From Oscillospiraceae bacterium (GTDB taxonomy: Bacteria > Bacillota > Clostridia > Oscillospirales > Ruminococcaceae): a stretch of 64,000 bases of DNA. Within the stretch, counting starts at the first letter, position 1. Each line of letters starts with the position of its first letter. Both the position numbers and the translations under genes were made by a program. Below, piece by piece: positions 1 to 64,000 of this stretch. The notes under the pieces were generated by a model. It made no database searches. It was given only the letters and a program-made list of their open reading frames with translations, and was not told where the DNA came from. The DNA is taken from the NCBI GenBank assembly GCA_012520915.1, contig JAAYNJ010000010.1, positions 62,001 through 126,000 of the forward strand. Direction: 5' to 3'.

Positions 1-2
1 AC

Positions 3-1058
3 GTAACATCTCTGAACTATGTGCAGGGAATGGAAATATTGGAATCAAGTACTTATAGTGATTGGACCGAATACGATGTCGGAAGAATCATTTGGGACAG
101 TCTCAACACCGGAAACAGAAACGGAAGAGCCGTAGGCTTTGACGGAAGATTCAATAAAATTTTCGGAATCGGAGCAAGCAACAATCTTGACAGCGAACAT
201 GCCGGATCAAGGTATACAAAAGGTTATATGGACTATCTTTCCGAAGACAATATTTACAGTATGCTCAGAGATACGGGCAATATGTTTATCAGCAATGGTC
301 CCGAACTCAGATTTACGCTTGGGAATATTCCGATGGGCGGTGATTTAAGAGTAAATCCGGGAGAAGAGATCAATGCAGAGATTTACGTGCATTCTGAAAA
401 CCCGATAACCGAAATCAAACTCATGAGATATGAGATTAACGGTAAAGTGGAAAAACAGAATCCTTTTATGGATTTGGAAGAATACTTTGAAGGACAGAAT
501 GTATATTCATTCCACGCTGTAATTCCCATAGTCCCCGCAGTTGATGAAAGCGGAGCGGTTATTGATCAGTTTTACCGTGTCGAAGTATATACCGAAAGCG
601 CATATTATTATGACGGGGAAAGAGTCGGAGAGAATAGAGAGATAGTTGACAGAGGAATAGCCCTGTCAAACCCGATTTGGGTTGCAGGAACCGATATGGG
701 AAGCAACGATACATCGATTATTGATATCGGATACGAAGAGAGTCCTCCTGTCGGTATTTTCGGCTTGGATATTGATCTTTCGTTTTTGAACGATTACGTG
801 AAGGATGCAACGGAGTCATTTTTTGACAAAGAGATCTTTGTAGCGAAGTTGTCTGAATCCGATAACGGAAGCATATATGTAGAAAAGGGCGATGCCTTTG
901 CAATAAAGGGATTAAAGGTAGAGGTAAAGGACAACCAAATCTACACGATAAATTACCATAAATATAACTCCGAAGTGATGGCGGATAAAATTACCATATC
1001 GGTGACATCGGATAACAGATCAAAGACATTCACAGAAACGATATATATCGTTAGTTAA
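3..1058 (+). CDS. C-terminal part of a probable CehA/McbA-family (PHP-like) metallohydrolase, 5' cut by window edge
   Basis: The reading frame is open to the left edge, so the true start lies outside the window; a GTG at 21 is the first possible internal start but is probably not the real one. About 350 residues are visible. The stretch around residues 75-105, ending in FISNGPELRFTLGN and followed by a GGDL turn and a beta-rich region, matches the region after the PHP metal site in CehA/McbA proteins, where a conserved SNGP motif precedes an immunoglobulin-like tail. The metal-binding N-terminal half is not visible, so substrate and activity cannot be judged. The family assignment rests on motif resemblance only. 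Confidence 0.55.
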   Translation, partial: VTSLNYVQGMEILESSTYSDWTEYDVGRIIWDSLNTGNRNGRAVGFDGRFNKIFGIGASNNLDSEHAGSRYTKGYMDYLSEDNIYSMLRDTGNMFISNGPELRFTLGNIPMGGDLRVNPGEEINAEIYVHSENPITEIKLMRYEINGKVEKQNPFMDLEEYFEGQNVYSFHAVIPIVPAVDESGAVIDQFYRVEVYTESAYYYDGERVGENREIVDRGIALSNPIWVAGTDMGSNDTSIIDIGYEESPPVGIFGLDIDLSFLNDYVKDATESFFDKEIFVAKLSESDNGSIYVEKGDAFAIKGLKVEVKDNQIYTINYHKYNSEVMADKITISVTSDNRSKTFTETIYIVS

Positions 1059-1071
1059 TAGTTCCATGTAA

Positions 1072-1107
1072 AAAAGCGTCGGTTTTTTTAGACCGACGCT
1101 TTTTTTA
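1072..1107. terminator. Bidirectional intrinsic terminator
   Basis: An AAGCGTCGGT / ACCGACGCTT stem with a short T-rich loop is followed by a T run on the plus strand and preceded by an A run. It can therefore end both the metallohydrolase transcript and the convergent metG-tatD transcript. Confidence 0.85.
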
Positions 1108-1108
1108 T

Positions 1109-1876
1109 TTAAAAATTAAATAGCCTGCAGGCGTTTTCCGCTGCAATATCTACTATTTGTTTTGGAGAATAGTCACCTCTAATCTCTGCAATTTTTTCCG
1201 CCGCAACGGATATCATGTCGGATGTGCATATCCTGCCCCTCAAATTGTATGGAGGAAGATATGGAGCGTCTGTCTCCAACAACAAGTATTCTATTGGTAT
1301 GGACTTAACCGATTCAATTTCGTTTTTAGAATCCGGATAGGTTACGGCGCAACCGAAACCGAGATATACTCCCAAATCAGTGAGTTTCCGGGCGAGCTCG
1401 GCGTCTCCGGAATACCTGTGAACTACTGCTTTAGGTTTGAATATTTCCAACGCTTTAAGTATATCTTCATGGGCATCTCTGTCATGGACTACCAGCGGCA
1501 GAGAATGATTCAAAGAAAGTCTTATCTGTTCGTAAAAGACTTCAAGCTGTATTTCGCGCGGACTGTTGTCGTAAAAATAGTCCAGACCCGTTTCTCCGAC
1601 CGCAACTACTTTAGGTGTTTTCAGAAGATCTTCCAGTGAGTCCCGCCAGCCGTCAGATAGGTTATCGGCATCATGCGGATGCACCCCGACCGCTGCGAAC
1701 ACGAAATCATATATTTGTGACAATTCTACTGAAAAATACGAAGATTCGACAGAACTTGAACAGTTGACAATGCCCCTGACACCGAGGGCTTCGAGTGAAC
1801 TCAGTGTGGCATGGCGAATGAAGTCAAACTTTTCGTCATCGTAATGTGCATGAGTATCTATAATTCCTTCTATCAT
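1109..1876 (-). CDS. tatD: TatD family metal-dependent deoxyribonuclease
   Basis: A 255-residue TIM-barrel hydrolase of the TatD/YabD family, thought to cleave DNA with a divalent-metal centre in the cytoplasm. Visible metal-site motifs are DTHAHYDD at residues 7-14, the GETGLDYFYD segment near residue 95, VVHDRDAHED near 127 and the ETDAPYLPP motif near 200, in family order and spacing. It lies just downstream of metG on the same strand with a 32-bp gap, the metG-tatD order common in Firmicutes (metS-yabD), so it is probably co-transcribed. It ends against the convergent terminator. Confidence 0.92.
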   Translation of the reverse strand: MIEGIIDTHAHYDDEKFDFIRHATLSSLEALGVRGIVNCSSSVESSYFSVELSQIYDFVFAAVGVHPHDADNLSDGWRDSLEDLLKTPKVVAVGETGLDYFYDNSPREIQLEVFYEQIRLSLNHSLPLVVHDRDAHEDILKALEIFKPKAVVHRYSGDAELARKLTDLGVYLGFGCAVTYPDSKNEIESVKSIPIEYLLLETDAPYLPPYNLRGRICTSDMISVAAEKIAEIRGDYSPKQIVDIAAENACRLFNF

Positions 1877-1908
1877 TAAAATCTCCGAAAATCGATAGAT
1901 GTTTGATT

Positions 1909-3828
1909 TTATCTAATCCTGGAACCTTCGCTTACCTTGTCATCCAAAAAGAGAAGGACGGCTTTTTCGTTGTCGTCGCTTGAAAGCAGCATACCTTCAC
2001 TGACGATACCCCGTATTTTTGTCGGTCTCAGGTTTAATACGGCGGCTATCTTTTTGCCTACGAGTTCATCGGGTGAATACCACTCGGCAATACCGGACAC
2101 AATCGTTCTTTCCCGTTCCCCGTCAAAAACTCTGAATTCCAGAAGCTTATCAGCATTTTTAACCTTTTTGCATTCAACTACCTTGACAGCCCTCAGTTCG
2201 ATTCCCATGAATTGATCATAGTCGATTTCTGGCAAACGCTCGGAAACGCATTTCTCGGGCTCTCCGGTTAAAATCTCTTCAAGCGCCTTAAGCTCTTCTT
2301 CAACATCTATCCTCGGAAACAGGACTTTGGTGGGGGATACAGTTGTGTTTTGAGACAACAAACCGAAATCCGAAAGGGAATCAAAAGAAGTCATACCTTC
2401 CGAGGCGCCTATTGCCTTTAAAATTTTGGGCGCGGTGTTGGGCATAAAAGGTGTCAGCATAACGGCGATAATTCTAAGAGTTTCGGAAAGATTATACAAT
2501 ACGCTCGCGAGTCGGGGAGCTTTCTCGTCTTCTTTTGCCAATATCCACGGTTTGGTTTCATCTATATACTTGTTAGCTCTTGAAACGACTTTAAAAATCT
2601 CTATCAAAGCCTGAGGCAGTTGAAGGGAATCGACACAACTTTTGACTTTTTCGAACAATCCTGTCGAAAGTTCAATCAACTCGTCATCGATGCTGTCGGT
2701 CTCTCTGACTGACGGAAGAGTACCGTCAAAATATTTAGTTATCATTGAAACGGTTCTTGAAAGAAGATTTCCCAAATCATTTGCCAAATCCGAGTTGATT
2801 CTGCTTATGAGCCCCTCATTGGTAAAGTTCCCGTCACTTCCGAACTGAATATCACGAATAAGGTAATAGCGCAGCGAGTCAACGCCGTATCTTTCACAAA
2901 GTGTCAGGGGATCTATGACATTTCCGACGCTTTTGCTCATTTTTCCGCCGCCGAACAACAGCCAACCATGACCGAAAACCTTCTTAGGCAGTGGAAGTTC
3001 AAGAGCCATGAGAAGAGAAGGCCAGATAATTGAGTGAAATCTGACAATTTCCTTCGCCATAAGCTGGAGGTCCGCAGGCCAATAGTTATCCATATCGCTA
3101 TAATTGTTATTCTCATAACCCAACGCGGTTATGTAATTCGACAAAGCATCCACCCAGACATAAACGACATGACCCGGGTCAAAATCGACAGGAACACCCC
3201 ACTTTAAAGAAGTTCTCGACACGCAGAGGTCTTCCAAACCCTGGTTGATAAAGCTGATCATCTCGTTCTTCCTGGAAACCGGCAGGAGGAAATCGGGATG
3301 TTCTTCATAGTAATCAAGCAATTTTTCGGCATAGGTGCTCATTCTGAAAAAATACGCTTCTTCAGACGTTTCAGTAAGTTCCCTGCCGCAGTCCGGACAA
3401 AGATTGTCTTTTGTCTGACTATCGGTCCAAAAACTTTCACAAGGCTTACAATAAAGTCCGCTGTAAAAGCCTTTGTATATATCTCCTTTTTCGTACAGCT
3501 TCCTGAAGATTCTTTGTACCGATTTGATGTGGTAGTCATCGGTGGTTCTGATAAAGCGGTCATAGTCGATATTCATGGTTTCCCATAGATTAAATATACC
3601 TGCAACAATTTTATCCACATACTCTTTCGGACTAACTCCGGCGGATTTTGCGGCATCTTCAATTTTTTGCCCATGCTCATCCGTACCTGTTAGAAACATT
3701 ACATCAAAACCTTGCATTCGTTTAAAACGGGCTATTATGTCCGCTGCCACGGTTGTGTAACAATGCCCTATATGAAGATCGGCGGAAGGGTAATAAATCG
3801 GTGTCGTAATATAAAATTTTTCTTTCAT
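1909..3828 (-). CDS. metG: Methionyl-tRNA synthetase with C-terminal tRNA-binding domain
   Basis: Charges tRNA-Met with methionine. The class I signature HIGH is at residues 18-21 (DLHIGHCYT), the knuckle cysteines appear as CKPC and CPDC near residues 125-145, and the KMSKS loop is in GGKMSKSVGN near 300. Roughly the last 105 residues form the OB-fold tRNA-binding (Trbp111-like) domain found in many Firmicutes enzymes. An in-frame ATG lies 12 bases upstream at 3840, but it is part of ATGGAGGAAAAA, which is the Shine-Dalgarno sequence of the ATG at 3828; I therefore start at 3828 (639 residues). A TATAAT-like box on the minus strand at 3868-3873 may be its -10 element. Confidence 0.96.
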   Translation of the reverse strand: MKEKFYITTPIYYPSADLHIGHCYTTVAADIIARFKRMQGFDVMFLTGTDEHGQKIEDAAKSAGVSPKEYVDKIVAGIFNLWETMNIDYDRFIRTTDDYHIKSVQRIFRKLYEKGDIYKGFYSGLYCKPCESFWTDSQTKDNLCPDCGRELTETSEEAYFFRMSTYAEKLLDYYEEHPDFLLPVSRKNEMISFINQGLEDLCVSRTSLKWGVPVDFDPGHVVYVWVDALSNYITALGYENNNYSDMDNYWPADLQLMAKEIVRFHSIIWPSLLMALELPLPKKVFGHGWLLFGGGKMSKSVGNVIDPLTLCERYGVDSLRYYLIRDIQFGSDGNFTNEGLISRINSDLANDLGNLLSRTVSMITKYFDGTLPSVRETDSIDDELIELSTGLFEKVKSCVDSLQLPQALIEIFKVVSRANKYIDETKPWILAKEDEKAPRLASVLYNLSETLRIIAVMLTPFMPNTAPKILKAIGASEGMTSFDSLSDFGLLSQNTTVSPTKVLFPRIDVEEELKALEEILTGEPEKCVSERLPEIDYDQFMGIELRAVKVVECKKVKNADKLLEFRVFDGERERTIVSGIAEWYSPDELVGKKIAAVLNLRPTKIRGIVSEGMLLSSDDNEKAVLLFLDDKVSEGSRIR

Positions 3829-3935
3829 TTTTTCCTCCATCTACAAATAACAAATGCAAGCGTAGCAATTATAACATACCGCTCGATTATGTTCACAGAA
3901 CTATAAAAATATTATTAAATAACAGAAAATATATA

Positions 3936-3964
3936 TTGACTATCGATAAAAAATGTAATATTAT
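3936..3964 (+). promoter_or_regulatory. Predicted sigma-A promoter of the DUF2975 module
   Basis: TTGACT, a 17-base spacer and TATTAT, 42 bases before the start of the DUF2975 gene. Good match and spacing, position-only evidence. Confidence 0.6.
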
Positions 3965-4005
3965 TTCAAAACATGAAGTTATATATTTAAAATATGGAGG
4001 TTAAA

Positions 4006-4506
4006 ATGCAGTCTGAAAACCTGATTCCGGAGAAATCCGCCGTAAAAGTCAAAATCTTAAAAGCTATTATCTACTGCACAATGGTGCTTACGGTTGCAAT
4101 TTTTACTATCTTTTCCCTTTTTATCGGAGATTATCTCAGAGATTACAGAGGGATAGAGAATCAAATGTTGAAGTATTTTCTAATAGGATATTTTTTTGTT
4201 TCAATATTACCGTTTTTATTTGCGCTTATGAGATCTGCGGATATATGCAACATTATTGCCAAAGGGGAAGCTTTTTCAGAGACAACCTTAGAGAAATTGT
4301 CCGGAATAACATATGCATGCTATGCGGAAGCCGGTGTGAACGCCATGTTTGGTTTACTGGTTTATTTTGCGTTTGAATTCAATATGCTCATTTCGAGCTT
4401 TTTTGCGGTGGCGTTATGTGGCGTAATAGCGGTTTTCGTAACGGTGCTCAAAGAACTTGTAAAATCCGCAAAGTGGTTAAAAGACGAAAATATGCTGACA
4501 ATTTAA
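4006..4506 (+). CDS. DUF2975 family four-helix membrane protein
   Basis: A 166-residue integral membrane protein with four hydrophobic segments (about residues 20-45, 60-80, 105-125 and 130-150) and short polar loops, matching DUF2975 proteins. Function is unknown; the family is typically encoded beside a small YozG-type HTH regulator, as here (11-bp gap). An ATG at 3994 is in frame but forms the sequence ATGGAGG that serves as ribosome-binding site for the ATG at 4006, so the later start is preferred. Probably a regulator-associated membrane partner, which is inference from gene pairing. Confidence 0.78.
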   Translation: MQSENLIPEKSAVKVKILKAIIYCTMVLTVAIFTIFSLFIGDYLRDYRGIENQMLKYFLIGYFFVSILPFLFALMRSADICNIIAKGEAFSETTLEKLSGITYACYAEAGVNAMFGLLVYFAFEFNMLISSFFAVALCGVIAVFVTVLKELVKSAKWLKDENMLTI

Positions 4507-4516
4507 CGGGGGAAAA

Positions 4517-4759
4517 ATGATTGTTATTAATTTGGATGTGGTTATGGCAAAGAGAAAGATTGGTTTGACCCAGCTATCGGAAGAAGTCGGTATTACAATG
4601 GCGAACCTCTCAATTCTGAAAAACAACAAGGCGAAAGCAATACGGTTTTCAACTTTGAATGAAATATGCAGAGTGCTCAATTGCCAACCGGGGGATATCC
4701 TGGAATATACAGACGATGAATACGGGGGAGTATTAATAGAGCCGGATAACGGAGTATAA
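4517..4759 (+). CDS. YozG-like XRE-family helix-turn-helix regulator
   Basis: An 80-residue protein made almost entirely of one HTH_3 domain: the helix-turn-helix covers the segments KRKIGLTQLSEEVGI and NLSILKNNKAKAIRFSTL, followed by the typical LNCQPGDILEY ending of YozG-type Cro/CI regulators. It follows the DUF2975 gene after 10 bases with a strong GGGGGAAA ribosome-binding site and precedes the DUF4173 gene by 26 bases, suggesting one operon. Likely a local DNA-binding regulator of this module, perhaps autoregulatory; the operator is not identifiable by eye. Confidence 0.85.
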   Translation: MIVINLDVVMAKRKIGLTQLSEEVGITMANLSILKNNKAKAIRFSTLNEICRVLNCQPGDILEYTDDEYGGVLIEPDNGV

Positions 4760-4785
4760 ATCCGGTGGACGGGAGATCATAAACT

Positions 4786-6270
4786 ATGCATTCAGACAAG
4801 AGAAAATTCAGAATAATTTTGATATCCATATTGGCAAACTCAATATTCTTTACCGATACTTTTCTGTTTCGGTCGGGTTTCGGGATTTTTTTCTCCCTTT
4901 CCTGTTTATTGTTGCTGATAACTTATGTTTTTATTTCCGAGAACAAAAGCGCCGATAGAGCTTACCTGATATTTTTGGTGCCTTCATTACTGACAGCCTT
5001 TTCCTTTTTTCTTTATAGATCTTATGAACAGTATCTGCTTCGGGTTGCTATGTCTCTTTTGATGCTCACTCTGTCCTGTATCGTAATTTCAGGAAAAGCA
5101 GGGCTGATAACAGAGGGCAGTGACCTGAAACTGTTAGGCGAAATATTCATAAAGCCTGTTATAAATATGGTTTTACTTTTCAGGATATTAAAACCGAACC
5201 CGCATAAAACGGAAAAAAACAAAAAGGCGCTCCCTTTGCTGATGGGAGTTTTGGCTTCTTTGCCGATATTATTGTTATTGACTGCACTTTTTTCAGCTGC
5301 GGACAAAAGATTCGAAGGCTTGTTTTTAAAGATACTTGAAGCCTTCAACTTTGAAAACACATTCAGGCTGATATTTGACATTGTTTTGGGAACAATTCTT
5401 GCACTCTGCACTGGAAGTTTTGCGGTTTACAATACGGTGAAATCTTCAGAAGAATCGGTGGAAAGCAAGGCGGATGAAAACTACGGGAAAAAGGTGAAAT
5501 TTGCTATAGGATTTCTATCAGCTATTACTTTTTTAGTATCGATTTTTGCTTTTCTTCAACTTGAATATTTATTTTTCGGACGCCTGCCCGATGAAATTTC
5601 GGCGTCAAAGATTGCCAGAGAAGGATTTTTTGAAATGGCTTTGGCGACGGCGGTAGTGTTTTTCTCCGGTTATATATCAGTAGGAATAGTCGGGAAGAAT
5701 AAACGTGACCTTCCTACTCCGATAAAGATATGTAATATCGGGCTTTGTGTACTTGATTCCGCAATTGTTTTCTCTGCAGCTAAAAAGATGCTTGCTTATA
5801 TTGGAATATTCGGTCTGAGCATAAAGAGAGTATTCACACTTTTTATTATTTTTTCCGTTTTAATAATGCTGTCCATTCTTTTTATAAGATGCCTTTTACA
5901 CAGGATAAATTTGGTTTTTGTGACAGCTGCTGCAATTTCGATTCTATTTTCGATGTATTCCTTGGTAGACAAGGATATGGCTGTTTCGGTATATAACGCA
6001 TCAAAATACATTTCAGGCGGAATAGAACCTGATATCTGTTATTTTTATGAACTTTCGGACAGTTCAATTCCGTCGCTTGTCAATATGAGTAACAATTCGG
6101 ATGAAGGAACTCCGCTGGCTGATTATAAAGACAGCATCAATACCGTAATCGAAGACAAAATCGCAGATTATGGCAAGCCGGCTCTGTTCGATCAATCCCT
6201 TACGGATATTATAATTAATAGAAATATCTCGAATTATATAAATGCGAAAAACAGCACGGTTATCGAATAA
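4786..6270 (+). CDS. DUF4173 family polytopic membrane protein
   Basis: A 494-residue protein with about ten to twelve hydrophobic segments over residues 8-400 and a hydrophilic C-terminal region of about 90 residues. Layout and the segment around RPDEISASKIAREGFFEM-like residues 265-280 (here GRLPDEISASKIAREGFFEM) agree with DUF4173 (formerly grouped with DUF4153). No catalytic motif is visible. It sits directly behind the YozG-type regulator, a neighbourhood I associate with DUF4173 genes. Role unknown; an envelope-stress or transport function would be speculation. Confidence 0.7.
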   Translation: MHSDKRKFRIILISILANSIFFTDTFLFRSGFGIFFSLSCLLLLITYVFISENKSADRAYLIFLVPSLLTAFSFFLYRSYEQYLLRVAMSLLMLTLSCIVISGKAGLITEGSDLKLLGEIFIKPVINMVLLFRILKPNPHKTEKNKKALPLLMGVLASLPILLLLTALFSAADKRFEGLFLKILEAFNFENTFRLIFDIVLGTILALCTGSFAVYNTVKSSEESVESKADENYGKKVKFAIGFLSAITFLVSIFAFLQLEYLFFGRLPDEISASKIAREGFFEMALATAVVFFSGYISVGIVGKNKRDLPTPIKICNIGLCVLDSAIVFSAAKKMLAYIGIFGLSIKRVFTLFIIFSVLIMLSILFIRCLLHRINLVFVTAAAISILFSMYSLVDKDMAVSVYNASKYISGGIEPDICYFYELSDSSIPSLVNMSNNSDEGTPLADYKDSINTVIEDKIADYGKPALFDQSLTDIIINRNISNYINAKNSTVIE

Positions 6271-6352
6271 ATCAAAGCTTGCTATATGTGGTAAACAACA
6301 TTTCTTCGTGATATAATCACTTATAATCATTTTATATGGATTAGAGGTAGTT

Positions 6353-7225
6353 ATGAATAAATATATGATATTTACGGAATCTACGACAGATCTGGGTAAC
6401 GATATGATAAAGAGCCTGGGTATTCAGGTTGTTCCTCTCACATTCACAATAGGGGGCGTTGACCACAAGGAGATGGCGGAAGAAGGTGAAATGACCTATT
6501 CCAAGTTCTACGAGAGATTGAGGAACGGAGAAATGTCATCAACAAGCCAGGTGAACGTATCCGAATTTGAGGATGCTTTTTCACCTTTTTTGGAAGACGG
6601 ATATGACATTCTGCACCTTGCATTTTCCTCAGGTCTTTCCGGAACATGTGATTCCGCGAAGGCGGCGGCGGAAAAACTGGGTAAAAAATATCCGGAACGA
6701 AAAATTATTGTTGTTGATACTTTAGCCGCAAGTCTGGGACAAGGGTTGCTTGTGTGGCATGCGGTTCAGATGAAGAATGAGGGCTCTGCAATTGAAAAAA
6801 CAGCTGACTGGCTGGAGAAAAACAAATTAAATCTCGCCCATTGGTTCACGGTTGACGACCTGGTGTTCTTAAAGAGGGGCGGGAGACTTTCCGGAGCGGT
6901 GGCGTTGATAGGCACGGTTCTCGGGATAAAGCCCGTACTTCATGTGGATAATGACGGACATCTGATAAATGTGTCAAAAATCAGAGGCAGAAAGAACAGC
7001 TTGAATGCACTGGTGAACAAGTTGGGAGAAACAGGTATAAAGCCTAAAAACCAAATGATCTTTGTGTCTCACGGCGACTGCATTGAAGATGCCGAGTATG
7101 TGGCAAAGGAAATCAGGCGTAAATACGGGACATCAAAATTTTATATCAACTTTATAGGACCTGTAATCGGAAGCCATTCAGGCCCCGGAACGGTTGCTCT
7201 GTTTTTCCTGGCTGAAAAACGCTGA
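6353..7225 (+). CDS. DegV family fatty-acid-binding protein
   Basis: A 290-residue two-domain protein of the DegV/FakB family, which binds a single fatty acid and in many Firmicutes presents it to the fatty-acid kinase FakA. The N-terminal signature TESTTDL (residues 9-15), the SSTSQVNVSEF loop near 60, the SSGLSGTCDSA motif near 90 and the C-terminal VISHGD-like segment (here FVSHGDCIEDAEY) are all present in order. It stands alone between the DUF4173 gene and the glycolytic operon; no fakA-like gene is in the window. Ribosome-binding site GAGGTAG six bases before the ATG. Confidence 0.9.
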   Translation: MNKYMIFTESTTDLGNDMIKSLGIQVVPLTFTIGGVDHKEMAEEGEMTYSKFYERLRNGEMSSTSQVNVSEFEDAFSPFLEDGYDILHLAFSSGLSGTCDSAKAAAEKLGKKYPERKIIVVDTLAASLGQGLLVWHAVQMKNEGSAIEKTADWLEKNKLNLAHWFTVDDLVFLKRGGRLSGAVALIGTVLGIKPVLHVDNDGHLINVSKIRGRKNSLNALVNKLGETGIKPKNQMIFVSHGDCIEDAEYVAKEIRRKYGTSKFYINFIGPVIGSHSGPGTVALFFLAEKR

Positions 7226-7241
7226 TTGAATTGAAAGTTTC

Positions 7242-7284
7242 CGGTTAGATTAAAAAGAAAACTCTTCTTAATCTAACCGTTTTA
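7242..7284 (+). terminator. Intrinsic terminator after degV
   Basis: A perfect 12-bp stem (CGGTTAGATTAA with its complement at 7268-7279) and a 14-base loop, followed by only four T residues. Strong stem, weak U tract. Confidence 0.7.
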
Positions 7285-7298
7285 AATGCGATATTTTC

Positions 7299-7327
7299 TT
7301 GAAAAACAGGGATTGGGAAGTTATAAT
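7299..7327 (+). promoter_or_regulatory. Predicted sigma-A promoter of pgk-tpiA-gpmI
   Basis: TTGAAA, 17-base spacer, TATAAT, ending 38 bases before the pgk start codon. Confidence 0.75.
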
Positions 7328-7365
7328 TTTAAGGACAGACCAAAATCAGATTAGGAGATGAAATA

Positions 7366-8550
7366 ATGAACAAATTAAATAAAATGACGGTTGAAGATCT
7401 CGAAGTATCAGGGAAAAAGGTGCTGGTTCGTTGTGATTTCAATGTTCCTATGTCTAACGGTGAGATAACCGATGACAAAAGAATTGTCGAAAGTCTGAAG
7501 ACTGTTAAATATCTCATTGACAAAGATGCTAAAGTTATCCTCTGCTCTCATTTGGGAAGACCGAAAGGAGAGTTTAACAATGAATTCTCCCTGAAAGCAG
7601 TAGCTGAAAGACTCTCCGAACTTCTCGAAATAAAAGTAATTATGACTGAGGACGTTGTGGGGGATGATGCGGTAGAGAAGGCGTCAAATCTTAAGAATGG
7701 TGAGGTTTTGCTTTTAGAAAATGTGCGTTTTCATGCAGAAGAGGAAAAGAACGATGCGGATTTTGCAAAAAAATTGGCTTCGCTTGCCGAACTCTATGTG
7801 AATGATGCTTTCGGCACCTCGCACAGAGCACACGCTTCGACTGCCGGCGTTGCGGATTATCTTCCGTCCGCAGTCGGTTATTTGATTCAAAAAGAAATTA
7901 ATTTTATGGGAAAAGCGCTGGAAGACCCGAAGCGTCCTTTTGTTGCCATTCTTGGGGGAGCAAAAGTGTCGGATAAAATCGGAGTTATCAACAACCTCCT
8001 CACAAAGGTGGACAAACTCCTGATAGGTGGTGCTATGGGATATACTTTTCTCAAAGCGGAGGGTGTGCCCGTCGGAAATTCAAGAGTTGAGGAAGATAGA
8101 TTGGAAGAGGCTAAAAAGATGCTTTCCGATGCGAAGGCAGCGGGGGTTGAGATGCTGATTCCGGTTGACTCCGTATGCGGAAACAAATTTTCAGAAGACA
8201 GTGAAGCCGTGGTTTATGACGAAGTTCCCGACGGATGGATGGGGCTTGATATCGGCCCGAAGACCGTTGAATTGTTCTCCGAAGCGATTAAAAATGCCGG
8301 AACTGTTGTTTGGAACGGACCTATGGGTGTTTTTGAGTGGGCCAACTTTGCTAACGGAACGAAAGAAGTGGCAAAGGCCATTGCCGAAAGCGGAGCGATT
8401 AGCATAATTGGCGGCGGAGATTCCGCTGCTGCAGTCGAACAACTCGGATTTGCAGAAAAAATGTCTCACATAAGCACCGGCGGAGGAGCGTCTCTTGAGT
8501 TTTTGGAAGGCATTGAGCTTCCCGGAATAGCCGCAATTAATGATAAATAG
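7366..8550 (+). CDS. pgk: Phosphoglycerate kinase
   Basis: Converts 1,3-bisphosphoglycerate and ADP to 3-phosphoglycerate and ATP in glycolysis. The 394-residue protein has family length and shows [14 protein letters not shown] near residue 20, the substrate-binding [10 protein letters not shown] near 60, [15 protein letters not shown] near 190, the nucleotide-site NGPMGVFEW near 320 and the closing [13 protein letters not shown] and [13 protein letters not shown] motifs. First gene of an operon with tpiA (62-bp gap) and gpmI; gapdh and enolase, often in the same cluster, are not here. Start chosen at the ATG behind TTAGGAGATG. Confidence 0.98.
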
Positions 8551-8612
8551 ACGACAGTCAGGATTTAAATTTGAATATCTATAGGCAGACAAACAAATTT
8601 TGAGGTGATGTT

Positions 8613-9383
8613 ATGAATGGTAGTAAAAGAAAAAAGGTTATTGCCGGCAACTGGAAAATGAACAAGACGGCAGCAGAGGCCGCCATGTTGATTGAGAATC
8701 TGATACCTGCCGTCAAAGATGCTGAGTGCGAAGTTGTAATTTTAGTTCCGTTTTTGAATATCAGCACCGCTATTAAGATGTGCGAAGGAACAAATATCAG
8801 AGTAGGAGCACAAAACTGCCATTTTGCTGAGAGCGGTGCTTTTACAGGAGAAATTTCCGTGCCCATGCTGATAGAAGCCGGTGTGGAATTTGTAGTAGTC
8901 GGACACAGTGAAAGAAGACAATACTTCGGGGAAACGGATGATTCGGTAAACAAAAAAGCAAAAGCCGTTATTGAAAACGGTTTGTACGCCATAGTTTGCG
9001 TCGGCGAATCTTTAGAAGAACGCGAAGCCGGAGATACCGAAAAAGTCGTTGGTAAACAAGTAAAAGCGGCGCTGTTTGATGTTTCTTCGGAACATATAGG
9101 CAAATTAATAATTGCATATGAGCCGATTTGGGCCATCGGAACAGGAAGAACAGCTACACCTGAGCAGGCACAGGAAGTGTGTAAATTTATACGCGAAACG
9201 GTGAAAAACCTGTATTCGGATGAAATTGCCGAGAATATGGTGATTCAGTACGGCGGTTCCATGAACCCCGGTAATGCGGAAGAACTGCTTGCGCTTGAAG
9301 ATGTGGATGGCGGACTTATAGGCGGAGCATCACTAAAAGCCGACGACTTTAAAGCAATAGTTGATGCCGCAAATGTTAAATAA
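8613..9383 (+). CDS. tpiA: Triosephosphate isomerase
   Basis: Interconverts dihydroxyacetone phosphate and glyceraldehyde 3-phosphate. The 256-residue TIM barrel carries the N-terminal AGNWKMNKT motif (Lys of the active site), the catalytic histidine in VVGHSERRQYFGE, the catalytic glutamate in AYEPIWAIGTGRTATPEQ and the phosphate-binding YGGSMNPGNA and GGLIGGASL loops. Ribosome-binding site GAGGTGATG precedes the ATG at 8613. Middle gene of the glycolytic operon. Confidence 0.98.
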   Translation: MNGSKRKKVIAGNWKMNKTAAEAAMLIENLIPAVKDAECEVVILVPFLNISTAIKMCEGTNIRVGAQNCHFAESGAFTGEISVPMLIEAGVEFVVVGHSERRQYFGETDDSVNKKAKAVIENGLYAIVCVGESLEEREAGDTEKVVGKQVKAALFDVSSEHIGKLIIAYEPIWAIGTGRTATPEQAQEVCKFIRETVKNLYSDEIAENMVIQYGGSMNPGNAEELLALEDVDGGLIGGASLKADDFKAIVDAANVK

Positions 9384-9429
9384 TACGTCTCTGCTATAGG
9401 AGAATAAAACAATCCATTTTGAGGTGAAG

Positions 9430-10947
9430 ATGAAACCGATTGTTCTGATAATTATGGACGGCTATGGCGCTTCCTCCGAGAGCTACGGGAATGCTATTTT
9501 AAAGGCCGAAAAACCGAATATCGACAAATTCTACAAAGACTGGAGCCACACCGTAATAGGCTCATCCGGCATGGATGTCGGTTTGCCCGACGGACAAATG
9601 GGGAATTCGGAGGTAGGACATACAAACATCGGCGCCGGCAGGATAGTTTATCAAGACCTGACGAGGATAACAAAATCTATAAATGACGGAGATTTTTTCG
9701 AAAATCCCGCTTTAATCGGAGCTGCAAAGAATGCGGCGGATAATAACACGGCGCTTCACCTGATGGGATTATTGTCGGACGGAGGTGTTCACAGCCATAA
9801 TGAACACCTCTATTCCCTTGTCAGGCTGGCAAAGGCTGCAGGTGTGAAGAAGCTGTATGTCCACTGTATATTGGACGGCAGAGATGTGCCGCCCCGTTCC
9901 GGAAAAGAATATGTTGAACAGCTGGAAGAAGAGCTGAAAAAAATCGGACTGGGAAGCATCGCAACGGTTATGGGCAGATATTATGCCATGGACAGAGACA
10001 ATCGGTGGGAAAGGGTCGAAAAGGCGTACGCCGCATACGTTTATGGAGAAGGGATAAAAAACAAAGACGCAGCGTCTGCGGTTCAGGACAGCTATGACGA
10101 TGATATAACGGATGAGTTTGTTTTACCTATTGTTTGTCTGGATGATGCGACGGTTAAAGAAAATGACAGCATAATTTTCTTTAACTTCCGTCCCGACCGC
10201 GCCAGAGAAATAACCCGCACATTCGTTGATGAAGAATTTACAGGCTTCGAGAGAAGAAACGGATATTTCCCCGTAAACTATGTATGTATGACGGAATACG
10301 ATGCCTCAATGCCGAATGTTGAAATAGCATATCCTCCTCAAGTTCTTACAAACACTTTTGGTGAATATATCAGCGAACTCGGAAAGAAACAGCTGAGAAT
10401 AGCCGAGACCGAGAAATATGCTCATGTTACCTTTTTCTTCAATGGCGGCGCGGAAGAACCGTATTACGGTGAAGACAGGGTTTTGGTTGACTCTCCGAAA
10501 GTGGAAACCTATGATCTTATGCCGGAAATGAGTGCTTATAAAGTAGCCGATGAAATGGTAAAGTGTGTGGAAAAAAACATCTACGACGTAATAATCCTGA
10601 ATTTTGCAAACGGAGACATGGTAGGACACACGGGGGATTTTGAGGCAGCGGTAAAGGCGATTGAAGCTGTGGACGAATGTGTAGGAAAAGTGGTAGATTC
10701 AGTTCTGAAGTTGGGGGGAGTTTGTCTTCTCACCGCTGATCACGGAAATGCCGAGAAGATGTATGAACCGGACGGCAGTCCGTTTACCGCGCACACCACG
10801 AATCCCGTACCCCTTTTGTTGATAGGGAGTAATTTTAAACTGAAAAGCGGGGGGATACTCTCCGACCTCACGCCTACAATGCTCGATTTAATGGAGATTG
10901 AAATACCAAAAGAAATGACGGGTAAAAGTCTTATCGAAAGAAATTAA
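9430..10947 (+). CDS. gpmI: 2,3-bisphosphoglycerate-independent phosphoglycerate mutase
   Basis: Isomerises 3-phosphoglycerate to 2-phosphoglycerate without a bisphosphoglycerate cofactor, using two metal ions and a phosphoserine. About 505 residues, the normal GpmI length. Metal and catalytic motifs visible: IIMDGYG near the N terminus, GQMGNSEVGHTNIGAGR containing the catalytic serine near residue 61, LDGRDVPPRS near 153, FNFRPDRAREITR near 258, and NFANGDMVGHTG and LTADHGNAEKM near 400 and 440. A GTG six bases upstream lies inside the GAGGTG ribosome-binding site, so the ATG at 9430 is taken as the start. Last gene of the operon. Confidence 0.97.
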   Translation: MKPIVLIIMDGYGASSESYGNAILKAEKPNIDKFYKDWSHTVIGSSGMDVGLPDGQMGNSEVGHTNIGAGRIVYQDLTRITKSINDGDFFENPALIGAAKNAADNNTALHLMGLLSDGGVHSHNEHLYSLVRLAKAAGVKKLYVHCILDGRDVPPRSGKEYVEQLEEELKKIGLGSIATVMGRYYAMDRDNRWERVEKAYAAYVYGEGIKNKDAASAVQDSYDDDITDEFVLPIVCLDDATVKENDSIIFFNFRPDRAREITRTFVDEEFTGFERRNGYFPVNYVCMTEYDASMPNVEIAYPPQVLTNTFGEYISELGKKQLRIAETEKYAHVTFFFNGGAEEPYYGEDRVLVDSPKVETYDLMPEMSAYKVADEMVKCVEKNIYDVIILNFANGDMVGHTGDFEAAVKAIEAVDECVGKVVDSVLKLGGVCLLTADHGNAEKMYEPDGSPFTAHTTNPVPLLLIGSNFKLKSGGILSDLTPTMLDLMEIEIPKEMTGKSLIERN

Positions 10948-10976
10948 TAATTATGATTTTGCAAGTGAAAAATTAT

Positions 10977-11006
10977 TTGTAATTTTCAGTTGATTACTGA
11001 TATAAT
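10977..11006 (+). promoter_or_regulatory. Possible promoter of the small acidic membrane protein
   Basis: TTGTAA, 18-base spacer, TATAAT, 63 bases upstream of the start codon. The -10 element is perfect, the -35 element weak. Confidence 0.45.
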
Positions 11007-11068
11007 TATGTAGCTGTAAGAGTTCTAATAGATAACTATCATATTTAAGCCTAAATGGAGGGATAAGC

Positions 11069-11341
11069 ATGAAGAAAAGCACATTGATTGCTATTATTGT
11101 TGGATTAATTACATTCATCGGCGCGGCGGTGGCAACCCTTTGTTATTTGAAAAGAAAGGGTATTCTGTTTGTAGACGAAGATGAGTTTGATTATGACCTC
11201 GAAGATGATTTTGAGGAAGGTATTGAAGTCCTGGATGAAGCTTCTGAATGTGTTGTCGACGACATAGATGATGAAATTTCCGAAGCAAAAGATAACCTGG
11301 AAGAAAAAGTTGACGATTTAAAGGACCGTTTCGGTTTTTAA
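11069..11341 (+). CDS. Small membrane-anchored acidic protein (YtxH-like layout)
   Basis: A 90-residue protein with one hydrophobic segment at residues 5-26, a short basic stop (LKRKG), and a tail extremely rich in Asp and Glu (residues 33-85) that may form an amphipathic helix near the C terminus (EEKVDDLKDRF). The layout resembles YtxH-like general stress proteins but I see no diagnostic motif, so this is an unassigned single-pass membrane protein. It has a GGAGGG ribosome-binding site and its own terminator, suggesting a monocistronic gene. Confidence 0.75.
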   Translation: MKKSTLIAIIVGLITFIGAAVATLCYLKRKGILFVDEDEFDYDLEDDFEEGIEVLDEASECVVDDIDDEISEAKDNLEEKVDDLKDRFGF

Positions 11342-11363
11342 TATTTTAGTTGACAAAATATGA

Positions 11364-11396
11364 AAGAACGGCGGACTGAACGCCGTTCTTTTTTGC
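11364..11396 (+). terminator. Intrinsic terminator
   Basis: Ten-base-pair stem AAGAACGGCG / CGCCGTTCTT with a 7-base loop and a run of T, directly behind the small acidic membrane protein gene. Confidence 0.9.
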
Positions 11397-11493
11397 GTTA
11401 TTAATGAATAAAAACTAAGAATATTATAAAAAAATACACTCGATATACTGATTTGCAGAACAGTTATGAATCACTTGCTTACGGCCGCGCAGA

Positions 11494-11523
11494 TTGACTA
11501 AGTGTGATTGCAAAGTGTATAAT
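11494..11523 (+). promoter_or_regulatory. Predicted sigma-A promoter of the histidine operon
   Basis: TTGACT, 18-base spacer, TATAAT, 58 bases before hisZG. An imperfect inverted pair (ATCACTT at 11470 and AAGTGTGAT at 11500) brackets the -35 region and could be an operator; no T-box or histidine attenuator is visible in the short leader. Confidence 0.65.
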
Positions 11524-11581
11524 TTCATGTATTGTTTTCTTCCGCAATACCATGCAAATACAAAGATTGGAATGATAAACT

Positions 11582-13156
11582 ATGAGCATTGAACTCCCTA
11601 AACTCGGGAATGATGAAAAACTGTCTTTGAAACTTAGAAGGACTTTTGAACTGAACGGATATCTTCTTTTTAGGGTCGGAAGTTTTGAGGAATACGATAT
11701 TTATCTCCAAAACAAGTCGTTTCTGGCCGGTGAAGATGTGATTACATTTACCGGGGCAAACGGAAAATTGATGGCCTTAAAACCGGATGTTACCTTGTCC
11801 ATAGCGAGAAGTATACCTAACGATGCCGAGAGAAAACTTTATTACAGTGAAAATGTTTTCAGAAGAAACAAACAAACAGGTGAATACAGCGAGATAAGAC
11901 AAATAGGTATTGAAAGGATTGGAAATATTGGATTTGAAGAAGAAGCTGAAATTCTGAATCTTGCGGTACAAAGTTTGGACATGATCGGGAAAAGCTCCCT
12001 GCAGATATCGCATATGGGAATCGTCGAGGTTCTGTTACAATATTTTGATTCCCCGTACCACAGAAAAAAAGCTGTTGAGTTTTTAAAGGCAAAGAGCATT
12101 CATTCGTTGCAGGAGCTGACAAAAGAGGCCGGATTGACGGATGAAGTTGCCGACGATATATTGAGTTTTTCCCAATTGAGGGGACGGTTTTCCGAGGTTT
12201 GTGAAGGATTAAAAGAAATTTGGATGAAAAGAGGGTTTTCCGACGAACCCCTGATTCAGTTGTATGAGTTAGGAAAACGGTTGGCGGGAATGAATATTCT
12301 CGAAAGGATATATCTGGATTTCTCAATCATCAATAACATTGACTATTATAACGGACTCGTGTTTCAGGGTTATGTTGACGGAATCCCCCATTCGGTATTG
12401 TCCGGAGGGAGATATGATAACTTGATGAAAAAGTTTAAAAAGTCTCAAGGCGCGGTTGGGTTTGCAATTTATCTTGACGAGATTGAAAACATCGGCAAAA
12501 AGAGTGAAGATGATACAGACGAAACATGGCTTAATATTGCTTTACCGAAAGGGAGAATGGGTTCGGATGTTTTAGAGCTTTTAGAAATGGCAGATGTAGT
12601 TCTTGAGGGAATAGAAGAAGACAGCAGAAAATTGATTTTTGAAGATAAATCGAAAAGAATACGGTGTTTTCTTGTAAAACCGTCTGATGTTGGGAGTTAT
12701 GTGGAACACGGTGCGGCGGATATCGGTGTTGTGGGAAAGGATATACTGTTAGAAAACTCCCATGCAATACTTGAGTTGTATGATACGGGAATAGGAAAAT
12801 GCAGGATAGTTGTAGCCGGAAAAGAAGGCTTTTGTGATTTTGATAATAAAACCCTCAAGGTAGCCAGCAAATTCCCCAATATAGCGCGAAGCTATTTTGC
12901 ATCTAAAGGAAGAGTGGTAGAAGTTATTGAACTGCAAGGCTCAATAGAACTGGCTCCTCTGGTGGGACTTTCCGATGTGATAGTGGATATTACTGAGAGT
13001 GGTTCTACCTTGAGAGACAATAATCTTGAGATAATCTCAATTATATCCGAGTCTTCGGCCAGGCTGATTGCCAATAAATCAGCTTATATTTTTAAAGGCG
13101 AGAGAATTAATAGGCTTATTGACGTTTTTAAAGGGGAATTTAATGAAAATTATTAA
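11582..13156 (+). CDS. hisZG: Fused ATP phosphoribosyltransferase: HisZ regulatory domain + HisG catalytic domain
   Basis: Catalyses the first step of histidine synthesis, joining ATP and PRPP. Residues 1-305 are HisZ, the histidyl-tRNA-synthetase paralogue that regulates short-form HisG: visible are the motif-2-like YYSENVFRRNK near 88, IRQIGIERIG near 105 and the YYNGLVFQGY and SGGRYDNLM segments near 255-282. Residues 315-524 are a complete short-form HisG, starting NIALPKGRMG, with ADIGVVGKD near 379 and the PRPP-binding loop VDITESGSTLRDN near 468-480. A polar ten-residue linker joins them around base 12510 with no stop or internal ribosome-binding site. The two are normally separate genes, so this is a real fusion or very unlikely error. 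Opens the his operon and overlaps hisD by 14 bases. Confidence 0.93.
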   Translation: MSIELPKLGNDEKLSLKLRRTFELNGYLLFRVGSFEEYDIYLQNKSFLAGEDVITFTGANGKLMALKPDVTLSIARSIPNDAERKLYYSENVFRRNKQTGEYSEIRQIGIERIGNIGFEEEAEILNLAVQSLDMIGKSSLQISHMGIVEVLLQYFDSPYHRKKAVEFLKAKSIHSLQELTKEAGLTDEVADDILSFSQLRGRFSEVCEGLKEIWMKRGFSDEPLIQLYELGKRLAGMNILERIYLDFSIINNIDYYNGLVFQGYVDGIPHSVLSGGRYDNLMKKFKKSQGAVGFAIYLDEIENIGKKSEDDTDETWLNIALPKGRMGSDVLELLEMADVVLEGIEEDSRKLIFEDKSKRIRCFLVKPSDVGSYVEHGAADIGVVGKDILLENSHAILELYDTGIGKCRIVVAGKEGFCDFDNKTLKVASKFPNIARSYFASKGRVVEVIELQGSIELAPLVGLSDVIVDITESGSTLRDNNLEIISIISESSARLIANKSAYIFKGERINRLIDVFKGEFNENY

Positions 13157-14420
13157 GGCTGAAGATTTTAATTTTACGGAATATGCAAAATTCAGAAAAT
13201 CGGATGAACGCAAATATGATTCAACGGTTTTTGAGATTATCGAAAATGTTAAAAAAAGAGGAGATTCCGCTCTTTTTGAATATACGGAAAAATTTGATGG
13301 AGTTATTCTGGATGATTTCAGGGTAACAAAGGAAGAAATGGAATCGGCTCTTTCAACGGTGGGAAAAGATTTGTTGAAAGTTTTTGAGGAAGCCAGTGAA
13401 AATATTACATTCTTTCATGAAAATCAAAAGAGAAAAGGATTTAGATTAGAAAAAGAAAAAGGGGTATATATGGGTCAAAGAATAATACCCCTTGAGACGG
13501 TAGGCATCTATTCTCCCGGCGGAACGGCCGCGTACCCCAGCAGTTTGATTATGAATGTCGTACCCGCAAAGATAGCAGGGGTCGACAGAGTTATTGTTTT
13601 GACGCCTCCGGATAAAAAAGGCAGTGTAAATCCGGGAATTCTGGCAGCTGCCCATATTTCAGGAATTGATGAGATATATAAAGTTGGCGGTGCCCAAGCA
13701 ATTGCCGCTATGGCTTATGGAACCGAAACCGTTCCCATGGTAGATAAGATAGTGGGTCCCGGAAATATTTTTGTCGCAACAGCAAAGAGAATGGTATACG
13801 GTGTCGTGGACATAGATATGATTGCAGGTCCCAGTGATGTTCTCATAATTGCTGACGATACGGCAGTTTCCGAGTATGTTGCTGTAGACTTGCTGGCTCA
13901 GGCGGAACACGACGAGAATTCCGCCTCGATACTTATAACTACATCGCAAAAGCTTGCTACGGAAGTGAAGGATATAGTTGATGAGCTGTTATCGGGTTCG
14001 AAAAGGGAGGAAATAGCCTCAAAATCGATTGAGAAAAACGGTATGATTATAGTTGTCGACAGCATAGATGATGCGATTATACTGTCAAACAAAATAGCCC
14101 CCGAACACCTTGAGATATGCACTGCAGACCCGGATGCCGTGATGGAAAAGGCAAGGAATGCAGGCAGTATTTTCCTTGGAAATTTCACACCGGAAGCATT
14201 GGGGGATTATTTTGCCGGGCCGAATCACACCATACCCACATCGGGGACGGCAAGATTTTTCTCTCCTCTTTCCGTAGACGATTTTATTAAGAAAAGCAGT
14301 TATTTACATTATTCGGAAGATGCTCTGAAGGAACATTCGTCAAAGGTTATAAGATTTGCTGAGAGTGAAGGACTGTATTTTCATTCCGAAAGTGTAAATG
14401 CCAGATTGCGAAAGAGGTAA
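13143..14420 (+). CDS. hisD: Histidinol dehydrogenase
   Basis: Oxidises L-histidinol to L-histidine with two NAD, using zinc. The 425-residue product shows the [13 protein letters not shown] loop, the [18 protein letters not shown] and [15 protein letters not shown] motifs, [12 protein letters not shown], the paired [10 protein letters not shown] residues that include zinc ligands, and APEHLEI plus [14 protein letters not shown] near the C terminus. An open frame extends 25 codons further upstream inside hisZG, but the ATG at 13143 preceded by AAAGGGGAATTT is the credible start, giving normal length and a 14-base overlap that suggests translational coupling. Confidence 0.97.
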
Positions 14421-14421
14421 T

Positions 14422-15486
14422 ATGTCCAGATTTGCCGATTACAATATAAACAAAATCACGCCGTATGTACCGGGCGAACAGCCGAGGGTACAAAAGTATA
14501 TAAAACTAAATACAAATGAAAATCCCTACCCGCCTTCTCCGAAAGCGATAGCCGCAGCTGTTTCGGAAACGAATAAATATAATCTGTATCCCGATCCGGA
14601 ATGCAGAGAACTCACTGAAAAACTTGCAGAGGAATTCTCTGTCGGGATTGAAAATATTTTTGTAGGAAACGGGAGCGATGAAGTACTGGCATTCATTTTC
14701 CAAGGTTTCTGCGAAGGCGGAGTGGCATTTCCCGACATCACCTACGGGTTTTATAAGGTATATTCAGAAATTTACAATAGAACAGCTGAGATAATCCCCT
14801 TGAAGGATGACCTCTCAATTGATTATAACGACTACCTTAATGTAGATAAAACGGTTGTAATAGCAAACCCCAACGCCCCCACGGGAATGGTTTTGGAAAT
14901 TGAGGATATTGAAAAAATACTTCAATGCAATAAAAACAATCTGGTAGTCATTGACGAAGCATATGTGGATTTTGGTTCGATGTCGTCAGTTCGTTTGATT
15001 AAAGAATATGACAATCTTGTTGTGGTCGGCACTTTTTCAAAATCAAGGTCTTTAGCGGGAGCGAGGATCGGTTACGCTGTTTCAAATAAGTATGTTATTG
15101 ACGATTTAAATAAAATAAAATTCAGCTTTAATCCGTACAGCCTCAACCGCGCCACTCTTGCCGCAGCTTCAGCGTCAATTTCCGACAGGGAATATTTCGA
15201 GGAGTGCATTTCGAAAATAATTTCCACGAGAGAGAAGTTTAAGCTGAAGTTAAAAGAGATGGGTTATTTGCAAACAGACAGCAAAGCGAATTTTGTTTTT
15301 GTAAAACACCCGTACCTTTCAGGAGAAGATGTTTTTGAGAAACTGAAAGACAGTGGGATACTGGTGAGACATTTTAAAAAAGAGAGGATTAGCGACTATC
15401 TCAGAATTACAATAGGAAGTGAAGAAGATATGGAAGTTGTAATAAAAGAACTTTCTAAACTTGTAGATGACAGGGGGAATTTATGA
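14422..15486 (+). CDS. hisC: Histidinol-phosphate aminotransferase
   Basis: PLP-dependent transamination of imidazole-acetol phosphate to histidinol phosphate. The 354-residue fold-type I aminotransferase shows KLNTNENPYPPSP near the N terminus, NPNAPTGM near 155, VIDEAYVDF near 180 and the PLP lysine in GTFSKSRSLAGARIGY near 210. The start at 14422 is preferred over an in-frame ATG at 14398 because AAAGAGG precedes it by a proper distance; the gene begins one base after the hisD stop codon. Confidence 0.95.
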   Translation: MSRFADYNINKITPYVPGEQPRVQKYIKLNTNENPYPPSPKAIAAAVSETNKYNLYPDPECRELTEKLAEEFSVGIENIFVGNGSDEVLAFIFQGFCEGGVAFPDITYGFYKVYSEIYNRTAEIIPLKDDLSIDYNDYLNVDKTVVIANPNAPTGMVLEIEDIEKILQCNKNNLVVIDEAYVDFGSMSSVRLIKEYDNLVVVGTFSKSRSLAGARIGYAVSNKYVIDDLNKIKFSFNPYSLNRATLAAASASISDREYFEECISKIISTREKFKLKLKEMGYLQTDSKANFVFVKHPYLSGEDVFEKLKDSGILVRHFKKERISDYLRITIGSEEDMEVVIKELSKLVDDRGNL

Positions 15487-16073
15487 GAGAGGCAAGATTA
15501 AAAAGAAGAACAAATGAAACCGATATTGAAATTTTCTTGAAAATTGACGGTGAAGGATTATTGACCGGAAAAACCGGCTGCGGTTTTTTTGACCATATGC
15601 TTAATTCTCTCTGCAGGCACGGAGGATTCGATATCGACATAAAGTGTAAAGGGGACTTTGAAGTCGACTATCATCATACGGTTGAAGATGTAGGAATCAC
15701 ACTTGGGAGCTGCTTCTTTGAAGCCTTAAGAGATTGTGCCGGAATAACGAGATTTGCGAATGCCTCTATACCGATGGATGAAGCGGTAGTAATGTCCTCA
15801 ATAGACGTAGGAGGAAGAGGCGGGTATTACAGCTCGGTCAAAATCCCGACGGAAAAAATCGGAGAGTTTGATACGGAGCTGGTCAACGAATTTTTCACTG
15901 CATTCTGTAAAAATTCCGGAATTACGTTGCATTTAAACTCACTCTGCGGAACAAATTCACACCACATAGTGGAGGCGGCATTTAAAGCTTTTGCGGTGGC
16001 ATTGAAAGGCGCAGTAAAGAAAGATGAAAGATTCGGAGACCGCATACCCTCTACAAAGGGAACTTTAAAGTAA
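15483..16073 (+). CDS. hisB: Imidazoleglycerol-phosphate dehydratase
   Basis: Dehydrates imidazoleglycerol phosphate to imidazole-acetol phosphate using manganese. 196 residues, the monofunctional (non-phosphatase) size. Visible metal-ligand motifs are GCGFFDHMLNSLCRHG near residue 35, DYHHTVEDVGI near 62, and SHHIVEAAFKAFA near 160, with the Arg-rich RRTNETDIEI strand at the start. Overlaps the hisC end by four bases (ATGA). Histidinol-phosphate phosphatase activity is expected from the separate hisK gene downstream. Confidence 0.97.
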   Translation: MREARLKRRTNETDIEIFLKIDGEGLLTGKTGCGFFDHMLNSLCRHGGFDIDIKCKGDFEVDYHHTVEDVGITLGSCFFEALRDCAGITRFANASIPMDEAVVMSSIDVGGRGGYYSSVKIPTEKIGEFDTELVNEFFTAFCKNSGITLHLNSLCGTNSHHIVEAAFKAFAVALKGAVKKDERFGDRIPSTKGTLK

Positions 16074-16148
16074 TTTGGATGTCGGTTGACACATCGGAGT
16101 CTGTATGGTTTTTGAAATTTACAGGTTTATTTAGTCAAGGGGGATAAA

Positions 16149-16868
16149 ATGTTTATTTTTCCGGCCATAGATTTGATTGAGGGTCAGGTCGTCAGATTAT
16201 ATCAAGGCGATTATGATAAGAAGAAAGTGTATTCCGACGACCCTTTATCCTGTGTAAAGCGGTTCTACGACGACTCGGCACGATGCCTGCATATGATAGA
16301 TCTTGACGGGGCAAAAATGGGTAAACAGAGGAACTTTGATGTTGTCCGCGGTATAGCCGAGACGTATCCGGATATGTTGATAGAACTCGGTGGGGGAATA
16401 AGGAATATCGATACGGTTGAACAGTGCCTTGAAGCTGGTGTAAAAAGGGTGATACTCGGCACATCGGCGCTTAAAGACATTGAGTTTACATCGAAGATGT
16501 TGCGGGAAAAAAGTGAACAGGTCGCAATAGGCGTTGATGCGAGAGATAACAAAGTGGCTGTAGAGGGGTGGACAGAAACATCGGATCAGGACAGCATCGA
16601 TTTTTGCTTTAGAATGAGAGATCTCGGAGCTAAATACATAATTTATACTGATATTTCCAAAGACGGCGCCGGAAAAGGGACGAATCTGGATATATACGAG
16701 AGGCTCTCCCGTATCGAAGGACTCGAGATAACGGCATCGGGCGGCGTTACGACGCTGGAAGAGATATCCATACTCAGAGAAATGGGAATATATGCCGCAA
16801 TAATAGGTAAAGCATTGTATACAGGCGATATTATTCTGAAAGACGCACTTTTGGAGGCGAGAAAATAA
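16149..16868 (+). CDS. hisA: Phosphoribosyl-formimino-AICAR ribonucleotide isomerase
   Basis: Amadori isomerase of the histidine pathway. 239-residue beta/alpha barrel starting FPAIDLIEGQVVRLYQGDYDKK with the catalytic Asp in AIDL, LHMIDLDGAKMG near 45, the phosphate-binding ELGGGIRN near 78, the second catalytic Asp in YTDISKDGAGKGTN near 160 and ASGGVTTLEEI near 197. The 75-bp gap from hisB to this gene is where hisH usually sits; no amidotransferase frame is present in it. Ends one base into hisF. Confidence 0.96.
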   Translation: MFIFPAIDLIEGQVVRLYQGDYDKKKVYSDDPLSCVKRFYDDSARCLHMIDLDGAKMGKQRNFDVVRGIAETYPDMLIELGGGIRNIDTVEQCLEAGVKRVILGTSALKDIEFTSKMLREKSEQVAIGVDARDNKVAVEGWTETSDQDSIDFCFRMRDLGAKYIIYTDISKDGAGKGTNLDIYERLSRIEGLEITASGGVTTLEEISILREMGIYAAIIGKALYTGDIILKDALLEARK

Positions 16869-17623
16869 TGGCTACAAAGAGAATTATTCCATGTCTTGAT
16901 GTCAGAGACGGGCGTGTTGTAAAAGGCAAACGATTCAGTGAAGTTCGCGAAGTCGATGATCCCATAGAACTTGCGAAGTTCTATAATGAAAGCGGAGCCG
17001 ATGAACTGGTGCTATATGACATTGCCGCGTCACTTGAAGGAAGATCGATTTTTACTAAACTCCTTTCTGAAGTTGCAGAGAAAGTATCTATTCTGCTGAC
17101 AGTAGGCGGTGGAATATCTCATATAGAGGATTTTGAGAGAGTTTTAAATGCCGGTGCGGATAAAGTAAGTATCAATTCGGCAGTGATATCAAATCCGAAA
17201 ATTATCGGACAGGCAGCAAAAGTGTTCGGAAGTCGGCGAATAGTTTTTTCGATGGATGTGAAAAAAGTCGGAGATAACTACAGGGTTTATTCAAAAGGCG
17301 GTTCTGAAGATACCGGAATCGATGCAATAGAATGGGCGAAATTCGGGGAACAGGAGGGTGCGGGCGAACTCGTCGTAAACAGTATCGACACCGATGGTGT
17401 AAAAGGGGGGTTTGACATGCCGTTGCTCAATATAATTGCATCGGAGACGTCAATTCCGATAATTGCATCCGGAGGTGCAGGAAGTATGCAGCACTTTCTC
17501 GAGCTTTTTTCCAATCCCAAGTTAAATGCCGGACTCGCCGCTTCGATATTCCATTACAAAAAAGTTATGATACCCGAGCTAAAAAGATTTCTTGCCGACA
17601 ACGGTATAGAGGTAAATTTATGA
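16868..17623 (+). CDS. hisF: Imidazole glycerol phosphate synthase cyclase subunit
   Basis: Cyclase half of imidazole-glycerol-phosphate synthase, normally fed ammonia through its barrel by the glutaminase HisH. 251 residues with [19 protein letters not shown] at the N terminus (catalytic Asp), [13 protein letters not shown] near 80, KVSINSAVI near 98, and the second catalytic Asp in [13 protein letters not shown] near 175, followed by [11 protein letters not shown]. The start codon overlaps the hisA stop by one base. No hisH occurs in the operon, so either it is encoded elsewhere or this enzyme uses free ammonia. Confidence 0.96.
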
Positions 17624-18255
17624 CGAATTCGAGCAGCTTTAATATCGAAAAACTGAAATTCAACTCAGAAAATTTGATACCCGCAATCATTCAGGATTAT
17701 AAATCCGGGAAGGTTCTTATGATGGCATATATGAACCCGGAAAGCCTGAAAAAGTCTATCGACACCGGACTCACATGTTTTTGGTCGAGAAGCAGAAAAT
17801 GCTACTGGACAAAGGGTGAGGAGAGCGGGAATCTACAACATATAGTCTCCATTTCCTGCGACTGTGATGCCGACACCCTTTTAATAAAGGTAAATAAAGA
17901 CGGACCTGCCTGCCATACGGGGGAGGAAAGCTGTTTTTTCAATAGAATTGTTGATTTTGAAACTGAAAAAAAAGAGTTTTCTATTAATGCGCTTTACGAG
18001 CTTATAACTGAAAGAAAAGTAAACCCTCCCGAAAACAGTTATACTTCATATCTTTTCTCATCCGGCAGAGAAAAGATTCAAAAGAAAATCGGAGAGGAAA
18101 GCGCGGAAGTGATAATTGCCTCAGGAAAGGACAGTGTTGTCGAAACTGTGTATGAAATTGCGGATTTCTGCTACCATACTCTTGTTCTTATGGCAGATAT
18201 GGAAATAACGCCTGAAGATATAACTAACGAATTGAAGAAGCGGTTTAACAAGTAA
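17620..18255 (+). CDS. hisIE: Bifunctional phosphoribosyl-AMP cyclohydrolase / phosphoribosyl-ATP pyrophosphatase
   Basis: Steps two and three of histidine synthesis in one 211-residue protein. The HisI half (residues 1-115) shows [31 protein letters not shown] and the zinc-site cysteines in CDCDADTLL and [13 protein letters not shown]. The HisE half (about 120-211) shows [21 protein letters not shown] with the conserved KIGEESAEV metal site. Overlaps hisF by four bases. Confidence 0.96.
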
Positions 18256-18271
18256 GCTTGGAGTAAACGGA

Positions 18272-19108
18272 TTGAAATTATTGTCTAACTGCCACACCCA
18301 TTCCGATTTCTGCGACGGAAAAGACTCTCCTTATGAAATAGCCCGGTATGCGGTAACGCTGGGAATGTCCGATTTGGGGTTTTCCTCCCACTCTTACATT
18401 CCGTTCGATGATGAATGCCATGGGATTTTAAATGAAGCTGAATATATCTCCGAAATTGGCAGATTAAAGGAAATCTTTTCCGAAAATCTTTATATATCAT
18501 GCGGAATAGAGCTTGACTCGATGTCAAGTTCTGTTTCAAGTATGGATAAAAAATACGATTATATTATTCAATCCGTTCATTATCTCTGCAACAGCAGCGG
18601 AATTCCCGTTTCAATTGACAACACTATCGGAGAACTCGAAGGGTTGATATATGAAAGATACGACGGAAAATTCGACAATTTAGCCGAGGACTATTTTCAG
18701 GCTGTACTCGATTCCGTAATTTCCTCCAAGGCGGATATTGTCGCCCATTACGATCTGATAACAAAGTTTGAAAAAGAGTGTACTCTGATTGATGAAAACT
18801 CAAAAAGATACAGGAATGCCGCTATAGATGTTTTGGATACAATTGTGGATTTTATTTCGAGTTATGGCGGAATGTTCGAAGTTAATACCGGAGCGATGGC
18901 AAGGGGATATAAAACAAACCCGTATCCCTCCGACTTTATATTAAAAAGGTTATGTGAGCGGGATGCGAGAGTGATAATAACATCCGACAGCCACAGCAAG
19001 GAAAATTTGTTATACGGATTTGATCCGGCGCATGATTATTTGTTGAATGCCGGATTTAAAAGTATGGCGGTTTTTAAAAAAGGAAGATTTGTAGAGGTAT
19101 CTATTTAA
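18272..19108 (+). CDS. hisK: PHP-type histidinol-phosphatase
   Basis: Removes phosphate from histidinol phosphate. 278-residue PHP-domain protein of the HisK/HisJ family: NCHTHSDFCDG near residue 6 supplies the first metal ligands, with SSHSYIPF near 38, GIELDS near 77, VAHYDLITKFEK near 160, the FEVNTGAM strand near 205 and TSDSHSKENL near 245. The start is a TTG at 18272, placed nine bases behind a GGAG ribosome-binding site; no ATG alternative gives the conserved N terminus. It completes the pathway in this operon. Confidence 0.9.
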   Translation: MKLLSNCHTHSDFCDGKDSPYEIARYAVTLGMSDLGFSSHSYIPFDDECHGILNEAEYISEIGRLKEIFSENLYISCGIELDSMSSSVSSMDKKYDYIIQSVHYLCNSSGIPVSIDNTIGELEGLIYERYDGKFDNLAEDYFQAVLDSVISSKADIVAHYDLITKFEKECTLIDENSKRYRNAAIDVLDTIVDFISSYGGMFEVNTGAMARGYKTNPYPSDFILKRLCERDARVIITSDSHSKENLLYGFDPAHDYLLNAGFKSMAVFKKGRFVEVSI

Positions 19109-19118
19109 ATTGAATTGC

Positions 19119-20573
19119 ATGATGAAAGAAGTGAATATAAAAAGCATATTTTCGGTTTCTAAGATTAAGGTATTAACTGCATTAATTTTAGCTTTCTTTT
19201 TAATGCTTCTCTTCGGAGAAAATAACCTTCCCCCTGAAATTATTTCCATATCCTCCTCAAAACAGGATAATGAAGGAATAGTCAATATTTTCGTTTCGGC
19301 GGAAAATAAAGGAGATAACAAATACTACGACACCTGGTGTATTGTCTCGGAAGATACCGACATACCCGAAATTTCGGATAGCCGTTGGCAGAAAATGGAA
19401 AAAGGGAACTGCAGCTTTCCGGTAACGGAGGGAACCTACCACGTATTTGTAAAAGACGGTAACGGCAACGTTACACGGGGGGAAAGTCAACAAATTAAGG
19501 TGGATAGAGTAGTTTCCGTAAATCTTCAGAGTGACAAATTGTTTCTTGCGCCGGGTGCTGCAAGACAATTGTCCGCGGAGGTTATTAAGATCGGAGAAAC
19601 GAACTTTCCTCTTGAATGGAAAAGTTCTGATGCAAATGTAGTTGAAGTGTCTCAGGAAGGGAATATAAAAGCTGTTGGTATAGGAACCGCAACAATAACT
19701 GCGAAAACCGCTACAGGGATAGGTGATGAAGTAGATGTGACAGTTACGGATCTGATAATACTTCCCAGCAATGAATATAAAGCGTTTATCCCCGCCTACT
19801 ATTATTCGACGGAAGAAGCAAGACTGATGGATGAAATTTTGTTCAGCAGGGTCAAAGAGGCCGGAGGATACGGAACGCGAGGAGGGGTTTTAGCTGCGGC
19901 AAGGTTTATCACCCTTGAAATGCCTTATATGATTCCTTATTTTTATGAAAACGGGAGAATGAAGCCTCATCCGGGAAGACCGATATGTGACGGCGAAGGC
20001 AGATATTATCATGTAGGATTGTACCTGTCTGAAGAAAAATATAAAGATATAAAAGTAAGTGTTGCCGGACCGGCTTTTTGGGGAGCACCTTTAACAAATT
20101 TTCAAAATGAGGGATTTTTCACAAGAGGAAACAGGTATCCGAACGGTCTCAGCTGTAGCGGATTTGTAAGTTGGGCAATGCTCAACGGCGGTATAGAAAC
20201 AGGTGATATTGGAGCAGGCGATTACCCGCATATAGATTATGAATTTTCCGACATGGGAGTAAGACAAAGGCTTACGAGAGAGTTGATAAGATCGGGTGAG
20301 ATAAAACCCGGAGATCTTATAGGAAAAGACGGACATATTGCGATAATTGTGGGAATAGACGATACTTATATAAGTATTGCGGAATCCTACTTCAGAGGTG
20401 TTCAGACAGTGGTATTCACAATAGACAGCGGAATGCTGGGCTGTGAAGAATACGATTATGTGATTAATTTAGACCATATCTATGACGGAGAGTATAACGG
20501 ACAGGGAGTATATGAGGATGTCTGGTACGACTATTTGAATTTTGATCCTCAAGATTTGTCTGTGAGTTGGTAA
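19119..20573 (+). CDS. Secreted or membrane-anchored cell-wall protein: Ig-like/BIG2 domain + NlpC/P60 domain
   Basis: About 484 residues. A hydrophobic segment at roughly residues 17-35 acts as signal anchor. Next comes an Ig-like beta region, then a clear bacterial Ig-like (BIG2) domain near 130-205 (AVGIGTATITAKTATGIGD). The C-terminal third is NlpC/P60-like: catalytic Cys in the motif NGLSCSGFVSWAM and His in KDGHIAIIVGI, with the typical order and spacing of a peptidoglycan endopeptidase. It probably cleaves wall peptides outside the cell. It starts about ten bases after hisK; several starts (TTG 19110, ATG 19119 or 19122) are possible and none has a well-spaced ribosome-binding site. 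Confidence 0.82.
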   Translation: MMKEVNIKSIFSVSKIKVLTALILAFFLMLLFGENNLPPEIISISSSKQDNEGIVNIFVSAENKGDNKYYDTWCIVSEDTDIPEISDSRWQKMEKGNCSFPVTEGTYHVFVKDGNGNVTRGESQQIKVDRVVSVNLQSDKLFLAPGAARQLSAEVIKIGETNFPLEWKSSDANVVEVSQEGNIKAVGIGTATITAKTATGIGDEVDVTVTDLIILPSNEYKAFIPAYYYSTEEARLMDEILFSRVKEAGGYGTRGGVLAAARFITLEMPYMIPYFYENGRMKPHPGRPICDGEGRYYHVGLYLSEEKYKDIKVSVAGPAFWGAPLTNFQNEGFFTRGNRYPNGLSCSGFVSWAMLNGGIETGDIGAGDYPHIDYEFSDMGVRQRLTRELIRSGEIKPGDLIGKDGHIAIIVGIDDTYISIAESYFRGVQTVVFTIDSGMLGCEEYDYVINLDHIYDGEYNGQGVYEDVWYDYLNFDPQDLSVSW

Positions 20574-20617
20574 TGATTATTCGCCTTTAAATTTATTTGT
20601 TGATTGCTGGAGATAAT

Positions 20618-21253
20618 ATGGACTTTAGTGCATTTCTTACCGACAGATATGACATACTGGCTTTGATAGCCGTACTGATAATTACTGCAATAGGTATCGG
20701 AACATATTTTTTTATGAAGAAGTATCAAACCGATATCAGACCGAAAAAACTTGCGGAAAAAGAGTCTGACAAAAAAGCGCAAGAAGCCTTGAAAACCGAA
20801 TTTAATTCGTATATAAGAAGAAATGAGGGTAAGGCGCTTTACGATTGGAGTACAAAATCGGACGGATATTATCCAAACGGAATTCTTATCGGAAACTTCG
20901 GGGTTTTTGCATCGGTCGGCTGTGATTTGTCAGGGGAACTGTATACGGATGAAAAATCGCCTACAATCACGAAAATCGTTTTAGATGATAAGGATACTTA
21001 TCCCAACCCGTTTCAGGAGTTAAGGAATATAGAGCGTGGTATAATAGATATATTGAGAAATAATAAGATTTACAGAACCCCGGTTTTTACTGCCGTCTTT
21101 TTCAGCAACAAGAACGCGAAAATTAATATTCCCAGGTCGAGTTACTACCTGACACCGAAAACATTAAGAAAAGAGCTCAGAAAGGATCAGTTTGTCGAAG
21201 ATAAGGGCGTCGATATAGACGTCGTGTTCGAAGCCCTTTCGAACGGGAGGTGA
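20618..21253 (+). CDS. Membrane-anchored protein of unknown function, possibly degenerate NERD-like
   Basis: A 211-residue protein with one N-terminal transmembrane helix (about residues 9-30, LALIAVLIITAIGIGTYFF region) and a basic, then globular cytoplasmic domain. The domain order, a strand NGILIGNFGVFASVG, then NPFQELRNIERGIIDIL and TAVFFSNKNAKINI, recalls NERD nuclease-related domains, but the catalytic acidic and Lys residues of NERD are not visible at the expected strand. I therefore treat it as unassigned, NERD-like by shape only. ATG at 20618 follows CTGGAGAT; its stop codon overlaps the following lipoprotein gene. Confidence 0.7.
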   Translation: MDFSAFLTDRYDILALIAVLIITAIGIGTYFFMKKYQTDIRPKKLAEKESDKKAQEALKTEFNSYIRRNEGKALYDWSTKSDGYYPNGILIGNFGVFASVGCDLSGELYTDEKSPTITKIVLDDKDTYPNPFQELRNIERGIIDILRNNKIYRTPVFTAVFFSNKNAKINIPRSSYYLTPKTLRKELRKDQFVEDKGVDIDVVFEALSNGR

Positions 21254-21813
21254 TTTACCTGAAAAAGCTTAGAGTACTGATTGTTATGTTGATGTTGTTT
21301 TTGTTGACAACGGGATGCAAGGCAAAGTATGAGGGAGAAGCCAAGTTCGATTTTAGAAACGCCAACTGGGGTATGAGTAAATCTAAGGTATCAAAGTCGG
21401 AAGAAACGGAATATGTGTTCGGTTCGGACGATATTCTCCTGTATCAGGTTGTGGAGGATGGAGATATTAAAGATATCTATTACTACTTCGAAGACGACAA
21501 GCTCGTATCTGTGGATGTCCTATATAAAATGTCGGATAAAACAACTGCGAAAGTGGTTAATGACATGATAGACAGCTACATGAAAACAAGGGAGAGATTT
21601 ATTGAACTCTACGGTCCTCCCGTAAGCGACGAGTACAAATTCTGGTTGGATCCGGATCCCGACTTTATAAATGACGCGGACATACTGAATATATACTACG
21701 GGAGACTGATGTATAAGCAGGAGTGGGATACGGAGAGGACCTATATTTCCCTGACGTTCAGTTACAAAAACACCCTTGTCGAGTACACTTGCTCGGCAAA
21801 AAGCAATCAATAA
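21250..21813 (+). CDS. Small predicted lipoprotein of unknown function
   Basis: About 185 residues. The N terminus is a lipoprotein signal: KKLRVLIVMLMLFLLTTGC, with lipobox LTTGC. The mature part is hydrophilic with a repeated beta pattern (YYFEDDKLVSVDVLY) seen in small extracytoplasmic proteins, but no family is recognised. The annotated GTG at 21250 lies within the GGGAGG ribosome-binding site at 21245-21250; the in-frame CTG at 21259 is better spaced and would give a textbook signal peptide beginning MKKLRV, so translation may start at CTG. Overlaps the preceding gene by four bases. Confidence 0.75.
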   Translation: MIYLKKLRVLIVMLMLFLLTTGCKAKYEGEAKFDFRNANWGMSKSKVSKSEETEYVFGSDDILLYQVVEDGDIKDIYYYFEDDKLVSVDVLYKMSDKTTAKVVNDMIDSYMKTRERFIELYGPPVSDEYKFWLDPDPDFINDADILNIYYGRLMYKQEWDTERTYISLTFSYKNTLVEYTCSAKSNQ

Positions 21814-21867
21814 AATATATGATTTCAGCGGAAAAAATCGGCTGAAATCATTTTTTAAAGGTGGAAA

Positions 21868-24800
21868 ATGTTAAGAATAGTTTCAGGCAGAGCCTCATCC
21901 GGCAAAAGCGATTTCACGCTAAATGAGTTGAAGTTGCTGTCGGACAGGGGTGGAAAGGGTTTATTGATTGTACCCGAACAGACAACTTTTTCTATGGAGA
22001 AAAAGCTTTTATTGTGTTGCGAAGGTGCATTTAAAGGATCTTTGGAAGTCAGGAGTTTTAAAAGACTTTCGGAAGACTTGATTGAAATCTATGGCGGCGG
22101 TGCAAGAAAACGGCTGAGTGATGCGATGCGGCTGTCGCTTATGCGAAAAGCGGTTATTTCGGTCGATAAAAATCTTAAATTTTTTAAAACAAACTTGAAA
22201 GACAGCGGATTTTATTCATCGATGGCGGAATTGATAGATGAAATGAAAAAATCCGACATATCGCCGGAGAGATTATCGGAAATCTCCAAAGACGCGGAAT
22301 CGGTGATATTGTCGGAAAAAATGCACGACCTGTTTCTCATATATGATAGATACAGTCATTTGCTCTCAGAGGGATACCGAGATGAAAATGATGTAATTTC
22401 CGAGGCTGCATCGAGAGTTTCAAAAGAAAAATATTTTGCCGAAACCGAAGTGTTTCTAGACGGATTCACAGGATTTACCGAACCGGAATATAAACTCATT
22501 GAATTGATTTTAAAACAGGCACCGTCCATGACAGTGACATTGCTGTCTTCGGGTGAAAGGGCGTATCCGGTTTTTTCGCAGGTAGATGAAACAGCAAACC
22601 GACTCAAGGAGATGGCGCATTCACATTCGATTAAGGTGATAGAAAAACGACTTCCCGCCTATACCGACAGAGCGCCCGCCGGATTATTGGCACTGGAAAA
22701 GCTATTGGTTGAGGAGGAAATTCCGGAATCAACAGAAGGTGTCCGCTTAATTGAGGCAAAAGATATCTATGATGAGATTGAATCGGTAGCGTCCGAAATA
22801 CTGGAGCTTGTCAGAATAGGCTACAGATTTTCGGATATAGCTGTTATCGCGAGAGATCTGACGGATTATAAAACGATTATAAGAAGAGTATTCAGAATTT
22901 TTTCAATTCCGTTTTTTGCGGATTGGAAAGAAAATGAGAGTTATTCTCAAATTGCGGTTTTTGTAAAATATATTTTTGCACTATCTATGGACTTTAATTC
23001 TTCCAACCTGATTGCTGTTATAAAGAGCGGTTTATTCGATTTGACGGACGAAGAAATATTCAGATTTGAAAACTACCTTTATGTCTGGGAATTGGACCGC
23101 GAAGGACTTTGCGAGGAATTCACGGGCAATCCTGAAGGATTTACGGAAAGAACCGACAGGCAGTCGGAAATTCTGTTGTCTCAAGTTGAAAAAACGAGAA
23201 AAAAGGTCGTCGAGACGATTTTGCCGTATATCGACAGAATTTCTAAAAGCAGAGGGAATGTTGCTGTAAGAGAAATATATAATCTTTTAAAGGAATGCGG
23301 TGCGTTTAAAAGGTTTTATTCAATCGAAGATGCAAACAATGCCGTCGTTGCACTGGAAGAACTGTATGATGTTTTGTCCGATGATGAGATGCCTCTCTCC
23401 GATATGGCGGATTTGGCGAATACGCTGTTTTCCAAGAGGTTTGTCGGAGAGATCCCCGAGACTCTTGATCAGGTTCAGGTCGGAAGCGCTGACAGGATAA
23501 GAACCGTAAATCCGAAGGCGGTTTTTGTAATCGGAATGAATAAGGATGTTTTTCCAAAGGAAGAGTTCAGCGACGGACTGTTGAATTTTTCCGAAAGGGA
23601 TTACCTTAAGGGAGAGGGAATCGATCTCCCCATGTCGTTTGTCAGGCAAATTGAAATGGAAAGTCTTTATTTCTACAATGCTTTGACAACTGCAAAAGAA
23701 TTGGTCTATCTCTGCTTTCCGCTGAAGAATCATAAGTTCAGCGATTTAAAGAAGAATGATTTACTTGAAAAGATCTGCTCGCAATGCAAAATGGAGGAAC
23801 CTCTATTTACAAAAAGCAACTATCCGAAAGTGTATAACAAAAAATCTGCGGAAAGAGCGTATCTGTCGGATGATATAACAGGTAAAAAGATTAAAGAAAG
23901 CAAAATTTTCGATTTTTGTGACAGGTTTGATGCTGCCACGAAGGAGCCGGTATTTGAGCTCAATGATGACAAACTCCTCGAATATCTGAAGGAAAACATA
24001 AACGAGATAAGCCCTACAGCTGTCGAGAATTTCGGCAATTGTGCGTTTTCGTATTTTCTTGACAACATTCTTAAAATTAAAAAAATCAGGAAAGCGGAAA
24101 TATCCGGACTTGAAGTGGGCAATTACATACACAAAATGCTGGACGAAATTATAAGAGACTATAATTTGGAGTTTCACAATCTGACGGAAACGGAAATTGT
24201 GGACATTGTCGAAAGCTACTCTTTGAACTATGAAAATAGCGTGCTTAAAGAAGCAAGAAAGTCGGCGAGAATGACCTACATCCTTTCAAGGCTTAAAGCG
24301 CAAACAAATGAACTGCTCAATCATCTGAAAGGCGAACGCGTACAATCGAAGTTTTTACCCTGTGACTTTGAGGCCAAAGTGTCAAAGGATTCCGAAATTA
24401 AACCGAAAGAAATGGAAGTAATGGGGAAAAAGGTAAGTATTATAGGAAAGATTGACAGAGTGGATTGTTGCGAGATAGGCGATAATTTTTATGTCAGGGT
24501 AATTGATTATAAAACCGGGAATATCGGTTTTGACCTGGGTCATGTCTACTACGGACTTAGGCTTCAGATGTTGCTATATCTCTTTTCCCTTACTTCTCAA
24601 AGTGAAGGAAGATACTCAGGTTGTGAGCCGGCAGGTGTACTGTATGTTCCGAGCGATCCCAACGTTTCGGAAGAAGATGTAAAAAAACCATCGGACAAGT
24701 ATAAAATGGAAGGTATTGTAATTGATATTCCGGAAGTTATAAGAAGTATGGAAGACCCTCCTGAAGAAAAGTTTTTACCTGCGTATTTAGATAAATCCGG

Positions 24801-25062
24801 AGAACCTAAAGGGAAAATTGTTTCGAGGGAGCTGCTTAAAAAAATTGAAAGGCATACCGAAAGAATAATAACCGAAATGTTCAAATCGATATGGTCGGGC
24901 AAATTGGATGCGGTTCCCGCAATATCTGAAAGTACATATAAAGGGATAGATGCATGTAAGTATTGTGATTATAAGTCGATTTGTCGTCGCGACAGAATAG
25001 AAAAGCAGAGAACAATAGGCACGATTAAAGATTTAAACGAAGCGCTTGGGGAGTTACAGTGA
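21868..25062 (+). CDS. addB: AddB subunit of the AddAB helicase-nuclease
   Basis: Double-strand-break resection enzyme of Firmicutes (RecBCD counterpart). 1064 residues. A Walker-A-like loop GRASSGKS sits at residues 7-14. The C-terminal RecB-type nuclease has Asp-Tyr-Lys in VIDYKTGN near residue 879, and the iron-sulfur staple cysteines are all present: C725 (GNCAFSYF) and C1030, C1033, C1039 (CKYCDYKSIC), the spacing known for AddB. Conserved FxVGMNKDVFP-like segment (FVIGMNKDVFP) near 550. A 54-bp gap with a hairpin separates it from the lipoprotein gene. Start and stop overlap addA by GTGA. Confidence 0.95.
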   Translation: MLRIVSGRASSGKSDFTLNELKLLSDRGGKGLLIVPEQTTFSMEKKLLLCCEGAFKGSLEVRSFKRLSEDLIEIYGGGARKRLSDAMRLSLMRKAVISVDKNLKFFKTNLKDSGFYSSMAELIDEMKKSDISPERLSEISKDAESVILSEKMHDLFLIYDRYSHLLSEGYRDENDVISEAASRVSKEKYFAETEVFLDGFTGFTEPEYKLIELILKQAPSMTVTLLSSGERAYPVFSQVDETANRLKEMAHSHSIKVIEKRLPAYTDRAPAGLLALEKLLVEEEIPESTEGVRLIEAKDIYDEIESVASEILELVRIGYRFSDIAVIARDLTDYKTIIRRVFRIFSIPFFADWKENESYSQIAVFVKYIFALSMDFNSSNLIAVIKSGLFDLTDEEIFRFENYLYVWELDREGLCEEFTGNPEGFTERTDRQSEILLSQVEKTRKKVVETILPYIDRISKSRGNVAVREIYNLLKECGAFKRFYSIEDANNAVVALEELYDVLSDDEMPLSDMADLANTLFSKRFVGEIPETLDQVQVGSADRIRTVNPKAVFVIGMNKDVFPKEEFSDGLLNFSERDYLKGEGIDLPMSFVRQIEMESLYFYNALTTAKELVYLCFPLKNHKFSDLKKNDLLEKICSQCKMEEPLFTKSNYPKVYNKKSAERAYLSDDITGKKIKESKIFDFCDRFDAATKEPVFELNDDKLLEYLKENINEISPTAVENFGNCAFSYFLDNILKIKKIRKAEISGLEVGNYIHKMLDEIIRDYNLEFHNLTETEIVDIVESYSLNYENSVLKEARKSARMTYILSRLKAQTNELLNHLKGERVQSKFLPCDFEAKVSKDSEIKPKEMEVMGKKVSIIGKIDRVDCCEIGDNFYVRVIDYKTGNIGFDLGHVYYGLRLQMLLYLFSLTSQSEGRYSGCEPAGVLYVPSDPNVSEEDVKKPSDKYKMEGIVIDIPEVIRSMEDPPEEKFLPAYLDKSGEPKGKIVSRELLKKIERHTERIITEMFKSIWSGKLDAVPAISESTYKGIDACKYCDYKSICRRDRIEKQRTIGTIKDLNEALGELQ

Positions 25063-28000
25063 TTAATTGGACAGATAATCAAAAAACTGCAATTGAAAGC
25101 AGAGAGAAACAGATTCTCGTAGGGGCTGCCGCCGGTTCGGGTAAAACGGCGGTCTTGGTTGAGAGAGTTTTGAGCATATTGACTGATGAAGAAAATAAGG
25201 TTCCTGCGGAAAGAATAGTGGTAGTTACTTTTACCCGAGCCGCCGCTGCTGAGATGAAGGACAGGCTTGCGGTTCGACTGCTGGAGATAAAAAAACAAAA
25301 GCCTGACAATGTGTGGATTAGAGAACAATACGCCGCATTGCCGAAGCTCAACATGTCCACCGTACACTCGTTTTGTCTGAAATTGTTAGGCGAGTTTTTC
25401 GGATATCTTGAACTTCCGTCAAAATTAAGGGTAATGAGTGATGTGGAAGCTGACGAAATTTTTAACAAAGCACTCGATATCACTCTTGAACAGCTCTACA
25501 GTGAAGAAAGCTATGAGTTTGATAAGTTCAGCGATTTGTTCGGCCGGGCAAAGGACGATGAAACCGCCGTAAAAGTTTTGATCGATTTCCACAGATTTAT
25601 TACTTCATTGCCCGATGCCGAAAAATGGAAGGAAAGTTTTTTAGACGGTCTTACGGACTCCGAAGGAACATTCGTATCCGGAGCTATCCGGATACTTTCC
25701 GACTATGCGAAGTCTGCTGTGGAATACGCCACTGAAACGATACAAGAGGCTAAATCAATATGTCTCAAAGATGAAATCTTAAAGATAAAATCTATTCCCG
25801 CGCTAGATGATGATTTGTCCTTTTTTCAAAAGGTTTTGGAGTTGCTGGAACAGGGAAAGTGGAACGAATGTGTTAAGTATGCAGAAAACTTTAAACATAT
25901 AAGGTTTAATCAAATAAGAGGTAATATCCCTGAACAAAAAGATTATGTTTACGGTTTGCGTGATGGTATCAAAGATGTTGTGAAAGATCTTAAGAGAAAA
26001 TGTTTTATTGCAACGGAGAAAGAGTTTGAGAGTGAGAATGAAATAATTTATGAAACCTCAAAAAGACTGTTCTCCGCTGTGAACCTTCTTGATAAGAATC
26101 TTGCGGAACTCAAGATAAAAAAAAGAGTTTTGAATTATGACGACATTGAGCGTTATACCGTAAAGCTGCTTTCGCTAAACGGTGAGGAGGGGGAAAAAGT
26201 CAGATCTGAAATCGCGTCAAGGTATGATTATATACTGGTAGACGAGTTTCAGGACACCAACCTTTTGCAGGAGAGAATTTTTTCGCTGATATCGGAAGAC
26301 AAGGGCAGTTTTTTTGCAGTGGGTGACGTAAAGCAGAGCATATTCCGATTCAGAAAAGCCGAACCTGATGTTTTTGTGCAAAAACAGAAGGCTGCCCAAA
26401 ATGACGATTCGGGAATCTCAGAGTTTATACCGTTAAGCCACAACTTCAGAAGCGAGAGAAACATCATTGATGTTCTTAACTTGATTTTTAAAAGGATAAT
26501 GAGCGAAAAGATAGGGGGAGTCGATTATAAAAATCAAGAAGAAATGACGTCGTTAAAAGAAGAAGTTTCAAAGGAACCCGGCCTTGAACTGCATTTGATT
26601 GAAAACTCGGAAAATGATAAAGCTGATGAGGTAAATTATGTGGCCGGACTCATAAAATCAATGATTGACAGCGGATATGAAGTTTCGGAGGATGATGTAA
26701 AACGAAAATGCCGGGCCGGAGATTTCTGTATATTGATGAGAAAAAAAGAAAATATGGCCTTATATGAAGAGCAACTTTCCGGATTGGGAATTAAAACCAA
26801 TTCGATAGACCAAAGTTCTTTTGTGGAGTCATCCGAAATTTCCACTATATTGGCTTTGCTGGGTGTAGTGGCAAACCCTACGAACGACATAGATATGTCG
26901 GCAACCATGTTATCCCCTCTCTTCGGGTTCACTCCTGACGATCTTTTAAGACTGAGAATTACTGAAAAAAGAGGCAGTCTTTACAGAGCAATGCTGCGCT
27001 CTAAGGATGCTAAAGTAATCGGCTTTTTGGAGCAACTGAATGAGTGGAGGCAGATAGCCGTCAGGCAACCGCTGGATATTCTCATAGAAGAGATTATGTT
27101 TGAAACTTCTGCCGAAGAGATATTGTCTTCGGGAAGGGATTCCGAAAAGAGAAGCAGGAATCTGAGGCTGCTTTTGAATATGGCTTCGGATATGTCAAAA
27201 AACAATGTTGATTTGAGCGGATTTTTAAGGATGCTGAGAAGCGGCAAAAGAGATTATAAACAAGAGTTTGACAATTCCCGTTCCGAGGATAAACTAACGA
27301 TATCGACAATACACTCCGCCAAGGGTCTTGAGTGGCCTATTGTATTTGTCGTGGAAACAAACGGAAGTATAAATCTTCAGGACAGCTGGAAACTCCCGAT
27401 GCTTTTTGACAGGGAATACGGTATCGGCCTAAAGTATGTAAAAGGAAGATTGGACGGAAGTGATATATCCGTCAATGTAAAAACGCCTCAGTATAAAGCC
27501 CTCTCGTTGAATTCCGAGTTGCAGGCCAAAAGTGAAGAGATGCGACTTCTCTATGTTGCGCTGACGCGGGCAAAACAGAAAATAATCGCCACAGCTGCAT
27601 ACAAGAACAGAAAGGCGCCTGTAAAGAGACCGACCGGATCGGAACATTTAAATCCGACAGCTGTGCAAGATGAGAATAATTTCATGAGTTGGATGCTTAT
27701 GGCAGTCTCAAAAGACAGATCATCGATGTCGGAGGACGAAAGAAAAAGAGAAAACAGCTTATATTCAATAAAATATATTGATAAAATTCCCGAAATTTCG
27801 CCTGAAACTGAAACAGGCGATATAGAAAAAGTGAAAGTCGATAAAGAAGAGTTGTTGAAGATTCTGGAATTCGACTACCCGGCATCCGGTCTCATAGACA
27901 TGAAATCAAAATATACCGTATCGGAATTGACAGAAAAAGAATATGTTTCGGATTTCGTGCGCACGCCGTCCTTTGCTGAAAAAACAGGTGCGACAGCTGC

Positions 28001-28496
28001 CGAAAAAGGCACCGCAATTCACTCGTTCCTGCAACATGCGGATTATTTTAAGGCGAACAGGTCTCTCGAAGATGAGATTAAAAGATTGGTGGATTCGGAA
28101 TTTATCACTTCCCAAACTGCCGAACTGCTTGACAGAGAGAAACTGATAAAATTCTTTGAGAGTGAGATTTTTCCGCTTGTCACCGACAGTGATTCAATAA
28201 GGGAAATCAGACTTACCGATTTTGTTTATGCACATGAATTGAATCCCGACCTGCCGGACGAATTTTCTGACGAAATAGTAGTTGTCGAGGGAAAAGCGGA
28301 TTGTGTTGTTGTAAAAAACAACGGAGTGACACTTATAGACTACAAAACCGACAGAATCTCGGATCCCAAGGTACTTGTAGAAAGATATGCCACTCAACTG
28401 AAATTATATAAACGTGCAGTTGAACGAAAGTTCAATAAACCTGTAGTAAAAATGTATATCTATTCTTTTTATCAGAATGCGGTAATAGAAGCATAG
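25059..28496 (+). CDS. addA: AddA subunit of the AddAB helicase-nuclease
   Basis: UvrD-like helicase and nuclease that unwinds and cuts DNA ends for homologous recombination. 1145 residues: Walker A GAAAGSGKTAVLVERV near 22-37, motif Ia VVTFTRAAAAEMKDR, Walker B ILVDEFQDTN near 390, GDVKQSIFRFRKAEP, TISTIHSAKGLEWPIVF near 750 and LLYVALTRAKQK near 830. The C-terminal RecB nuclease carries LIDYKTDR near 1092-1099. Translation starts at a GTG that overlaps the addB stop, typical of this coupled pair. Confidence 0.96.
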   Translation: MINWTDNQKTAIESREKQILVGAAAGSGKTAVLVERVLSILTDEENKVPAERIVVVTFTRAAAAEMKDRLAVRLLEIKKQKPDNVWIREQYAALPKLNMSTVHSFCLKLLGEFFGYLELPSKLRVMSDVEADEIFNKALDITLEQLYSEESYEFDKFSDLFGRAKDDETAVKVLIDFHRFITSLPDAEKWKESFLDGLTDSEGTFVSGAIRILSDYAKSAVEYATETIQEAKSICLKDEILKIKSIPALDDDLSFFQKVLELLEQGKWNECVKYAENFKHIRFNQIRGNIPEQKDYVYGLRDGIKDVVKDLKRKCFIATEKEFESENEIIYETSKRLFSAVNLLDKNLAELKIKKRVLNYDDIERYTVKLLSLNGEEGEKVRSEIASRYDYILVDEFQDTNLLQERIFSLISEDKGSFFAVGDVKQSIFRFRKAEPDVFVQKQKAAQNDDSGISEFIPLSHNFRSERNIIDVLNLIFKRIMSEKIGGVDYKNQEEMTSLKEEVSKEPGLELHLIENSENDKADEVNYVAGLIKSMIDSGYEVSEDDVKRKCRAGDFCILMRKKENMALYEEQLSGLGIKTNSIDQSSFVESSEISTILALLGVVANPTNDIDMSATMLSPLFGFTPDDLLRLRITEKRGSLYRAMLRSKDAKVIGFLEQLNEWRQIAVRQPLDILIEEIMFETSAEEILSSGRDSEKRSRNLRLLLNMASDMSKNNVDLSGFLRMLRSGKRDYKQEFDNSRSEDKLTISTIHSAKGLEWPIVFVVETNGSINLQDSWKLPMLFDREYGIGLKYVKGRLDGSDISVNVKTPQYKALSLNSELQAKSEEMRLLYVALTRAKQKIIATAAYKNRKAPVKRPTGSEHLNPTAVQDENNFMSWMLMAVSKDRSSMSEDERKRENSLYSIKYIDKIPEISPETETGDIEKVKVDKEELLKILEFDYPASGLIDMKSKYTVSELTEKEYVSDFVRTPSFAEKTGATAAEKGTAIHSFLQHADYFKANRSLEDEIKRLVDSEFITSQTAELLDREKLIKFFESEIFPLVTDSDSIREIRLTDFVYAHELNPDLPDEFSDEIVVVEGKADCVVVKNNGVTLIDYKTDRISDPKVLVERYATQLKLYKRAVERKFNKPVVKMYIYSFYQNAVIEA

Positions 28497-28509
28497 AAAT
28501 GGAGAAAAA

Positions 28510-29394
28510 ATGAATTCGGAAGTAACCCCTGAAGCGACTCCTGTGGAAGTTACGGGAATTATTGAAAAAGTTAAGAATTATCTTGATACAAACGGAACGA
28601 GCCTTTTGTACACGCTGTTTATCTTTTTAGTTGGATTGATAATTATAAAACTGCTTAGCAAACTGATTGATAAAGCTTTTATCAAATCCAAAATAACGCC
28701 TTCACTTCGCACCTTTGTAGTCAGAGCGACTAAGATCATCCTTTTCTTGGTTCTGATTGTAGTAATTGCCGGAAGATTGGGTCTTTCAACAAGCTCCTTT
28801 GTAGCCGTTATCAGTGCCGCAGGTTTGGCAATTTCGCTTTCGCTTCAAGACGGCATGTCTAATATTATCAATGGAATATTCCTGATTGTCTCAAAACCCT
28901 TCAAGCTGGACAGTGTTGTGAATATCGATGGAATTGACGGTGTTGTCGAGGAAATCGGAACAATTTACACAAAACTCAAAACAATTGATAAACAGGTGCT
29001 GATACCGAATTCGGATGTTGCCTCAGCCAAGATTATAGACCTGTCTGCGTATGATTATAGAAGAACGGATATCAGGTTTTTAATAGGATATGAGGAAGAT
29101 ATAGAAAAGGTTCGTGATATAGTATTGACGGTATCAAAGGAGACCGGACTTGTCGTTGAAGATCCCGTTCCGACAGTGGCAGTAATTGGCTTTGGTGAAC
29201 TGGGAATCCAGATGTCAGGGAGGTTTTGGGTTAAGGTGGAAGACTACTGGCCTTTTGTGAATGAAATTTATGAACTGATAAGAAATTCACTCAATGAAAA
29301 CGGAATTTTAATGCCGTACAGTTCGCTCGGTATTGAAAACAAAACGTTTTTAAAAAACAGTATGGGGTTGGATAATATCGTAGATATCAAATAG
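28510..29394 (+). CDS. MscS family small-conductance mechanosensitive channel
   Basis: A 294-residue membrane protein that should release solutes on hypo-osmotic shock. Three N-terminal helices (about residues 28-48, 67-88 and 93-120), the pore-lining helix rich in Gly and Ala (SSFVAVISAAGLAISLSLQDG), and the cytoplasmic beta domain beginning NIINGIFLIVSKPFKLDS are typical MscS features, with IPNSDVASAKI near 165. It follows addA after 13 bases with a GGAG ribosome-binding site and is followed by a terminator, so it probably belongs to the addBA operon. Confidence 0.92.
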   Translation: MNSEVTPEATPVEVTGIIEKVKNYLDTNGTSLLYTLFIFLVGLIIIKLLSKLIDKAFIKSKITPSLRTFVVRATKIILFLVLIVVIAGRLGLSTSSFVAVISAAGLAISLSLQDGMSNIINGIFLIVSKPFKLDSVVNIDGIDGVVEEIGTIYTKLKTIDKQVLIPNSDVASAKIIDLSAYDYRRTDIRFLIGYEEDIEKVRDIVLTVSKETGLVVEDPVPTVAVIGFGELGIQMSGRFWVKVEDYWPFVNEIYELIRNSLNENGILMPYSSLGIENKTFLKNSMGLDNIVDIK

Positions 29395-29418
29395 AAAAAA
29401 TGAGTGCATATTCAAATT

Positions 29419-29452
29419 AAAAAGACAGCTTCGCTAAAAGCTGTCTTTTTCG
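29419..29452 (+). terminator. Intrinsic terminator, usable in both directions
   Basis: AAAAAGACAGCT pairs with AGCTGTCTTTTT across an 8-base loop; T run on the plus strand and A run before it. Lies between the convergent mscS and acyl-CoA ligase genes. Confidence 0.88.
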
Positions 29453-29498
29453 TTTTAAACTTTAACGGGATAATAAGATACTGTTTTTGACTTTGCCC

Positions 29499-31160
29499 TT
29501 ATTCCGGATTGTATTCGCCTCTTATGGCTTTTCGGATTATTTTACCGGAGTTTGTCTTTGGAAGACTATCCACAAATTTTACTACTCTGGGATATTTATA
29601 AGGAGCGGTGTTTTGTTTTACATAATTCTGAAGTTCCAAAATGAGTTCTTGACTCGGAGAATAGCCTTCATCAAGCACTATTGTTGCCTGAACCACTTGG
29701 CCTCTCACGGGATCGGGAGCTCCTGTGATGGCGCATTCCCTAACGGAAGGATGAGTCATGAGAACACTTTCAATTTCAAAAGGACCGATTCGGTAGGCAG
29801 AACATTTAATGATATCATCATTTCTTCCCACGAACCAATAATACCCATCCTCATCCCGATAAGCTATATCACCGGTATGGTATTCAAAATCCGACCCGTA
29901 TGCATATTCTATCTTGCCGTTGCGGAAATATCCCTGAATCAAACCTTCGGGCAAACCGTACTGGAGGCTTCTGACGACAATCTCACCCTCGGTATTTGGG
30001 GGACATATTCTGCCGTTTCTGTCTTCCAGGACTATATTGAAAAGAGGTGCGGGTTTGCCCATTGAGCCGGCTCTTGCTTCAAACCAGGGGAAATTTGCAA
30101 TCATGACATTGCTTTCGGACTGACCGTAACCTTCATGAATTGTAAGTCCCGTAATATCATGAAAATCTTTTATAATTATGGGTGACAGCGGCTCGCCTGC
30201 GGTACAACAATGTCTGACCGATTCAAAATCTTCTTTCGTCAATCCTTCCTTCATGAGGAGTCTGTATATCGTACCCGGAACACAGACGGTTGTCGGCTTA
30301 TATCTCTTTATTACCTCGAGGTGTAATTTCGGGTCGAATCTATTGGCCGCATCGAACGCAAGCACCGCACTGCCGCAAAGCCACTGACCGTAAAAACTGC
30401 CCCATGCAAATTTCGCCCATCCGCTGTCTGCTGCGGTAAAGTGCAGACCGCCGTCCACTACACATTGCCAATAACCGGCAGTTACAATGTGGCCTAAAGG
30501 ATATGTGTAGGAATGGGTTGCGAGTTTTGGCGGACCGTTTGTTCCCGAAGTAAAATATATTAAAAAATGATCATCAAATGTTATGGAAGGATCCGCAACA
30601 AATTTTTCTTTAGTGTTGCTCTCTCCCTTCGAGAAATCAATCCATCCATCCCTCTGTTTTCTAATCAAAGCAAAATACTTGACTTCGGGACAATCATCCT
30701 TTGCCCTTTCAACCTGATTGATTATGTAATCGTCATCTGCAACGATTATCATCTTAACCTGTGCCGCATTTGCCCTGAATGAGATATCACTTGATGTCAA
30801 CTGAAACGAAGCGGGAATGAGGATTGCTCCAATCCTGTGTAGCGCAATAGCAATCATATAATATTCCCACCGTCTCCTGAGAATAAGCATGACACGGTCT
30901 CCCTTTTCTATACCAAGGGATTTTAAATAATATGCAACACGTTGAGACCTTTCGGAAACTTCGGTAAAAGTAAAAGATCTCGCATTATTACCTGTTTCGT
31001 CACAGTAAATAATAGCCAGACGCTGCGGTTCCTTTGCAGCATATGAGTCGACGACATCTGTTGCAAAATTGAAGTTATCATCATACATCAGATAATAATT
31101 TCTTAAAAAGTCCTCATATGAATCAAACTCTGTCTTAACAAGATATTTTGATGCCCTCAT
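29499..31160 (-). CDS. Acyl-CoA ligase (AMP-forming), T-box controlled
   Basis: A 553-residue ANL-superfamily enzyme that activates a carboxylic acid to acyl-AMP and then acyl-CoA. Visible motifs: P-loop YFTSGTNGPPKLATHS near 200, GYGQSESNV near 340, the YHTGDIAYRDEDGYYWFVGRNDDIIK stretch's TGD and hinge RNDDIIK near 430, and the C-terminal catalytic Lys in PKTNSGKIIRKAIR. The whole-length pattern resembles acetyl/medium-chain acyl-CoA synthetases (ACSM type); substrate is not readable. Preceded by AAAGGAAAAAG and, just upstream, a complete T-box leader whose specifier reads GUC. I infer, without proof, a link to valine supply, for example activation of isobutyrate. Confidence 0.9.
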   Translation of the reverse strand: MRASKYLVKTEFDSYEDFLRNYYLMYDDNFNFATDVVDSYAAKEPQRLAIIYCDETGNNARSFTFTEVSERSQRVAYYLKSLGIEKGDRVMLILRRRWEYYMIAIALHRIGAILIPASFQLTSSDISFRANAAQVKMIIVADDDYIINQVERAKDDCPEVKYFALIRKQRDGWIDFSKGESNTKEKFVADPSITFDDHFLIYFTSGTNGPPKLATHSYTYPLGHIVTAGYWQCVVDGGLHFTAADSGWAKFAWGSFYGQWLCGSAVLAFDAANRFDPKLHLEVIKRYKPTTVCVPGTIYRLLMKEGLTKEDFESVRHCCTAGEPLSPIIIKDFHDITGLTIHEGYGQSESNVMIANFPWFEARAGSMGKPAPLFNIVLEDRNGRICPPNTEGEIVVRSLQYGLPEGLIQGYFRNGKIEYAYGSDFEYHTGDIAYRDEDGYYWFVGRNDDIIKCSAYRIGPFEIESVLMTHPSVRECAITGAPDPVRGQVVQATIVLDEGYSPSQELILELQNYVKQNTAPYKYPRVVKFVDSLPKTNSGKIIRKAIRGEYNPE

Positions 31161-31179
31161 TCTTTTTCCTTTCGAATAA

Positions 31180-31445
31180 CCAACGCCCTTTGGATATTAT
31201 CCAAAGGGCGCATAAAAACGCGGTACCACCTCTGTTTGCAAAATAAATCTGCACTCTCATACGGAACAATAACAAGTTCCGATCGCAGATAACGCCTGCG
31301 GCGCGTCGTAATCTACTTAGGTTAATTCCCGTTCAATACGCAACTCAAAGGCGACTTCACCGACATCCAAAATAGCACTTCCACCATCGGCTACTCTCTG
31401 TATTTGGAGAATTCGGATACTATTCCTCATCAAAGTCTTTATGGC
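31180..31445 (-). promoter_or_regulatory. T-box riboswitch leader, specifier codon GUC (valine)
   Basis: Read on the minus strand. Stem I begins near 31436 with the kink-turn segment TTTGATGAGG, then AATAGTAT on the 5' side of the specifier loop, a CAGAGAG bulge near 31400 and a GGTGGAAG apical loop. On the 3' side the order is GTGAA-GUC-G-CCTTTGAG; GUC at 31355-31353 aligns exactly with the specifier position of the glyQS leader (codon, one purine, lower helix ending in TTGAG). The T-box core GGTGGTACCGCG is at 31230-31219. The antiterminator (CAGAGG with CCTTTG) competes with a perfect 12-bp terminator stem ending at 31184. The T tract after the terminator is poor (TTGGTTATT). Confidence 0.9.
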
Positions 31446-31506
31446 TTTTGCATCAAAAGTGACACAAAATTTTTCGGTTATAATTGATTTTTAAAATGTA
31501 AACGGT

Positions 31507-32283
31507 TTACTTCAGTATTTTAATTTTTCCTATTAAGGGAATTTCTTTCTCTTTTCCGCTTGCGGCATTTACGATTCCCATTATTGCAAGCACCAACAGG
31601 AAAATCCAGGCTGCGGCAAATATCAGGTTTATGATAAGTGCGACAATAGGAGCTCTCCACAGCAAAGACGCAGTGACGGCGGTAATTATTGAATTGACTA
31701 TCGATAAGGCGACCGAGAATATCAATAAAACGAGTCCCTGGTTTGCATGGAATCTTGCAAATTTAGAATTTTTAGCTGCAAAAATCGGTACTAAGACCAA
31801 CAGACCGAAATATGCGAGTATCGCCATGACCTTATTGTCTGCAATGTCCTGATTCGGATCCTGATAGGCACCCTGGCCTGCATAGGGCTGCTGATAACCT
31901 TGCTGGGGCTGCTGATAGCCTTGCTGGGGCTGCTGATAACCTTGCTGGGGCTGCTGATAGCCTTGCTGGGGCTGCTGGTAGCCTTGTTGGGGTTGCTGAT
32001 AGCCTTGCTGCGGCTGCTGGTAACCTTGCTGAGGCTGTTGATAGCTTTGTTGCGGCTGCTGATAACCTTGTTGCGGCTGCTGGTAGCTTTGTTGCGGGGC
32101 TTGGTATACGGGCTGCTGGGGTTGTTGATAAACAGGTTGAGGAGGTGTTTCAACAGGAACAGGCGGAACAGCCGGCTGTTCCGAAACGGGAGCCTGTACG
32201 GGTGCTACGACTGGGGTTCCGCATTTGTCGCAGAAATTTACCCCTTCGGGAATCTGGTTTCCACAGTTACTACAATTTATCAT
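31507..32283 (-). CDS. Zinc-ribbon membrane protein with Gln/Pro/Tyr-rich tandem repeats
   Basis: 258 residues from the ATG at 32283, which follows GAAGGAGAAAAT; an upstream extension of 31 codons is open but lacks a ribosome-binding site. Residues 1-22 form a zinc ribbon (CSNCG ... CDKCG). Residues about 30-155 are low complexity, with ten copies of a GYQQPQQ-type heptad. The last 90 residues contain about three hydrophobic helices, the first with ILAYFGLLVLVPIFAAKNSKFARFH-like pattern, resembling DUF4870-type membrane domains. Function unknown; such zinc-ribbon/disordered/membrane proteins are common in Clostridia. Copy number of the repeat is likely variable between strains. Confidence 0.8.
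   Translation of the reverse strand: MINCSNCGNQIPEGVNFCDKCGTPVVAPVQAPVSEQPAVPPVPVETPPQPVYQQPQQPVYQAPQQSYQQPQQGYQQPQQSYQQPQQGYQQPQQGYQQPQQGYQQPQQGYQQPQQGYQQPQQGYQQPQQGYQQPYAGQGAYQDPNQDIADNKVMAILAYFGLLVLVPIFAAKNSKFARFHANQGLVLLIFSVALSIVNSIITAVTASLLWRAPIVALIINLIFAAAWIFLLVLAIMGIVNAASGKEKEIPLIGKIKILK
31888..32097 (-). repeat. Ten tandem 21-bp repeats coding for GYQQPQQ heptads
   Basis: Ten in-frame 21-base units (CTGCTGATAACCTTGCTGGGG on the plus strand and close variants). Left-hand units are nearly identical while those to the right carry more synonymous changes, as expected for recent expansion at one end. Confidence 0.95.
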
Positions 32284-32478
32284 ATTTTCTCCTTCTTTCA
32301 TAACCGACTCTAAAAATATATAGTCAATATCGTGAAAATTGCTTTTATAGGGAAAGTTTACATCAATAAGCTCCAAAACGCAAGATTAGCTATTGATATC
32401 TCTATAATTAAATATTAAACCGATAAGTAGATAATTTAATAATAAGTAAAACAGGTAATAGTTTAACGGAATAAAATC

Positions 32479-33465
32479 TTAAAAATTTTCAAGATGACTG
32501 CAAAGCATGTTGAGCAGTTTTTCTCCGTCTCCTTTGTATGCTATATAGGTTGGATTCTCAGGGACGGCAAAAGGTCTGTTGTCTACTATCAAAGCACCGT
32601 CGGCAAAGTTTCCCCCTATATCGATGTCGCATTTTTGATGTCTTACATCTGTTAAAACAGACGGGTCGATTACTGCACAAACAGCAAGAACATCATGAAG
32701 AGCACTTTTCTCAACTACTCGCGTTCCGATTTTGTTGGCGGATGAGATTCGATGACGCAACATGTTTGCAGCAAATACGGCGGCGGGGTTGCCTATTTTT
32801 TCCATTTTGTCGGCATCATCATAACCAAACCAGGAACTGTGCGTTGCATCCAGTGTGACTATCGTTACTTTAACTCCGCTGTTTATAACAATCTTTGCCG
32901 CCTCGGGATCATTATAAAAGTTGATTTCTGCGAGTGGAGTTATATTGTGCACATATACACCACCGCCCATGCAAACTATCTCTTCTATATTGTCAGCTAC
33001 TGAAGGATCCATTCTAAGTACGGTAGCAAGATTTGTAAGAGGCCCTACCGGGATGACGGTTACCTTTTCCTTGGACTTTTTTATAGTTCTTAACATCCAG
33101 CTGACACCGTGTTCTTCCATTGCCTTCTTGGTTTTTGCAGGGGGAAGATAGGAGAAGCTTTTTTCATGAACTTCAACTTCTTTACCGTCCACCACTCCAC
33201 CGGCTTCTTTGACCAGGGTATTCATTCTTCTTCCCGGCGTTAAATCTTGTGCGATGGGAACCCCAAAGCCTGCAAATACAGGGATATCGGAATTTAAAAG
33301 CTCCATAACCTGAAGTGTATTGGGGACGGTATATTTCAAAGGTTGGTTTCCGAAAGAACACACAATGCCCAAAACATCAAATTCGCCTGACAACACAGCG
33401 GAAATTATTGCTACCGCATCATCGCTCCCGGTGTCTACATCGAGAATTATTTTTTTCTTAGCCAT
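32479..33465 (-). CDS. Inosine-uridine preferring nucleoside hydrolase
   Basis: Hydrolyses the N-glycosidic bond of ribonucleosides for base and ribose salvage. 328 residues with the calcium-binding cluster ILDVDTGSDDAVAI near residue 6-19, VPVFAGFG-type segment (IPVFAGFGVPI) near 78, VIPVGPLTNLATVLRMDP near 135, CMGGGVY near 168, AEINFYNDPEAAKIV near 180 and the catalytic His in SALHDVLAVCAVIDP near 255. Preceded by GGAGAG. Stands alone; 195 bp separate it from the zinc-ribbon gene downstream. Confidence 0.93.
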   Translation of the reverse strand: MAKKKIILDVDTGSDDAVAIISAVLSGEFDVLGIVCSFGNQPLKYTVPNTLQVMELLNSDIPVFAGFGVPIAQDLTPGRRMNTLVKEAGGVVDGKEVEVHEKSFSYLPPAKTKKAMEEHGVSWMLRTIKKSKEKVTVIPVGPLTNLATVLRMDPSVADNIEEIVCMGGGVYVHNITPLAEINFYNDPEAAKIVINSGVKVTIVTLDATHSSWFGYDDADKMEKIGNPAAVFAANMLRHRISSANKIGTRVVEKSALHDVLAVCAVIDPSVLTDVRHQKCDIDIGGNFADGALIVDNRPFAVPENPTYIAYKGDGEKLLNMLCSHLENF

Positions 33466-33616
33466 TTAAAACTCCTCTCCCCTTTATGATTACAAATGGT
33501 CATGTGTCAATATATTATCTGAAATAATACTCAACATATTTTATCATGTAAATGTCAACTCGACAATTTATGAATGTAATTAATACAGTATCGTCGATTA
33601 AAGAGATATTTTGTCG

Positions 33617-33646
33617 TTGATGGAGCATATTGGAATGATGTATACT
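33617..33646 (+). promoter_or_regulatory. Possible promoter of the DsrE-like gene
   Basis: TTGATG, 18-base spacer, TATACT, about 77 bases before the DsrE-like start codon. Confidence 0.4.
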
Positions 33647-33722
33647 CTATCAGAAAGAACGCTAAATAAGTATCAAATAAATGAAATTTAACCGAATATT
33701 AATAATCTGGGGGGATAAACAT

Positions 33723-34061
33723 ATGGATAAAGTATTGTTTTATGCAATGACCGGGGAAAAGATGTGCTTTTTGCATATACTTCTAAATGCAATTAGTCTT
33801 AACGAAAATGGAGTGGAAACAAAAATAATTTTTGAAGGTGCTTCCGTAAAGCTCGTTTCGGTATTTGAGGAGGAAAAAAATCCCTTGTATTTAAAAGCGA
33901 AAGGTTTAGGTTTGATAGCCGGAATCTGTTTTGCCTGCTCGAAAACTCTCGGAGTGTTTGAAAAGAACAACAGTTACGGTATTAAAATGCTGGATGACAT
34001 GTCGGGGCATGCGGGAATGCTGGATTATTCTTTGGAAGGATATAAAATAATCAGCATATAA
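33723..34061 (+). CDS. DsrE-like small cytoplasmic protein
   Basis: 112 residues from the ATG at 33723, behind a GGGGGGAT ribosome-binding site; an upstream frame extension to 33681 is not needed. The pattern (N-terminal strand KVLFYAMTGEK, a helix, strand VETKIIFEGASVKLV, then GLIAGICFACSKTLGV with a CxxC pair, ending in a short strand) fits the DsrE/DsrF fold of small sulfur-relay-like proteins. Genuine sulfur-transfer activity is not shown; the CxxC may bind metal or serve redox. Monocistronic, bounded by its own hairpin terminator. Confidence 0.7.
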   Translation: MDKVLFYAMTGEKMCFLHILLNAISLNENGVETKIIFEGASVKLVSVFEEEKNPLYLKAKGLGLIAGICFACSKTLGVFEKNNSYGIKMLDDMSGHAGMLDYSLEGYKIISI

Positions 34062-34083
34062 ATTACCATATTTGGTATAAGAA

Positions 34084-34118
34084 AACACCCGCACCGCTTT
34101 GAAGCGGTGCGGGTGTTG
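34084..34118. terminator. Strong GC-rich hairpin terminator between convergent genes
   Basis: Fifteen-base stem AACACCCGCACCGCT with its complement at 34103-34117 and a four-base loop. The tail is GGATTTTAT on the plus strand and TTTTCTTAT on the minus strand, so it can serve both the DsrE-like gene and the convergent DUF4003 gene. Confidence 0.75.
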
Positions 34119-34222
34119 GATTTTATGTAAAAAAAGAATTTTATTTTTCGATTATAAAAATCAACTCCACGGCATTCTGATAAATTAAAGATTGAATTGA
34201 GTTAATTGAGTGGTAAATATAA

Positions 34223-35188
34223 TTATGAACTTGAGGTAGAGGCGATTACCGCGGCTGTCTGTTGAGCCACGATTATATTTGTAATTACAACCGAAAGCGC
34301 CGTGGACAACAATTTGTTTTTTTCATCGTTTGCGCGGTCAAAAGAAACGAGTGCCGAAGAAATAATAAGCATCTCCTGTTTTGAAACAGAGTAGGACCCC
34401 AATCTTTTTTTGGTTCTCAATATCTTGTATGTTTTTTCAACCTCGTCAACCAAAGTATCGGAGTTTTCTGAAAGGAGGGATAGAATACCGAGCAGGGGCA
34501 ATGTGTACCTTTTGTCCATTTTCATTCCGCTCTTTCGAAACTTCGAGGAGAGTTCAAGTACAATGTCTCTTCCTTTGTCGCAATCTCCGCTCAGAACGAG
34601 GATTTGAGATAGAATCTTAACGCTATCGCCGATTTTAAATTCAGGTTTAAAAAACCTGTACAATTCTTCCATTCGGAATAGTCCCTGCTCAATGTCAGTG
34701 TCTGAAAGAGCCAACATTGCCGCAATTATATAATCATTCTGACCTGTAATGAATCGATGCTGTTCTTTCATTCCGTCATAGAATGCCTTTGCCCTGTCTA
34801 TGGTTTCGGCGTATTTCTCTTCATTTGTATGAGTTGCTATTTGATATGCGGCTAAAACGAGAAAATCACATGGCCAAAACTTCTTTTCCTTCATCATTTC
34901 GTATACTTTTATTGAGTTGGTTAACTGTCTTTCCCTGTCATTTATCAAAGATAACATTGTGAACACGGTCATTGCACTGTTGCCTCTGAAATTAGACAAC
35001 ACGCCGGTGTTTTCTTTTATAAGGTCATAACTCTCTTGGAGAGCCTTTGTATCTACTTGTCTACTATTTCCGGCATAAATAAGGGCAGATAATCTCTTGA
35101 GTATGGCATTCTGCCATTTGAATTTTTTCTTGAGGGCATGTATGTTATCTCCAAACAGCCCAACTTTTAGCTTAAGACTTTCTCTCAC
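34223..35188 (-). CDS. DUF4003 family protein
   Basis: A 321-residue mostly helical protein. Sequence features of DUF4003 are seen: LSALIYAGNSRQVD near 40, the segment NFRGNSAMTVFTMLSLIND near 75, FWPCDFLVLAAYQIA near 105, and repeated helical hairpins with LPLLGILSLLSE near 230. No membrane segment except a weakly hydrophobic Ala/Val-rich tail and no catalytic motif is visible. Function unknown. It faces the DsrE-like gene and has a long AT-rich region upstream. Confidence 0.72.
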   Translation of the reverse strand: MRESLKLKVGLFGDNIHALKKKFKWQNAILKRLSALIYAGNSRQVDTKALQESYDLIKENTGVLSNFRGNSAMTVFTMLSLINDRERQLTNSIKVYEMMKEKKFWPCDFLVLAAYQIATHTNEEKYAETIDRAKAFYDGMKEQHRFITGQNDYIIAAMLALSDTDIEQGLFRMEELYRFFKPEFKIGDSVKILSQILVLSGDCDKGRDIVLELSSKFRKSGMKMDKRYTLPLLGILSLLSENSDTLVDEVEKTYKILRTKKRLGSYSVSKQEMLIISSALVSFDRANDEKNKLLSTALSVVITNIIVAQQTAAVIASTSSS

Positions 35189-35755
35189 TGCTAACCTCGC
35201 TTTCGCTTTTAAATATCAGCGTTTTATTATTTTAATCGGAATAAATTTTTTGATTGCGATTCCTTATGAATTAATATTGTCAAACATTAACCGGTTTTAT
35301 CTTAAAGCATCTAAAACAATTATAATCGACAGCGGTAAAACTGCATTATTAATTATATTGCTACATGGAATTACATGTCGAAATTAAAAACTTACCGGCG
35401 GCATTGAAAACGGCAGCGAATTCCGCATTGTTAAAACATTTTTGTTAATGAAGATTGCATCTTAATTAATGTTAGATTAGTTATGTAAACTTTTCGTTTA
35501 TAAAAGTTTAATAAAAACAGATTAACCTCTTGATTGCTGATTGTTTAGTTGAGAAACCGATAGAGTTTACATAAATTTAAGAAATAATTAAAAAACGAAG
35601 TAAATTATGAATATTATTTCATGTTGTTATATACCTGAATTATAATATTATGAACTAAAATATGGTAAGATTGTTTTTGGGGTATTGCATTAACAATTGT
35701 ACGAAGATTCGGTGTTTTTTGAAGTAAATTCCGTATTAATAATGTGGAGGACAGC
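35189..35755. other. Long AT-rich intergenic region
   Basis: About 570 bases between two divergent genes. I find no credible coding frame, tRNA or strong hairpin. A perfect TATAAT at 35641-35646, without a good -35 partner, may belong to the hydrogenase operon promoter. The rest is unexplained AT-rich sequence that should hold the DUF4003 promoter as well. Confidence 0.6.
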
Positions 35756-36031
35756 ATGGGAAAAATCATTGTAGAGGTATGTGTAGGTACCCATTGCACC
35801 ATGATGGGTGCAATGAATATTATCGACTCCATCCACTCTTTGGAGGAAATTCAAAGAGAGCTTGATGAAGATTTTTGCGAGGTGGAAGTGCGCGCAACTC
35901 CATGCAGAAAACTGTGTGGCGGGGAAGTCAATGGACCGTTTGTCAAGATTGATGGAGAAGAAATACAAAGTGCCGAGAACGAAGGGGTAATGGCGGCAAT
36001 TATGTCGCGATGCCGATCAAAAAATCTGTGA
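35756..36031 (+). CDS. Thioredoxin-like [2Fe-2S] ferredoxin (NuoE-like), hydrogenase partner
   Basis: 91 residues from the ATG at 35756, behind GTGGAGGACAGC. It has the NuoE-type thioredoxin-like ferredoxin pattern: first ligand pair Cys9 and Cys14 in VCVGTHCTMMG, second pair Cys50 and Cys54 in CRKLCGGEVNGP. It lacks the helical N-terminal part of full NuoE, so it is a stand-alone electron carrier. The gene is 65 bp upstream of an [FeFe] hydrogenase on the same strand, suggesting it carries electrons to or from that enzyme. Confidence 0.85.
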   Translation: MGKIIVEVCVGTHCTMMGAMNIIDSIHSLEEIQRELDEDFCEVEVRATPCRKLCGGEVNGPFVKIDGEEIQSAENEGVMAAIMSRCRSKNL

Positions 36032-36096
36032 TTGATTTTGTGGAAGGGTATTTTGACTATAACGGAATAGGTCTCTTTAGATAAAGGAGGGATTAT

Positions 36097-37602
36097 ATGA
36101 GAGGTCTGTTTACCCCTGTGACCAAGATCAGGCGGCAGGTATTTACGGAAGTGGCAAAGTTCGCTTTTGAAAGACCGCTTGACGGAGAAGATTTTGCATA
36201 TTTTTATGAAAGTTCTTACAGAATTATACCGGGAGAGGTCGCCAAATATCGCGACAGTGTATTCAAAGAAAGGGCGATAATTCGCGAGAGAACCCGTTTG
36301 GCGATGGGGCTTGACATGAGACCTGTCGGCAGACATAAAAACTTGACTGATGAAATGTCAAGAGCCGCAACAGGTGAAAAAGTTCTCAATCTGCCGCTTA
36401 TAAATGTCATACCTTTTGCTTGTGAAGCCTGCCCTACGGATAAATTTGAAGTTACGGACAACTGCCGAAAATGCTTAGCCCATCCCTGCACAACCGTTTG
36501 TCCGGTAAATGCGATATCCATGGGCAAAACAGCTGCGGTGATTGATCACAGTAAATGTATAAAATGCAACAGGTGTTTAAATGCCTGTCCCTATCATGCC
36601 ATTGTCCGTTATGGAAGACCTTGTGCAGAAGCCTGTGGAGCGAATGCGATTGGTAGCGATGAACTCGGGCGTGCAGAAATCGATCAGGAAAAGTGTGTGT
36701 CCTGCGGTCTCTGTATAACCAGCTGCCCCTTTGCTGCGATAGCCGACAAGAGTGAAATATTTCAGCTTGTAACCGCGATACGCAAAAAAGAGGAGGTGTT
36801 TGCAGCTGTTGCACCATCTTTTGTTGGACAGTTTGGACCTCTTGCCACGCCGGGTAAAATTTTGGCCGGAATCAGGGCGCTCGGTATAAGCAAAGTCATT
36901 GAAGTCGGTTGGGGAGCAGATGTGGGATCACTCCACGAGGCTGAAGAATTTTTGGAGCAGGTTCCCGAACACAGGGATTTTCTGGGTACAAGTTGCTGCC
37001 CGTCATGGGCGATGTTTGCGGAAAAAAACTTTCCTGAGATATCCGAAAACATTGCAAAAACACATACCCCTATGGTGGCTGCGGCGAAAAGAATAAAAAA
37101 GGAAAGACCTAATGCAAAGGTGGTTTTCATCGGACCCTGTGTGTCAAAAAAAATAGAGGCTTTAAATGATGAGATTCGACCGTATGTCGACTATGTGATT
37201 ACATTTGAAGAGCTGATGGGATTGTTTAGTGCAAAAAGGATTGAATTGAATGAACTTGAAGAGGAAGAATTTGAATCACAGTCTTCAAGAGACGGCAGAA
37301 ACTATGCAATGGCAGGCGGAGTTGCCGATGCGGTTGTAAATGTCGCTAAATCCATAGCTCCGGAACGGGAAGTGCAGGTGATGAGAGCCGACACGCTGAA
37401 AGAATGCAGAAAAATATTAACTCTGGCTAAAGCGGGAAAGGCTAAAGGGTGTCTGCTGGAGGGAATGGCATGTCCCGGAGGGTGTGTTGGAGGACCGGGC
37501 ACCTTGTTACAGATTGCACGGGCGGAAAAAGAGGTTAAGGCTTTCGCAGATACTTCACCATATATGACAGCTACTGATAACCCCTTGGAAGGATTGACAT
37601 AA
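36097..37602 (+). CDS. Monomeric [FeFe] hydrogenase, probably group B
   Basis: 501-residue iron-iron hydrogenase. The three H-cluster motifs are complete: TSCCPSW at 298-304, IGPCVSKK at 345-352 and EGMACPGGCVGG at 455-466. The N-terminal half has a cysteine-rich region near 109-136 and two [4Fe-4S] ferredoxin sites (CIKCNRCLNACP near 154, CVSCGLCITSCP near 200). The overall length, the GPC form of motif 2 and the GGPG ending of motif 3 fit the group B monomeric enzymes rather than the classical HydA or NAD-linked HydABC type. Reaction: reversible reduction of protons with ferredoxin-type electrons. Ribosome-binding site AAAGGAGGG. Maturases hydEFG are not in the window. Confidence 0.92.
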   Translation: MRGLFTPVTKIRRQVFTEVAKFAFERPLDGEDFAYFYESSYRIIPGEVAKYRDSVFKERAIIRERTRLAMGLDMRPVGRHKNLTDEMSRAATGEKVLNLPLINVIPFACEACPTDKFEVTDNCRKCLAHPCTTVCPVNAISMGKTAAVIDHSKCIKCNRCLNACPYHAIVRYGRPCAEACGANAIGSDELGRAEIDQEKCVSCGLCITSCPFAAIADKSEIFQLVTAIRKKEEVFAAVAPSFVGQFGPLATPGKILAGIRALGISKVIEVGWGADVGSLHEAEEFLEQVPEHRDFLGTSCCPSWAMFAEKNFPEISENIAKTHTPMVAAAKRIKKERPNAKVVFIGPCVSKKIEALNDEIRPYVDYVITFEELMGLFSAKRIELNELEEEEFESQSSRDGRNYAMAGGVADAVVNVAKSIAPEREVQVMRADTLKECRKILTLAKAGKAKGCLLEGMACPGGCVGGPGTLLQIARAEKEVKAFADTSPYMTATDNPLEGLT

Positions 37603-37789
37603 AGCATATAAATTTTGTTTTCAGGGATAGATAACCTATGCTATCAGAGAAATTGCCATTTCACTGTAAATGTGTTTTAATATGCTTGATTTTTACTATA
37701 CGGAATCCAAGATATGTCTTAAACAAAACGAAATAATAGTTATTCTTTTGTAAGTCGGTTGTTCTTTTAAAAATTCTTGGAGGATTTTT

Positions 37790-38899
37790 TTGGCTGACAC
37801 TATTTCGGTAGTGGTTTTACACTACCTGCAGAATAAAACTTGGAAAGATACGTTGCGGTCAATACTTTCTCAGGATTATCCGTCTGTTGAATTGGTTTTC
37901 ATGGATGATTGTTCTCCCGGATTCGATATTAATGAAGTGGGAGATTTTATCAGAAATAATTCAAAAGGAAATCTTGTAGGTTTTGAACTCTACCGTCAGC
38001 CGGAAAATGTCGGGACGGTAGAAAATTTTCGTCAGGCTCATGACTTTTGCACGGGGAAATATCTCACCCATATTGCGGCTGACGATGCCTATATCTCAAA
38101 CTCTGTGCTATCCTCATATGTCGAGTGCCTTTCAAAAAAACAGGAAGATGTTTTAGGGGTTTATGGCCAAAGTTACTTATGCAACAGAGATCTTGTTAGA
38201 TTAGGAGACACATATTTTGAGCAGGAAAATGCAATGAAGCTCAACACAAGTGATTCAAAAGAGCAGTTTTTTGAGTTGTCTTTGAGGTGTTGCATTCCAA
38301 TGGGGGCAACTGCGTTTATTCGTGAAGAGTACATCCATCATGAGGTTTCAAACAATTATCGGTTGGTTGAAGATTGGCCGTTTTTTATTAATGCCACCCG
38401 AAAAGGAAAAAGATTTTTTTACGGAGAATTTGATGCTCTTTTATACCGTGACGGAGGAATATCAAGAAATATTTCGACTTCCCCAACGCTAATACAGTGT
38501 TTTAGTGATACGCTAAATCTTTACGAGAATGATGTTTTTCCATACATTTCCGTTCACTCCATTTGCAGGCAGATGCGGATATATTATGAATACAATCAAT
38601 ATCGTATCGTTGCCTCCAATCATGCCGGAGAGTTGTCTTCTAAGAGCAGAATCATGCTTTTAAGAAGGCATCCGAAGTTAATGTTGTCTTTGTTGTTTGA
38701 GCGAATCAAATCTGCAAAACTAATATCATTATTTATACTTACTTGGTTAGTGGGAACTATTGTCCTGATTTCATTGAAGACCGCTTTTCTGTCACAAATA
38801 TGTTTTACTGCCGCAACATTCTGTTGTTATTCATTGGTCGGTTTTGTGAGATCAATTGGAAAGATTTTCACCTTTCTTACCTCTAAAAGGAAATCATAA
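37790..38899 (+). CDS. Family 2 glycosyltransferase with C-terminal membrane helices (first of three)
   Basis: 369 residues starting at a TTG with GGAGG seven bases upstream. GT-A domain of family GT2: SVVVLHYLQNKTW at the N terminus, SQDYPSVELVFMDDCS near 28-43, ENVGTVENF near 75 and AADDAY near 98. Two hydrophobic helices at about 312-360 should hold it at the membrane. It transfers a sugar from a nucleotide-sugar donor to a growing glycan; donor and acceptor cannot be read. First gene of the surface-glycan island, similar in design to the genes at 41378 and 42601. Confidence 0.88.
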   Translation: MADTISVVVLHYLQNKTWKDTLRSILSQDYPSVELVFMDDCSPGFDINEVGDFIRNNSKGNLVGFELYRQPENVGTVENFRQAHDFCTGKYLTHIAADDAYISNSVLSSYVECLSKKQEDVLGVYGQSYLCNRDLVRLGDTYFEQENAMKLNTSDSKEQFFELSLRCCIPMGATAFIREEYIHHEVSNNYRLVEDWPFFINATRKGKRFFYGEFDALLYRDGGISRNISTSPTLIQCFSDTLNLYENDVFPYISVHSICRQMRIYYEYNQYRIVASNHAGELSSKSRIMLLRRHPKLMLSLLFERIKSAKLISLFILTWLVGTIVLISLKTAFLSQICFTAATFCCYSLVGFVRSIGKIFTFLTSKRKS

Positions 38900-38909
38900 G
38901 GGGGCCTTA

Positions 38910-39335
38910 ATGATAATAAATACCAGAGTGATTGAATTTAGCTGCCATTCCGATGAATACGGTTCGCTGGTTGCATTGGAGAGCAACAGAGATATACCTT
39001 TTTCAACCAAAAGAGTTTACTACATCTATGAAGTTGATGAATTAATGCGAAGAGGATTTCACTCCCATAATGACCTTGAGCAAGTAATGATTTGCGTTCA
39101 CGGAAGTGTCAAGATTCTCTTAAAGACTCCGTTTGAGGAGGAGGTCATCACGCTTAATGACCCGACGCAGGGACTCTATGTAGGGCCAATGGTGTGGCGG
39201 GAAATGTTTGACTGGCAACAGGATGCAGTTCTTTTGGTGCTTGCCAGTGAGTACTATGACGAGAATGATTATATTAGAAATTATGAAGAATATGAAATTA
39301 TGGCAAGAAAGCATTTTAGGGGAAGTGGTGTATGA
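38910..39335 (+). CDS. FdtA/QdtA-like sugar 3,4-ketoisomerase (cupin)
   Basis: 141 residues from the ATG at 38910 behind AAGGGGGCC. Small cupin of the WxcM/FdtA/QdtA family, which isomerises dTDP-4-oxo-6-deoxyglucose to the 3-oxo sugar before transamination. Visible: [22 protein letters not shown], the metal/catalytic His region [21 protein letters not shown] and [12 protein letters not shown] near 105. Direct coupling to the aminotransferase downstream (TGA/ATG overlap) supports this role. Whether the product has galacto or gluco configuration cannot be told. Confidence 0.85.
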
Positions 39336-40429
39336 GAATGATGCAGGTACCGTTTGCCAAGTTTGATAAAATGCATGGTGACATCAGAGAAGAGATGATT
39401 CTAAAATTTGCGGAAGTCTATGATAAGGGTTGGTTTATTCAAGGGGAGGAATGTGAAGCTTTTGAAAAAGAGTTTGCGGAATGGAACGATGTTGCTTACT
39501 GCGTCGGTGTCGCAACCGGTCTGGATGCTCTCTCTCTTTCCCTTAAAGCGCTTGAAATCGGAATTGGCGATGAAGTTCTTGTCCCATCAAATACCTTTAT
39601 CGCAACTGCTCTTGCGGTCACGGCTGTGGGAGCTTCGGTTGTGTTGGTCGACCCTGATGAGGTGACATACAACATGAGCGGAAAGGGGCTGGAAGAAACT
39701 CTCTCGCCGAATACCAAGGCGATTATTCCCGTCCATCTTTACGGTCAGGCGGCTGAGATGGATGAGATTATGGATTTTGCAGAAAAACACAATCTATATG
39801 TGGTTGAAGATTGTGCCCAGGCTCACGGTGCACTTTATAAAGGTCGTAAAATCGGCACCTTTGGCGATGTGGGATGCTTTTCGTTCTATCCCGGCAAGAA
39901 CTTGGGGGCGCTGGGCGACGGCGGTGCGGTCACGACAGATAATAAAGAGCTGGCTGACATAATCAGGAGACTTGGGAACTATGGCAGTACAAAAAAATAC
40001 CACCATAAATACCTCGGTACAAACAGTCGGCTCGATGAAATTCAGGCGGGGCTTTTGCGCGTGAAACTACGTCATCTGCAAGAATATAACATTCAGCGCA
40101 ACGAATATGCCAAACGCTATCTGGAGGGCATTAAGAATCCCCGTATTAAGCTTCCTGCAGTCGGCGCCGACCGGACTCATGTTTGGCATATATTTGCCGT
40201 TATGTGTGAAGATAGGGAGCGTCTTAAACAGTATCTTGAGGATAGGGGTATAGGCACTGTTTGCCATTATCCGATAGCCATTGCGGATCAGGAATGTTAT
40301 GAGGGATATGGGTTGCCTCGTTTGCCGTTTGCAAAGTATATTGCTGCAAACGAACTTAGCCTTCCGATGTATGTAGGTATGACGGATGAAGATATAGAGT
40401 ATGTCATCGATGCTGTAAATAAGTTTTAG
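39332..40429 (+). CDS. DegT/DnrJ/EryC1-family sugar aminotransferase (FdtB/QdtB-like)
   Basis: 365-residue PLP enzyme that would transaminate the 3-oxo sugar made by the preceding isomerase to a 3-amino-3,6-dideoxyhexose. Family marks: [18 protein letters not shown] near 55, [20 protein letters not shown] near 85, [14 protein letters not shown] near 130, [16 protein letters not shown] near 155, and the PLP lysine in [16 protein letters not shown] near 185, followed by [21 protein letters not shown] split over residues 213-233. Start overlaps the upstream stop by four bases. Precedes a hexapeptide acetyltransferase. Confidence 0.92.
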
Positions 40430-40442
40430 AGAGGAAATGATT

Positions 40443-41240
40443 ATGTCTATAGCAAAGACGGCGCTTATAGGGGAAGGGGTAACAATAAGAGAAGGAGTTA
40501 TCATTGAAGATAATGTTATTATCGGCGACGGGAGCTATATAGATTATGGAGTGGTTATCAGGGAGAATGTGACTCTCGGAAAAAACAGTTTCGTTGGAGC
40601 TCAAAGCATTTTAGGAGAATTTCTTTTTGATTTCCATTCCGACAATACCAATAAAAATCATCCGCTGATTATCGGCGACAATGCCCTGCTTAGGAGCGGG
40701 ACCGTAATATATGGGGATTGTGTCATCGGCGACAATTTCAGTTGCGGACATAAAGTTACCATAAGAGAATGTACTAATATTGGCAATAATGTAAGCGTTG
40801 GAACCCTTGGAGATATTCAAGGCAGATGTGAATTAGGGAACTATACTCGCCTTCACAGTAATGTTTTTATAGGGGAACACAGCAAAATCGGCAACTTCGT
40901 ATGGATTTTTCCTCATGTTGTATTTACCAATGATCCCACACCTCCTTCGGAAACGCTTAAAGGTATTGTTGTAGATGATTTTGCCTGCATCTGTGCTCGT
41001 AGCTTGGTAATGCCCGGCGTACATATAGGAAAGGACGCTTTGATTGGTGCGTGCGCAAATGTTACCAGAGATATCGAAGCCGAAATGGTAGCAATCGGAA
41101 ATCCAGCCCGTGTTGTCAAAAATGTCAGAGAAGTTAAGGATGAAAACGGACAAACTCACTATCCATGGAGATACTATTTCGACAGGGGAATGCCCTGGCA
41201 GGGAATAGGTTATGAGAATTGGATAAAAAAAGATATGTAA
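40443..41240 (+). CDS. Left-handed beta-helix N-acetyltransferase (FdtC/QdtC-like)
   Basis: 265 residues built of hexapeptide repeats (IGEGVTIREGVIIEDNVIIGDG at the start and many later turns) forming a trimeric beta-helix, with a catalytic His likely in the GHKVTIREC segment near 100 and the acetyl-CoA-site loop NDPTPPSE near 160. It would N-acetylate the 3-amino sugar to give a dTDP-3-acetamido-3,6-dideoxyhexose. ATG at 40443 is preferred to 40437 for spacing behind AGAGAGG. rmlA and rmlB, needed for the precursor, are not in the window. Confidence 0.85.
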   Translation: MSIAKTALIGEGVTIREGVIIEDNVIIGDGSYIDYGVVIRENVTLGKNSFVGAQSILGEFLFDFHSDNTNKNHPLIIGDNALLRSGTVIYGDCVIGDNFSCGHKVTIRECTNIGNNVSVGTLGDIQGRCELGNYTRLHSNVFIGEHSKIGNFVWIFPHVVFTNDPTPPSETLKGIVVDDFACICARSLVMPGVHIGKDALIGACANVTRDIEAEMVAIGNPARVVKNVREVKDENGQTHYPWRYYFDRGMPWQGIGYENWIKKDM

Positions 41241-41377
41241 ACAACAGTATTTGCTTTTGAGAAAGCAAATGAATATTAAAGCAGTTAGAATTTTAGGGAT
41301 CAATGGGAAAGAATATTGAAGCCGTTTTGCTTCTTTGTTTATATTGTTAGCTGCTAGGAGCAGCTAGGGAGTTTTCT

Positions 41378-42604
41378 ATGAAAGAACAAAATCTACAGCC
41401 TCTGTTTACGGTTGCGGTTGTCACGTTTGAACAACGGCATTTTTTAAAAGATTGCCTGAAGTCAATTTTTGATCAATCCTATAACAATATCGAGCTGATT
41501 ATATGTGATGACAGCAGCTGCGATTTTGATGTAAAGGAAGTTGAAGAGTACATAAAAAAAGAAAAAAGCGAAAATATCAGAAATGTTGTTGTCTATAAAC
41601 AGAGTGAAAATGTCGGAACCGTAAGGAACTGTCAAACGGCGGTAGAGCTTTCGAACGGAGATTTCTTTAAGCTTCATGCAGGTGATGATATGCTGTTTGA
41701 TAATACTGTGTTGCATGAAATCGCCGAATACTTTAATAATAGTCCGAATACAAATCTTATCGCGGCAAGGTCGGTTGCATGTGAAAGAGATGGAAAGATA
41801 ACAGAAAACAAATACCCCTCTAAACTCGACTTTCACGGAGCTGCAAACGCAAAAACAGCTGAACAGCAATTTGTTTTATATGCAACGAGACCGTGGGAAG
41901 CGTATATAAGTCCACCTGCGGTATTTTGGCGCAAAGCTCTTTTCTCAAGGATAGGCGGTTTTGACCAAAGCTACAAATATTCCGAAAGCTGGCCAACATG
42001 GCTCAGACTGACGCAGAGAGGAGAAAAGCTCACATATTTGGATAGGGTTACGACAATTATTAGATACGGTGGCGCCTTTAATCCCCGACAGTTGGAAAAC
42101 TACTATGAGGTGTTGAAGCGCAACGAAGAGAGCAAACGTTTGCTTAGGGAAATATGCATGCCGCGTTTAAAGCAAATGCATTCCAAAAGTTCTCAGCTAA
42201 GGTGCTGGTATTCCATCAAAAGTATTGAAATGCGGGAAATGAAGGAAATTAGATGGTATAACATGCTTGACCGCAGCAGAATATTATGGAAGATTAAGAT
42301 GTTTCCCGCTTTCTTTTTAAAGTCTTTGTTTGAATTGAGGAAGGGCGGTTTCTCAAGACTAATTCGGAGAAAGTTAAATAAGTACGCCAGAACAATTTTC
42401 ATAGTCGCGTTTATAAAATGGATGATTCCACAGTTTACGCTGATTAAATCAACACTCTTTGTGAAAATAGCTGAAGCGGTTTCTTCTTTAATTCTTTGTA
42501 TCGCTTTGATAGCTGTAATCTTGAGATTGTTACAGTGGTGTGGAGCAAAGTTGTTTCATGTGTTAATGAATTACCGCATGGCGATAAGGAGGGGTGACGA
42601 ATGA
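41378..42604 (+). CDS. Family 2 glycosyltransferase with C-terminal membrane helices (second of three)
   Basis: 408 residues. GT2 domain: FTVAVVTFEQRHF near 11, NNIELIICDDSSCDF near 37-51, SENVGTVRNCQTA near 82 and HAGDDML near 106, with a KYSESWPTWLRLTQRGE segment near 205. A basic middle region precedes one or two hydrophobic helices at about 335-385. Between this gene and the acetyltransferase are 137 bases with two small hairpins (41249-41271, and AGCTGCT / AGCAGCT at 41349-41365 close to the AGGGAG ribosome-binding site). Acceptor and donor unknown. Shares four bases with the next gene. Confidence 0.86.
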   Translation: MKEQNLQPLFTVAVVTFEQRHFLKDCLKSIFDQSYNNIELIICDDSSCDFDVKEVEEYIKKEKSENIRNVVVYKQSENVGTVRNCQTAVELSNGDFFKLHAGDDMLFDNTVLHEIAEYFNNSPNTNLIAARSVACERDGKITENKYPSKLDFHGAANAKTAEQQFVLYATRPWEAYISPPAVFWRKALFSRIGGFDQSYKYSESWPTWLRLTQRGEKLTYLDRVTTIIRYGGAFNPRQLENYYEVLKRNEESKRLLREICMPRLKQMHSKSSQLRCWYSIKSIEMREMKEIRWYNMLDRSRILWKIKMFPAFFLKSLFELRKGGFSRLIRRKLNKYARTIFIVAFIKWMIPQFTLIKSTLFVKIAEAVSSLILCIALIAVILRLLQWCGAKLFHVLMNYRMAIRRGDE

Positions 42605-43779
42605 GTGATGAGAATGTTGTGAGCGTCGCTATTGCTTGTTATCGAAACTACGAACACCTCTTTGAAGCAATAAATTCTGTGCTTATCCAGGATTATCCAT
42701 ATATTGAATTGATAGTCAGTGACGACGGTTCCGCGGATTTTCCTAAAGAGATATTTGAAGCTTATATTTCAGAGAATAAAAGCGATAATATTGTCAATAC
42801 TGTTGTCAGGACCGAAACTAAAAATGTAGGAACGGTAAAACACTTTAATCATCTAATAGATTGTTGTTCCGGGCATTACCTCGTGTTTTTGGCAGCGGAT
42901 GATTGCCTGTATGATTCGGGGGTTATTTCTAAATATGTCGAGGGAATTCAAACTGCCGGAGAAGATGCCTTAATTGTGATGGCACAGACCGGAATGTATG
43001 ATGTGACCATGACCGATTTGGATTATTATTTTCTCCGTCCGCATGTCAGGTCTTTGCTGGAACAGAAAAAAAGTAAGGAATTGTATGAATCTCTTTTACT
43101 CTACCCGTTTCTTCCAACAACGAGCACTTTTTTTAAACGTGAATTCTTTGATGTATTGGGAAAGTTTGATGAAAACTATCTTCTTATCGAAGACGTCCCT
43201 TTGCATTTTGAGATTACAAAGCATGGGCTGCCGATTCATTATGAGAATTTTGTTGCAACGAAACATCGCCATGGCGGTATAAGCCACGGCCAGAAAAAAA
43301 CATTGAGCAAAAGCAAGGCAAATTATCTTCGAGATTGTGTAAATATATCAAAAGACAAGATGGCGGAAGCTAAACATCTGTCTCTTGAGATACCGAAATC
43401 GCTTAGAGAGAAAGCTTATATTGAGAACTGTTGGCGCGAGCATTCCCTTGCCTTTGAGATTGAGAACGCAAAGCTTTCGCATAAGATTATCGCAATACTC
43501 AAACACCCATATTATATAATTGTCAACAGATGGCTTAGAAGCAGGTCTGTTAGTTTTAATCGGCTTTTTAAATTGTTCTTTACGGTAGGTCTGGCACTTG
43601 TGATTGGTGCAAATTTGTTAGCGAGTTCATTTGATCCTGTTTTTATGCCGGTATTACTCCTATTAAACAAACTATCCATCGGAATCTGTTTACTGGCCGG
43701 GATACTATACATTGTATTCCTAATTTGTAAAATTTTTGAATCAATTTCGAACTTTGACGATACAAGACTTGACTTTTAA
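42601..43779 (+). CDS. Family 2 glycosyltransferase with C-terminal membrane helices (third of three)
   Basis: 392 residues, translationally coupled to the previous gene (ATGA). GT2 features: SVAIACYRNYEHL near 7, YIELIVSDDGSADFP near 38, TKNVGTVKHFNHL near 77 and AADDCLYDSG near 98. The C-terminal 70 residues carry two hydrophobic helices. The shared NVGTV and A(A/G)DD motifs and identical layout show that the three glycosyltransferases of this island are paralogues. Last gene of the island; it likely adds a sugar to a surface polysaccharide or glycoprotein. Confidence 0.86.
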   Translation: MSDENVVSVAIACYRNYEHLFEAINSVLIQDYPYIELIVSDDGSADFPKEIFEAYISENKSDNIVNTVVRTETKNVGTVKHFNHLIDCCSGHYLVFLAADDCLYDSGVISKYVEGIQTAGEDALIVMAQTGMYDVTMTDLDYYFLRPHVRSLLEQKKSKELYESLLLYPFLPTTSTFFKREFFDVLGKFDENYLLIEDVPLHFEITKHGLPIHYENFVATKHRHGGISHGQKKTLSKSKANYLRDCVNISKDKMAEAKHLSLEIPKSLREKAYIENCWREHSLAFEIENAKLSHKIIAILKHPYYIIVNRWLRSRSVSFNRLFKLFFTVGLALVIGANLLASSFDPVFMPVLLLLNKLSIGICLLAGILYIVFLICKIFESISNFDDTRLDF

Positions 43780-43984
43780 GATTCATGAAAGGCAATGCTT
43801 GGGGGAATAGAAAAGAATAGCAATATAAAACGAATCAAATCGTTTGATAGAGTTGAGTTGTTGTTATTTTTTTGCTTTATGAAAACATCTTTTTGTTTTA
43901 TTGGTTTTATATATTAGAATTTTCCAAGCGTTGGTAACCTCTTCATAAATAAGATATTCTTTATTATTCTTGAATGTTTTAAGC

Positions 43985-44018
43985 AAAAGCCCCTCTTGTT
44001 TAAAAAGAGGGGCTTTTT
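43985..44018. terminator. Bidirectional intrinsic terminator
   Basis: AAAAGCCCCTCTT pairs with AAGAGGGGCTTTT across a short A/T-rich loop. It serves the glycosyltransferase operon on the plus strand and tRNA-Leu on the minus strand. Confidence 0.88.
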
Positions 44019-44021
44019 AAA

Positions 44022-44107
44022 TGGTGCCGGTGGCCGGACTCGAACCGGCACGCCCGTTGGGCACATGATTTTGAGTCAAGCACGTCTGCCAATTCCATCA
44101 CACCGGC
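44022..44107 (-). tRNA. tRNA-Leu (anticodon CAA)
   Basis: Minus-strand cloverleaf with a 7-bp acceptor GCCGGTG / CACCGGC, D arm TGGAATTGGCAGA, anticodon loop CTCAAAA giving CAA, a short class II variable arm (TGCCCAACGGGCG) and T arm GCCGGTTCGAGTCCGGC. CCA is encoded at 44024-44022. The anticodon stem has one U-U mismatch. Reads UUG codons. Confidence 0.93.
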
Positions 44108-44125
44108 AAATGTAATTCCTGAAGT

Positions 44126-44154
44126 ATTATATATAAAAAGCAATTCCTTTGCAA
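44126..44154 (-). promoter_or_regulatory. Predicted promoter of tRNA-Leu
   Basis: On the minus strand TTGCAA at 44154-44149, 17-base spacer, TATAAT at 44131-44126, 19 bases before the tRNA 5' end. Confidence 0.6.
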
Positions 44155-44224
44155 TGAGTCACAATCATAAAAGGGAATATTTTCCGTTTTTTGTGCGATG
44201 TTTTGTACGATGTCCCATAACACC

Positions 44225-44253
44225 TTGACAAAAATGAGTTCCGAGACTATATT
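44225..44253 (+). promoter_or_regulatory. Near-consensus sigma-A promoter of the SigH-like gene
   Basis: Perfect TTGACA, 17-base spacer and TATATT, 52 bases before the start codon. It lies within an upstream open frame extension, supporting the shorter start at 44306. Confidence 0.8.
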
Positions 44254-44305
44254 ATTATGCGTATACACTTGGTTTAGTTGGTTGGATTTGAACTCTATTC
44301 TTTGC

Positions 44306-44821
44306 ATGGAACACAGAAATAAACTGGTGAAGGATGCTGTAGAAGCCCTTTCGCCATATATTGAAAAGAAAGCTCGAAGATTTTCCTTCGTCGGTTTAAC
44401 TCGTGAAGATATTTTTCAGGAAGGTCTTATCGGGCTTGTTTTTGCTGTGCAAGGGTATAAAAAAGAGAATGGTGCTCCGTTTAATGCATACGCAATGAGA
44501 TGTATAGATAATAATATTAATTCCGCTATACGAAACCACTTTAAAAGCGGAAACAGATGTCTGAGTGACTATTATGAACTTTCGGAGGGTGACACTCCTA
44601 TTGAACTGAAGGACACCCCTGAAGAAATATTCATTTCGCGGGAAAGAATAGATGATTTAATGAGGAAAATCAAAGACAACCTGTCCACACTTGAAAAAAA
44701 TGTACTCGCATTGCATGTAGATGGTTACAGCTATTCTGCTATATCCAAACGCATTAATATAAATAAAAAAGCCGTGGATAATGCTCTGCAAAGAGCAAGA
44801 AAAAAATTGAGAGGCAATTAA
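44306..44821 (+). CDS. SigH/Spo0H-like RNA polymerase sigma factor
   Basis: 171 residues from the ATG at 44306; an open frame extends upstream to 44198 but contains the promoter. Region 2 is REDIFQEGLIGLVFAVQGYK near 38-57 and AYAMRCIDNNINSAIRNH; region 4 is NLSTLEKNVLALHVDGYSYSAI ... NKKAVDNALQRARKKLRG at the C terminus. The PEEIFISRERIDDLMRKI linker and region 4 follow Bacillus Spo0H closely. The protein is shorter than classical SigH (about 215). In many Clostridia sigH lies next to rpmG-secE-nusG; here it is 14 kb away. Role could be stationary-phase or competence/sporulation-like control, by homology only. Confidence 0.85.
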   Translation: MEHRNKLVKDAVEALSPYIEKKARRFSFVGLTREDIFQEGLIGLVFAVQGYKKENGAPFNAYAMRCIDNNINSAIRNHFKSGNRCLSDYYELSEGDTPIELKDTPEEIFISRERIDDLMRKIKDNLSTLEKNVLALHVDGYSYSAISKRININKKAVDNALQRARKKLRGN

Positions 44822-44835
44822 TAAAAATTATATAT

Positions 44836-44903
44836 GCCCTTTGTAGCTTAATGGCAGAGCGTTTGTTTCAACAAAGGTGATGGTTCAATTCCGTCCGTGG
44901 GCA
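44836..44903 (+). pseudogene. Degenerate tRNA-like element with shortened anticodon region
   Basis: 68 bases with an intact D arm (GCTT AATGGCA GAGC) and T arm (GATGG TTCAATT CCGTC) but only 18 bases between them instead of about 22-23. The middle can fold only as TTTGT-TTCA-ACAAA, a five-pair stem with a four-base loop, so no normal seven-base anticodon loop is possible. The acceptor stem GCCCTTTG / CGTGGGC has a bulge and a T-T mismatch, and no CCA is encoded. Either a decaying tRNA gene or an unrelated tRNA mimic; it lies 15 bases after the sigma factor and 38 bases before a zinc-ribbon gene on the same strand. Confidence 0.6.
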
Positions 44904-44941
44904 AATATTATTTACCCTATAGAAAAGAGGAGAGCAAAAGC

Positions 44942-45214
44942 ATGTACGAAGACAAGACCCTAGTATGTAAAGATTGTGGAAAAGAATTTGTTTTCACAAC
45001 CGGTGAACAGGAATTCTACGCATCCCGCGGATTTGAAAATGAGCCGCAAAGGTGTAAAGAGTGCCGTGACGCGAGAAAGAGCGCAAACCGTGCCCCGAGA
45101 GAAATGTTTACTGCAGTTTGTGCGGGGTGTGGCGGAGAGGCGAAAGTGCCCTTCCAGCCGAGAGAAGATAGACCTGTATATTGTAGCGATTGTTTCGCAC
45201 AGAGAAGAGGTTAA
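44942..45214 (+). CDS. CxxC-x17-CxxC type zinc-ribbon protein
   Basis: A 90-residue protein with four CxxC pairs: CKDC near residue 9 and CKEC near 37 form a first zinc finger, CAGC near 60 and CSDC near 80 a second one with about 17 residues between. ATG at 44942 follows AAGAGGAGAGC. This small zinc-ribbon family is common in anaerobic bacteria and has no established function; nucleic-acid or ribosome association is a guess. It is followed by a good terminator and probably shares a transcript with the sigma factor and the tRNA-like element. Confidence 0.85.
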   Translation: MYEDKTLVCKDCGKEFVFTTGEQEFYASRGFENEPQRCKECRDARKSANRAPREMFTAVCAGCGGEAKVPFQPREDRPVYCSDCFAQRRG

Positions 45215-45225
45215 ATCTTGAATGA

Positions 45226-45257
45226 AAAACCTGTGTCGTAAGGCACAGGTTTTTTTC
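45226..45257 (+). terminator. Intrinsic terminator
   Basis: AAAACCTGTG / CACAGGTTTT stem with an 8-base loop and continuing T run, 12 bases after the zinc-ribbon gene. Confidence 0.9.
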
Positions 45258-45332
45258 TGTCTGTAAGGCAGTATTGAAAATAACCCTATCATAAAATATA
45301 ATTAATAAGAAAAAATAATTAGGAGAATTAAT

Positions 45333-45530
45333 ATGGTTGTTACAAAAGATACTATTATTGGAGACGTCCTTGATTTTAACATCGAAACTGCAAAATTTTT
45401 CTTTGATTTGGGGATGCACTGCCTGGGTTGTCCTGCATCGCGCGGGGAGTCGATAGGTGAAGCGGCTGAAGTGCACGGACAGGATGCGGATGAGCTCGTA
45501 AAGAAAATAAATGAATTTCTTGCAGGATAA
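45333..45530 (+). CDS. DUF1858 domain protein
   Basis: 65-residue small protein matching the DUF1858 family (disulfide-type domain also found at the N terminus of ScdA-like proteins): VTKDTIIGDVLDFN, then the redox cysteines in LGMHCLGCPASRGESIGEAAEVHG. The CxxC pair suggests redox or metal binding; a precise function is unknown. Ribosome-binding site TAGGAG. Its 3' end overlaps the trmK start by 20 bases, so it heads that operon. Confidence 0.85.
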   Translation: MVVTKDTIIGDVLDFNIETAKFFFDLGMHCLGCPASRGESIGEAAEVHGQDADELVKKINEFLAG

Positions 45531-46215
45531 GTCGAAGATTTCACTTTCAAAAAGACTGAAGTTTACTGCCGCCGCTGTCCGTGATGGGAGCAGGGCGGCA
45601 GATGTTGGTTGTGACCATGGATATTTGTCTGCCCATTTAATTTTGAGCGGTAAATGTCCTTTGATATATGCGACGGATATCAGTGAAAAATCATTAAAAA
45701 AAGCAAAACGCCTTTTTGTAGAAAAGGGTATAGAAGAAAAAGTGGTAGCCTGTCTTGCTGACGGATTAGATGGTATTTCTCCCGATTCGGTAGATGACGT
45801 GGTTATAGCCGGCTTGGGAGGGGACAGTATTTTTGGAATAGTGTCACGACACAGCTGGTTAAAAGATTCGGATAAACATCTTGTGCTGGTGCCGTCGTCA
45901 CGTCATGCAAAACTCAGAAGATATCTCTACAAAGAAGGTTTTGCCATTTTGAGCGAGACGGCTGTCTGGGATAAAAGGAGAGCCTATACCGTTATGTCGG
46001 CAAAATATGAAGGTAATGAAAAGATTACTACAACCATATTTGAAGAATTCGGAAAAATTTTGAGCTCTGACGGAGATAACAAAGAGTATATAACTGTCGT
46101 TAAGAGAAGATATGATAGAGTATTGAGAGAAATAGGAAAAGCGGACAAAATTGATGTTAACATAGTGAAAAGAGCAAGAGAAATTTTGACATATATTGAA
46201 AACTTGGAGGTTTGA
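45511..46215 (+). CDS. trmK: tRNA (adenine(22)-N1)-methyltransferase
   Basis: SAM-dependent enzyme that methylates A22 in the tRNA D-loop. 234 residues, class I Rossmann methyltransferase: RAADVGCDHGYLSAHLI near 27 binds SAM, YATDISEKSLKKAK near 50 is the acidic strand, ACLADGLDGI near 80, and VVIAGLGGDSI near 98 is the motif IV region. It overlaps the DUF1858 gene; an in-frame TTG at 45520 is an alternative start. The coupled downstream Nif3-like gene is the usual neighbour in Firmicutes. Confidence 0.92.
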   Translation: MNFLQDKSKISLSKRLKFTAAAVRDGSRAADVGCDHGYLSAHLILSGKCPLIYATDISEKSLKKAKRLFVEKGIEEKVVACLADGLDGISPDSVDDVVIAGLGGDSIFGIVSRHSWLKDSDKHLVLVPSSRHAKLRRYLYKEGFAILSETAVWDKRRAYTVMSAKYEGNEKITTTIFEEFGKILSSDGDNKEYITVVKRRYDRVLREIGKADKIDVNIVKRAREILTYIENLEV

Positions 46216-46217
46216 AT

Positions 46218-46967
46218 ATGGTTTCAGCGGGAGATGTTTATCGCATTATTGATTATCTGGCTCCGTTCGATGCAGCGGAGGAATTCGATAATGTCGGTAT
46301 TCTGGTAGATACCGGAAATAAAACTGAAAATATTCTCTTTGCTTTAGATGCGACGGATGAAGTGATAGATGAGGCCATAGAAAAAAACTGTGGAATAATA
46401 GTAAGCCATCATCCGGTAATATTTGAAGGAATAAAGAGAATTAACAAAAAGACTCCGGCATACAAAGCGGCGTTTAACGACATTTCCATTATTTCTGCAC
46501 ACACATCTCTCGATATTGCGGAAGGCGGAATAAATGATGTATTGGCGGAAACCCTCGGACTGATTGTGGAAGGAAGATATTGCGACGGCATAGGCAGATT
46601 CGGACATTTCAGGACTGAAAAGCAACCCCTGGAATTTGTGGAATTGGTTAAAACACGACTCAAAACCGGTGAGATTAACTGCGTGCTGGGAAATAGGAGT
46701 ATTAAGAGGGTTGCCGTCGGTGGCGGATCCTATAAATTTGTCAAGGCTGCCATAGCGATTGGCGTTGATGCTGTTGTAACAGGTGAAATAAAGTACGATG
46801 CCGCATTAGAGGCTAAGAGTGACGGCATGACAGCCATAGCTGCGGGACACTACCATACGGAAGTTATCGGAATGGTCGATTTGATGGGTAGGGTCCAAAA
46901 CCTGCTATCAAATAAAGCCAAGTGTTTTTTTACGGAAACAAAAGAAAACCCATTCGAGTTATTGTAG
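46218..46967 (+). CDS. Nif3-like dinuclear metal-centre protein (DUF34)
   Basis: 249-residue member of the Nif3/YqfO family, a hexameric protein with two metals per subunit. Metal-ligand motifs: VSHHPVIF near 62, SAHTSLDIAEGGINDVLA near 95, and the C-terminal GHYHTEVIGM near 216. A GGAGG at 46206 lies seven bases from the ATG at 46218, preferred to a TTG at 46212. Molecular function is unsettled (GTP cyclohydrolase-like fold proposed by others); next to trmK here as in Bacillus yqfN-yqfO. Confidence 0.9.
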   Translation: MVSAGDVYRIIDYLAPFDAAEEFDNVGILVDTGNKTENILFALDATDEVIDEAIEKNCGIIVSHHPVIFEGIKRINKKTPAYKAAFNDISIISAHTSLDIAEGGINDVLAETLGLIVEGRYCDGIGRFGHFRTEKQPLEFVELVKTRLKTGEINCVLGNRSIKRVAVGGGSYKFVKAAIAIGVDAVVTGEIKYDAALEAKSDGMTAIAAGHYHTEVIGMVDLMGRVQNLLSNKAKCFFTETKENPFELL

Positions 46968-46982
46968 GAACAGCGGTAAAAA

Positions 46983-48719
46983 ATGGCTCTCGATTCGGTG
47001 ATGATAAGAATAATTGCAGACGAACTCCTCGGTTGCGTTTTAGGTTCAAGGATTGACAGAATTACCATGCCCAGACGCGATGCGGTGTTGTTGTCTCTTA
47101 GAAATAAACACTCCCAAAACAAACTTTTTATTTCGGCACGATCGGGAGCAGCGAGAATAAATCTGACGGAAAGAGAATTTGAAAATCCCAAAACCCCTCC
47201 GGGATTTTGTATGTTGCTGAGGAAATATTTGGGCTCCGGTAGAATATCTGACATCGAAACTATTGAAGGCGAGAGGATAATTCTGTTTTATATCGATGCA
47301 ATCAATGAAATTGGCGACAGAACGCGCCTGACACTTTCGGTTGAACTCATGGGAAGATACTCCAATATTGTGCTTGTAAATGAGGAAAATGTGATTATTG
47401 ATGCTTTGAAGCATATTGATTCTCAAGATAGAGATAAAAGAACGATATTGCCGGGACATCCTTTCACCTATCCTCCAAAAATAAATAAGACTCCGCTGTC
47501 AGACGAAACTTCCGAAATAGTTGATAAAATCCGAAAGAGCAAGGGGACAATTTCCAAGGCTGTGCTGGATACGATTCTCGGAATAGGACCTGTAGTGGCG
47601 AGGGAGATTGCCTGGAGGACCGACAAATTTGATGGCGAAGCTGCGGGTATGGATGAAGAAACCGCAGAGAAGCTTTTCACATCCGTAGATGAAGTGAAGC
47701 TTGCGGCCGCGGGTAAAAACAGGTTGTTGTCAATAGTCTATTATGAAGGCAGGCCTGTAGAATATTCCTTTCTGCCATTGACACAATACGAAGATTTGGA
47801 ATTTGTGCCATTTGAATCGGTATCCGAGTTGCTGGACAGTTATTGGAAGGAACGGGAAGACGAAGAACTTAAAAAGGCGCGATCCCATGATTTGATGTCA
47901 AAAATAAATGCGCTTTTAGAAAAAGTGGCAAAGAGAAAAAAGGTCAGAGAAGAAGACTTGAAAGATACATCACGAAGCGAAGAACTGAAACTGTTCGGAG
48001 ATTTGATAACGTCGAATATACACAATATTGAAAAGGGAAAAGAATCTGTCAATTTATACGATTATTACAATGATTGTATCATTGATATTCCCCTTGACCC
48101 GAGAATGTCGCCTCCTCAAAATGCACAAAATTACTATAAACGCTATAGAAAACTGACAAACGCAGCGAAAGTGTTGACCGAGCTGATTTATGAAGACAGT
48201 GAGGAACAAAAGTACCTTGAATCTGTGAAATACTATATAGAAAATGCGGTTTCGGTCCAAGAATATGCCGAGTTGAGGGAAGAGTTGGAAAACGCCGGTT
48301 ATTTCAAGAAGTCATCCGCTAAAAAAACATCGGAAAAGAAATCGGATTTTATTCGTTACCGAACCTCCGACGGTCATAATGTAACAGTGGGAAAAAACAA
48401 TAAATCGAATGAAAGATTGACCTTTAGTGCTGCGAGAAAAAGTGACTACTGGTTTCATGTTAAGGGAGCTCCCGGAAGTCACGTTATATTGACTGTTAGG
48501 GACGAGATGCCATCAGACACGGCACTCGGTGAAGCTGCAATGATTGCGGCGTATCACAGCTCTCAATCGGGCGGAGAACTCGTTCCCGTAGACTATACCG
48601 AAGTTAAAAACCTTAAAAAAATAAAAGGCAAAAGAGTAGGAATGGTCAGCTACTCAAACTACAAGACGGCCTTCGTTACTCCTGACAACAAGATTGAAGA
48701 AATGAGAATAGATGGATAA
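46983..48719 (+). CDS. rqcH: RqcH, ribosome-associated quality-control NFACT protein
   Basis: 578-residue NFACT (FbpA/Rqc2) family protein; RqcH binds stalled 50S-peptidyl-tRNA and adds alanine tails to mark incomplete chains. NFACT-N domain at residues 1-180 (CMLLRKYLGSGRISDIETIEGERII near 78-102, VELMGRYSNIVLVNEENVIIDALKHI near 120-145), helix-hairpin-helix region near 190-215, coiled-coil near 290-430 and NFACT-R (DUF814) near 455-570 with DYWFHVKGAPGSHVI and AAYHSSQSGG. Its end overlaps the next gene by eight bases. Confidence 0.93.
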   Translation: MALDSVMIRIIADELLGCVLGSRIDRITMPRRDAVLLSLRNKHSQNKLFISARSGAARINLTEREFENPKTPPGFCMLLRKYLGSGRISDIETIEGERIILFYIDAINEIGDRTRLTLSVELMGRYSNIVLVNEENVIIDALKHIDSQDRDKRTILPGHPFTYPPKINKTPLSDETSEIVDKIRKSKGTISKAVLDTILGIGPVVAREIAWRTDKFDGEAAGMDEETAEKLFTSVDEVKLAAAGKNRLLSIVYYEGRPVEYSFLPLTQYEDLEFVPFESVSELLDSYWKEREDEELKKARSHDLMSKINALLEKVAKRKKVREEDLKDTSRSEELKLFGDLITSNIHNIEKGKESVNLYDYYNDCIIDIPLDPRMSPPQNAQNYYKRYRKLTNAAKVLTELIYEDSEEQKYLESVKYYIENAVSVQEYAELREELENAGYFKKSSAKKTSEKKSDFIRYRTSDGHNVTVGKNNKSNERLTFSAARKSDYWFHVKGAPGSHVILTVRDEMPSDTALGEAAMIAAYHSSQSGGELVPVDYTEVKNLKKIKGKRVGMVSYSNYKTAFVTPDNKIEEMRIDG

Positions 48720-49872
48720 GGGTATCTCCACAAAAAACAAGAAAATTTATCTCGACAATGCTGCTACAACCAAGATTTCCAAAGAAAGTCTAAGAGCAAT
48801 GAGAGAGGTCTCTGAGGAGTATTATGCAAACCCCTCATCGCTCTATGCTTCAGGGATTAATTCCCGAAAGTTGATAGAAAATTCTCGAAAAACAGTTGCA
48901 GAAGCATTGGGTTGTGAGCCGGATGAATTTGTCTTTACATCATCGGGAACCGAATCGAATAATATTGCGGTTTTAGGATCATATTTAGCGAGGAAAAATT
49001 TCGGGGAGAACATAGTAGTAACCGGATACGAGCATCCAAGTGTATATGAAACAATGCGGTTTCTCGAAAAAGAAGGTGTGGAAATAAGGTGGATAAACCC
49101 GGACAGTTCAGGAACCGTCAATGTGAACTCGATTTTAGAATCGGTAGACAAAAAAACCGCTCTCGTTTCCGCGATGCACACAAATAATGAAATTGGCTCT
49201 GTGCTTGATGTCGAAAAGATTGCAAAAAGGGTAAAATCTATCAATTCGAGAACGGCGGTTCACTGTGATTTCGTTCAGGGTTTTTTAAAACAAAGCATCG
49301 AAATAAAGTATTTGGATATTGTTTCAATAAGCGGACATAAAGTACACGGACCAAAGAATGTCGGGGGTCTATATAAAAAGAAAAACCTCAATTTTTTCAG
49401 CACCGTTTTTGGAGGAAGTCAGGAAGGCGGAGTAAGAAGCGGAACGGAGAATCTGATTCTGATTCCCGCATTTTCCGCGGCGGTAAGTTGCTATGATACT
49501 GAAAAAAATGCAATACATGCACGCTTGTTGAATGATGAACTCAGAAAGGGATTGAGAGAGCTCGGTGGAATTGTAATTAATTCACCTGAAGATGCATCGC
49601 CTTTTATTTTAAATTTTTCCGTACCGGGTTATAACTCCGAAACGTTGATGCGGTATTTGGATGAAAACGGAATTGAGATATCTGCCGGTTCCGCCTGTTC
49701 AGGCATAAAGGACAGCAGTACGTTAACCGCTATGGGACTGCACAGAGATATTATCAAATCATCTTTAAGAGCAGGGTTTTCTTTGGAAAACAGTACGGAA
49801 GATATTGAGTATCTGCTAAGTTTGATTGAAGGGGCAAGAAAGAAACTTACCCCGAGTAGGAGAGGTAGATGA
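48712..49872 (+). CDS. Cysteine desulfurase paired with ThiI
   Basis: 386-residue class V PLP enzyme that takes sulfur from cysteine as a protein persulfide. Seen: YLDNAATTKIS near the N terminus, SGTESNNIAVLG near 84, MHTNNEIGSVLD near 155, PLP Lys in SISGHKVHGPKNVGGLY near 205 and the catalytic cysteine in SAGSACSGIKDSS near 325. The short overlap with thiI downstream (4 bases) and the family type (NifS/IscS-like, as in Bacillus nifZ-thiI) suggest it supplies sulfur for 4-thiouridine in tRNA. Confidence 0.93.
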   Translation: MDKGISTKNKKIYLDNAATTKISKESLRAMREVSEEYYANPSSLYASGINSRKLIENSRKTVAEALGCEPDEFVFTSSGTESNNIAVLGSYLARKNFGENIVVTGYEHPSVYETMRFLEKEGVEIRWINPDSSGTVNVNSILESVDKKTALVSAMHTNNEIGSVLDVEKIAKRVKSINSRTAVHCDFVQGFLKQSIEIKYLDIVSISGHKVHGPKNVGGLYKKKNLNFFSTVFGGSQEGGVRSGTENLILIPAFSAAVSCYDTEKNAIHARLLNDELRKGLRELGGIVINSPEDASPFILNFSVPGYNSETLMRYLDENGIEISAGSACSGIKDSSTLTAMGLHRDIIKSSLRAGFSLENSTEDIEYLLSLIEGARKKLTPSRRGR

Positions 49873-51041
49873 AAGAAGTTATGCTTGCGAAATACGGAGA
49901 ATTGGCTCTGAAGGGAAAGAATAAGAGCCAGTTTGAAGGATTGCTTCTTAAAAGCATAAGGAAGAGACTTTTGAAATTCGGAGATTTCGATATAAAAAAA
50001 GCACAGTCGACAATATATGTCATACCTGCAAGTGAGGGCTTCGACATCGATGCCGCAACATCTGCGCTTACGAGAGTATTCGGGATATCTTCCGTTAACA
50101 GAGCTGCCGTTGTAGAAAAGGATATAAATGCCATATCAAAAGTTTCAGCAGAGTATCTGCGTGATGAACTTGCGTCTGCGGACACATTTAAGGTTGAGGC
50201 GAAAAGATCGGACAAAAGTTTTTACCTTGACTCCATGCAGATCGCCTCACAGATAGGTTCAGAAATACTGTCAAAATTTAAAAATCTTAAGGTCGATGTT
50301 AAGGAGCCTGATGTAAGAGTTGTCATAGAGATAAGGGATTACGGCGCTTACATTCACAGCGGAAATATAAGGGGGGCAGGCGGTATGCCGCAGGGAAGCG
50401 GCGGCAGGGGACTGGTTCTTCTTTCCGGAGGAATAGATTCGCCTGTTGCATTGCATATGGCTGCAAAGCGGGGGTTGGATGTTGTGGCCGTTCACTTTAT
50501 GTCGCCTCCTTATACGAGTCCGATGGCGCAGGAAAAAATTCGCAAAATTTCAGAAAAACTGTGCGACTGGGTTGGCAGGCTTCCCGTTCTGTTTGTGAGT
50601 TTTACCGAAATTCAAGAAAGAATAGCGAAGTACTGTCCGGACAACCTGTCTACTGTTTTAATGAGAAGAAGTATGATGAGGATTGCAGAAAAGATTTCCG
50701 CAAAGGAAAGATGTGGTGCGATAATCACGGGTGAGAGCTTAGGTCAAGTAGCTTCACAGACTCTCGAGGCGCTTATCTGTACCGATGATGCGACATCATT
50801 GCCGGTTTTAAGACCGCTCATATGTTTGGATAAATCGGAAACGATTCTAAGGGCGAGACAAATAGGAACTTTTGAACCTTCGATATTGCCGTATGAAGAT
50901 TGTTGCACCGTTTTTACACCCAAAAATCCGAAGACAAAGCCCAATTTGAGGGAAGTAATATTTGCGGAAGAAAAAGGGAACTATTTGGAGATTGAATCTG
51001 AAGTGGCGGATAATTATCAGGTAGAAATATTTAGATATTAA
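49869..51041 (+). CDS. thiI: ThiI, tRNA 4-thiouridine synthase
   Basis: Uses ATP and a persulfide donor to thiolate U8 in tRNA. 390 residues: N-terminal ferredoxin-like and THUMP domains (LAKYGELALKGKNKSQFEGLL at the start; RDYGAYIHSGNIRGAGGMPQG near 155-175), then the PP-loop domain with LLSGGIDSPVALHMAAKRG near 182-200 and ITGESLGQVASQTLE near 285. The C-terminal rhodanese domain of E. coli ThiI is absent, as in Bacillus, so the cysteine desulfurase just upstream must deliver the sulfur directly. Confidence 0.95.
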   Translation: MKEVMLAKYGELALKGKNKSQFEGLLLKSIRKRLLKFGDFDIKKAQSTIYVIPASEGFDIDAATSALTRVFGISSVNRAAVVEKDINAISKVSAEYLRDELASADTFKVEAKRSDKSFYLDSMQIASQIGSEILSKFKNLKVDVKEPDVRVVIEIRDYGAYIHSGNIRGAGGMPQGSGGRGLVLLSGGIDSPVALHMAAKRGLDVVAVHFMSPPYTSPMAQEKIRKISEKLCDWVGRLPVLFVSFTEIQERIAKYCPDNLSTVLMRRSMMRIAEKISAKERCGAIITGESLGQVASQTLEALICTDDATSLPVLRPLICLDKSETILRARQIGTFEPSILPYEDCCTVFTPKNPKTKPNLREVIFAEEKGNYLEIESEVADNYQVEIFRY

Positions 51042-51058
51042 AGTCACGGGGAGTATTG

Positions 51059-54000
51059 ATGAAAGCAGAAATAATATCAGTAGGAGATGAAGTTTTAAGA
51101 GGTGATGTTGAAAATGTAGACACATCATATCTTTCAATGCGCCTAATCGATCTTGGATTCAGTGTAGAACGTCACACTTCGGTCGGAGATAATGAAACCG
51201 ATATAAAGTTTGCCGTAACCTCTGCTTTGGAAAGGAGCCGGGTTATTGTTATAACCGGCGGACTCGGGCCGACAATAGACGATATGACAAGAAAATCGGT
51301 TGCAAAAGCCGTAGACAGAAAACTCATCTTCAACAAGGATATAGCCGATAATCTCGAAAAGTGGTTTTCAAACAGAGGATACAAAATAACGGAAAACAAC
51401 TTCAGACAAGCCATGGTTATTGAGGGTGCCGAATTATTGAGTAATGAGAACGGAACTGCACCCGGACTTTATCTTAATTATGAAAAATCTACGATAATCC
51501 TTCTTCCCGGACCACCGCGGGAACTGATACCCATGTTCGAAAATGAAGTCGTTCCAAAACTGGAACTGCTGACCGACTCGGACAGCTATTTGATAACGAT
51601 GAATACCTTCGGCATAGGGGAATCGGCACTGGAAGAGGAGCTGAAGGATCTTCTATACGCAGAGAACCCTTCTGCAGCACTCTATGCGAAAACCGGGGAA
51701 GTTCAGATTAGGATCACTGCCAGGGAAAGCGATGCTCAGAATGCGATGATTAAGGCTAATGAACTGGAGTCAAAAATAAAACACAGATTGGGAAGCTTTT
51801 TATACAGCGAGGGCAAAAAAAGTCTTCCGGATGTTGTAGTTGACTTACTGAGAATGAGCGGTGCTAAAGTCGCGGTTGCAGAGAGTTGCACCGGAGGTAT
51901 GGTATCTCAAATGCTCACGGATATACCCGGTTCTTCGGAAGTGTTTGATTACGGAATCGTATCATATGGTGATTGGATTAAAGAAAAGAAACTCTTTGTC
52001 AACAAAAAATCGATAAAAAAGTATTCCTCTGTCAGCGGTAAAGTAGCCGAAGAGATGGCAAAAGGAGTTATGAAAGAGGGAAAAGCCGACTACGGGATTG
52101 CCGTAACCGGGATTGCAGGGCCCGGAAGGGGAGATTACGACTCTGATGAGGTGGGACTTGTATACATTGCAGTAGCGGATAAAAACGGTACCTATGTAAA
52201 GGAGTTCCATTTCGGCGATAGGGGCAGAGAGTTTATTAGAATAATTTCGGCGAAAAATGCATTTGACATGTTGAGAAGGCTCATTCTCGGTCTGGAAATT
52301 ATTGGCATCAACACCGAAAGCTCGAAGAATATAAAAAGCAATAAAAAGATAGACAGGGAGATAAAGTCAAACAAAAAGTCATTATTTGTTCTTCTTGTGC
52401 TGACTTTAGTTCTGGCTTCTTTTTCAACGGCATATTTTTATAAAAGAAATAATTTTGATTTTACCGACGATACCGATATGAAAATAAAGACCTTGTCAGA
52501 TCGGTCCGGCAGCTCTTTGTCCGATAACCCTTCGCTTAGAGACTTGCTGGCAATGAACCCTGATACCGTGGGATGGCTCGAACTGCCGAAAATTTTTGGT
52601 CATGCTGTCGTAAGGTGGAACGGCGAGAATAAGCAGAATCTTATGTTGGATGAAAGGATAGACCTATCGGATGAGTGTTACAACATAGTTATTTATGAAG
52701 AAGTCCTTGATACGGAACAAAGCGATTTTTCTCGCTATCTTGAACTTGAGTTTTTAAATAATAATAAAACATTGTCGTTCGAAAGCATTTTATTTAAAAA
52801 AAGAGAGTATGTTGTCGTTTCTGTATATGAATCCTCAAAAAACAAGTATCATGGCGAATACCCCGAACTGTTTGATAAAACGGAATTTGAAGACACGACT
52901 GAATTAAGGGATTTTATTATCGATCTGAAACTCAGGTCGCGTTTTGAAACGAATGTCGACATTGTGACCGGAGACAGGTTTTTAACTTTGATTTCACAAG
53001 GAGAAAATGAAGATAATGATAGGACGGTCATCATCCTCCGTGAATTGAGAAGAAATGAAATTGCATCTTTTGATGATGCAATTGTAAGTGATGGAATTTC
53101 AAATACAGGTGCATGGTATGATGAAAATAAAAAACTTAAATCAGAGGTTGAAGCTGAAATTAAAGCATGGAATGATTGGCTAACCGACAACAACAGCAGA
53201 CTCTTCAACCTTGATTTAGACGGCTTAAACGATATTGTCAGAGAGTTGACCGGCGGTGAAAAGCCGGCTATTGGTGAGACGGGATCGGAGGAAAACTTAA
53301 TTGACGGAAGCGCTCAGACGGTTCCCGGGACTGAAAAACCGACATCTAATTCTACAACTACTTCTCCGCCTGAAACCGGAGGGACATCACCTCCCTCCAC
53401 CCCCAATCTCCCGGATACACCTCCAACGGCGGGCGAAGAAATTACCGTGACAAGTTATAGCACAGGTAGGAAAATATCCGGTACGCCGACGGATATTGTG
53501 AGTATGATTGTTGAAGCTGAAGTGGGTCCGTCTTTCAATCCGGAAGCGATTAAAGCTCAGGCGGTAGCGGTAATCACATATCTCAAATATTCCTACAGAA
53601 CCGATTCCGCTCCGAAAATGCCCCTTCTTTCGGCATCTCCAACAGTAAAAAATCTTGTATCCGAGGTAATAGATACGGCTATGTACTATAACGGTTCTGT
53701 AATATTCTCCCCATATTGCTCATCAATGGCGGGCAGAAGCAATGGAAGCGGAGAGGTTTGGTCACAAAGTCTACCCTATCTTGTATCGGTTGAGAGCGTT
53801 CATGACAGCAAACTAAGCAATTACAATGTGAAATATACCTATTCAAAAGAAGAAATGAAGAAAACATTGGAAGATTATTATGAAATTCAGCTTTCGGATA
53901 CCCCGGAAAATTGGATAGGGATTTTAGATTACACGTCGGGAGGATACGTAGGAAACATGTCGATAGACGGTCAATATCAAACGACCGGTTCCAGATTCAG

Positions 54001-54211
54001 ATCCAACTGCATGCATATAAGGTCAGCGGCATTTACCTGTGAATATAACGCGGAAACGGGCATGTTCACAATTATCACCAGCGGTTACGGACACGGTGTA
54101 GGCATGAGCCAGTACGGCGCAAATTTTTATGCCAAATATGACGGTTGGGATTATAAGACAATACTCAGACACTATTATCGGGGAGTTGAGTTTAAAGAAT
54201 CCGGTTGGTAG
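51059..54211 (+). CDS. Four-part fusion: CinA + membrane helix + inactive sortase-B-like domain + SpoIID domain
   Basis: 1050 residues from the ATG at 51059 (GGGGAG upstream). Residues 1-415 are a whole CinA: N-terminal MoeA-like domain (IISVGDEVLRGDVENV, ITGGLGPTIDDMTRK, LPGPPRELIPMF) and C-terminal deamidase domain (AVAESCTGGMVSQMLTDIPGSS, GIAVTGIAGPG). A basic linker leads to a transmembrane helix at 442-463. Residues 490-670 resemble sortase B (NPDTVGWLELP, late Arg in NDRTVII) but catalytic His is Glu548 and Cys is Gln647. After a Pro/Thr/Ser-rich linker (735-793), residues 795-1050 are SpoIID/LytB: IVEAEVGPSFNPEAIKAQAVA with the likely catalytic Glu821, CSSMAGRSN and SGYGHGVGMSQYGANFYA. 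CinA would be cytosolic and the rest extracellular. Confidence 0.9.
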   Translation: MKAEIISVGDEVLRGDVENVDTSYLSMRLIDLGFSVERHTSVGDNETDIKFAVTSALERSRVIVITGGLGPTIDDMTRKSVAKAVDRKLIFNKDIADNLEKWFSNRGYKITENNFRQAMVIEGAELLSNENGTAPGLYLNYEKSTIILLPGPPRELIPMFENEVVPKLELLTDSDSYLITMNTFGIGESALEEELKDLLYAENPSAALYAKTGEVQIRITARESDAQNAMIKANELESKIKHRLGSFLYSEGKKSLPDVVVDLLRMSGAKVAVAESCTGGMVSQMLTDIPGSSEVFDYGIVSYGDWIKEKKLFVNKKSIKKYSSVSGKVAEEMAKGVMKEGKADYGIAVTGIAGPGRGDYDSDEVGLVYIAVADKNGTYVKEFHFGDRGREFIRIISAKNAFDMLRRLILGLEIIGINTESSKNIKSNKKIDREIKSNKKSLFVLLVLTLVLASFSTAYFYKRNNFDFTDDTDMKIKTLSDRSGSSLSDNPSLRDLLAMNPDTVGWLELPKIFGHAVVRWNGENKQNLMLDERIDLSDECYNIVIYEEVLDTEQSDFSRYLELEFLNNNKTLSFESILFKKREYVVVSVYESSKNKYHGEYPELFDKTEFEDTTELRDFIIDLKLRSRFETNVDIVTGDRFLTLISQGENEDNDRTVIILRELRRNEIASFDDAIVSDGISNTGAWYDENKKLKSEVEAEIKAWNDWLTDNNSRLFNLDLDGLNDIVRELTGGEKPAIGETGSEENLIDGSAQTVPGTEKPTSNSTTTSPPETGGTSPPSTPNLPDTPPTAGEEITVTSYSTGRKISGTPTDIVSMIVEAEVGPSFNPEAIKAQAVAVITYLKYSYRTDSAPKMPLLSASPTVKNLVSEVIDTAMYYNGSVIFSPYCSSMAGRSNGSGEVWSQSLPYLVSVESVHDSKLSNYNVKYTYSKEEMKKTLEDYYEIQLSDTPENWIGILDYTSGGYVGNMSIDGQYQTTGSRFRSNCMHIRSAAFTCEYNAETGMFTIITSGYGHGVGMSQYGANFYAKYDGWDYKTILRHYYRGVEFKESGW

Positions 54212-54321
54212 AGTAGTGGATAATTTCAAAATCGAAAATATCACTCGCTTACTGATTTTCTTTATGAAAATCAGTAAAGACAATAGAAGATTGGTCCTTG
54301 AGGAATTGAAACTTATATATA

Positions 54322-54360
54322 AAAAATGACCTTCTCTTGAGAAAAGGTCATTTTATTTTT
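54322..54360. terminator. Intrinsic terminator between convergent genes
   Basis: AAAATGACCTT and AAGGTCATTTT form the stem with an intervening CTCTTGAGA-type loop; T run on the plus strand and A run on the other side. Serves the CinA/SpoIID fusion gene and the convergent argS operon. Confidence 0.85.
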
Positions 54361-54385
54361 TCGTGTCCTATTCCAAAACGAATAA

Positions 54386-56080
54386 CTACATCGACTCCGG
54401 TGCTGAAATCTTCAATAAATCAAGACAATTTCTTAAAACTTGTCTGGTGGCAAGACAAACCGCCAATCTGGGATACATGATCTCTTCGGGTTCTCCCTTG
54501 ACACGACAATTTGTGTAGAATCTGTGAAAAAGAGTAGAGAGTTCTATTACATATTTTGTCAGCCCGGATGGTGACTGGCCGCTTGCGGCTGTAACGATTT
54601 CCATAGGAAGCCGCGACATATATTTTATGAGTTCTTTTTCAGTAGGGTCGTCCAAGACCGATAAATCGTGTTGAAGGACAATATTTTTAAGTTCGTCTTC
54701 GCCGAGTGAAAATGATTTCAATATACTGCATATCCTGGCGTGAGCATACTGTACATAATAGACGGGGTTGTCACTGTTCTGTTTTGCAGCCAAATCCAGA
54801 TCGAACTCAAATTGACTTCTCGGGTCTCGCAAATTGAAGAAAAACCTTGCGGCATCAACAGGTATCTCTTCGAGCAGTGTCGCCAAAGTAATCGCCTTTC
54901 CGGTTCTTTTGCTCATTCGAACCGGCTCGCCGTCTCTCACAAGCCTAACCAATTGAGTTAAGAGAATCTGGAGTCGATCTCCGCCTACTCCGATAGCATC
55001 CATTGCGCCTTTGAGTCTTGAAACATGTCCGTGATGATCCGCTCCCCAGACATTTATTACGACATCGAACCCCCTCACTACGAATTTGTTGTAGTGGTAT
55101 GCAATATCAACGGCAAAGTATGTCGGTATATTGTTCGCCCTGATGACAACTTCATCCTTTTCGCATCCGAAATCGGTCGCTCTATACCATGTAGCTCCAT
55201 CCTTCTCATAAAGACAGCCGTTCTCATTCAATATATTCATGACCTTTTCGAGCGTGCCGTCCTGATATAATGAGCTTTCTAAAAACCAACGATCATATAT
55301 GATTCGATATTTTTCAAGATCTGATTTTAAATTCGAAATATTTTTAGCTAATGCAAACTCAACCAAAGCCTCTTTTCTGGTTTCGGGAGGGAAGTTTATG
55401 TAAGAGTCGCCGTGAATTTCGGCAAACTCGGCTGCCCTTTCGATTATGTCATCTCCCTTATATCCGTCCTCTGGAAAGACGACATCATCACAAAACAACT
55501 GCAGATACCTTGCATCAAGAGATTCGGAAAACTTTATTATCTGATTTCCGGAATCGTTGACATAAAACTCTCTGGATACTTCATAGCCTGCCGCGTCTAA
55601 AACGCTTGCAAGACAATCTCCGACAGCGCCTCCATGAGCGTTTCCAAGGTGCATCGGTCCTGTGGGGTTGGCGGAAACAAATTCGACCATGTATTTCTTG
55701 CCTTTTCCAAAATCGGATCTTCCGTATTCAGCGCCGTTGTTGAGAATCCCCGAAAGAACGGAAGTGAAAAACTTTTGATTGAGAAAAAAGTTTAAAAATC
55801 CCGGCCCTGCGCTTTCAATTTTGCAAAAATAACTTTCGCTCAAATTGACTTCTTTCGCTATTATGTCGGCAATAACTTTTGGAGATTTCGAAAAAACTCT
55901 GGCAGTTACAAGGGCAACATTAACAGCTAAATCCCCATTTGCGCTGTCTTTCGGTATTTCCACAGCAAATTCGGGAAGTTCGGAATTCCTTTTCAAAAGA
56001 CCTTTCGCTTCTGCGGATTCAATCGCTTTTGAGATTATTGTCCTGATCTCATTTTCCAATTCTATTGAGGGATTGAACAT
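54386..56080 (-). CDS. argS: Arginyl-tRNA synthetase
   Basis: Charges tRNA-Arg. 564 residues: N-terminal tRNA D-loop-binding Add1 domain (1-110), the HIGH motif as VSANPTGPMHLGNAHGGAVGD near 132-152, WGADHHGHVSRLKGA near 350, the KMSKS-like region VRMSKRTGKAITLATLLEE near 393, DPRSQFEFDLDLA near 425 and the DALR anticodon-binding domain with VQYAHARICSILK near 448. Last gene of the ddl-murI-DUF1934-argS operon; the DUF1934-argS pairing is also seen in Bacillus (ywiB-argS). Confidence 0.96.
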   Translation of the reverse strand: MFNPSIELENEIRTIISKAIESAEAKGLLKRNSELPEFAVEIPKDSANGDLAVNVALVTARVFSKSPKVIADIIAKEVNLSESYFCKIESAGPGFLNFFLNQKFFTSVLSGILNNGAEYGRSDFGKGKKYMVEFVSANPTGPMHLGNAHGGAVGDCLASVLDAAGYEVSREFYVNDSGNQIIKFSESLDARYLQLFCDDVVFPEDGYKGDDIIERAAEFAEIHGDSYINFPPETRKEALVEFALAKNISNLKSDLEKYRIIYDRWFLESSLYQDGTLEKVMNILNENGCLYEKDGATWYRATDFGCEKDEVVIRANNIPTYFAVDIAYHYNKFVVRGFDVVINVWGADHHGHVSRLKGAMDAIGVGGDRLQILLTQLVRLVRDGEPVRMSKRTGKAITLATLLEEIPVDAARFFFNLRDPRSQFEFDLDLAAKQNSDNPVYYVQYAHARICSILKSFSLGEDELKNIVLQHDLSVLDDPTEKELIKYMSRLPMEIVTAASGQSPSGLTKYVIELSTLFHRFYTNCRVKGEPEEIMYPRLAVCLATRQVLRNCLDLLKISAPESM

Positions 56081-56102
56081 TATTTACTCCTTATAGAGTT
56101 AT

Positions 56103-56528
56103 TCACATTAAACGAACATTGATGTTGAGCTCGTTAGTAGTAAGATCCATAGAGTTTATGTCAAGAGTATAGCGCAACTTTAGCTGTCCGCCGTTGTCAT
56201 TGAGCTGATTTTCTATTTTGTCAGCTCTTATGCCTAATCTGATATCACCGAAATCGGTAGTATAGTATGACATGTGGCGGATTCCTTTTTCTATAACCAT
56301 ATGTGTATTGCTTACACCGGTTCGATTTACCGTGACCATCCTGTCGGAATCGATAACAAGGCTCGTCACATCTCCTTCAAATCCTGTAGCAGCGGATTCT
56401 TCATATGTAATATAGTAAACATTGTCTTTTTTATAGAAGCTTCCGAATGTGGAAAGGGACACTCTATCTTCTTCATCCTCACCGACTTGTGTCCCGTCAA
56501 TTGTGATGAGAAATTTTTTATCTTCCAT
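56103..56528 (-). CDS. DUF1934 (YwiB-like) beta-barrel protein
   Basis: 141 residues from the ATG at 56528; a TTG six bases upstream is in frame but less likely. A calycin-like beta-barrel pattern with ITIDGTQVGEDEEDRVSLSTFGSFYKK at the front split by loops, YYITYEESAATGFEGD near 38, VSNTHMVIEKGIRHMSYYTTDFGD near 75 and LKLRYTLDINS near 120, all typical of DUF1934. Function unknown; family members are next to argS in many Firmicutes. It lies 23 bases before argS and 24 bases after murI. Confidence 0.88.
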   Translation of the reverse strand: MEDKKFLITIDGTQVGEDEEDRVSLSTFGSFYKKDNVYYITYEESAATGFEGDVTSLVIDSDRMVTVNRTGVSNTHMVIEKGIRHMSYYTTDFGDIRLGIRADKIENQLNDNGGQLKLRYTLDINSMDLTTNELNINVRLM

Positions 56529-56551
56529 TATCAAGACCTAACCTTTGCGGT

Positions 56552-57367
56552 TTACTCGGCGGAATAGGGGGGGAAACCTTCTATATCCACCTGTTCTGAA
56601 ATAAAGTTGTTTTCATCTCCTAAAAACATAGATGCAATCGAATGAAATCTCATGGGGAGGTCTGAAGTATATACTCTCAAGCTGCCATTCCCGAAACATC
56701 CGCCAACGATATGGTTTGCAATTGATTTTGCAGCTTCGGCACCGGAATCTATGAGATTTACATTGGGACCCATCACATAGCCGATAATATCCGATATGAG
56801 CGGATAGTGGGTACATCCAAGTATTAATGTGTCAATGCCCGAGCTTTTGAGTTGCCGGAGATAGTCTTCGGCAATTGAGGTTGTGGCGATGTTTCCCCGA
56901 CGAATATATCCGTTTTCTATAAGGGGCACGAAAAGCGGTGTTGCCACCTGAAAAACTTCATAATCTCCGAGATATTGCAGTTCTCTCTTAAATGAGCCGC
57001 TCGCCAGTGTCGCCTCTGTAGAGATCACACCTATTTTACCGTTTTGAGTTGTCGAGGTTGCCGCCTTTGCGGCCGGACGAATAACATCAAAGTACGGAAC
57101 GGGTAAAGATGCAGTATATGCAGGCTCTAAAACCGACCCTGCCGTTGCACAGGCAGCAAGCACGAGGTCCACATTTTTTTCCAACAGAAACGAAATATCC
57201 TGTTTTGCATACTTCATAATAGTACTGCTGCTTCTGCTTCCGTATGGCACTCGAGCAGTGTCGCCGAAATAAATCAAATCCGCACCGGGCAAAAGTTCAA
57301 TAAGATTTTTTACGGAGGTCAGCCCGCCGAGACCTGAGTCAAAAACGCCTATCTTAACATTTCTCAT
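56552..57367 (-). CDS. murI: Glutamate racemase
   Basis: Makes D-glutamate for peptidoglycan. 271 residues: IGVFDSGLGGLTSV at the start, IYFGDTARVPYGSRS near 34, the first catalytic cysteine in LAACATAGSV near 73 and the second in ILGCTHYPLISDIIG near 186. The residue after the first cysteine is Ala where most MurI have Asn (ACNTAS); the flanking residues are otherwise conserved. Overlaps ddl by four bases, placing two D-amino-acid enzymes of the cell wall in one operon. Confidence 0.93.
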   Translation of the reverse strand: MRNVKIGVFDSGLGGLTSVKNLIELLPGADLIYFGDTARVPYGSRSSSTIMKYAKQDISFLLEKNVDLVLAACATAGSVLEPAYTASLPVPYFDVIRPAAKAATSTTQNGKIGVISTEATLASGSFKRELQYLGDYEVFQVATPLFVPLIENGYIRRGNIATTSIAEDYLRQLKSSGIDTLILGCTHYPLISDIIGYVMGPNVNLIDSGAEAAKSIANHIVGGCFGNGSLRVYTSDLPMRFHSIASMFLGDENNFISEQVDIEGFPPYSAE

Positions 57368-58446
57368 AAATTCCGTTCCCTATCTCGGGCAATCGCCAGA
57401 TCGATTAGTTGCGATAAGAGTTCACTGTATTTTATCCCGGAAGCCTCCATCATCCTGGGATACATACTTATCGATGTAAATCCGGGGATTGTATTCACTT
57501 CATTGAAGTGGAGGGTGTCTGTGGACACTTCATACAGAAAATCAACTCTGGCCATACCGTGACAACCCAGCATTGAAAAAATTTTTTTTGCATTCTCCTG
57601 CACACGACATGAGAGTTCGTCGGAAATGTTTGCAGGCACTTCGGTTATACTCGGCAGGTCGTATTTGGATTCGTAATCGTAAAATTCGTTTCGGGGGAAA
57701 ATTTCACTTACCACGGAAGCGAATGGGGAATGGGTTTCTCCAAAAACAGCACATTCCAATTCTTTTCCGACAATTCCTCTCTCAACGACTACTTTGCTGT
57801 CATGTGATAATGCAAGCATTAACGCATCAAAAAGAGAATTCCGATTCTTTACTTTGCTGATACCTACTGATGAACCTGCGCAGGCGGGCTTGACAAACAT
57901 GGGGTATCCGATTTTATTTTCAAGCTTTTCATATAAAAGCGCTTTATCGGATAAATCATTTGACGTAAGAACGAGCCAGTCCGGTTGATTAATACCCGCA
58001 TATCCGACAAGGGAATTTGCAACGGATTTATCCATGCAAACAGCGGAAGAAAGGCATCCGCTGCCGACGAATGGAATACCCGAGAGTTCGAGCAAACCCT
58101 GGACGGTACCATCTTCTCCGTTTTTTCCATGAAGGGCGGGAAATACTACATCCAAATTGACGAACTCGACATGGTTTGAATTGTCAATAGTTATCAGATT
58201 ACCCAGCGCCAAATTTGGAGAGATGGAAACACGCAGATTGTCCTTATCGTTAATCCATTGGCCTGTCTCGATTTTTTCGGTGTCGCCTTTAAACAGCAAC
58301 CAATGATTCTGTTTTGATATTCCAATGGGAAGTATATTGTAGAGTTCCTTATTCAAATTATCGATTATTGACTTTGCGGTCAAACAGGACACTTCATGTT
58401 CGCTTGAATTACCGCCGAAAATGACAGCGATTGTGAGTTTGTTCAT
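57364..58446 (-). CDS. ddl: D-alanine--D-alanine ligase
   Basis: ATP-grasp enzyme that makes the D-Ala-D-Ala end of peptidoglycan precursors. 360 residues from the ATG at 58446, eight bases behind GGAGAT; an extension to 58467 is open but unneeded. Motifs: VIFGGNSSEHEVS near 7, VVFPALHGKNGEDGTVQGLLELSGIPFVGSG near 90-120, YPMFVKPACAGSSVGISKV near 165, ERGIVGKELECAVFGE near 200, ARVDFLYE and NEVNTIPGFTSISMYPRMM near 315-335. The Tyr/Phe position that separates D-Ala from D-Lac ligases was not assigned with certainty. Confidence 0.94.
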   Translation of the reverse strand: MNKLTIAVIFGGNSSEHEVSCLTAKSIIDNLNKELYNILPIGISKQNHWLLFKGDTEKIETGQWINDKDNLRVSISPNLALGNLITIDNSNHVEFVNLDVVFPALHGKNGEDGTVQGLLELSGIPFVGSGCLSSAVCMDKSVANSLVGYAGINQPDWLVLTSNDLSDKALLYEKLENKIGYPMFVKPACAGSSVGISKVKNRNSLFDALMLALSHDSKVVVERGIVGKELECAVFGETHSPFASVVSEIFPRNEFYDYESKYDLPSITEVPANISDELSCRVQENAKKIFSMLGCHGMARVDFLYEVSTDTLHFNEVNTIPGFTSISMYPRMMEASGIKYSELLSQLIDLAIARDRERNL

Positions 58447-58490
58447 CAAAAATCTCCGAGATTTCAACTGGCTTTTTTACTTTTCAAAAT

Positions 58491-58519
58491 ATTCTATCAC
58501 ACGGTGTTGAACACGGCAA
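58491..58519 (-). promoter_or_regulatory. Predicted promoter of the ddl operon
   Basis: On the minus strand TTGCCG at 58519-58514, 17-base spacer, TAGAAT at 58496-58491, 45 bases before the ddl start. The spacer contains the palindrome GTGTTCAACAC, a possible operator. Confidence 0.5.
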
Positions 58520-58571
58520 GAAATGAAGCCGAAAATATGGTGCGATTTATTCGATAAAAAAGATTAAGGAC

Positions 58572-58600
58572 TTGACACTGCATATAATTTGATATATATT
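58572..58600 (+). promoter_or_regulatory. Near-consensus sigma-A promoter of rpmG-secE-nusG
   Basis: Perfect TTGACA, 17-base spacer, TATATT, 85 bases before rpmG. Confidence 0.75.
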
Positions 58601-58685
58601 TATCTAACCTCTTGACGCAGGTTTATTTTTTTGTGCAATGATTATTATATTCCAAATGTGCGGGAGGGAGGCAAGGAGGTGCCGT

Positions 58686-58835
58686 ATGAGAGTAAAAATT
58701 ACATTAGCGTGTAACGAATGCAAACAACGCAATTATGACACAAAAAAGAATAAAAAGAACACACCTGATCGAATAGAACTTAGCAGATACTGCAGATTTT
58801 GCAGAAAACACACTGCGCATCGCGAAACAAGATAA
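58686..58835 (+). CDS. rpmG: 50S ribosomal protein L33, zinc-binding type
   Basis: 49-residue ribosomal protein beginning [18 protein letters not shown] with a second cysteine pair in [15 protein letters not shown], the zinc-containing (C+) form. The ATG at 58686 follows GGAGGTGCCGT; an open extension to 58638 has no support. First gene of the secE-nusG-ribosomal protein cluster, ten bases before secE. Confidence 0.95.
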
Positions 58836-58845
58836 GGCGGAAGTT

Positions 58846-59097
58846 ATGTCTGGAAAAAAGGCGATTTCAACCCGTGAGAAAAAAAAGAAGTCTCCAAAGA
58901 ATACCGGAAAGTTTTTCCGTGATACAAGAGGAGAATTTAAAAAAATTTCCTGGCCGTCAAAAAAACAGGTCTGGAACAATGTTCTGGTCGTGTTGGTAAC
59001 CGTAGCAGTCTTCGCCGTACTTGTATGGGGTCTGGATTACATACTGGCGGTTTTGCGTGATTTGATAGTAGGACTGTTTAATAAACCTGCTGTCTGA
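58846..59097 (+). CDS. secE: Preprotein translocase subunit SecE
   Basis: 83-residue single-span subunit of the SecYEG export channel. Basic N-terminal stretch, the conserved amphipathic RGEFKKISWPSKKQVWNNVLVV segment in parts (residues 28-48), and one transmembrane helix at about 47-66. Order rpmG-secE-nusG is the standard bacterial arrangement. Confidence 0.95.
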   Translation: MSGKKAISTREKKKKSPKNTGKFFRDTRGEFKKISWPSKKQVWNNVLVVLVTVAVFAVLVWGLDYILAVLRDLIVGLFNKPAV

Positions 59098-59132
59098 TAG
59101 GACGGCAAGGCGGATTCTAGGAGGAATGCTTA

Positions 59133-59648
59133 ATGTCTAAAGCCATGTGGTATGTTGTCCACACATATTCCGGATATGAGAATAAGGTGGCGGCTAACCT
59201 CGAAAAGATGGTGGAAAACAGACGGATTCAGGATTTAGTAGAGGAAATTAGGGTTCCCACCGAAACGGTTGTCGAAATTAAAGACAACAAGAGAAAAGAA
59301 ACGGAACGAAAACTATTTCCCGGGTATGTCCTTGTGAAGATGGTCATGACCGATGAAAGCTGGTATATAGTTAGAAATATCAGGGGCGTCACCGGTTTTG
59401 TAGGTACATCGTCAAGACCGATTCCGCTGACGCAGGAAGAAGTTGACTCGCTTGGAGTTGAGAAAAAAGAGATAAGAGTCGATTATTCCGTTGGAGATAG
59501 TGTAAAAGTAGTTGAAGGACCGTTGGCAGGATTTATTGCAACGGTTGAAGAGATTGACTCTGAAGGACAAAAAGTAAGAGTGAAGGTGAGTATGTTCGGA
59601 AGAGAAACATTAGCTGAACTTGAACTTGCAGAGGTGACACCGATATAA
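59133..59648 (+). CDS. nusG: Transcription termination/antitermination factor NusG
   Basis: Elongation factor that binds RNA polymerase and, via its KOW domain, Rho or the ribosome. 171 residues: NGN domain with WYVVHTYSGYENKVAANLEK at 5-24, LFPGYVLVKMVMTDESWYIVRN near 62-83 and the KOW domain with VGDSVKVVEGPLAGFIATVEEID near 128-150. Behind AGGAGGAAT. Followed by a leader with an L1-binding hairpin before rplK. Confidence 0.97.
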   Translation: MSKAMWYVVHTYSGYENKVAANLEKMVENRRIQDLVEEIRVPTETVVEIKDNKRKETERKLFPGYVLVKMVMTDESWYIVRNIRGVTGFVGTSSRPIPLTQEEVDSLGVEKKEIRVDYSVGDSVKVVEGPLAGFIATVEEIDSEGQKVRVKVSMFGRETLAELELAEVTPI

Positions 59649-59685
59649 GTAACCTTGGCGGTTTTATGTTAAATAAATCTTTTTA

Positions 59686-59752
59686 GACTGTAATACAGTC
59701 GGGTTTTCCCAGTGGGAGGTGTGTAAATTTTTGATGCACACCGTGAAACCAC
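59686..59752 (+). promoter_or_regulatory. rplK-rplA leader with L1 autoregulatory binding site
   Basis: After a small hairpin (GACTGT / ACAGTC, 59686-59700) comes a two-helix element: GTGG 59712-59715 with CCAC 59749-59752 outside, GGTGTG 59718-59723 with CACACC 59737-59742 inside. The asymmetric internal loop between them is GA on the 5' side and GTGAAA on the 3' side, the same design as known ribosomal protein L1 sites in mRNA and 23S rRNA. L1 probably represses this operon by binding here. Confidence 0.72.
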
Positions 59753-59768
59753 ATATGGAGGTAAAGAA

Positions 59769-60200
59769 ATGGCGCAAAGGATTGAAGCTTACATCAAACT
59801 TCAAATTCCCGCCGGTAAAGCAACACCGGCACCACCTGTTGGTCCTGCTCTTGGACAACACGGACTTAATATTATGAACTTTACAAAAGAGTTCAACGAA
59901 AGAACAAAGAATGACATAGGGATGATTATTCCGGTTGTTATAACCGTATATGCAGACCGGTCGTTCACATTTGTCACAAAAACTCCCCCGGCATCCATAT
60001 TGATTAAGAAGGAATGCGGCATCGATAAGGCGTCGGGAGTACCGAACAAAACAAAAGTTGCAAAGATTTCGAGAGAGTCGATAAGAAAAATCGCGGAAAT
60101 AAAGAAAGTTGACCTCAATGCAGCGGATGTTGAAGCGGCGATGAAGATGATAGAAGGCACCGCTCGCAGCATGGGTGTAACTGTAGAGGAGGACAACTGA
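59769..60200 (+). CDS. rplK: 50S ribosomal protein L11
   Basis: 143-residue large-subunit protein of the GTPase centre stalk base. Starts [25 protein letters not shown] in parts, then [21 protein letters not shown] near 27, the linker and C-terminal domain with [11 protein letters not shown]-like segment ([20 protein letters not shown]) near 95. The termination codon overlaps the rplA start by one base. Ribosome-binding site GGAGGTAAAG. Confidence 0.98.
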
Positions 60201-60916
60201 TGAAACGCGGAAAGAAATATATAGAGAACTTAAAAAAGGTTGATAGATTAAAGCTTTATGAGACCGATGAGGCCCTGAAGCTTTGTGTTGAAACCGCATC
60301 TGCAAATTTTGACGAAACAGTTGAAATGCACATTAGATTGGGTGTTGATTCAAGACATGCCGATCAGCAGGTGAGAGGTGCGGTCATACTCCCGAACGGT
60401 ACCGGTAAAGATGTGAGGGTTGCGGTTTTTGCAAGGGATGCGATGGCAGACTTGGCAAAAGAAGCCGGTGCAGACGTTGTCGGAGCTGAAGACCTGGCGG
60501 AGAAGATAACAAAAGAAAACTTTATGGACTTTGATGTTGCGATAGCAACACCCGATATGATGTCGGTAGTGGGAAGATTGGGAAAAATTCTCGGACCGAG
60601 AGGACTCATGCCGAGCCCCAAAGCCGGAACGGTGACCCCCGATGTCGCAAGAGCGGTTGAGGAAGCGAAAGCCGGAAAGATAGAATACAGACTTGATAAG
60701 AGCAATATTATTCACTGCCCGATAGGAAAGGCTTCCTTTGGACATGAAAAGCTTGTAGAGAACTTTGAAGCACTGCTGAATGCTGTTATTAAGGCAAAAC
60801 CGGCGGCTTCAAAGGGACAGTACATACGTTCCTGTGTTGTTGCTACAACGATGGGACCCGGAATAAAGGTAGCGACACAGAGATATATGACAGGCGGCAT
60901 GCCGTCTCCGCAGTAA
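60200..60916 (+). CDS. rplA: 50S ribosomal protein L1
   Basis: 238-residue protein of the L1 stalk. Characteristic segments: [15 protein letters not shown] at the front, [24 protein letters not shown] near 38-62, [15 protein letters not shown] near 64, [32 protein letters not shown] in parts near 115-148, and the closing [13 protein letters not shown]. Expected to be the repressor of its own operon through the leader hairpin before rplK. Confidence 0.98.
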
Positions 60917-60920
60917 TAGT

Positions 60921-60948
60921 TTGACTTTTTTTGAATCGGTAGTATAAT
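60921..60948 (+). promoter_or_regulatory. Promoter of rplJ-rplL
   Basis: TTGACT, 16-base spacer, TATAAT immediately after the rplA stop, just ahead of the L10 leader. Confidence 0.75.
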
Positions 60949-60969
60949 TACCTCATCATTTTATATGCC

Positions 60970-61070
60970 AATCCTAAGACAGCAGGTACAACTGTGTAAG
61001 TGTGAAAACACGCCTGCCGAGGAGTGTGGTGGAATTCTGCCCCTCCGTTCTTCGGAGGGGTTTCGGTTTA
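60970..61070 (+). promoter_or_regulatory. L10 leader (ribosomal protein L10 autoregulatory element) with attenuator
   Basis: The leader holds CCTAAGACAGCAGGT with the pairing GCAGG ... CCTGC (about 60982 and 61013) followed by CGAGGAGTG, the recognised L10-L12 binding element of rplJ leaders. It is followed by a GC-rich hairpin, CCCCTCCG at 61040-61047 with CGGAGGGG at 61053-61060, and a short T stretch, which can act as an attenuator. Excess L10(L12)4 would bind and reduce rplJL expression. Confidence 0.85.
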
Positions 61071-61099
61071 TTAAATATAACTAAGGAGGTGAATGAAAT

Positions 61100-61606
61100 T
61101 TGCCCAGCGAAAAAATTCTTGAAAATAAAAAACGAATGGTTGAAGATATTTCCGAGAAATTAAAGGACGCCGCTGCAATAATCCTGGTGGATTATAAAGG
61201 AATAAATGTCTCAAATGATACTGCCCTGCGTTCTGAAATGAGAGAGTCAGGTGTTGAATACTTTGTAGCAAAGAATTCTATAATGAAGTATGTATGCGAA
61301 AGCATAGGTTTGGAAGAATTTATACCGTCCCTGGAAGGAACGACATCCATAGCCGTCTCAAAAGATGATGCCATTGCACCCGCGAGAATAATTCAGAAAT
61401 ATACTGATAAGTTAAGGGGTAAGGGGATATTTAAATCTAAAATCGGATATATCGACGGGAAATATGCAGATCCCGACCAGATAAGAGTGATTGCCAAATT
61501 GCCGTCGAGAGAAGTTTTGGTTGCACAGGTCGCAGGTTCACTTAACGGTATTATCGCATCCCTGGCAAGAGCAATTTCCGAAGTAGCAAATAAACAATCA
61601 GCATAA
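61100..61606 (+). CDS. rplJ: 50S ribosomal protein L10
   Basis: 168-residue base of the L7/L12 stalk. Starts at TTG 61100, seven bases behind AAGGAGGTGA; the closest in-frame alternatives would remove the conserved N terminus. Seen: [32 protein letters not shown] near 26, [13 protein letters not shown] near 52, [10 protein letters not shown] near 78, and the Ala-rich C-terminal helix for L12 binding. 33 bases before rplL. Confidence 0.96.
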
Positions 61607-61638
61607 ACTTTTATAATAATTGTAGTAAGGAGTTAAAA

Positions 61639-62016
61639 ATGGCAGACATTGCTAAGATAATTGATGAAATTAAAGGCATGACCGTTCTTGAGCTGAATGA
61701 ACTGGTTAAAGCCATAGAAGAAGAATTCGGAGTTTCGGCTGCAGCGACAGCAGTAGCGGTTGCAGGACCCGCCGGTGACGCTGCCGGAGACGAAGGCGCA
61801 GAGAAGGATTCCTATACCGTAGTTCTTGCCGAGATAGGCCCGAGCAAGATGAACGTTATTAAGGCTGTAAAAGAAATTACCGGACTCAGCCTAAAGGAAT
61901 CTAAAGAAATAGTTGATGCCGCGCCCAAGACTTTAAAGGAAGACGCTTCTCAATCTGAAGCCGAAGAAATTCAAAAAGTGTTGAAGGAAGCCGGTGCAAC
62001 AGTCGAACTGAAGTAA
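61639..62016 (+). CDS. rplL: 50S ribosomal protein L7/L12
   Basis: 125-residue acidic stalk protein: N-terminal dimerisation helices ([25 protein letters not shown]), an Ala/Gly-rich hinge near 36-55 and the compact C-terminal domain with [24 protein letters not shown] in parts, [13 protein letters not shown] and [18 protein letters not shown] at the end. Recruits translation GTPases. Terminated by the hairpin at 62028. Confidence 0.98.
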
Positions 62017-62027
62017 AGATTTTTGTG

Positions 62028-62070
62028 AAAAAGGTCTGTCAGATTTCTGAGTGCAGACCTTTTTTGTTTT
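62028..62070 (+). terminator. Intrinsic terminator of the ribosomal protein operon
   Basis: AAAAAGGTCTG pairs with CAGACCTTTTT across a 15-base loop, followed by a T-rich tail. Confidence 0.9.
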
Positions 62071-62163
62071 TCTTTTTTGAATAACGGTTTTAATCCCGAA
62101 TATACAATGTGTTATAATTGTATTTGTTACATTTATTCAGTTATGTTGTAGAAAGGAAACGGT

Positions 62164-63345
62164 ATGCGCTACACGGGTGTAACTGCAAGGGGCATAGTGA
62201 CTCCGATATTTCAAGAGGGTGATGACCTTGTAAACGAAATTGTAAACAGCATATTAAAAGCGTCTTCGGCTGAGGGATTTTCATTAAACGATGGTGATAT
62301 TGTTGCCGTCACGGAGGCGGTGGTTGGAAGAACTCAAGGGAATTACGCAACATGCGAACAGATATCCTTGGAAATAAAAGAAAAATTTTTTGGAGAAGAT
62401 ATGGGAATAGTCTTTCCTATCCTGTCCAGAAACAGATTTTCCATGCTGCTAAAAGCAATTTCTATGGGCACAAAGAAACTATATGTACAACTGAGTTATC
62501 CTGCCGATGAGGTGGGCAATGAGCTTCTGAATAGAGATGACATGGATGCAAAAGGCGTAAACCCCTGTTTGGACAACTTTAACGAAAGTGAGTTTAAAGG
62601 GGTTTTCGGTAAGGGAGCGGTGCACAAATTTACGGGGATTGATTATATCGAGCACTACAAAAGCATTGGCGATAATATTGAAATACTGTTGTCAAACGAA
62701 CCTAAATATATTTTAAATTATACAAATAATGTACTCTGCTGTGATATACACTCGAGATTCAGAACCCACAGAATCCTCAAAAATGAGGGTGCCAATACCT
62801 ACAGACTTGACGAAATAATGAATAAAAGCATTAATGGAAGCGGATATAATCCAAAATACGGACTGCTCGGCTCAAATGTTGCAGGTGAAGATAAAGTTAA
62901 ACTTTTTCCCATAAAAACAGATGAGTTTGTACTGGAGCTGCAATCTGCACTTAAAGAAAAGACAGGTAAGCACATGGAGTGCATGGTTTATGGAGATGGC
63001 GGTTTTAAAGATCCTGTAGGAGGGATATGGGAACTCGCCGATCCCGTCATATCTCCGTCTTATACATCAGGACTTGCCGGGACTCCGAATGAAATTAAGA
63101 TAAAATATATTGCGGATGATGAATTTGGTGAAATGTCGGGCGAAGAGTTGATAGATGCAATCAAGTCGAGAATTCGTGAAAAGGACAAAACTGCCGGCGA
63201 TATAAATAAGGAATCGGTGGGAACAACACCAAGGCAGATACCGGATTTGGTTGGGAGTCTGTCAGATTTGGTAAGCGGTAGCGGAGATAGAGGAACTCCC
63301 GTAGTGCTAATACAAAACTACTTCTCAAACTATGCCGCATACTGA
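62164..63345 (+). CDS. CofE-like F420-0:glutamate ligase homologue
   Basis: 393-residue protein with the CofE fold pattern: an N-terminal GIVTPIFQEGDDL strand, DGDIVAVTEAVVGRTQGN near 44-61, LSRNRFSMLLKAISMG near 90, the segment MVYGDGGFKDPVGGIWELADPVISP near 280-304 with its Asp/Gly metal-type residues, then GLAGTPNEIKIKYIAD and a C-terminal NYFSNYAAY. CofE adds glutamates to F420-0 in methanogens and Actinobacteria. No other F420 gene is visible, so the substrate may differ. Start at ATG 62164 behind GAAAGGAAAC. Stands alone after the ribosomal operon with its own long hairpin terminator. Confidence 0.8.
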   Translation: MRYTGVTARGIVTPIFQEGDDLVNEIVNSILKASSAEGFSLNDGDIVAVTEAVVGRTQGNYATCEQISLEIKEKFFGEDMGIVFPILSRNRFSMLLKAISMGTKKLYVQLSYPADEVGNELLNRDDMDAKGVNPCLDNFNESEFKGVFGKGAVHKFTGIDYIEHYKSIGDNIEILLSNEPKYILNYTNNVLCCDIHSRFRTHRILKNEGANTYRLDEIMNKSINGSGYNPKYGLLGSNVAGEDKVKLFPIKTDEFVLELQSALKEKTGKHMECMVYGDGGFKDPVGGIWELADPVISPSYTSGLAGTPNEIKIKYIADDEFGEMSGEELIDAIKSRIREKDKTAGDINKESVGTTPRQIPDLVGSLSDLVSGSGDRGTPVVLIQNYFSNYAAY

Positions 63346-63349
63346 TTTA

Positions 63350-63401
63350 CGACAATAACTAAACCCGGACGCCTATAAGCGTCCGGGTTTAGTTATTGTC
63401 G
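63350..63401. terminator. Very long perfect hairpin, probably a bidirectional terminator
   Basis: A perfect 23-bp inverted repeat (63350-63372 with 63379-63401) around a six-base loop CTATAA. The stem core is CCCGGACGC / GCGTCCGGG flanked by A/T pairs. It is longer than usual for a terminator and may come from a mobile or repeated element, but it does separate the CofE-like gene from the convergent ABC remnant. Confidence 0.75.
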
Positions 63402-63471
63402 GTATTATGTCGGCAACCGCTATGAATGAAACGACTGTAAGTTTATTGGGGCAAATCAGGATTCAGAAGGA

Positions 63472-63702
63472 TTAATTATTAAGCGGGTTTAAAGTGCTCA
63501 TAAATCTTGTAAGAAATTCTGAAGTCCTCTTATTCTTAGGTGTTGAAAAAATTATCTCGGGGACATCTTCTTCCGCCACAACACCCTCATCCATAAAGAC
63601 GACCTTATTTGAAACATCTCTCGCAAAGGCCATTTCATGAGTTACGATGAGCATAGTAGAACCCGACTTTGCCAGACTTCTCATTACTTCAAGAACGATT
63701 TT
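63472..63702 (-). pseudogene. Remnant of an amino-acid ABC transporter ATP-binding protein
   Basis: Only the C-terminal 77 or so residues of a GlnQ/HisP-type ATPase remain: KIVLEVMRSLAKSGSTMLIVTHEM, the H-loop His in VTHEM, then ARDVSNKVVFMDEGVVAEEDVPEIIF. Walker A, the signature motif and Walker B are missing. Upstream in frame is a TAA stop at 63705-63703 and the homology ends there. Around 160 residues are lost and no partner permease is present, so this is a decayed gene or the edge of a deletion. Confidence 0.85.
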
Positions 63703-63842
63703 TTACATACTTTTTATCTATAAAGTTTATCAAAATGAATTATAGTATCAACAATGCGATTTAGTCAATTGATAAGGGTGCAACTGTAATATTTTACTGA
63801 CCGAACATGAAAGAAGATTAAGGTTGTCAAAACTTGTTTTTA

Positions 63843-63870
63843 TTGAAAAAGAGAAAAATTCTGATATAAT
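63843..63870 (+). promoter_or_regulatory. Predicted promoter of desulfoferrodoxin
   Basis: TTGAAA, 16-base spacer, TATAAT, 70 bases before the dfx start codon. Confidence 0.65.
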
Positions 63871-63940
63871 TATTAGGAATTGTTTTCATTAAATTAGTTT
63901 TTTATCCGAATATTCGAAATTAATTGATAAAGGAGATAAA

Positions 63941-64000
63941 ATGCAAGAAGTAAAGTTTTTCAGATGTAATAAATGTGGAAATTTTGTGGGTATGATTCAC
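63941..64000 (+). CDS. dfx: Desulfoferrodoxin (superoxide reductase), 5' part only
   Basis: Twenty codons remain before the window edge: MQEVKFFRCNKCGNFVGMIH, which is the desulforedoxin-type N-terminal domain with its first iron-binding CxxC pair. Starts at an ATG behind AAAGGAGAT. Desulfoferrodoxin reduces superoxide without making oxygen and marks an anaerobic lifestyle. The catalytic C-terminal domain lies outside the window. Confidence 0.85.
   Translation, partial: MQEVKFFRCNKCGNFVGMIH

Follow-up and report, generated by a model that had tools for sequence, protein, structure and literature searches.

Among the described proteins closest to the one presented here, CinA of Thermus thermophilus has the conserved acidic residues D45, D76 and E156 and forms an asymmetric dimer, in which one catalytic site is found in two conformational states (PMC4246079). 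Among the PncC residues of A. tumefaciens, S31, Y58, K63 and R145 were shown to be needed (PMC5384747). The catalytic glutamate of C. difficile SpoIID is E101, and this enzyme requires an amidase partner (PMC6221140). The window, the whole stretch of 64,000 nucleotides that was analysed, contains a gene in which a CinA, a class B sortase-like domain and a SpoIID domain are joined in a single chain. Each domain family is already known. The open-licence literature yielded no paper combining SpoIID, sortase and CinA, none on "class B sortase" with SpoIID and none on "pseudosortase", in agreement with the initial annotation, which knew of no characterised protein with this arrangement. No description of the arrangement, of its recurrence or of the decay of its modules in two directions was found in that literature.

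Domain structure of the fusion protein

The gene occupies positions 51059..54211 on the forward strand, which also carries all the window features given below, and consists of one open frame of 1050 residues with no internal stops. An alternative TTG start lies at 51056, one codon upstream. The protein is composed of CinA (residues 1-410), one transmembrane helix (about 440-460), the sortase-B-fold domain (479-708) and SpoIID (797-1044). The helix (52376..52438) is the only strongly hydrophobic stretch: hydropathy reaches its maximum of 2.27 in the stretch starting at residue 442, and across the whole protein only the 19-residue stretches starting at 439-444 have a mean hydropathy above 1.6. 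A Lys-rich segment precedes it, which fits an N-terminus inside the cell. Judged from the sequence, the most likely topology has CinA in the cytosol and SpoIID outside, with the one predicted helix between them. A relative from the same family (G039) matches residues 2-1050 in one open frame with 46% identity (CinA 50%, sortase 26%, SpoIID 66%). The single unbroken polypeptide with one membrane helix, as originally described from the sequence, is thus confirmed.

The three Pfam domains of CinA are all present and in order: the N-terminal COG1058/MoCF domain (residues 4-169, 51068..51565; PF00994, 1.6e-30), the KH domain (residues 180-249, 51596..51805; PF18146, 3e-21) and the C-terminal PncC or NMN deamidase domain (residues 255-408, 51821..52282; PF02464, 1.9e-47). 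Residues 1-410 score 443.7 bits with the NCBIfam profile NF001813, whose cut-off of 379 they exceed. Residues D44, D75 and E155 are conserved and correspond by position to Thermus D45, D76 and E156. The PncC part keeps S276, C277, T278, S293, Y303, K308, T350 and R390, equivalent to S31, C32, T33, S48, Y58, K63, T105 and R145 of A. tumefaciens, so that the Ser/Lys catalytic dyad (S276, K308) and the phosphate-binding Tyr and Arg (Y303, R390) are present. The protein also retains 56 of the 58 near-invariant CinA positions, defined as at least 97% invariant among 30 stand-alone CinA proteins. Its PncC domain is the only PF02464 match in its own genome. Since this CinA is complete and the sole copy found, it probably still makes NaMN from NMN and supplies NAD salvage there. 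Since CinA proteins of other bacteria form dimers, it could also hold two copies of the fusion protein together as a pair.

The middle domain (residues 479-708, 52493..53182) is not matched by the Pfam sortase family PF04203, even at an E value of 10, and was assigned from NCBIfam and PDB matches together with structure comparison. The class B sortase profile TIGR03064 matches it with an E value of 1.8e-13 and 50.4 bits, under the cut-off of 153.75. A search of the PDB with the single sequence gave nine matches below 0.01, all of them SrtB chains, the best being Listeria SrtB (1.6e-7), and a profile of 39 aligned relatives gave SrtB at 1e-33 to 1e-55. An AlphaFold model of residues 470-745 (mean pLDDT 76.6, pTM 0.72) superimposes on SrtB structures with Z values of 15.7-19.2, compared with about 11 (maximum 11.7) for the closest-matching sortases of class A or C; its best Foldseek E value is 3.6e-13. 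Because sortases made up the alignment supplied to AlphaFold, the model is biased toward their fold, but the single-sequence matches to TIGR03064 and the PDB offset this. The model and the sequence searches together assign to this domain a class B sortase fold, as had been proposed for residues 490-670.

The catalytic His and Cys of a sortase are both absent. Their positions hold Glu548 (52700..52702) and Gln647 (52997..52999), exactly as first read, and all 56 intact relatives carry His and Cys there. Arg655 (53021..53023), which aligns with S. aureus R233, retains the catalytic Arg. Among 16 relatives lacking both His and Cys this position is Arg in six and Lys in six more. The idea that Arg is kept in every such sortase was rejected; it relied on R661, which aligns with a Lys in S. 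aureus SrtB, while the catalytic position is R655.

Two modelled helices follow the sortase core (53111-53250), and similar Trp-containing extensions follow inactive sortases at six other loci (L032, L033, L034, L050, L055, L061). Immediately ahead of the transmembrane helix, many intact sortases of related gene clusters carry a juxtamembrane motif resembling FPWKGDxxGEVIRK (for example L039:6229-7155, L043:1790-4378, L089:4040-4966 and L090:5339-6388, among others); the window protein is without it. The only PF04203 match in the own genome is another sortase (L091:349-2238, contig C20), with His and Cys motifs visible by eye. It adjoins an open reading frame of 366 residues, which by eye resembles a fused methionine sulfoxide reductase A/B.

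A linker rich in Ser, Thr, Pro and Gly (residues 732-791, 53252..53431) leads to the SpoIID domain (residues 797-1044, 53447..54190). This domain matches TIGR02669 (7.6e-33; 114.6 bits, above the cut-off of 83.3) and PF08486 (23.7 bits against 23), while the equivalog profile for stage II sporulation protein D, TIGR02870, gives 125.7 bits, under its cut-off of 234.75. Alignment to the SpoIID structures 4rwr, 5txu and 5i1t places E821 (codon 53519) at the catalytic glutamate, equivalent to E101 of C. difficile, and the C-terminal motif GYGHGVGMSQYG lies at 54083-54118. The glutamate is present in 111 of the 112 SpoIID domains aligned, the remaining row being a gap. At four loci (L044:5241-6761, L150:8633-9880, L122:5437-6594, L159:3047-4300) the C-terminal part of the profile stands ahead of the part with the catalytic Glu, an apparent circular permutation.

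The fusion protein is the only PF08486 match in its genome. A stage II sporulation protein D implies a sporulating host, and family searches of this genome gave no match to Spo0A_C or SpoIVA; the estimated completeness of the genome is 96%, which makes such absences probable without making them certain. Since neither of these hallmark genes of sporulation was detected, the SpoIID part would most likely act in vegetative wall turnover. This suggests that SpoIID-type enzymes act outside sporulation in this bacterial family.

Recurrence of the fusion and gene order in relatives

The gene lies 17 bases downstream of a gene that we take, from its sequence, to be ThiI-like (49869..51041; family c0). 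This in turn overlaps by 4 bases a cysteine desulfurase gene named NifS-like from sequence alone (48712..49872; family c1). The cluster is usually found downstream of the same two genes, the ThiI-like family occurring in 38 and the NifS-like family in 34 of 54 related loci.

Among the loci fetched, CinA, sortase and SpoIID are joined in one frame at 19 distinct loci including the window, nearly all from the same family and from many genera. The 18 others supply the architecture that had been sought in related genomes. Relatives include Candidatus Neoruminococcus faecicola (L108) and Anaerotruncus sp. S30_Bin7 (L096). In a class-wide search, among the matches listed, only that of the window spans sortase and SpoIID together, but only one other member of its family is among those listed.

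Partial fusions also occur: CinA-sortase with a separate spoIID (L040, L042, L043, L044), sortase-SpoIID without CinA (L079, L082) and CinA-SpoIID without a detected sortase (L066, L095). Elsewhere there are separate genes for CinA or PncC, for one to four class B sortases and for SpoIID (L039, L090, L092-L094, L099, L100, L117, L150 and others). These may be adjacent and in the same order, as cinA, srtB, spoIID in G014 and as pncC, one or more srtB, spoIID in L092, L099, L100, L117 and L150. CinA, sortase and SpoIID follow one another in this order wherever two or more of the modules occur. The question whether the junction near 52300 is conserved or split has both answers, since it is continuous at the 18 other loci and divided in the genomes with separate genes. 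Since relatives have the same three modules either as neighbouring genes or fused in other ways, the join is real. The fusion in the window is no lone oddity but one configuration of a gene cluster that is conserved.

Seven loci (L092, L099, L100, L117, L150, L098, L101) have two to four consecutive srtB genes, preceded by pncC (or thiI) and followed by spoIID-like genes. At three loci (L094, L105, L107) a gene of family c9 stands between srtB and spoIID; one of these (L107:6456-7478) encodes a cell wall hydrolase with PF07486 and an SH3 domain, which fits a role of the cluster at the wall. Over many Clostridia genomes, genes of NMN deamidases (PncC/CinA) are linked with those of class B sortases and of SpoIID-like enzymes of the wall. 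Neither a published description of this cluster nor a functional account of the link was found in the open-licence literature.

Loss of catalytic residues in two directions

A set of 72 different sortase domains was compared. All 40 stand-alone domains have the catalytic His and Cys, while the 32 fused domains are divided equally, 16 intact and 16 with both residues lost. The Fisher p value of 1.5e-7 for this association ignores shared ancestry and was set aside as evidence. On a tree of the 72 domains every inactive sortase is in a fused protein and two changes are placed, of which the well-supported branches force only one; long branches meet in this tree, which leaves it uncertain how many losses were independent. 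Because catalytically intact versions belong to the same cluster of genes, the step from enzyme to putative structural module can be traced in sequence.

The reverse situation is found in other fusions, L060, L067, L069 and L096 among them, where the sortase is intact and many active-site residues of CinA are lost. A separate, well-conserved CinA is listed in several genomes with such a fusion, e.g. G042, G051, G005, G060, G012, G029 and G048. At L050, L055, L061 and L074 an intact cinA stands beside a gene in which both the CinA and the sortase parts are decayed. L068 is an exception, with the PncC, sortase and SpoIID residues intact and the N-terminal CinA domain decayed.

In small and related samples, the mean pairwise identities for CinA, sortase and SpoIID are 46, 27 and 42% in the group of the window, where the sortase is inactive, and 32, 49 and 52% in fusions with decayed CinA and intact sortase. 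In these two groups of opposite decay, the identity appears to follow the catalytic state. The contrast is weaker in the group with both modules decayed (50, 52 and 66%). Judged by residues, the module that decays varies with the lineage, being the sortase in some, CinA in others and both in some, and the constant feature is SpoIID with its glutamate. The initial annotation had viewed the protein as tying cytosolic metabolism to wall remodelling. The modules are indeed joined in the window, but since the decaying module differs between lineages, a fixed link between NAD metabolism and the wall is not the constant feature.

Proposed role and comparison with known systems

We consider it somewhat probable, on the sequence evidence, that the protein is a membrane-anchored vegetative SpoIID wall enzyme, whose CinA and sortase modules have in part the roles of an anchor and a stalk. 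A cinA-srtB-spoIID cluster, found downstream of nifS-thiI in relatives, would have been fused to one gene. The product would cross the membrane once, with its SpoIID-type lytic transglycosylase on the outer side of the cell. The sortase-fold part, presumably incapable of transpeptidation, may be an extracellular stalk or a spacer that binds peptides and positions SpoIID at the wall. The suggestion that the pseudo-sortase is a scaffold is plausible. In the group of the window this domain diverges faster than its CinA and SpoIID partners, which fits a stalk but plain decay as well.

That divergence also agrees with a neutral origin, in which co-transcribed neighbours lost their stops, the active domains work independently and the pseudo-sortase is a leftover. 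The order of the domains is that of the genes in relatives, and the upstream genes are only 17 bases away or overlapping. However, many fusions have not deleted their decayed CinA and sortase domains but retain them almost in full, the same-order fusion persists over many genera of one family, and the CinA part is retained in the two CinA-SpoIID proteins where no sortase was detected. A neutral fusion is thus a tentative alternative, possible but rather doubtful.

It is also conceivable, although unlikely, that one family of Clostridia has here a conserved system of the envelope, where a cytosolic NAD-salvage module and an extracellular sortase-fold module were fused to a vegetative SpoIID and made regulatory or structural by catalytic loss in one or the other, so that wall cutting is coupled to the cytosolic nucleotide state or to the dimerisation of CinA. 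A direct coupling across the membrane, in which the ligand state of CinA (NMN or ADP-ribose) controls SpoIID outside and wall turnover is tied to NAD turnover, seems quite unlikely. The catalytic residues of CinA and SpoIID on opposite sides of one predicted helix and the two conformational states of the Thermus site (PMC4246079) would permit it. Catalytic sensing is not general, however, since the fused CinA of many relatives has lost its catalytic residues and in others the gene is separate, and a linker of about 60 residues rich in Ser, Thr, Pro and Gly lies ahead of SpoIID.

Very improbable is a pseudo-sortase that captures sorting-signal peptides or the substrates of sortases and delivers them to where SpoIID acts; the fold and Arg655 are kept in the window and substrates may exist, given the one other sortase gene of the genome, but the frequent replacement of this Arg in inactive relatives argues against it. 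An error of assembly or base calling, or a missed stop, can practically be dismissed. The draft state of the assembly, with 32 contigs, and the separate genes of some relatives, which the initial annotation had named as part of a refuting outcome, speak for such an error, but the full-length frame recurs in G039 and at 17 further distinct loci.

The membrane-anchored SpoIID enzyme that we favour can be compared with four known systems. With Thermus thermophilus CinA, an NMN deamidase and ADP-ribose pyrophosphatase, it shares the three-part CinA of 410 residues and the published catalytic residues. However, the Thermus protein stands alone, while the CinA of the window is joined via a transmembrane helix to predicted extracellular domains. 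With the class B sortases of C. perfringens (5b23) and S. aureus (1ng5) it shares the fold over about 170 aligned residues, the N-terminal segment NPDTVGWLELP and the catalytic Arg position, but it has Glu and Gln in place of the catalytic His and Cys and its domain is located between CinA and SpoIID. The SpoIID/LytB domain, the catalytic Glu and the C-terminal GYGHGVGMSQ motif are common to the SpoIID lytic transglycosylases of C. difficile (5i1t/5txu) and B. anthracis (4rwr); in the window this domain ends a CinA-sortase protein, in a genome without detected Spo0A and SpoIVA. The pncC/cinA-srtB(1-4)-spoIID-like cluster of other Clostridia has the same modules, the same order and the same usual site downstream of thiI, but there the genes are separate and the sortases are catalytically intact.
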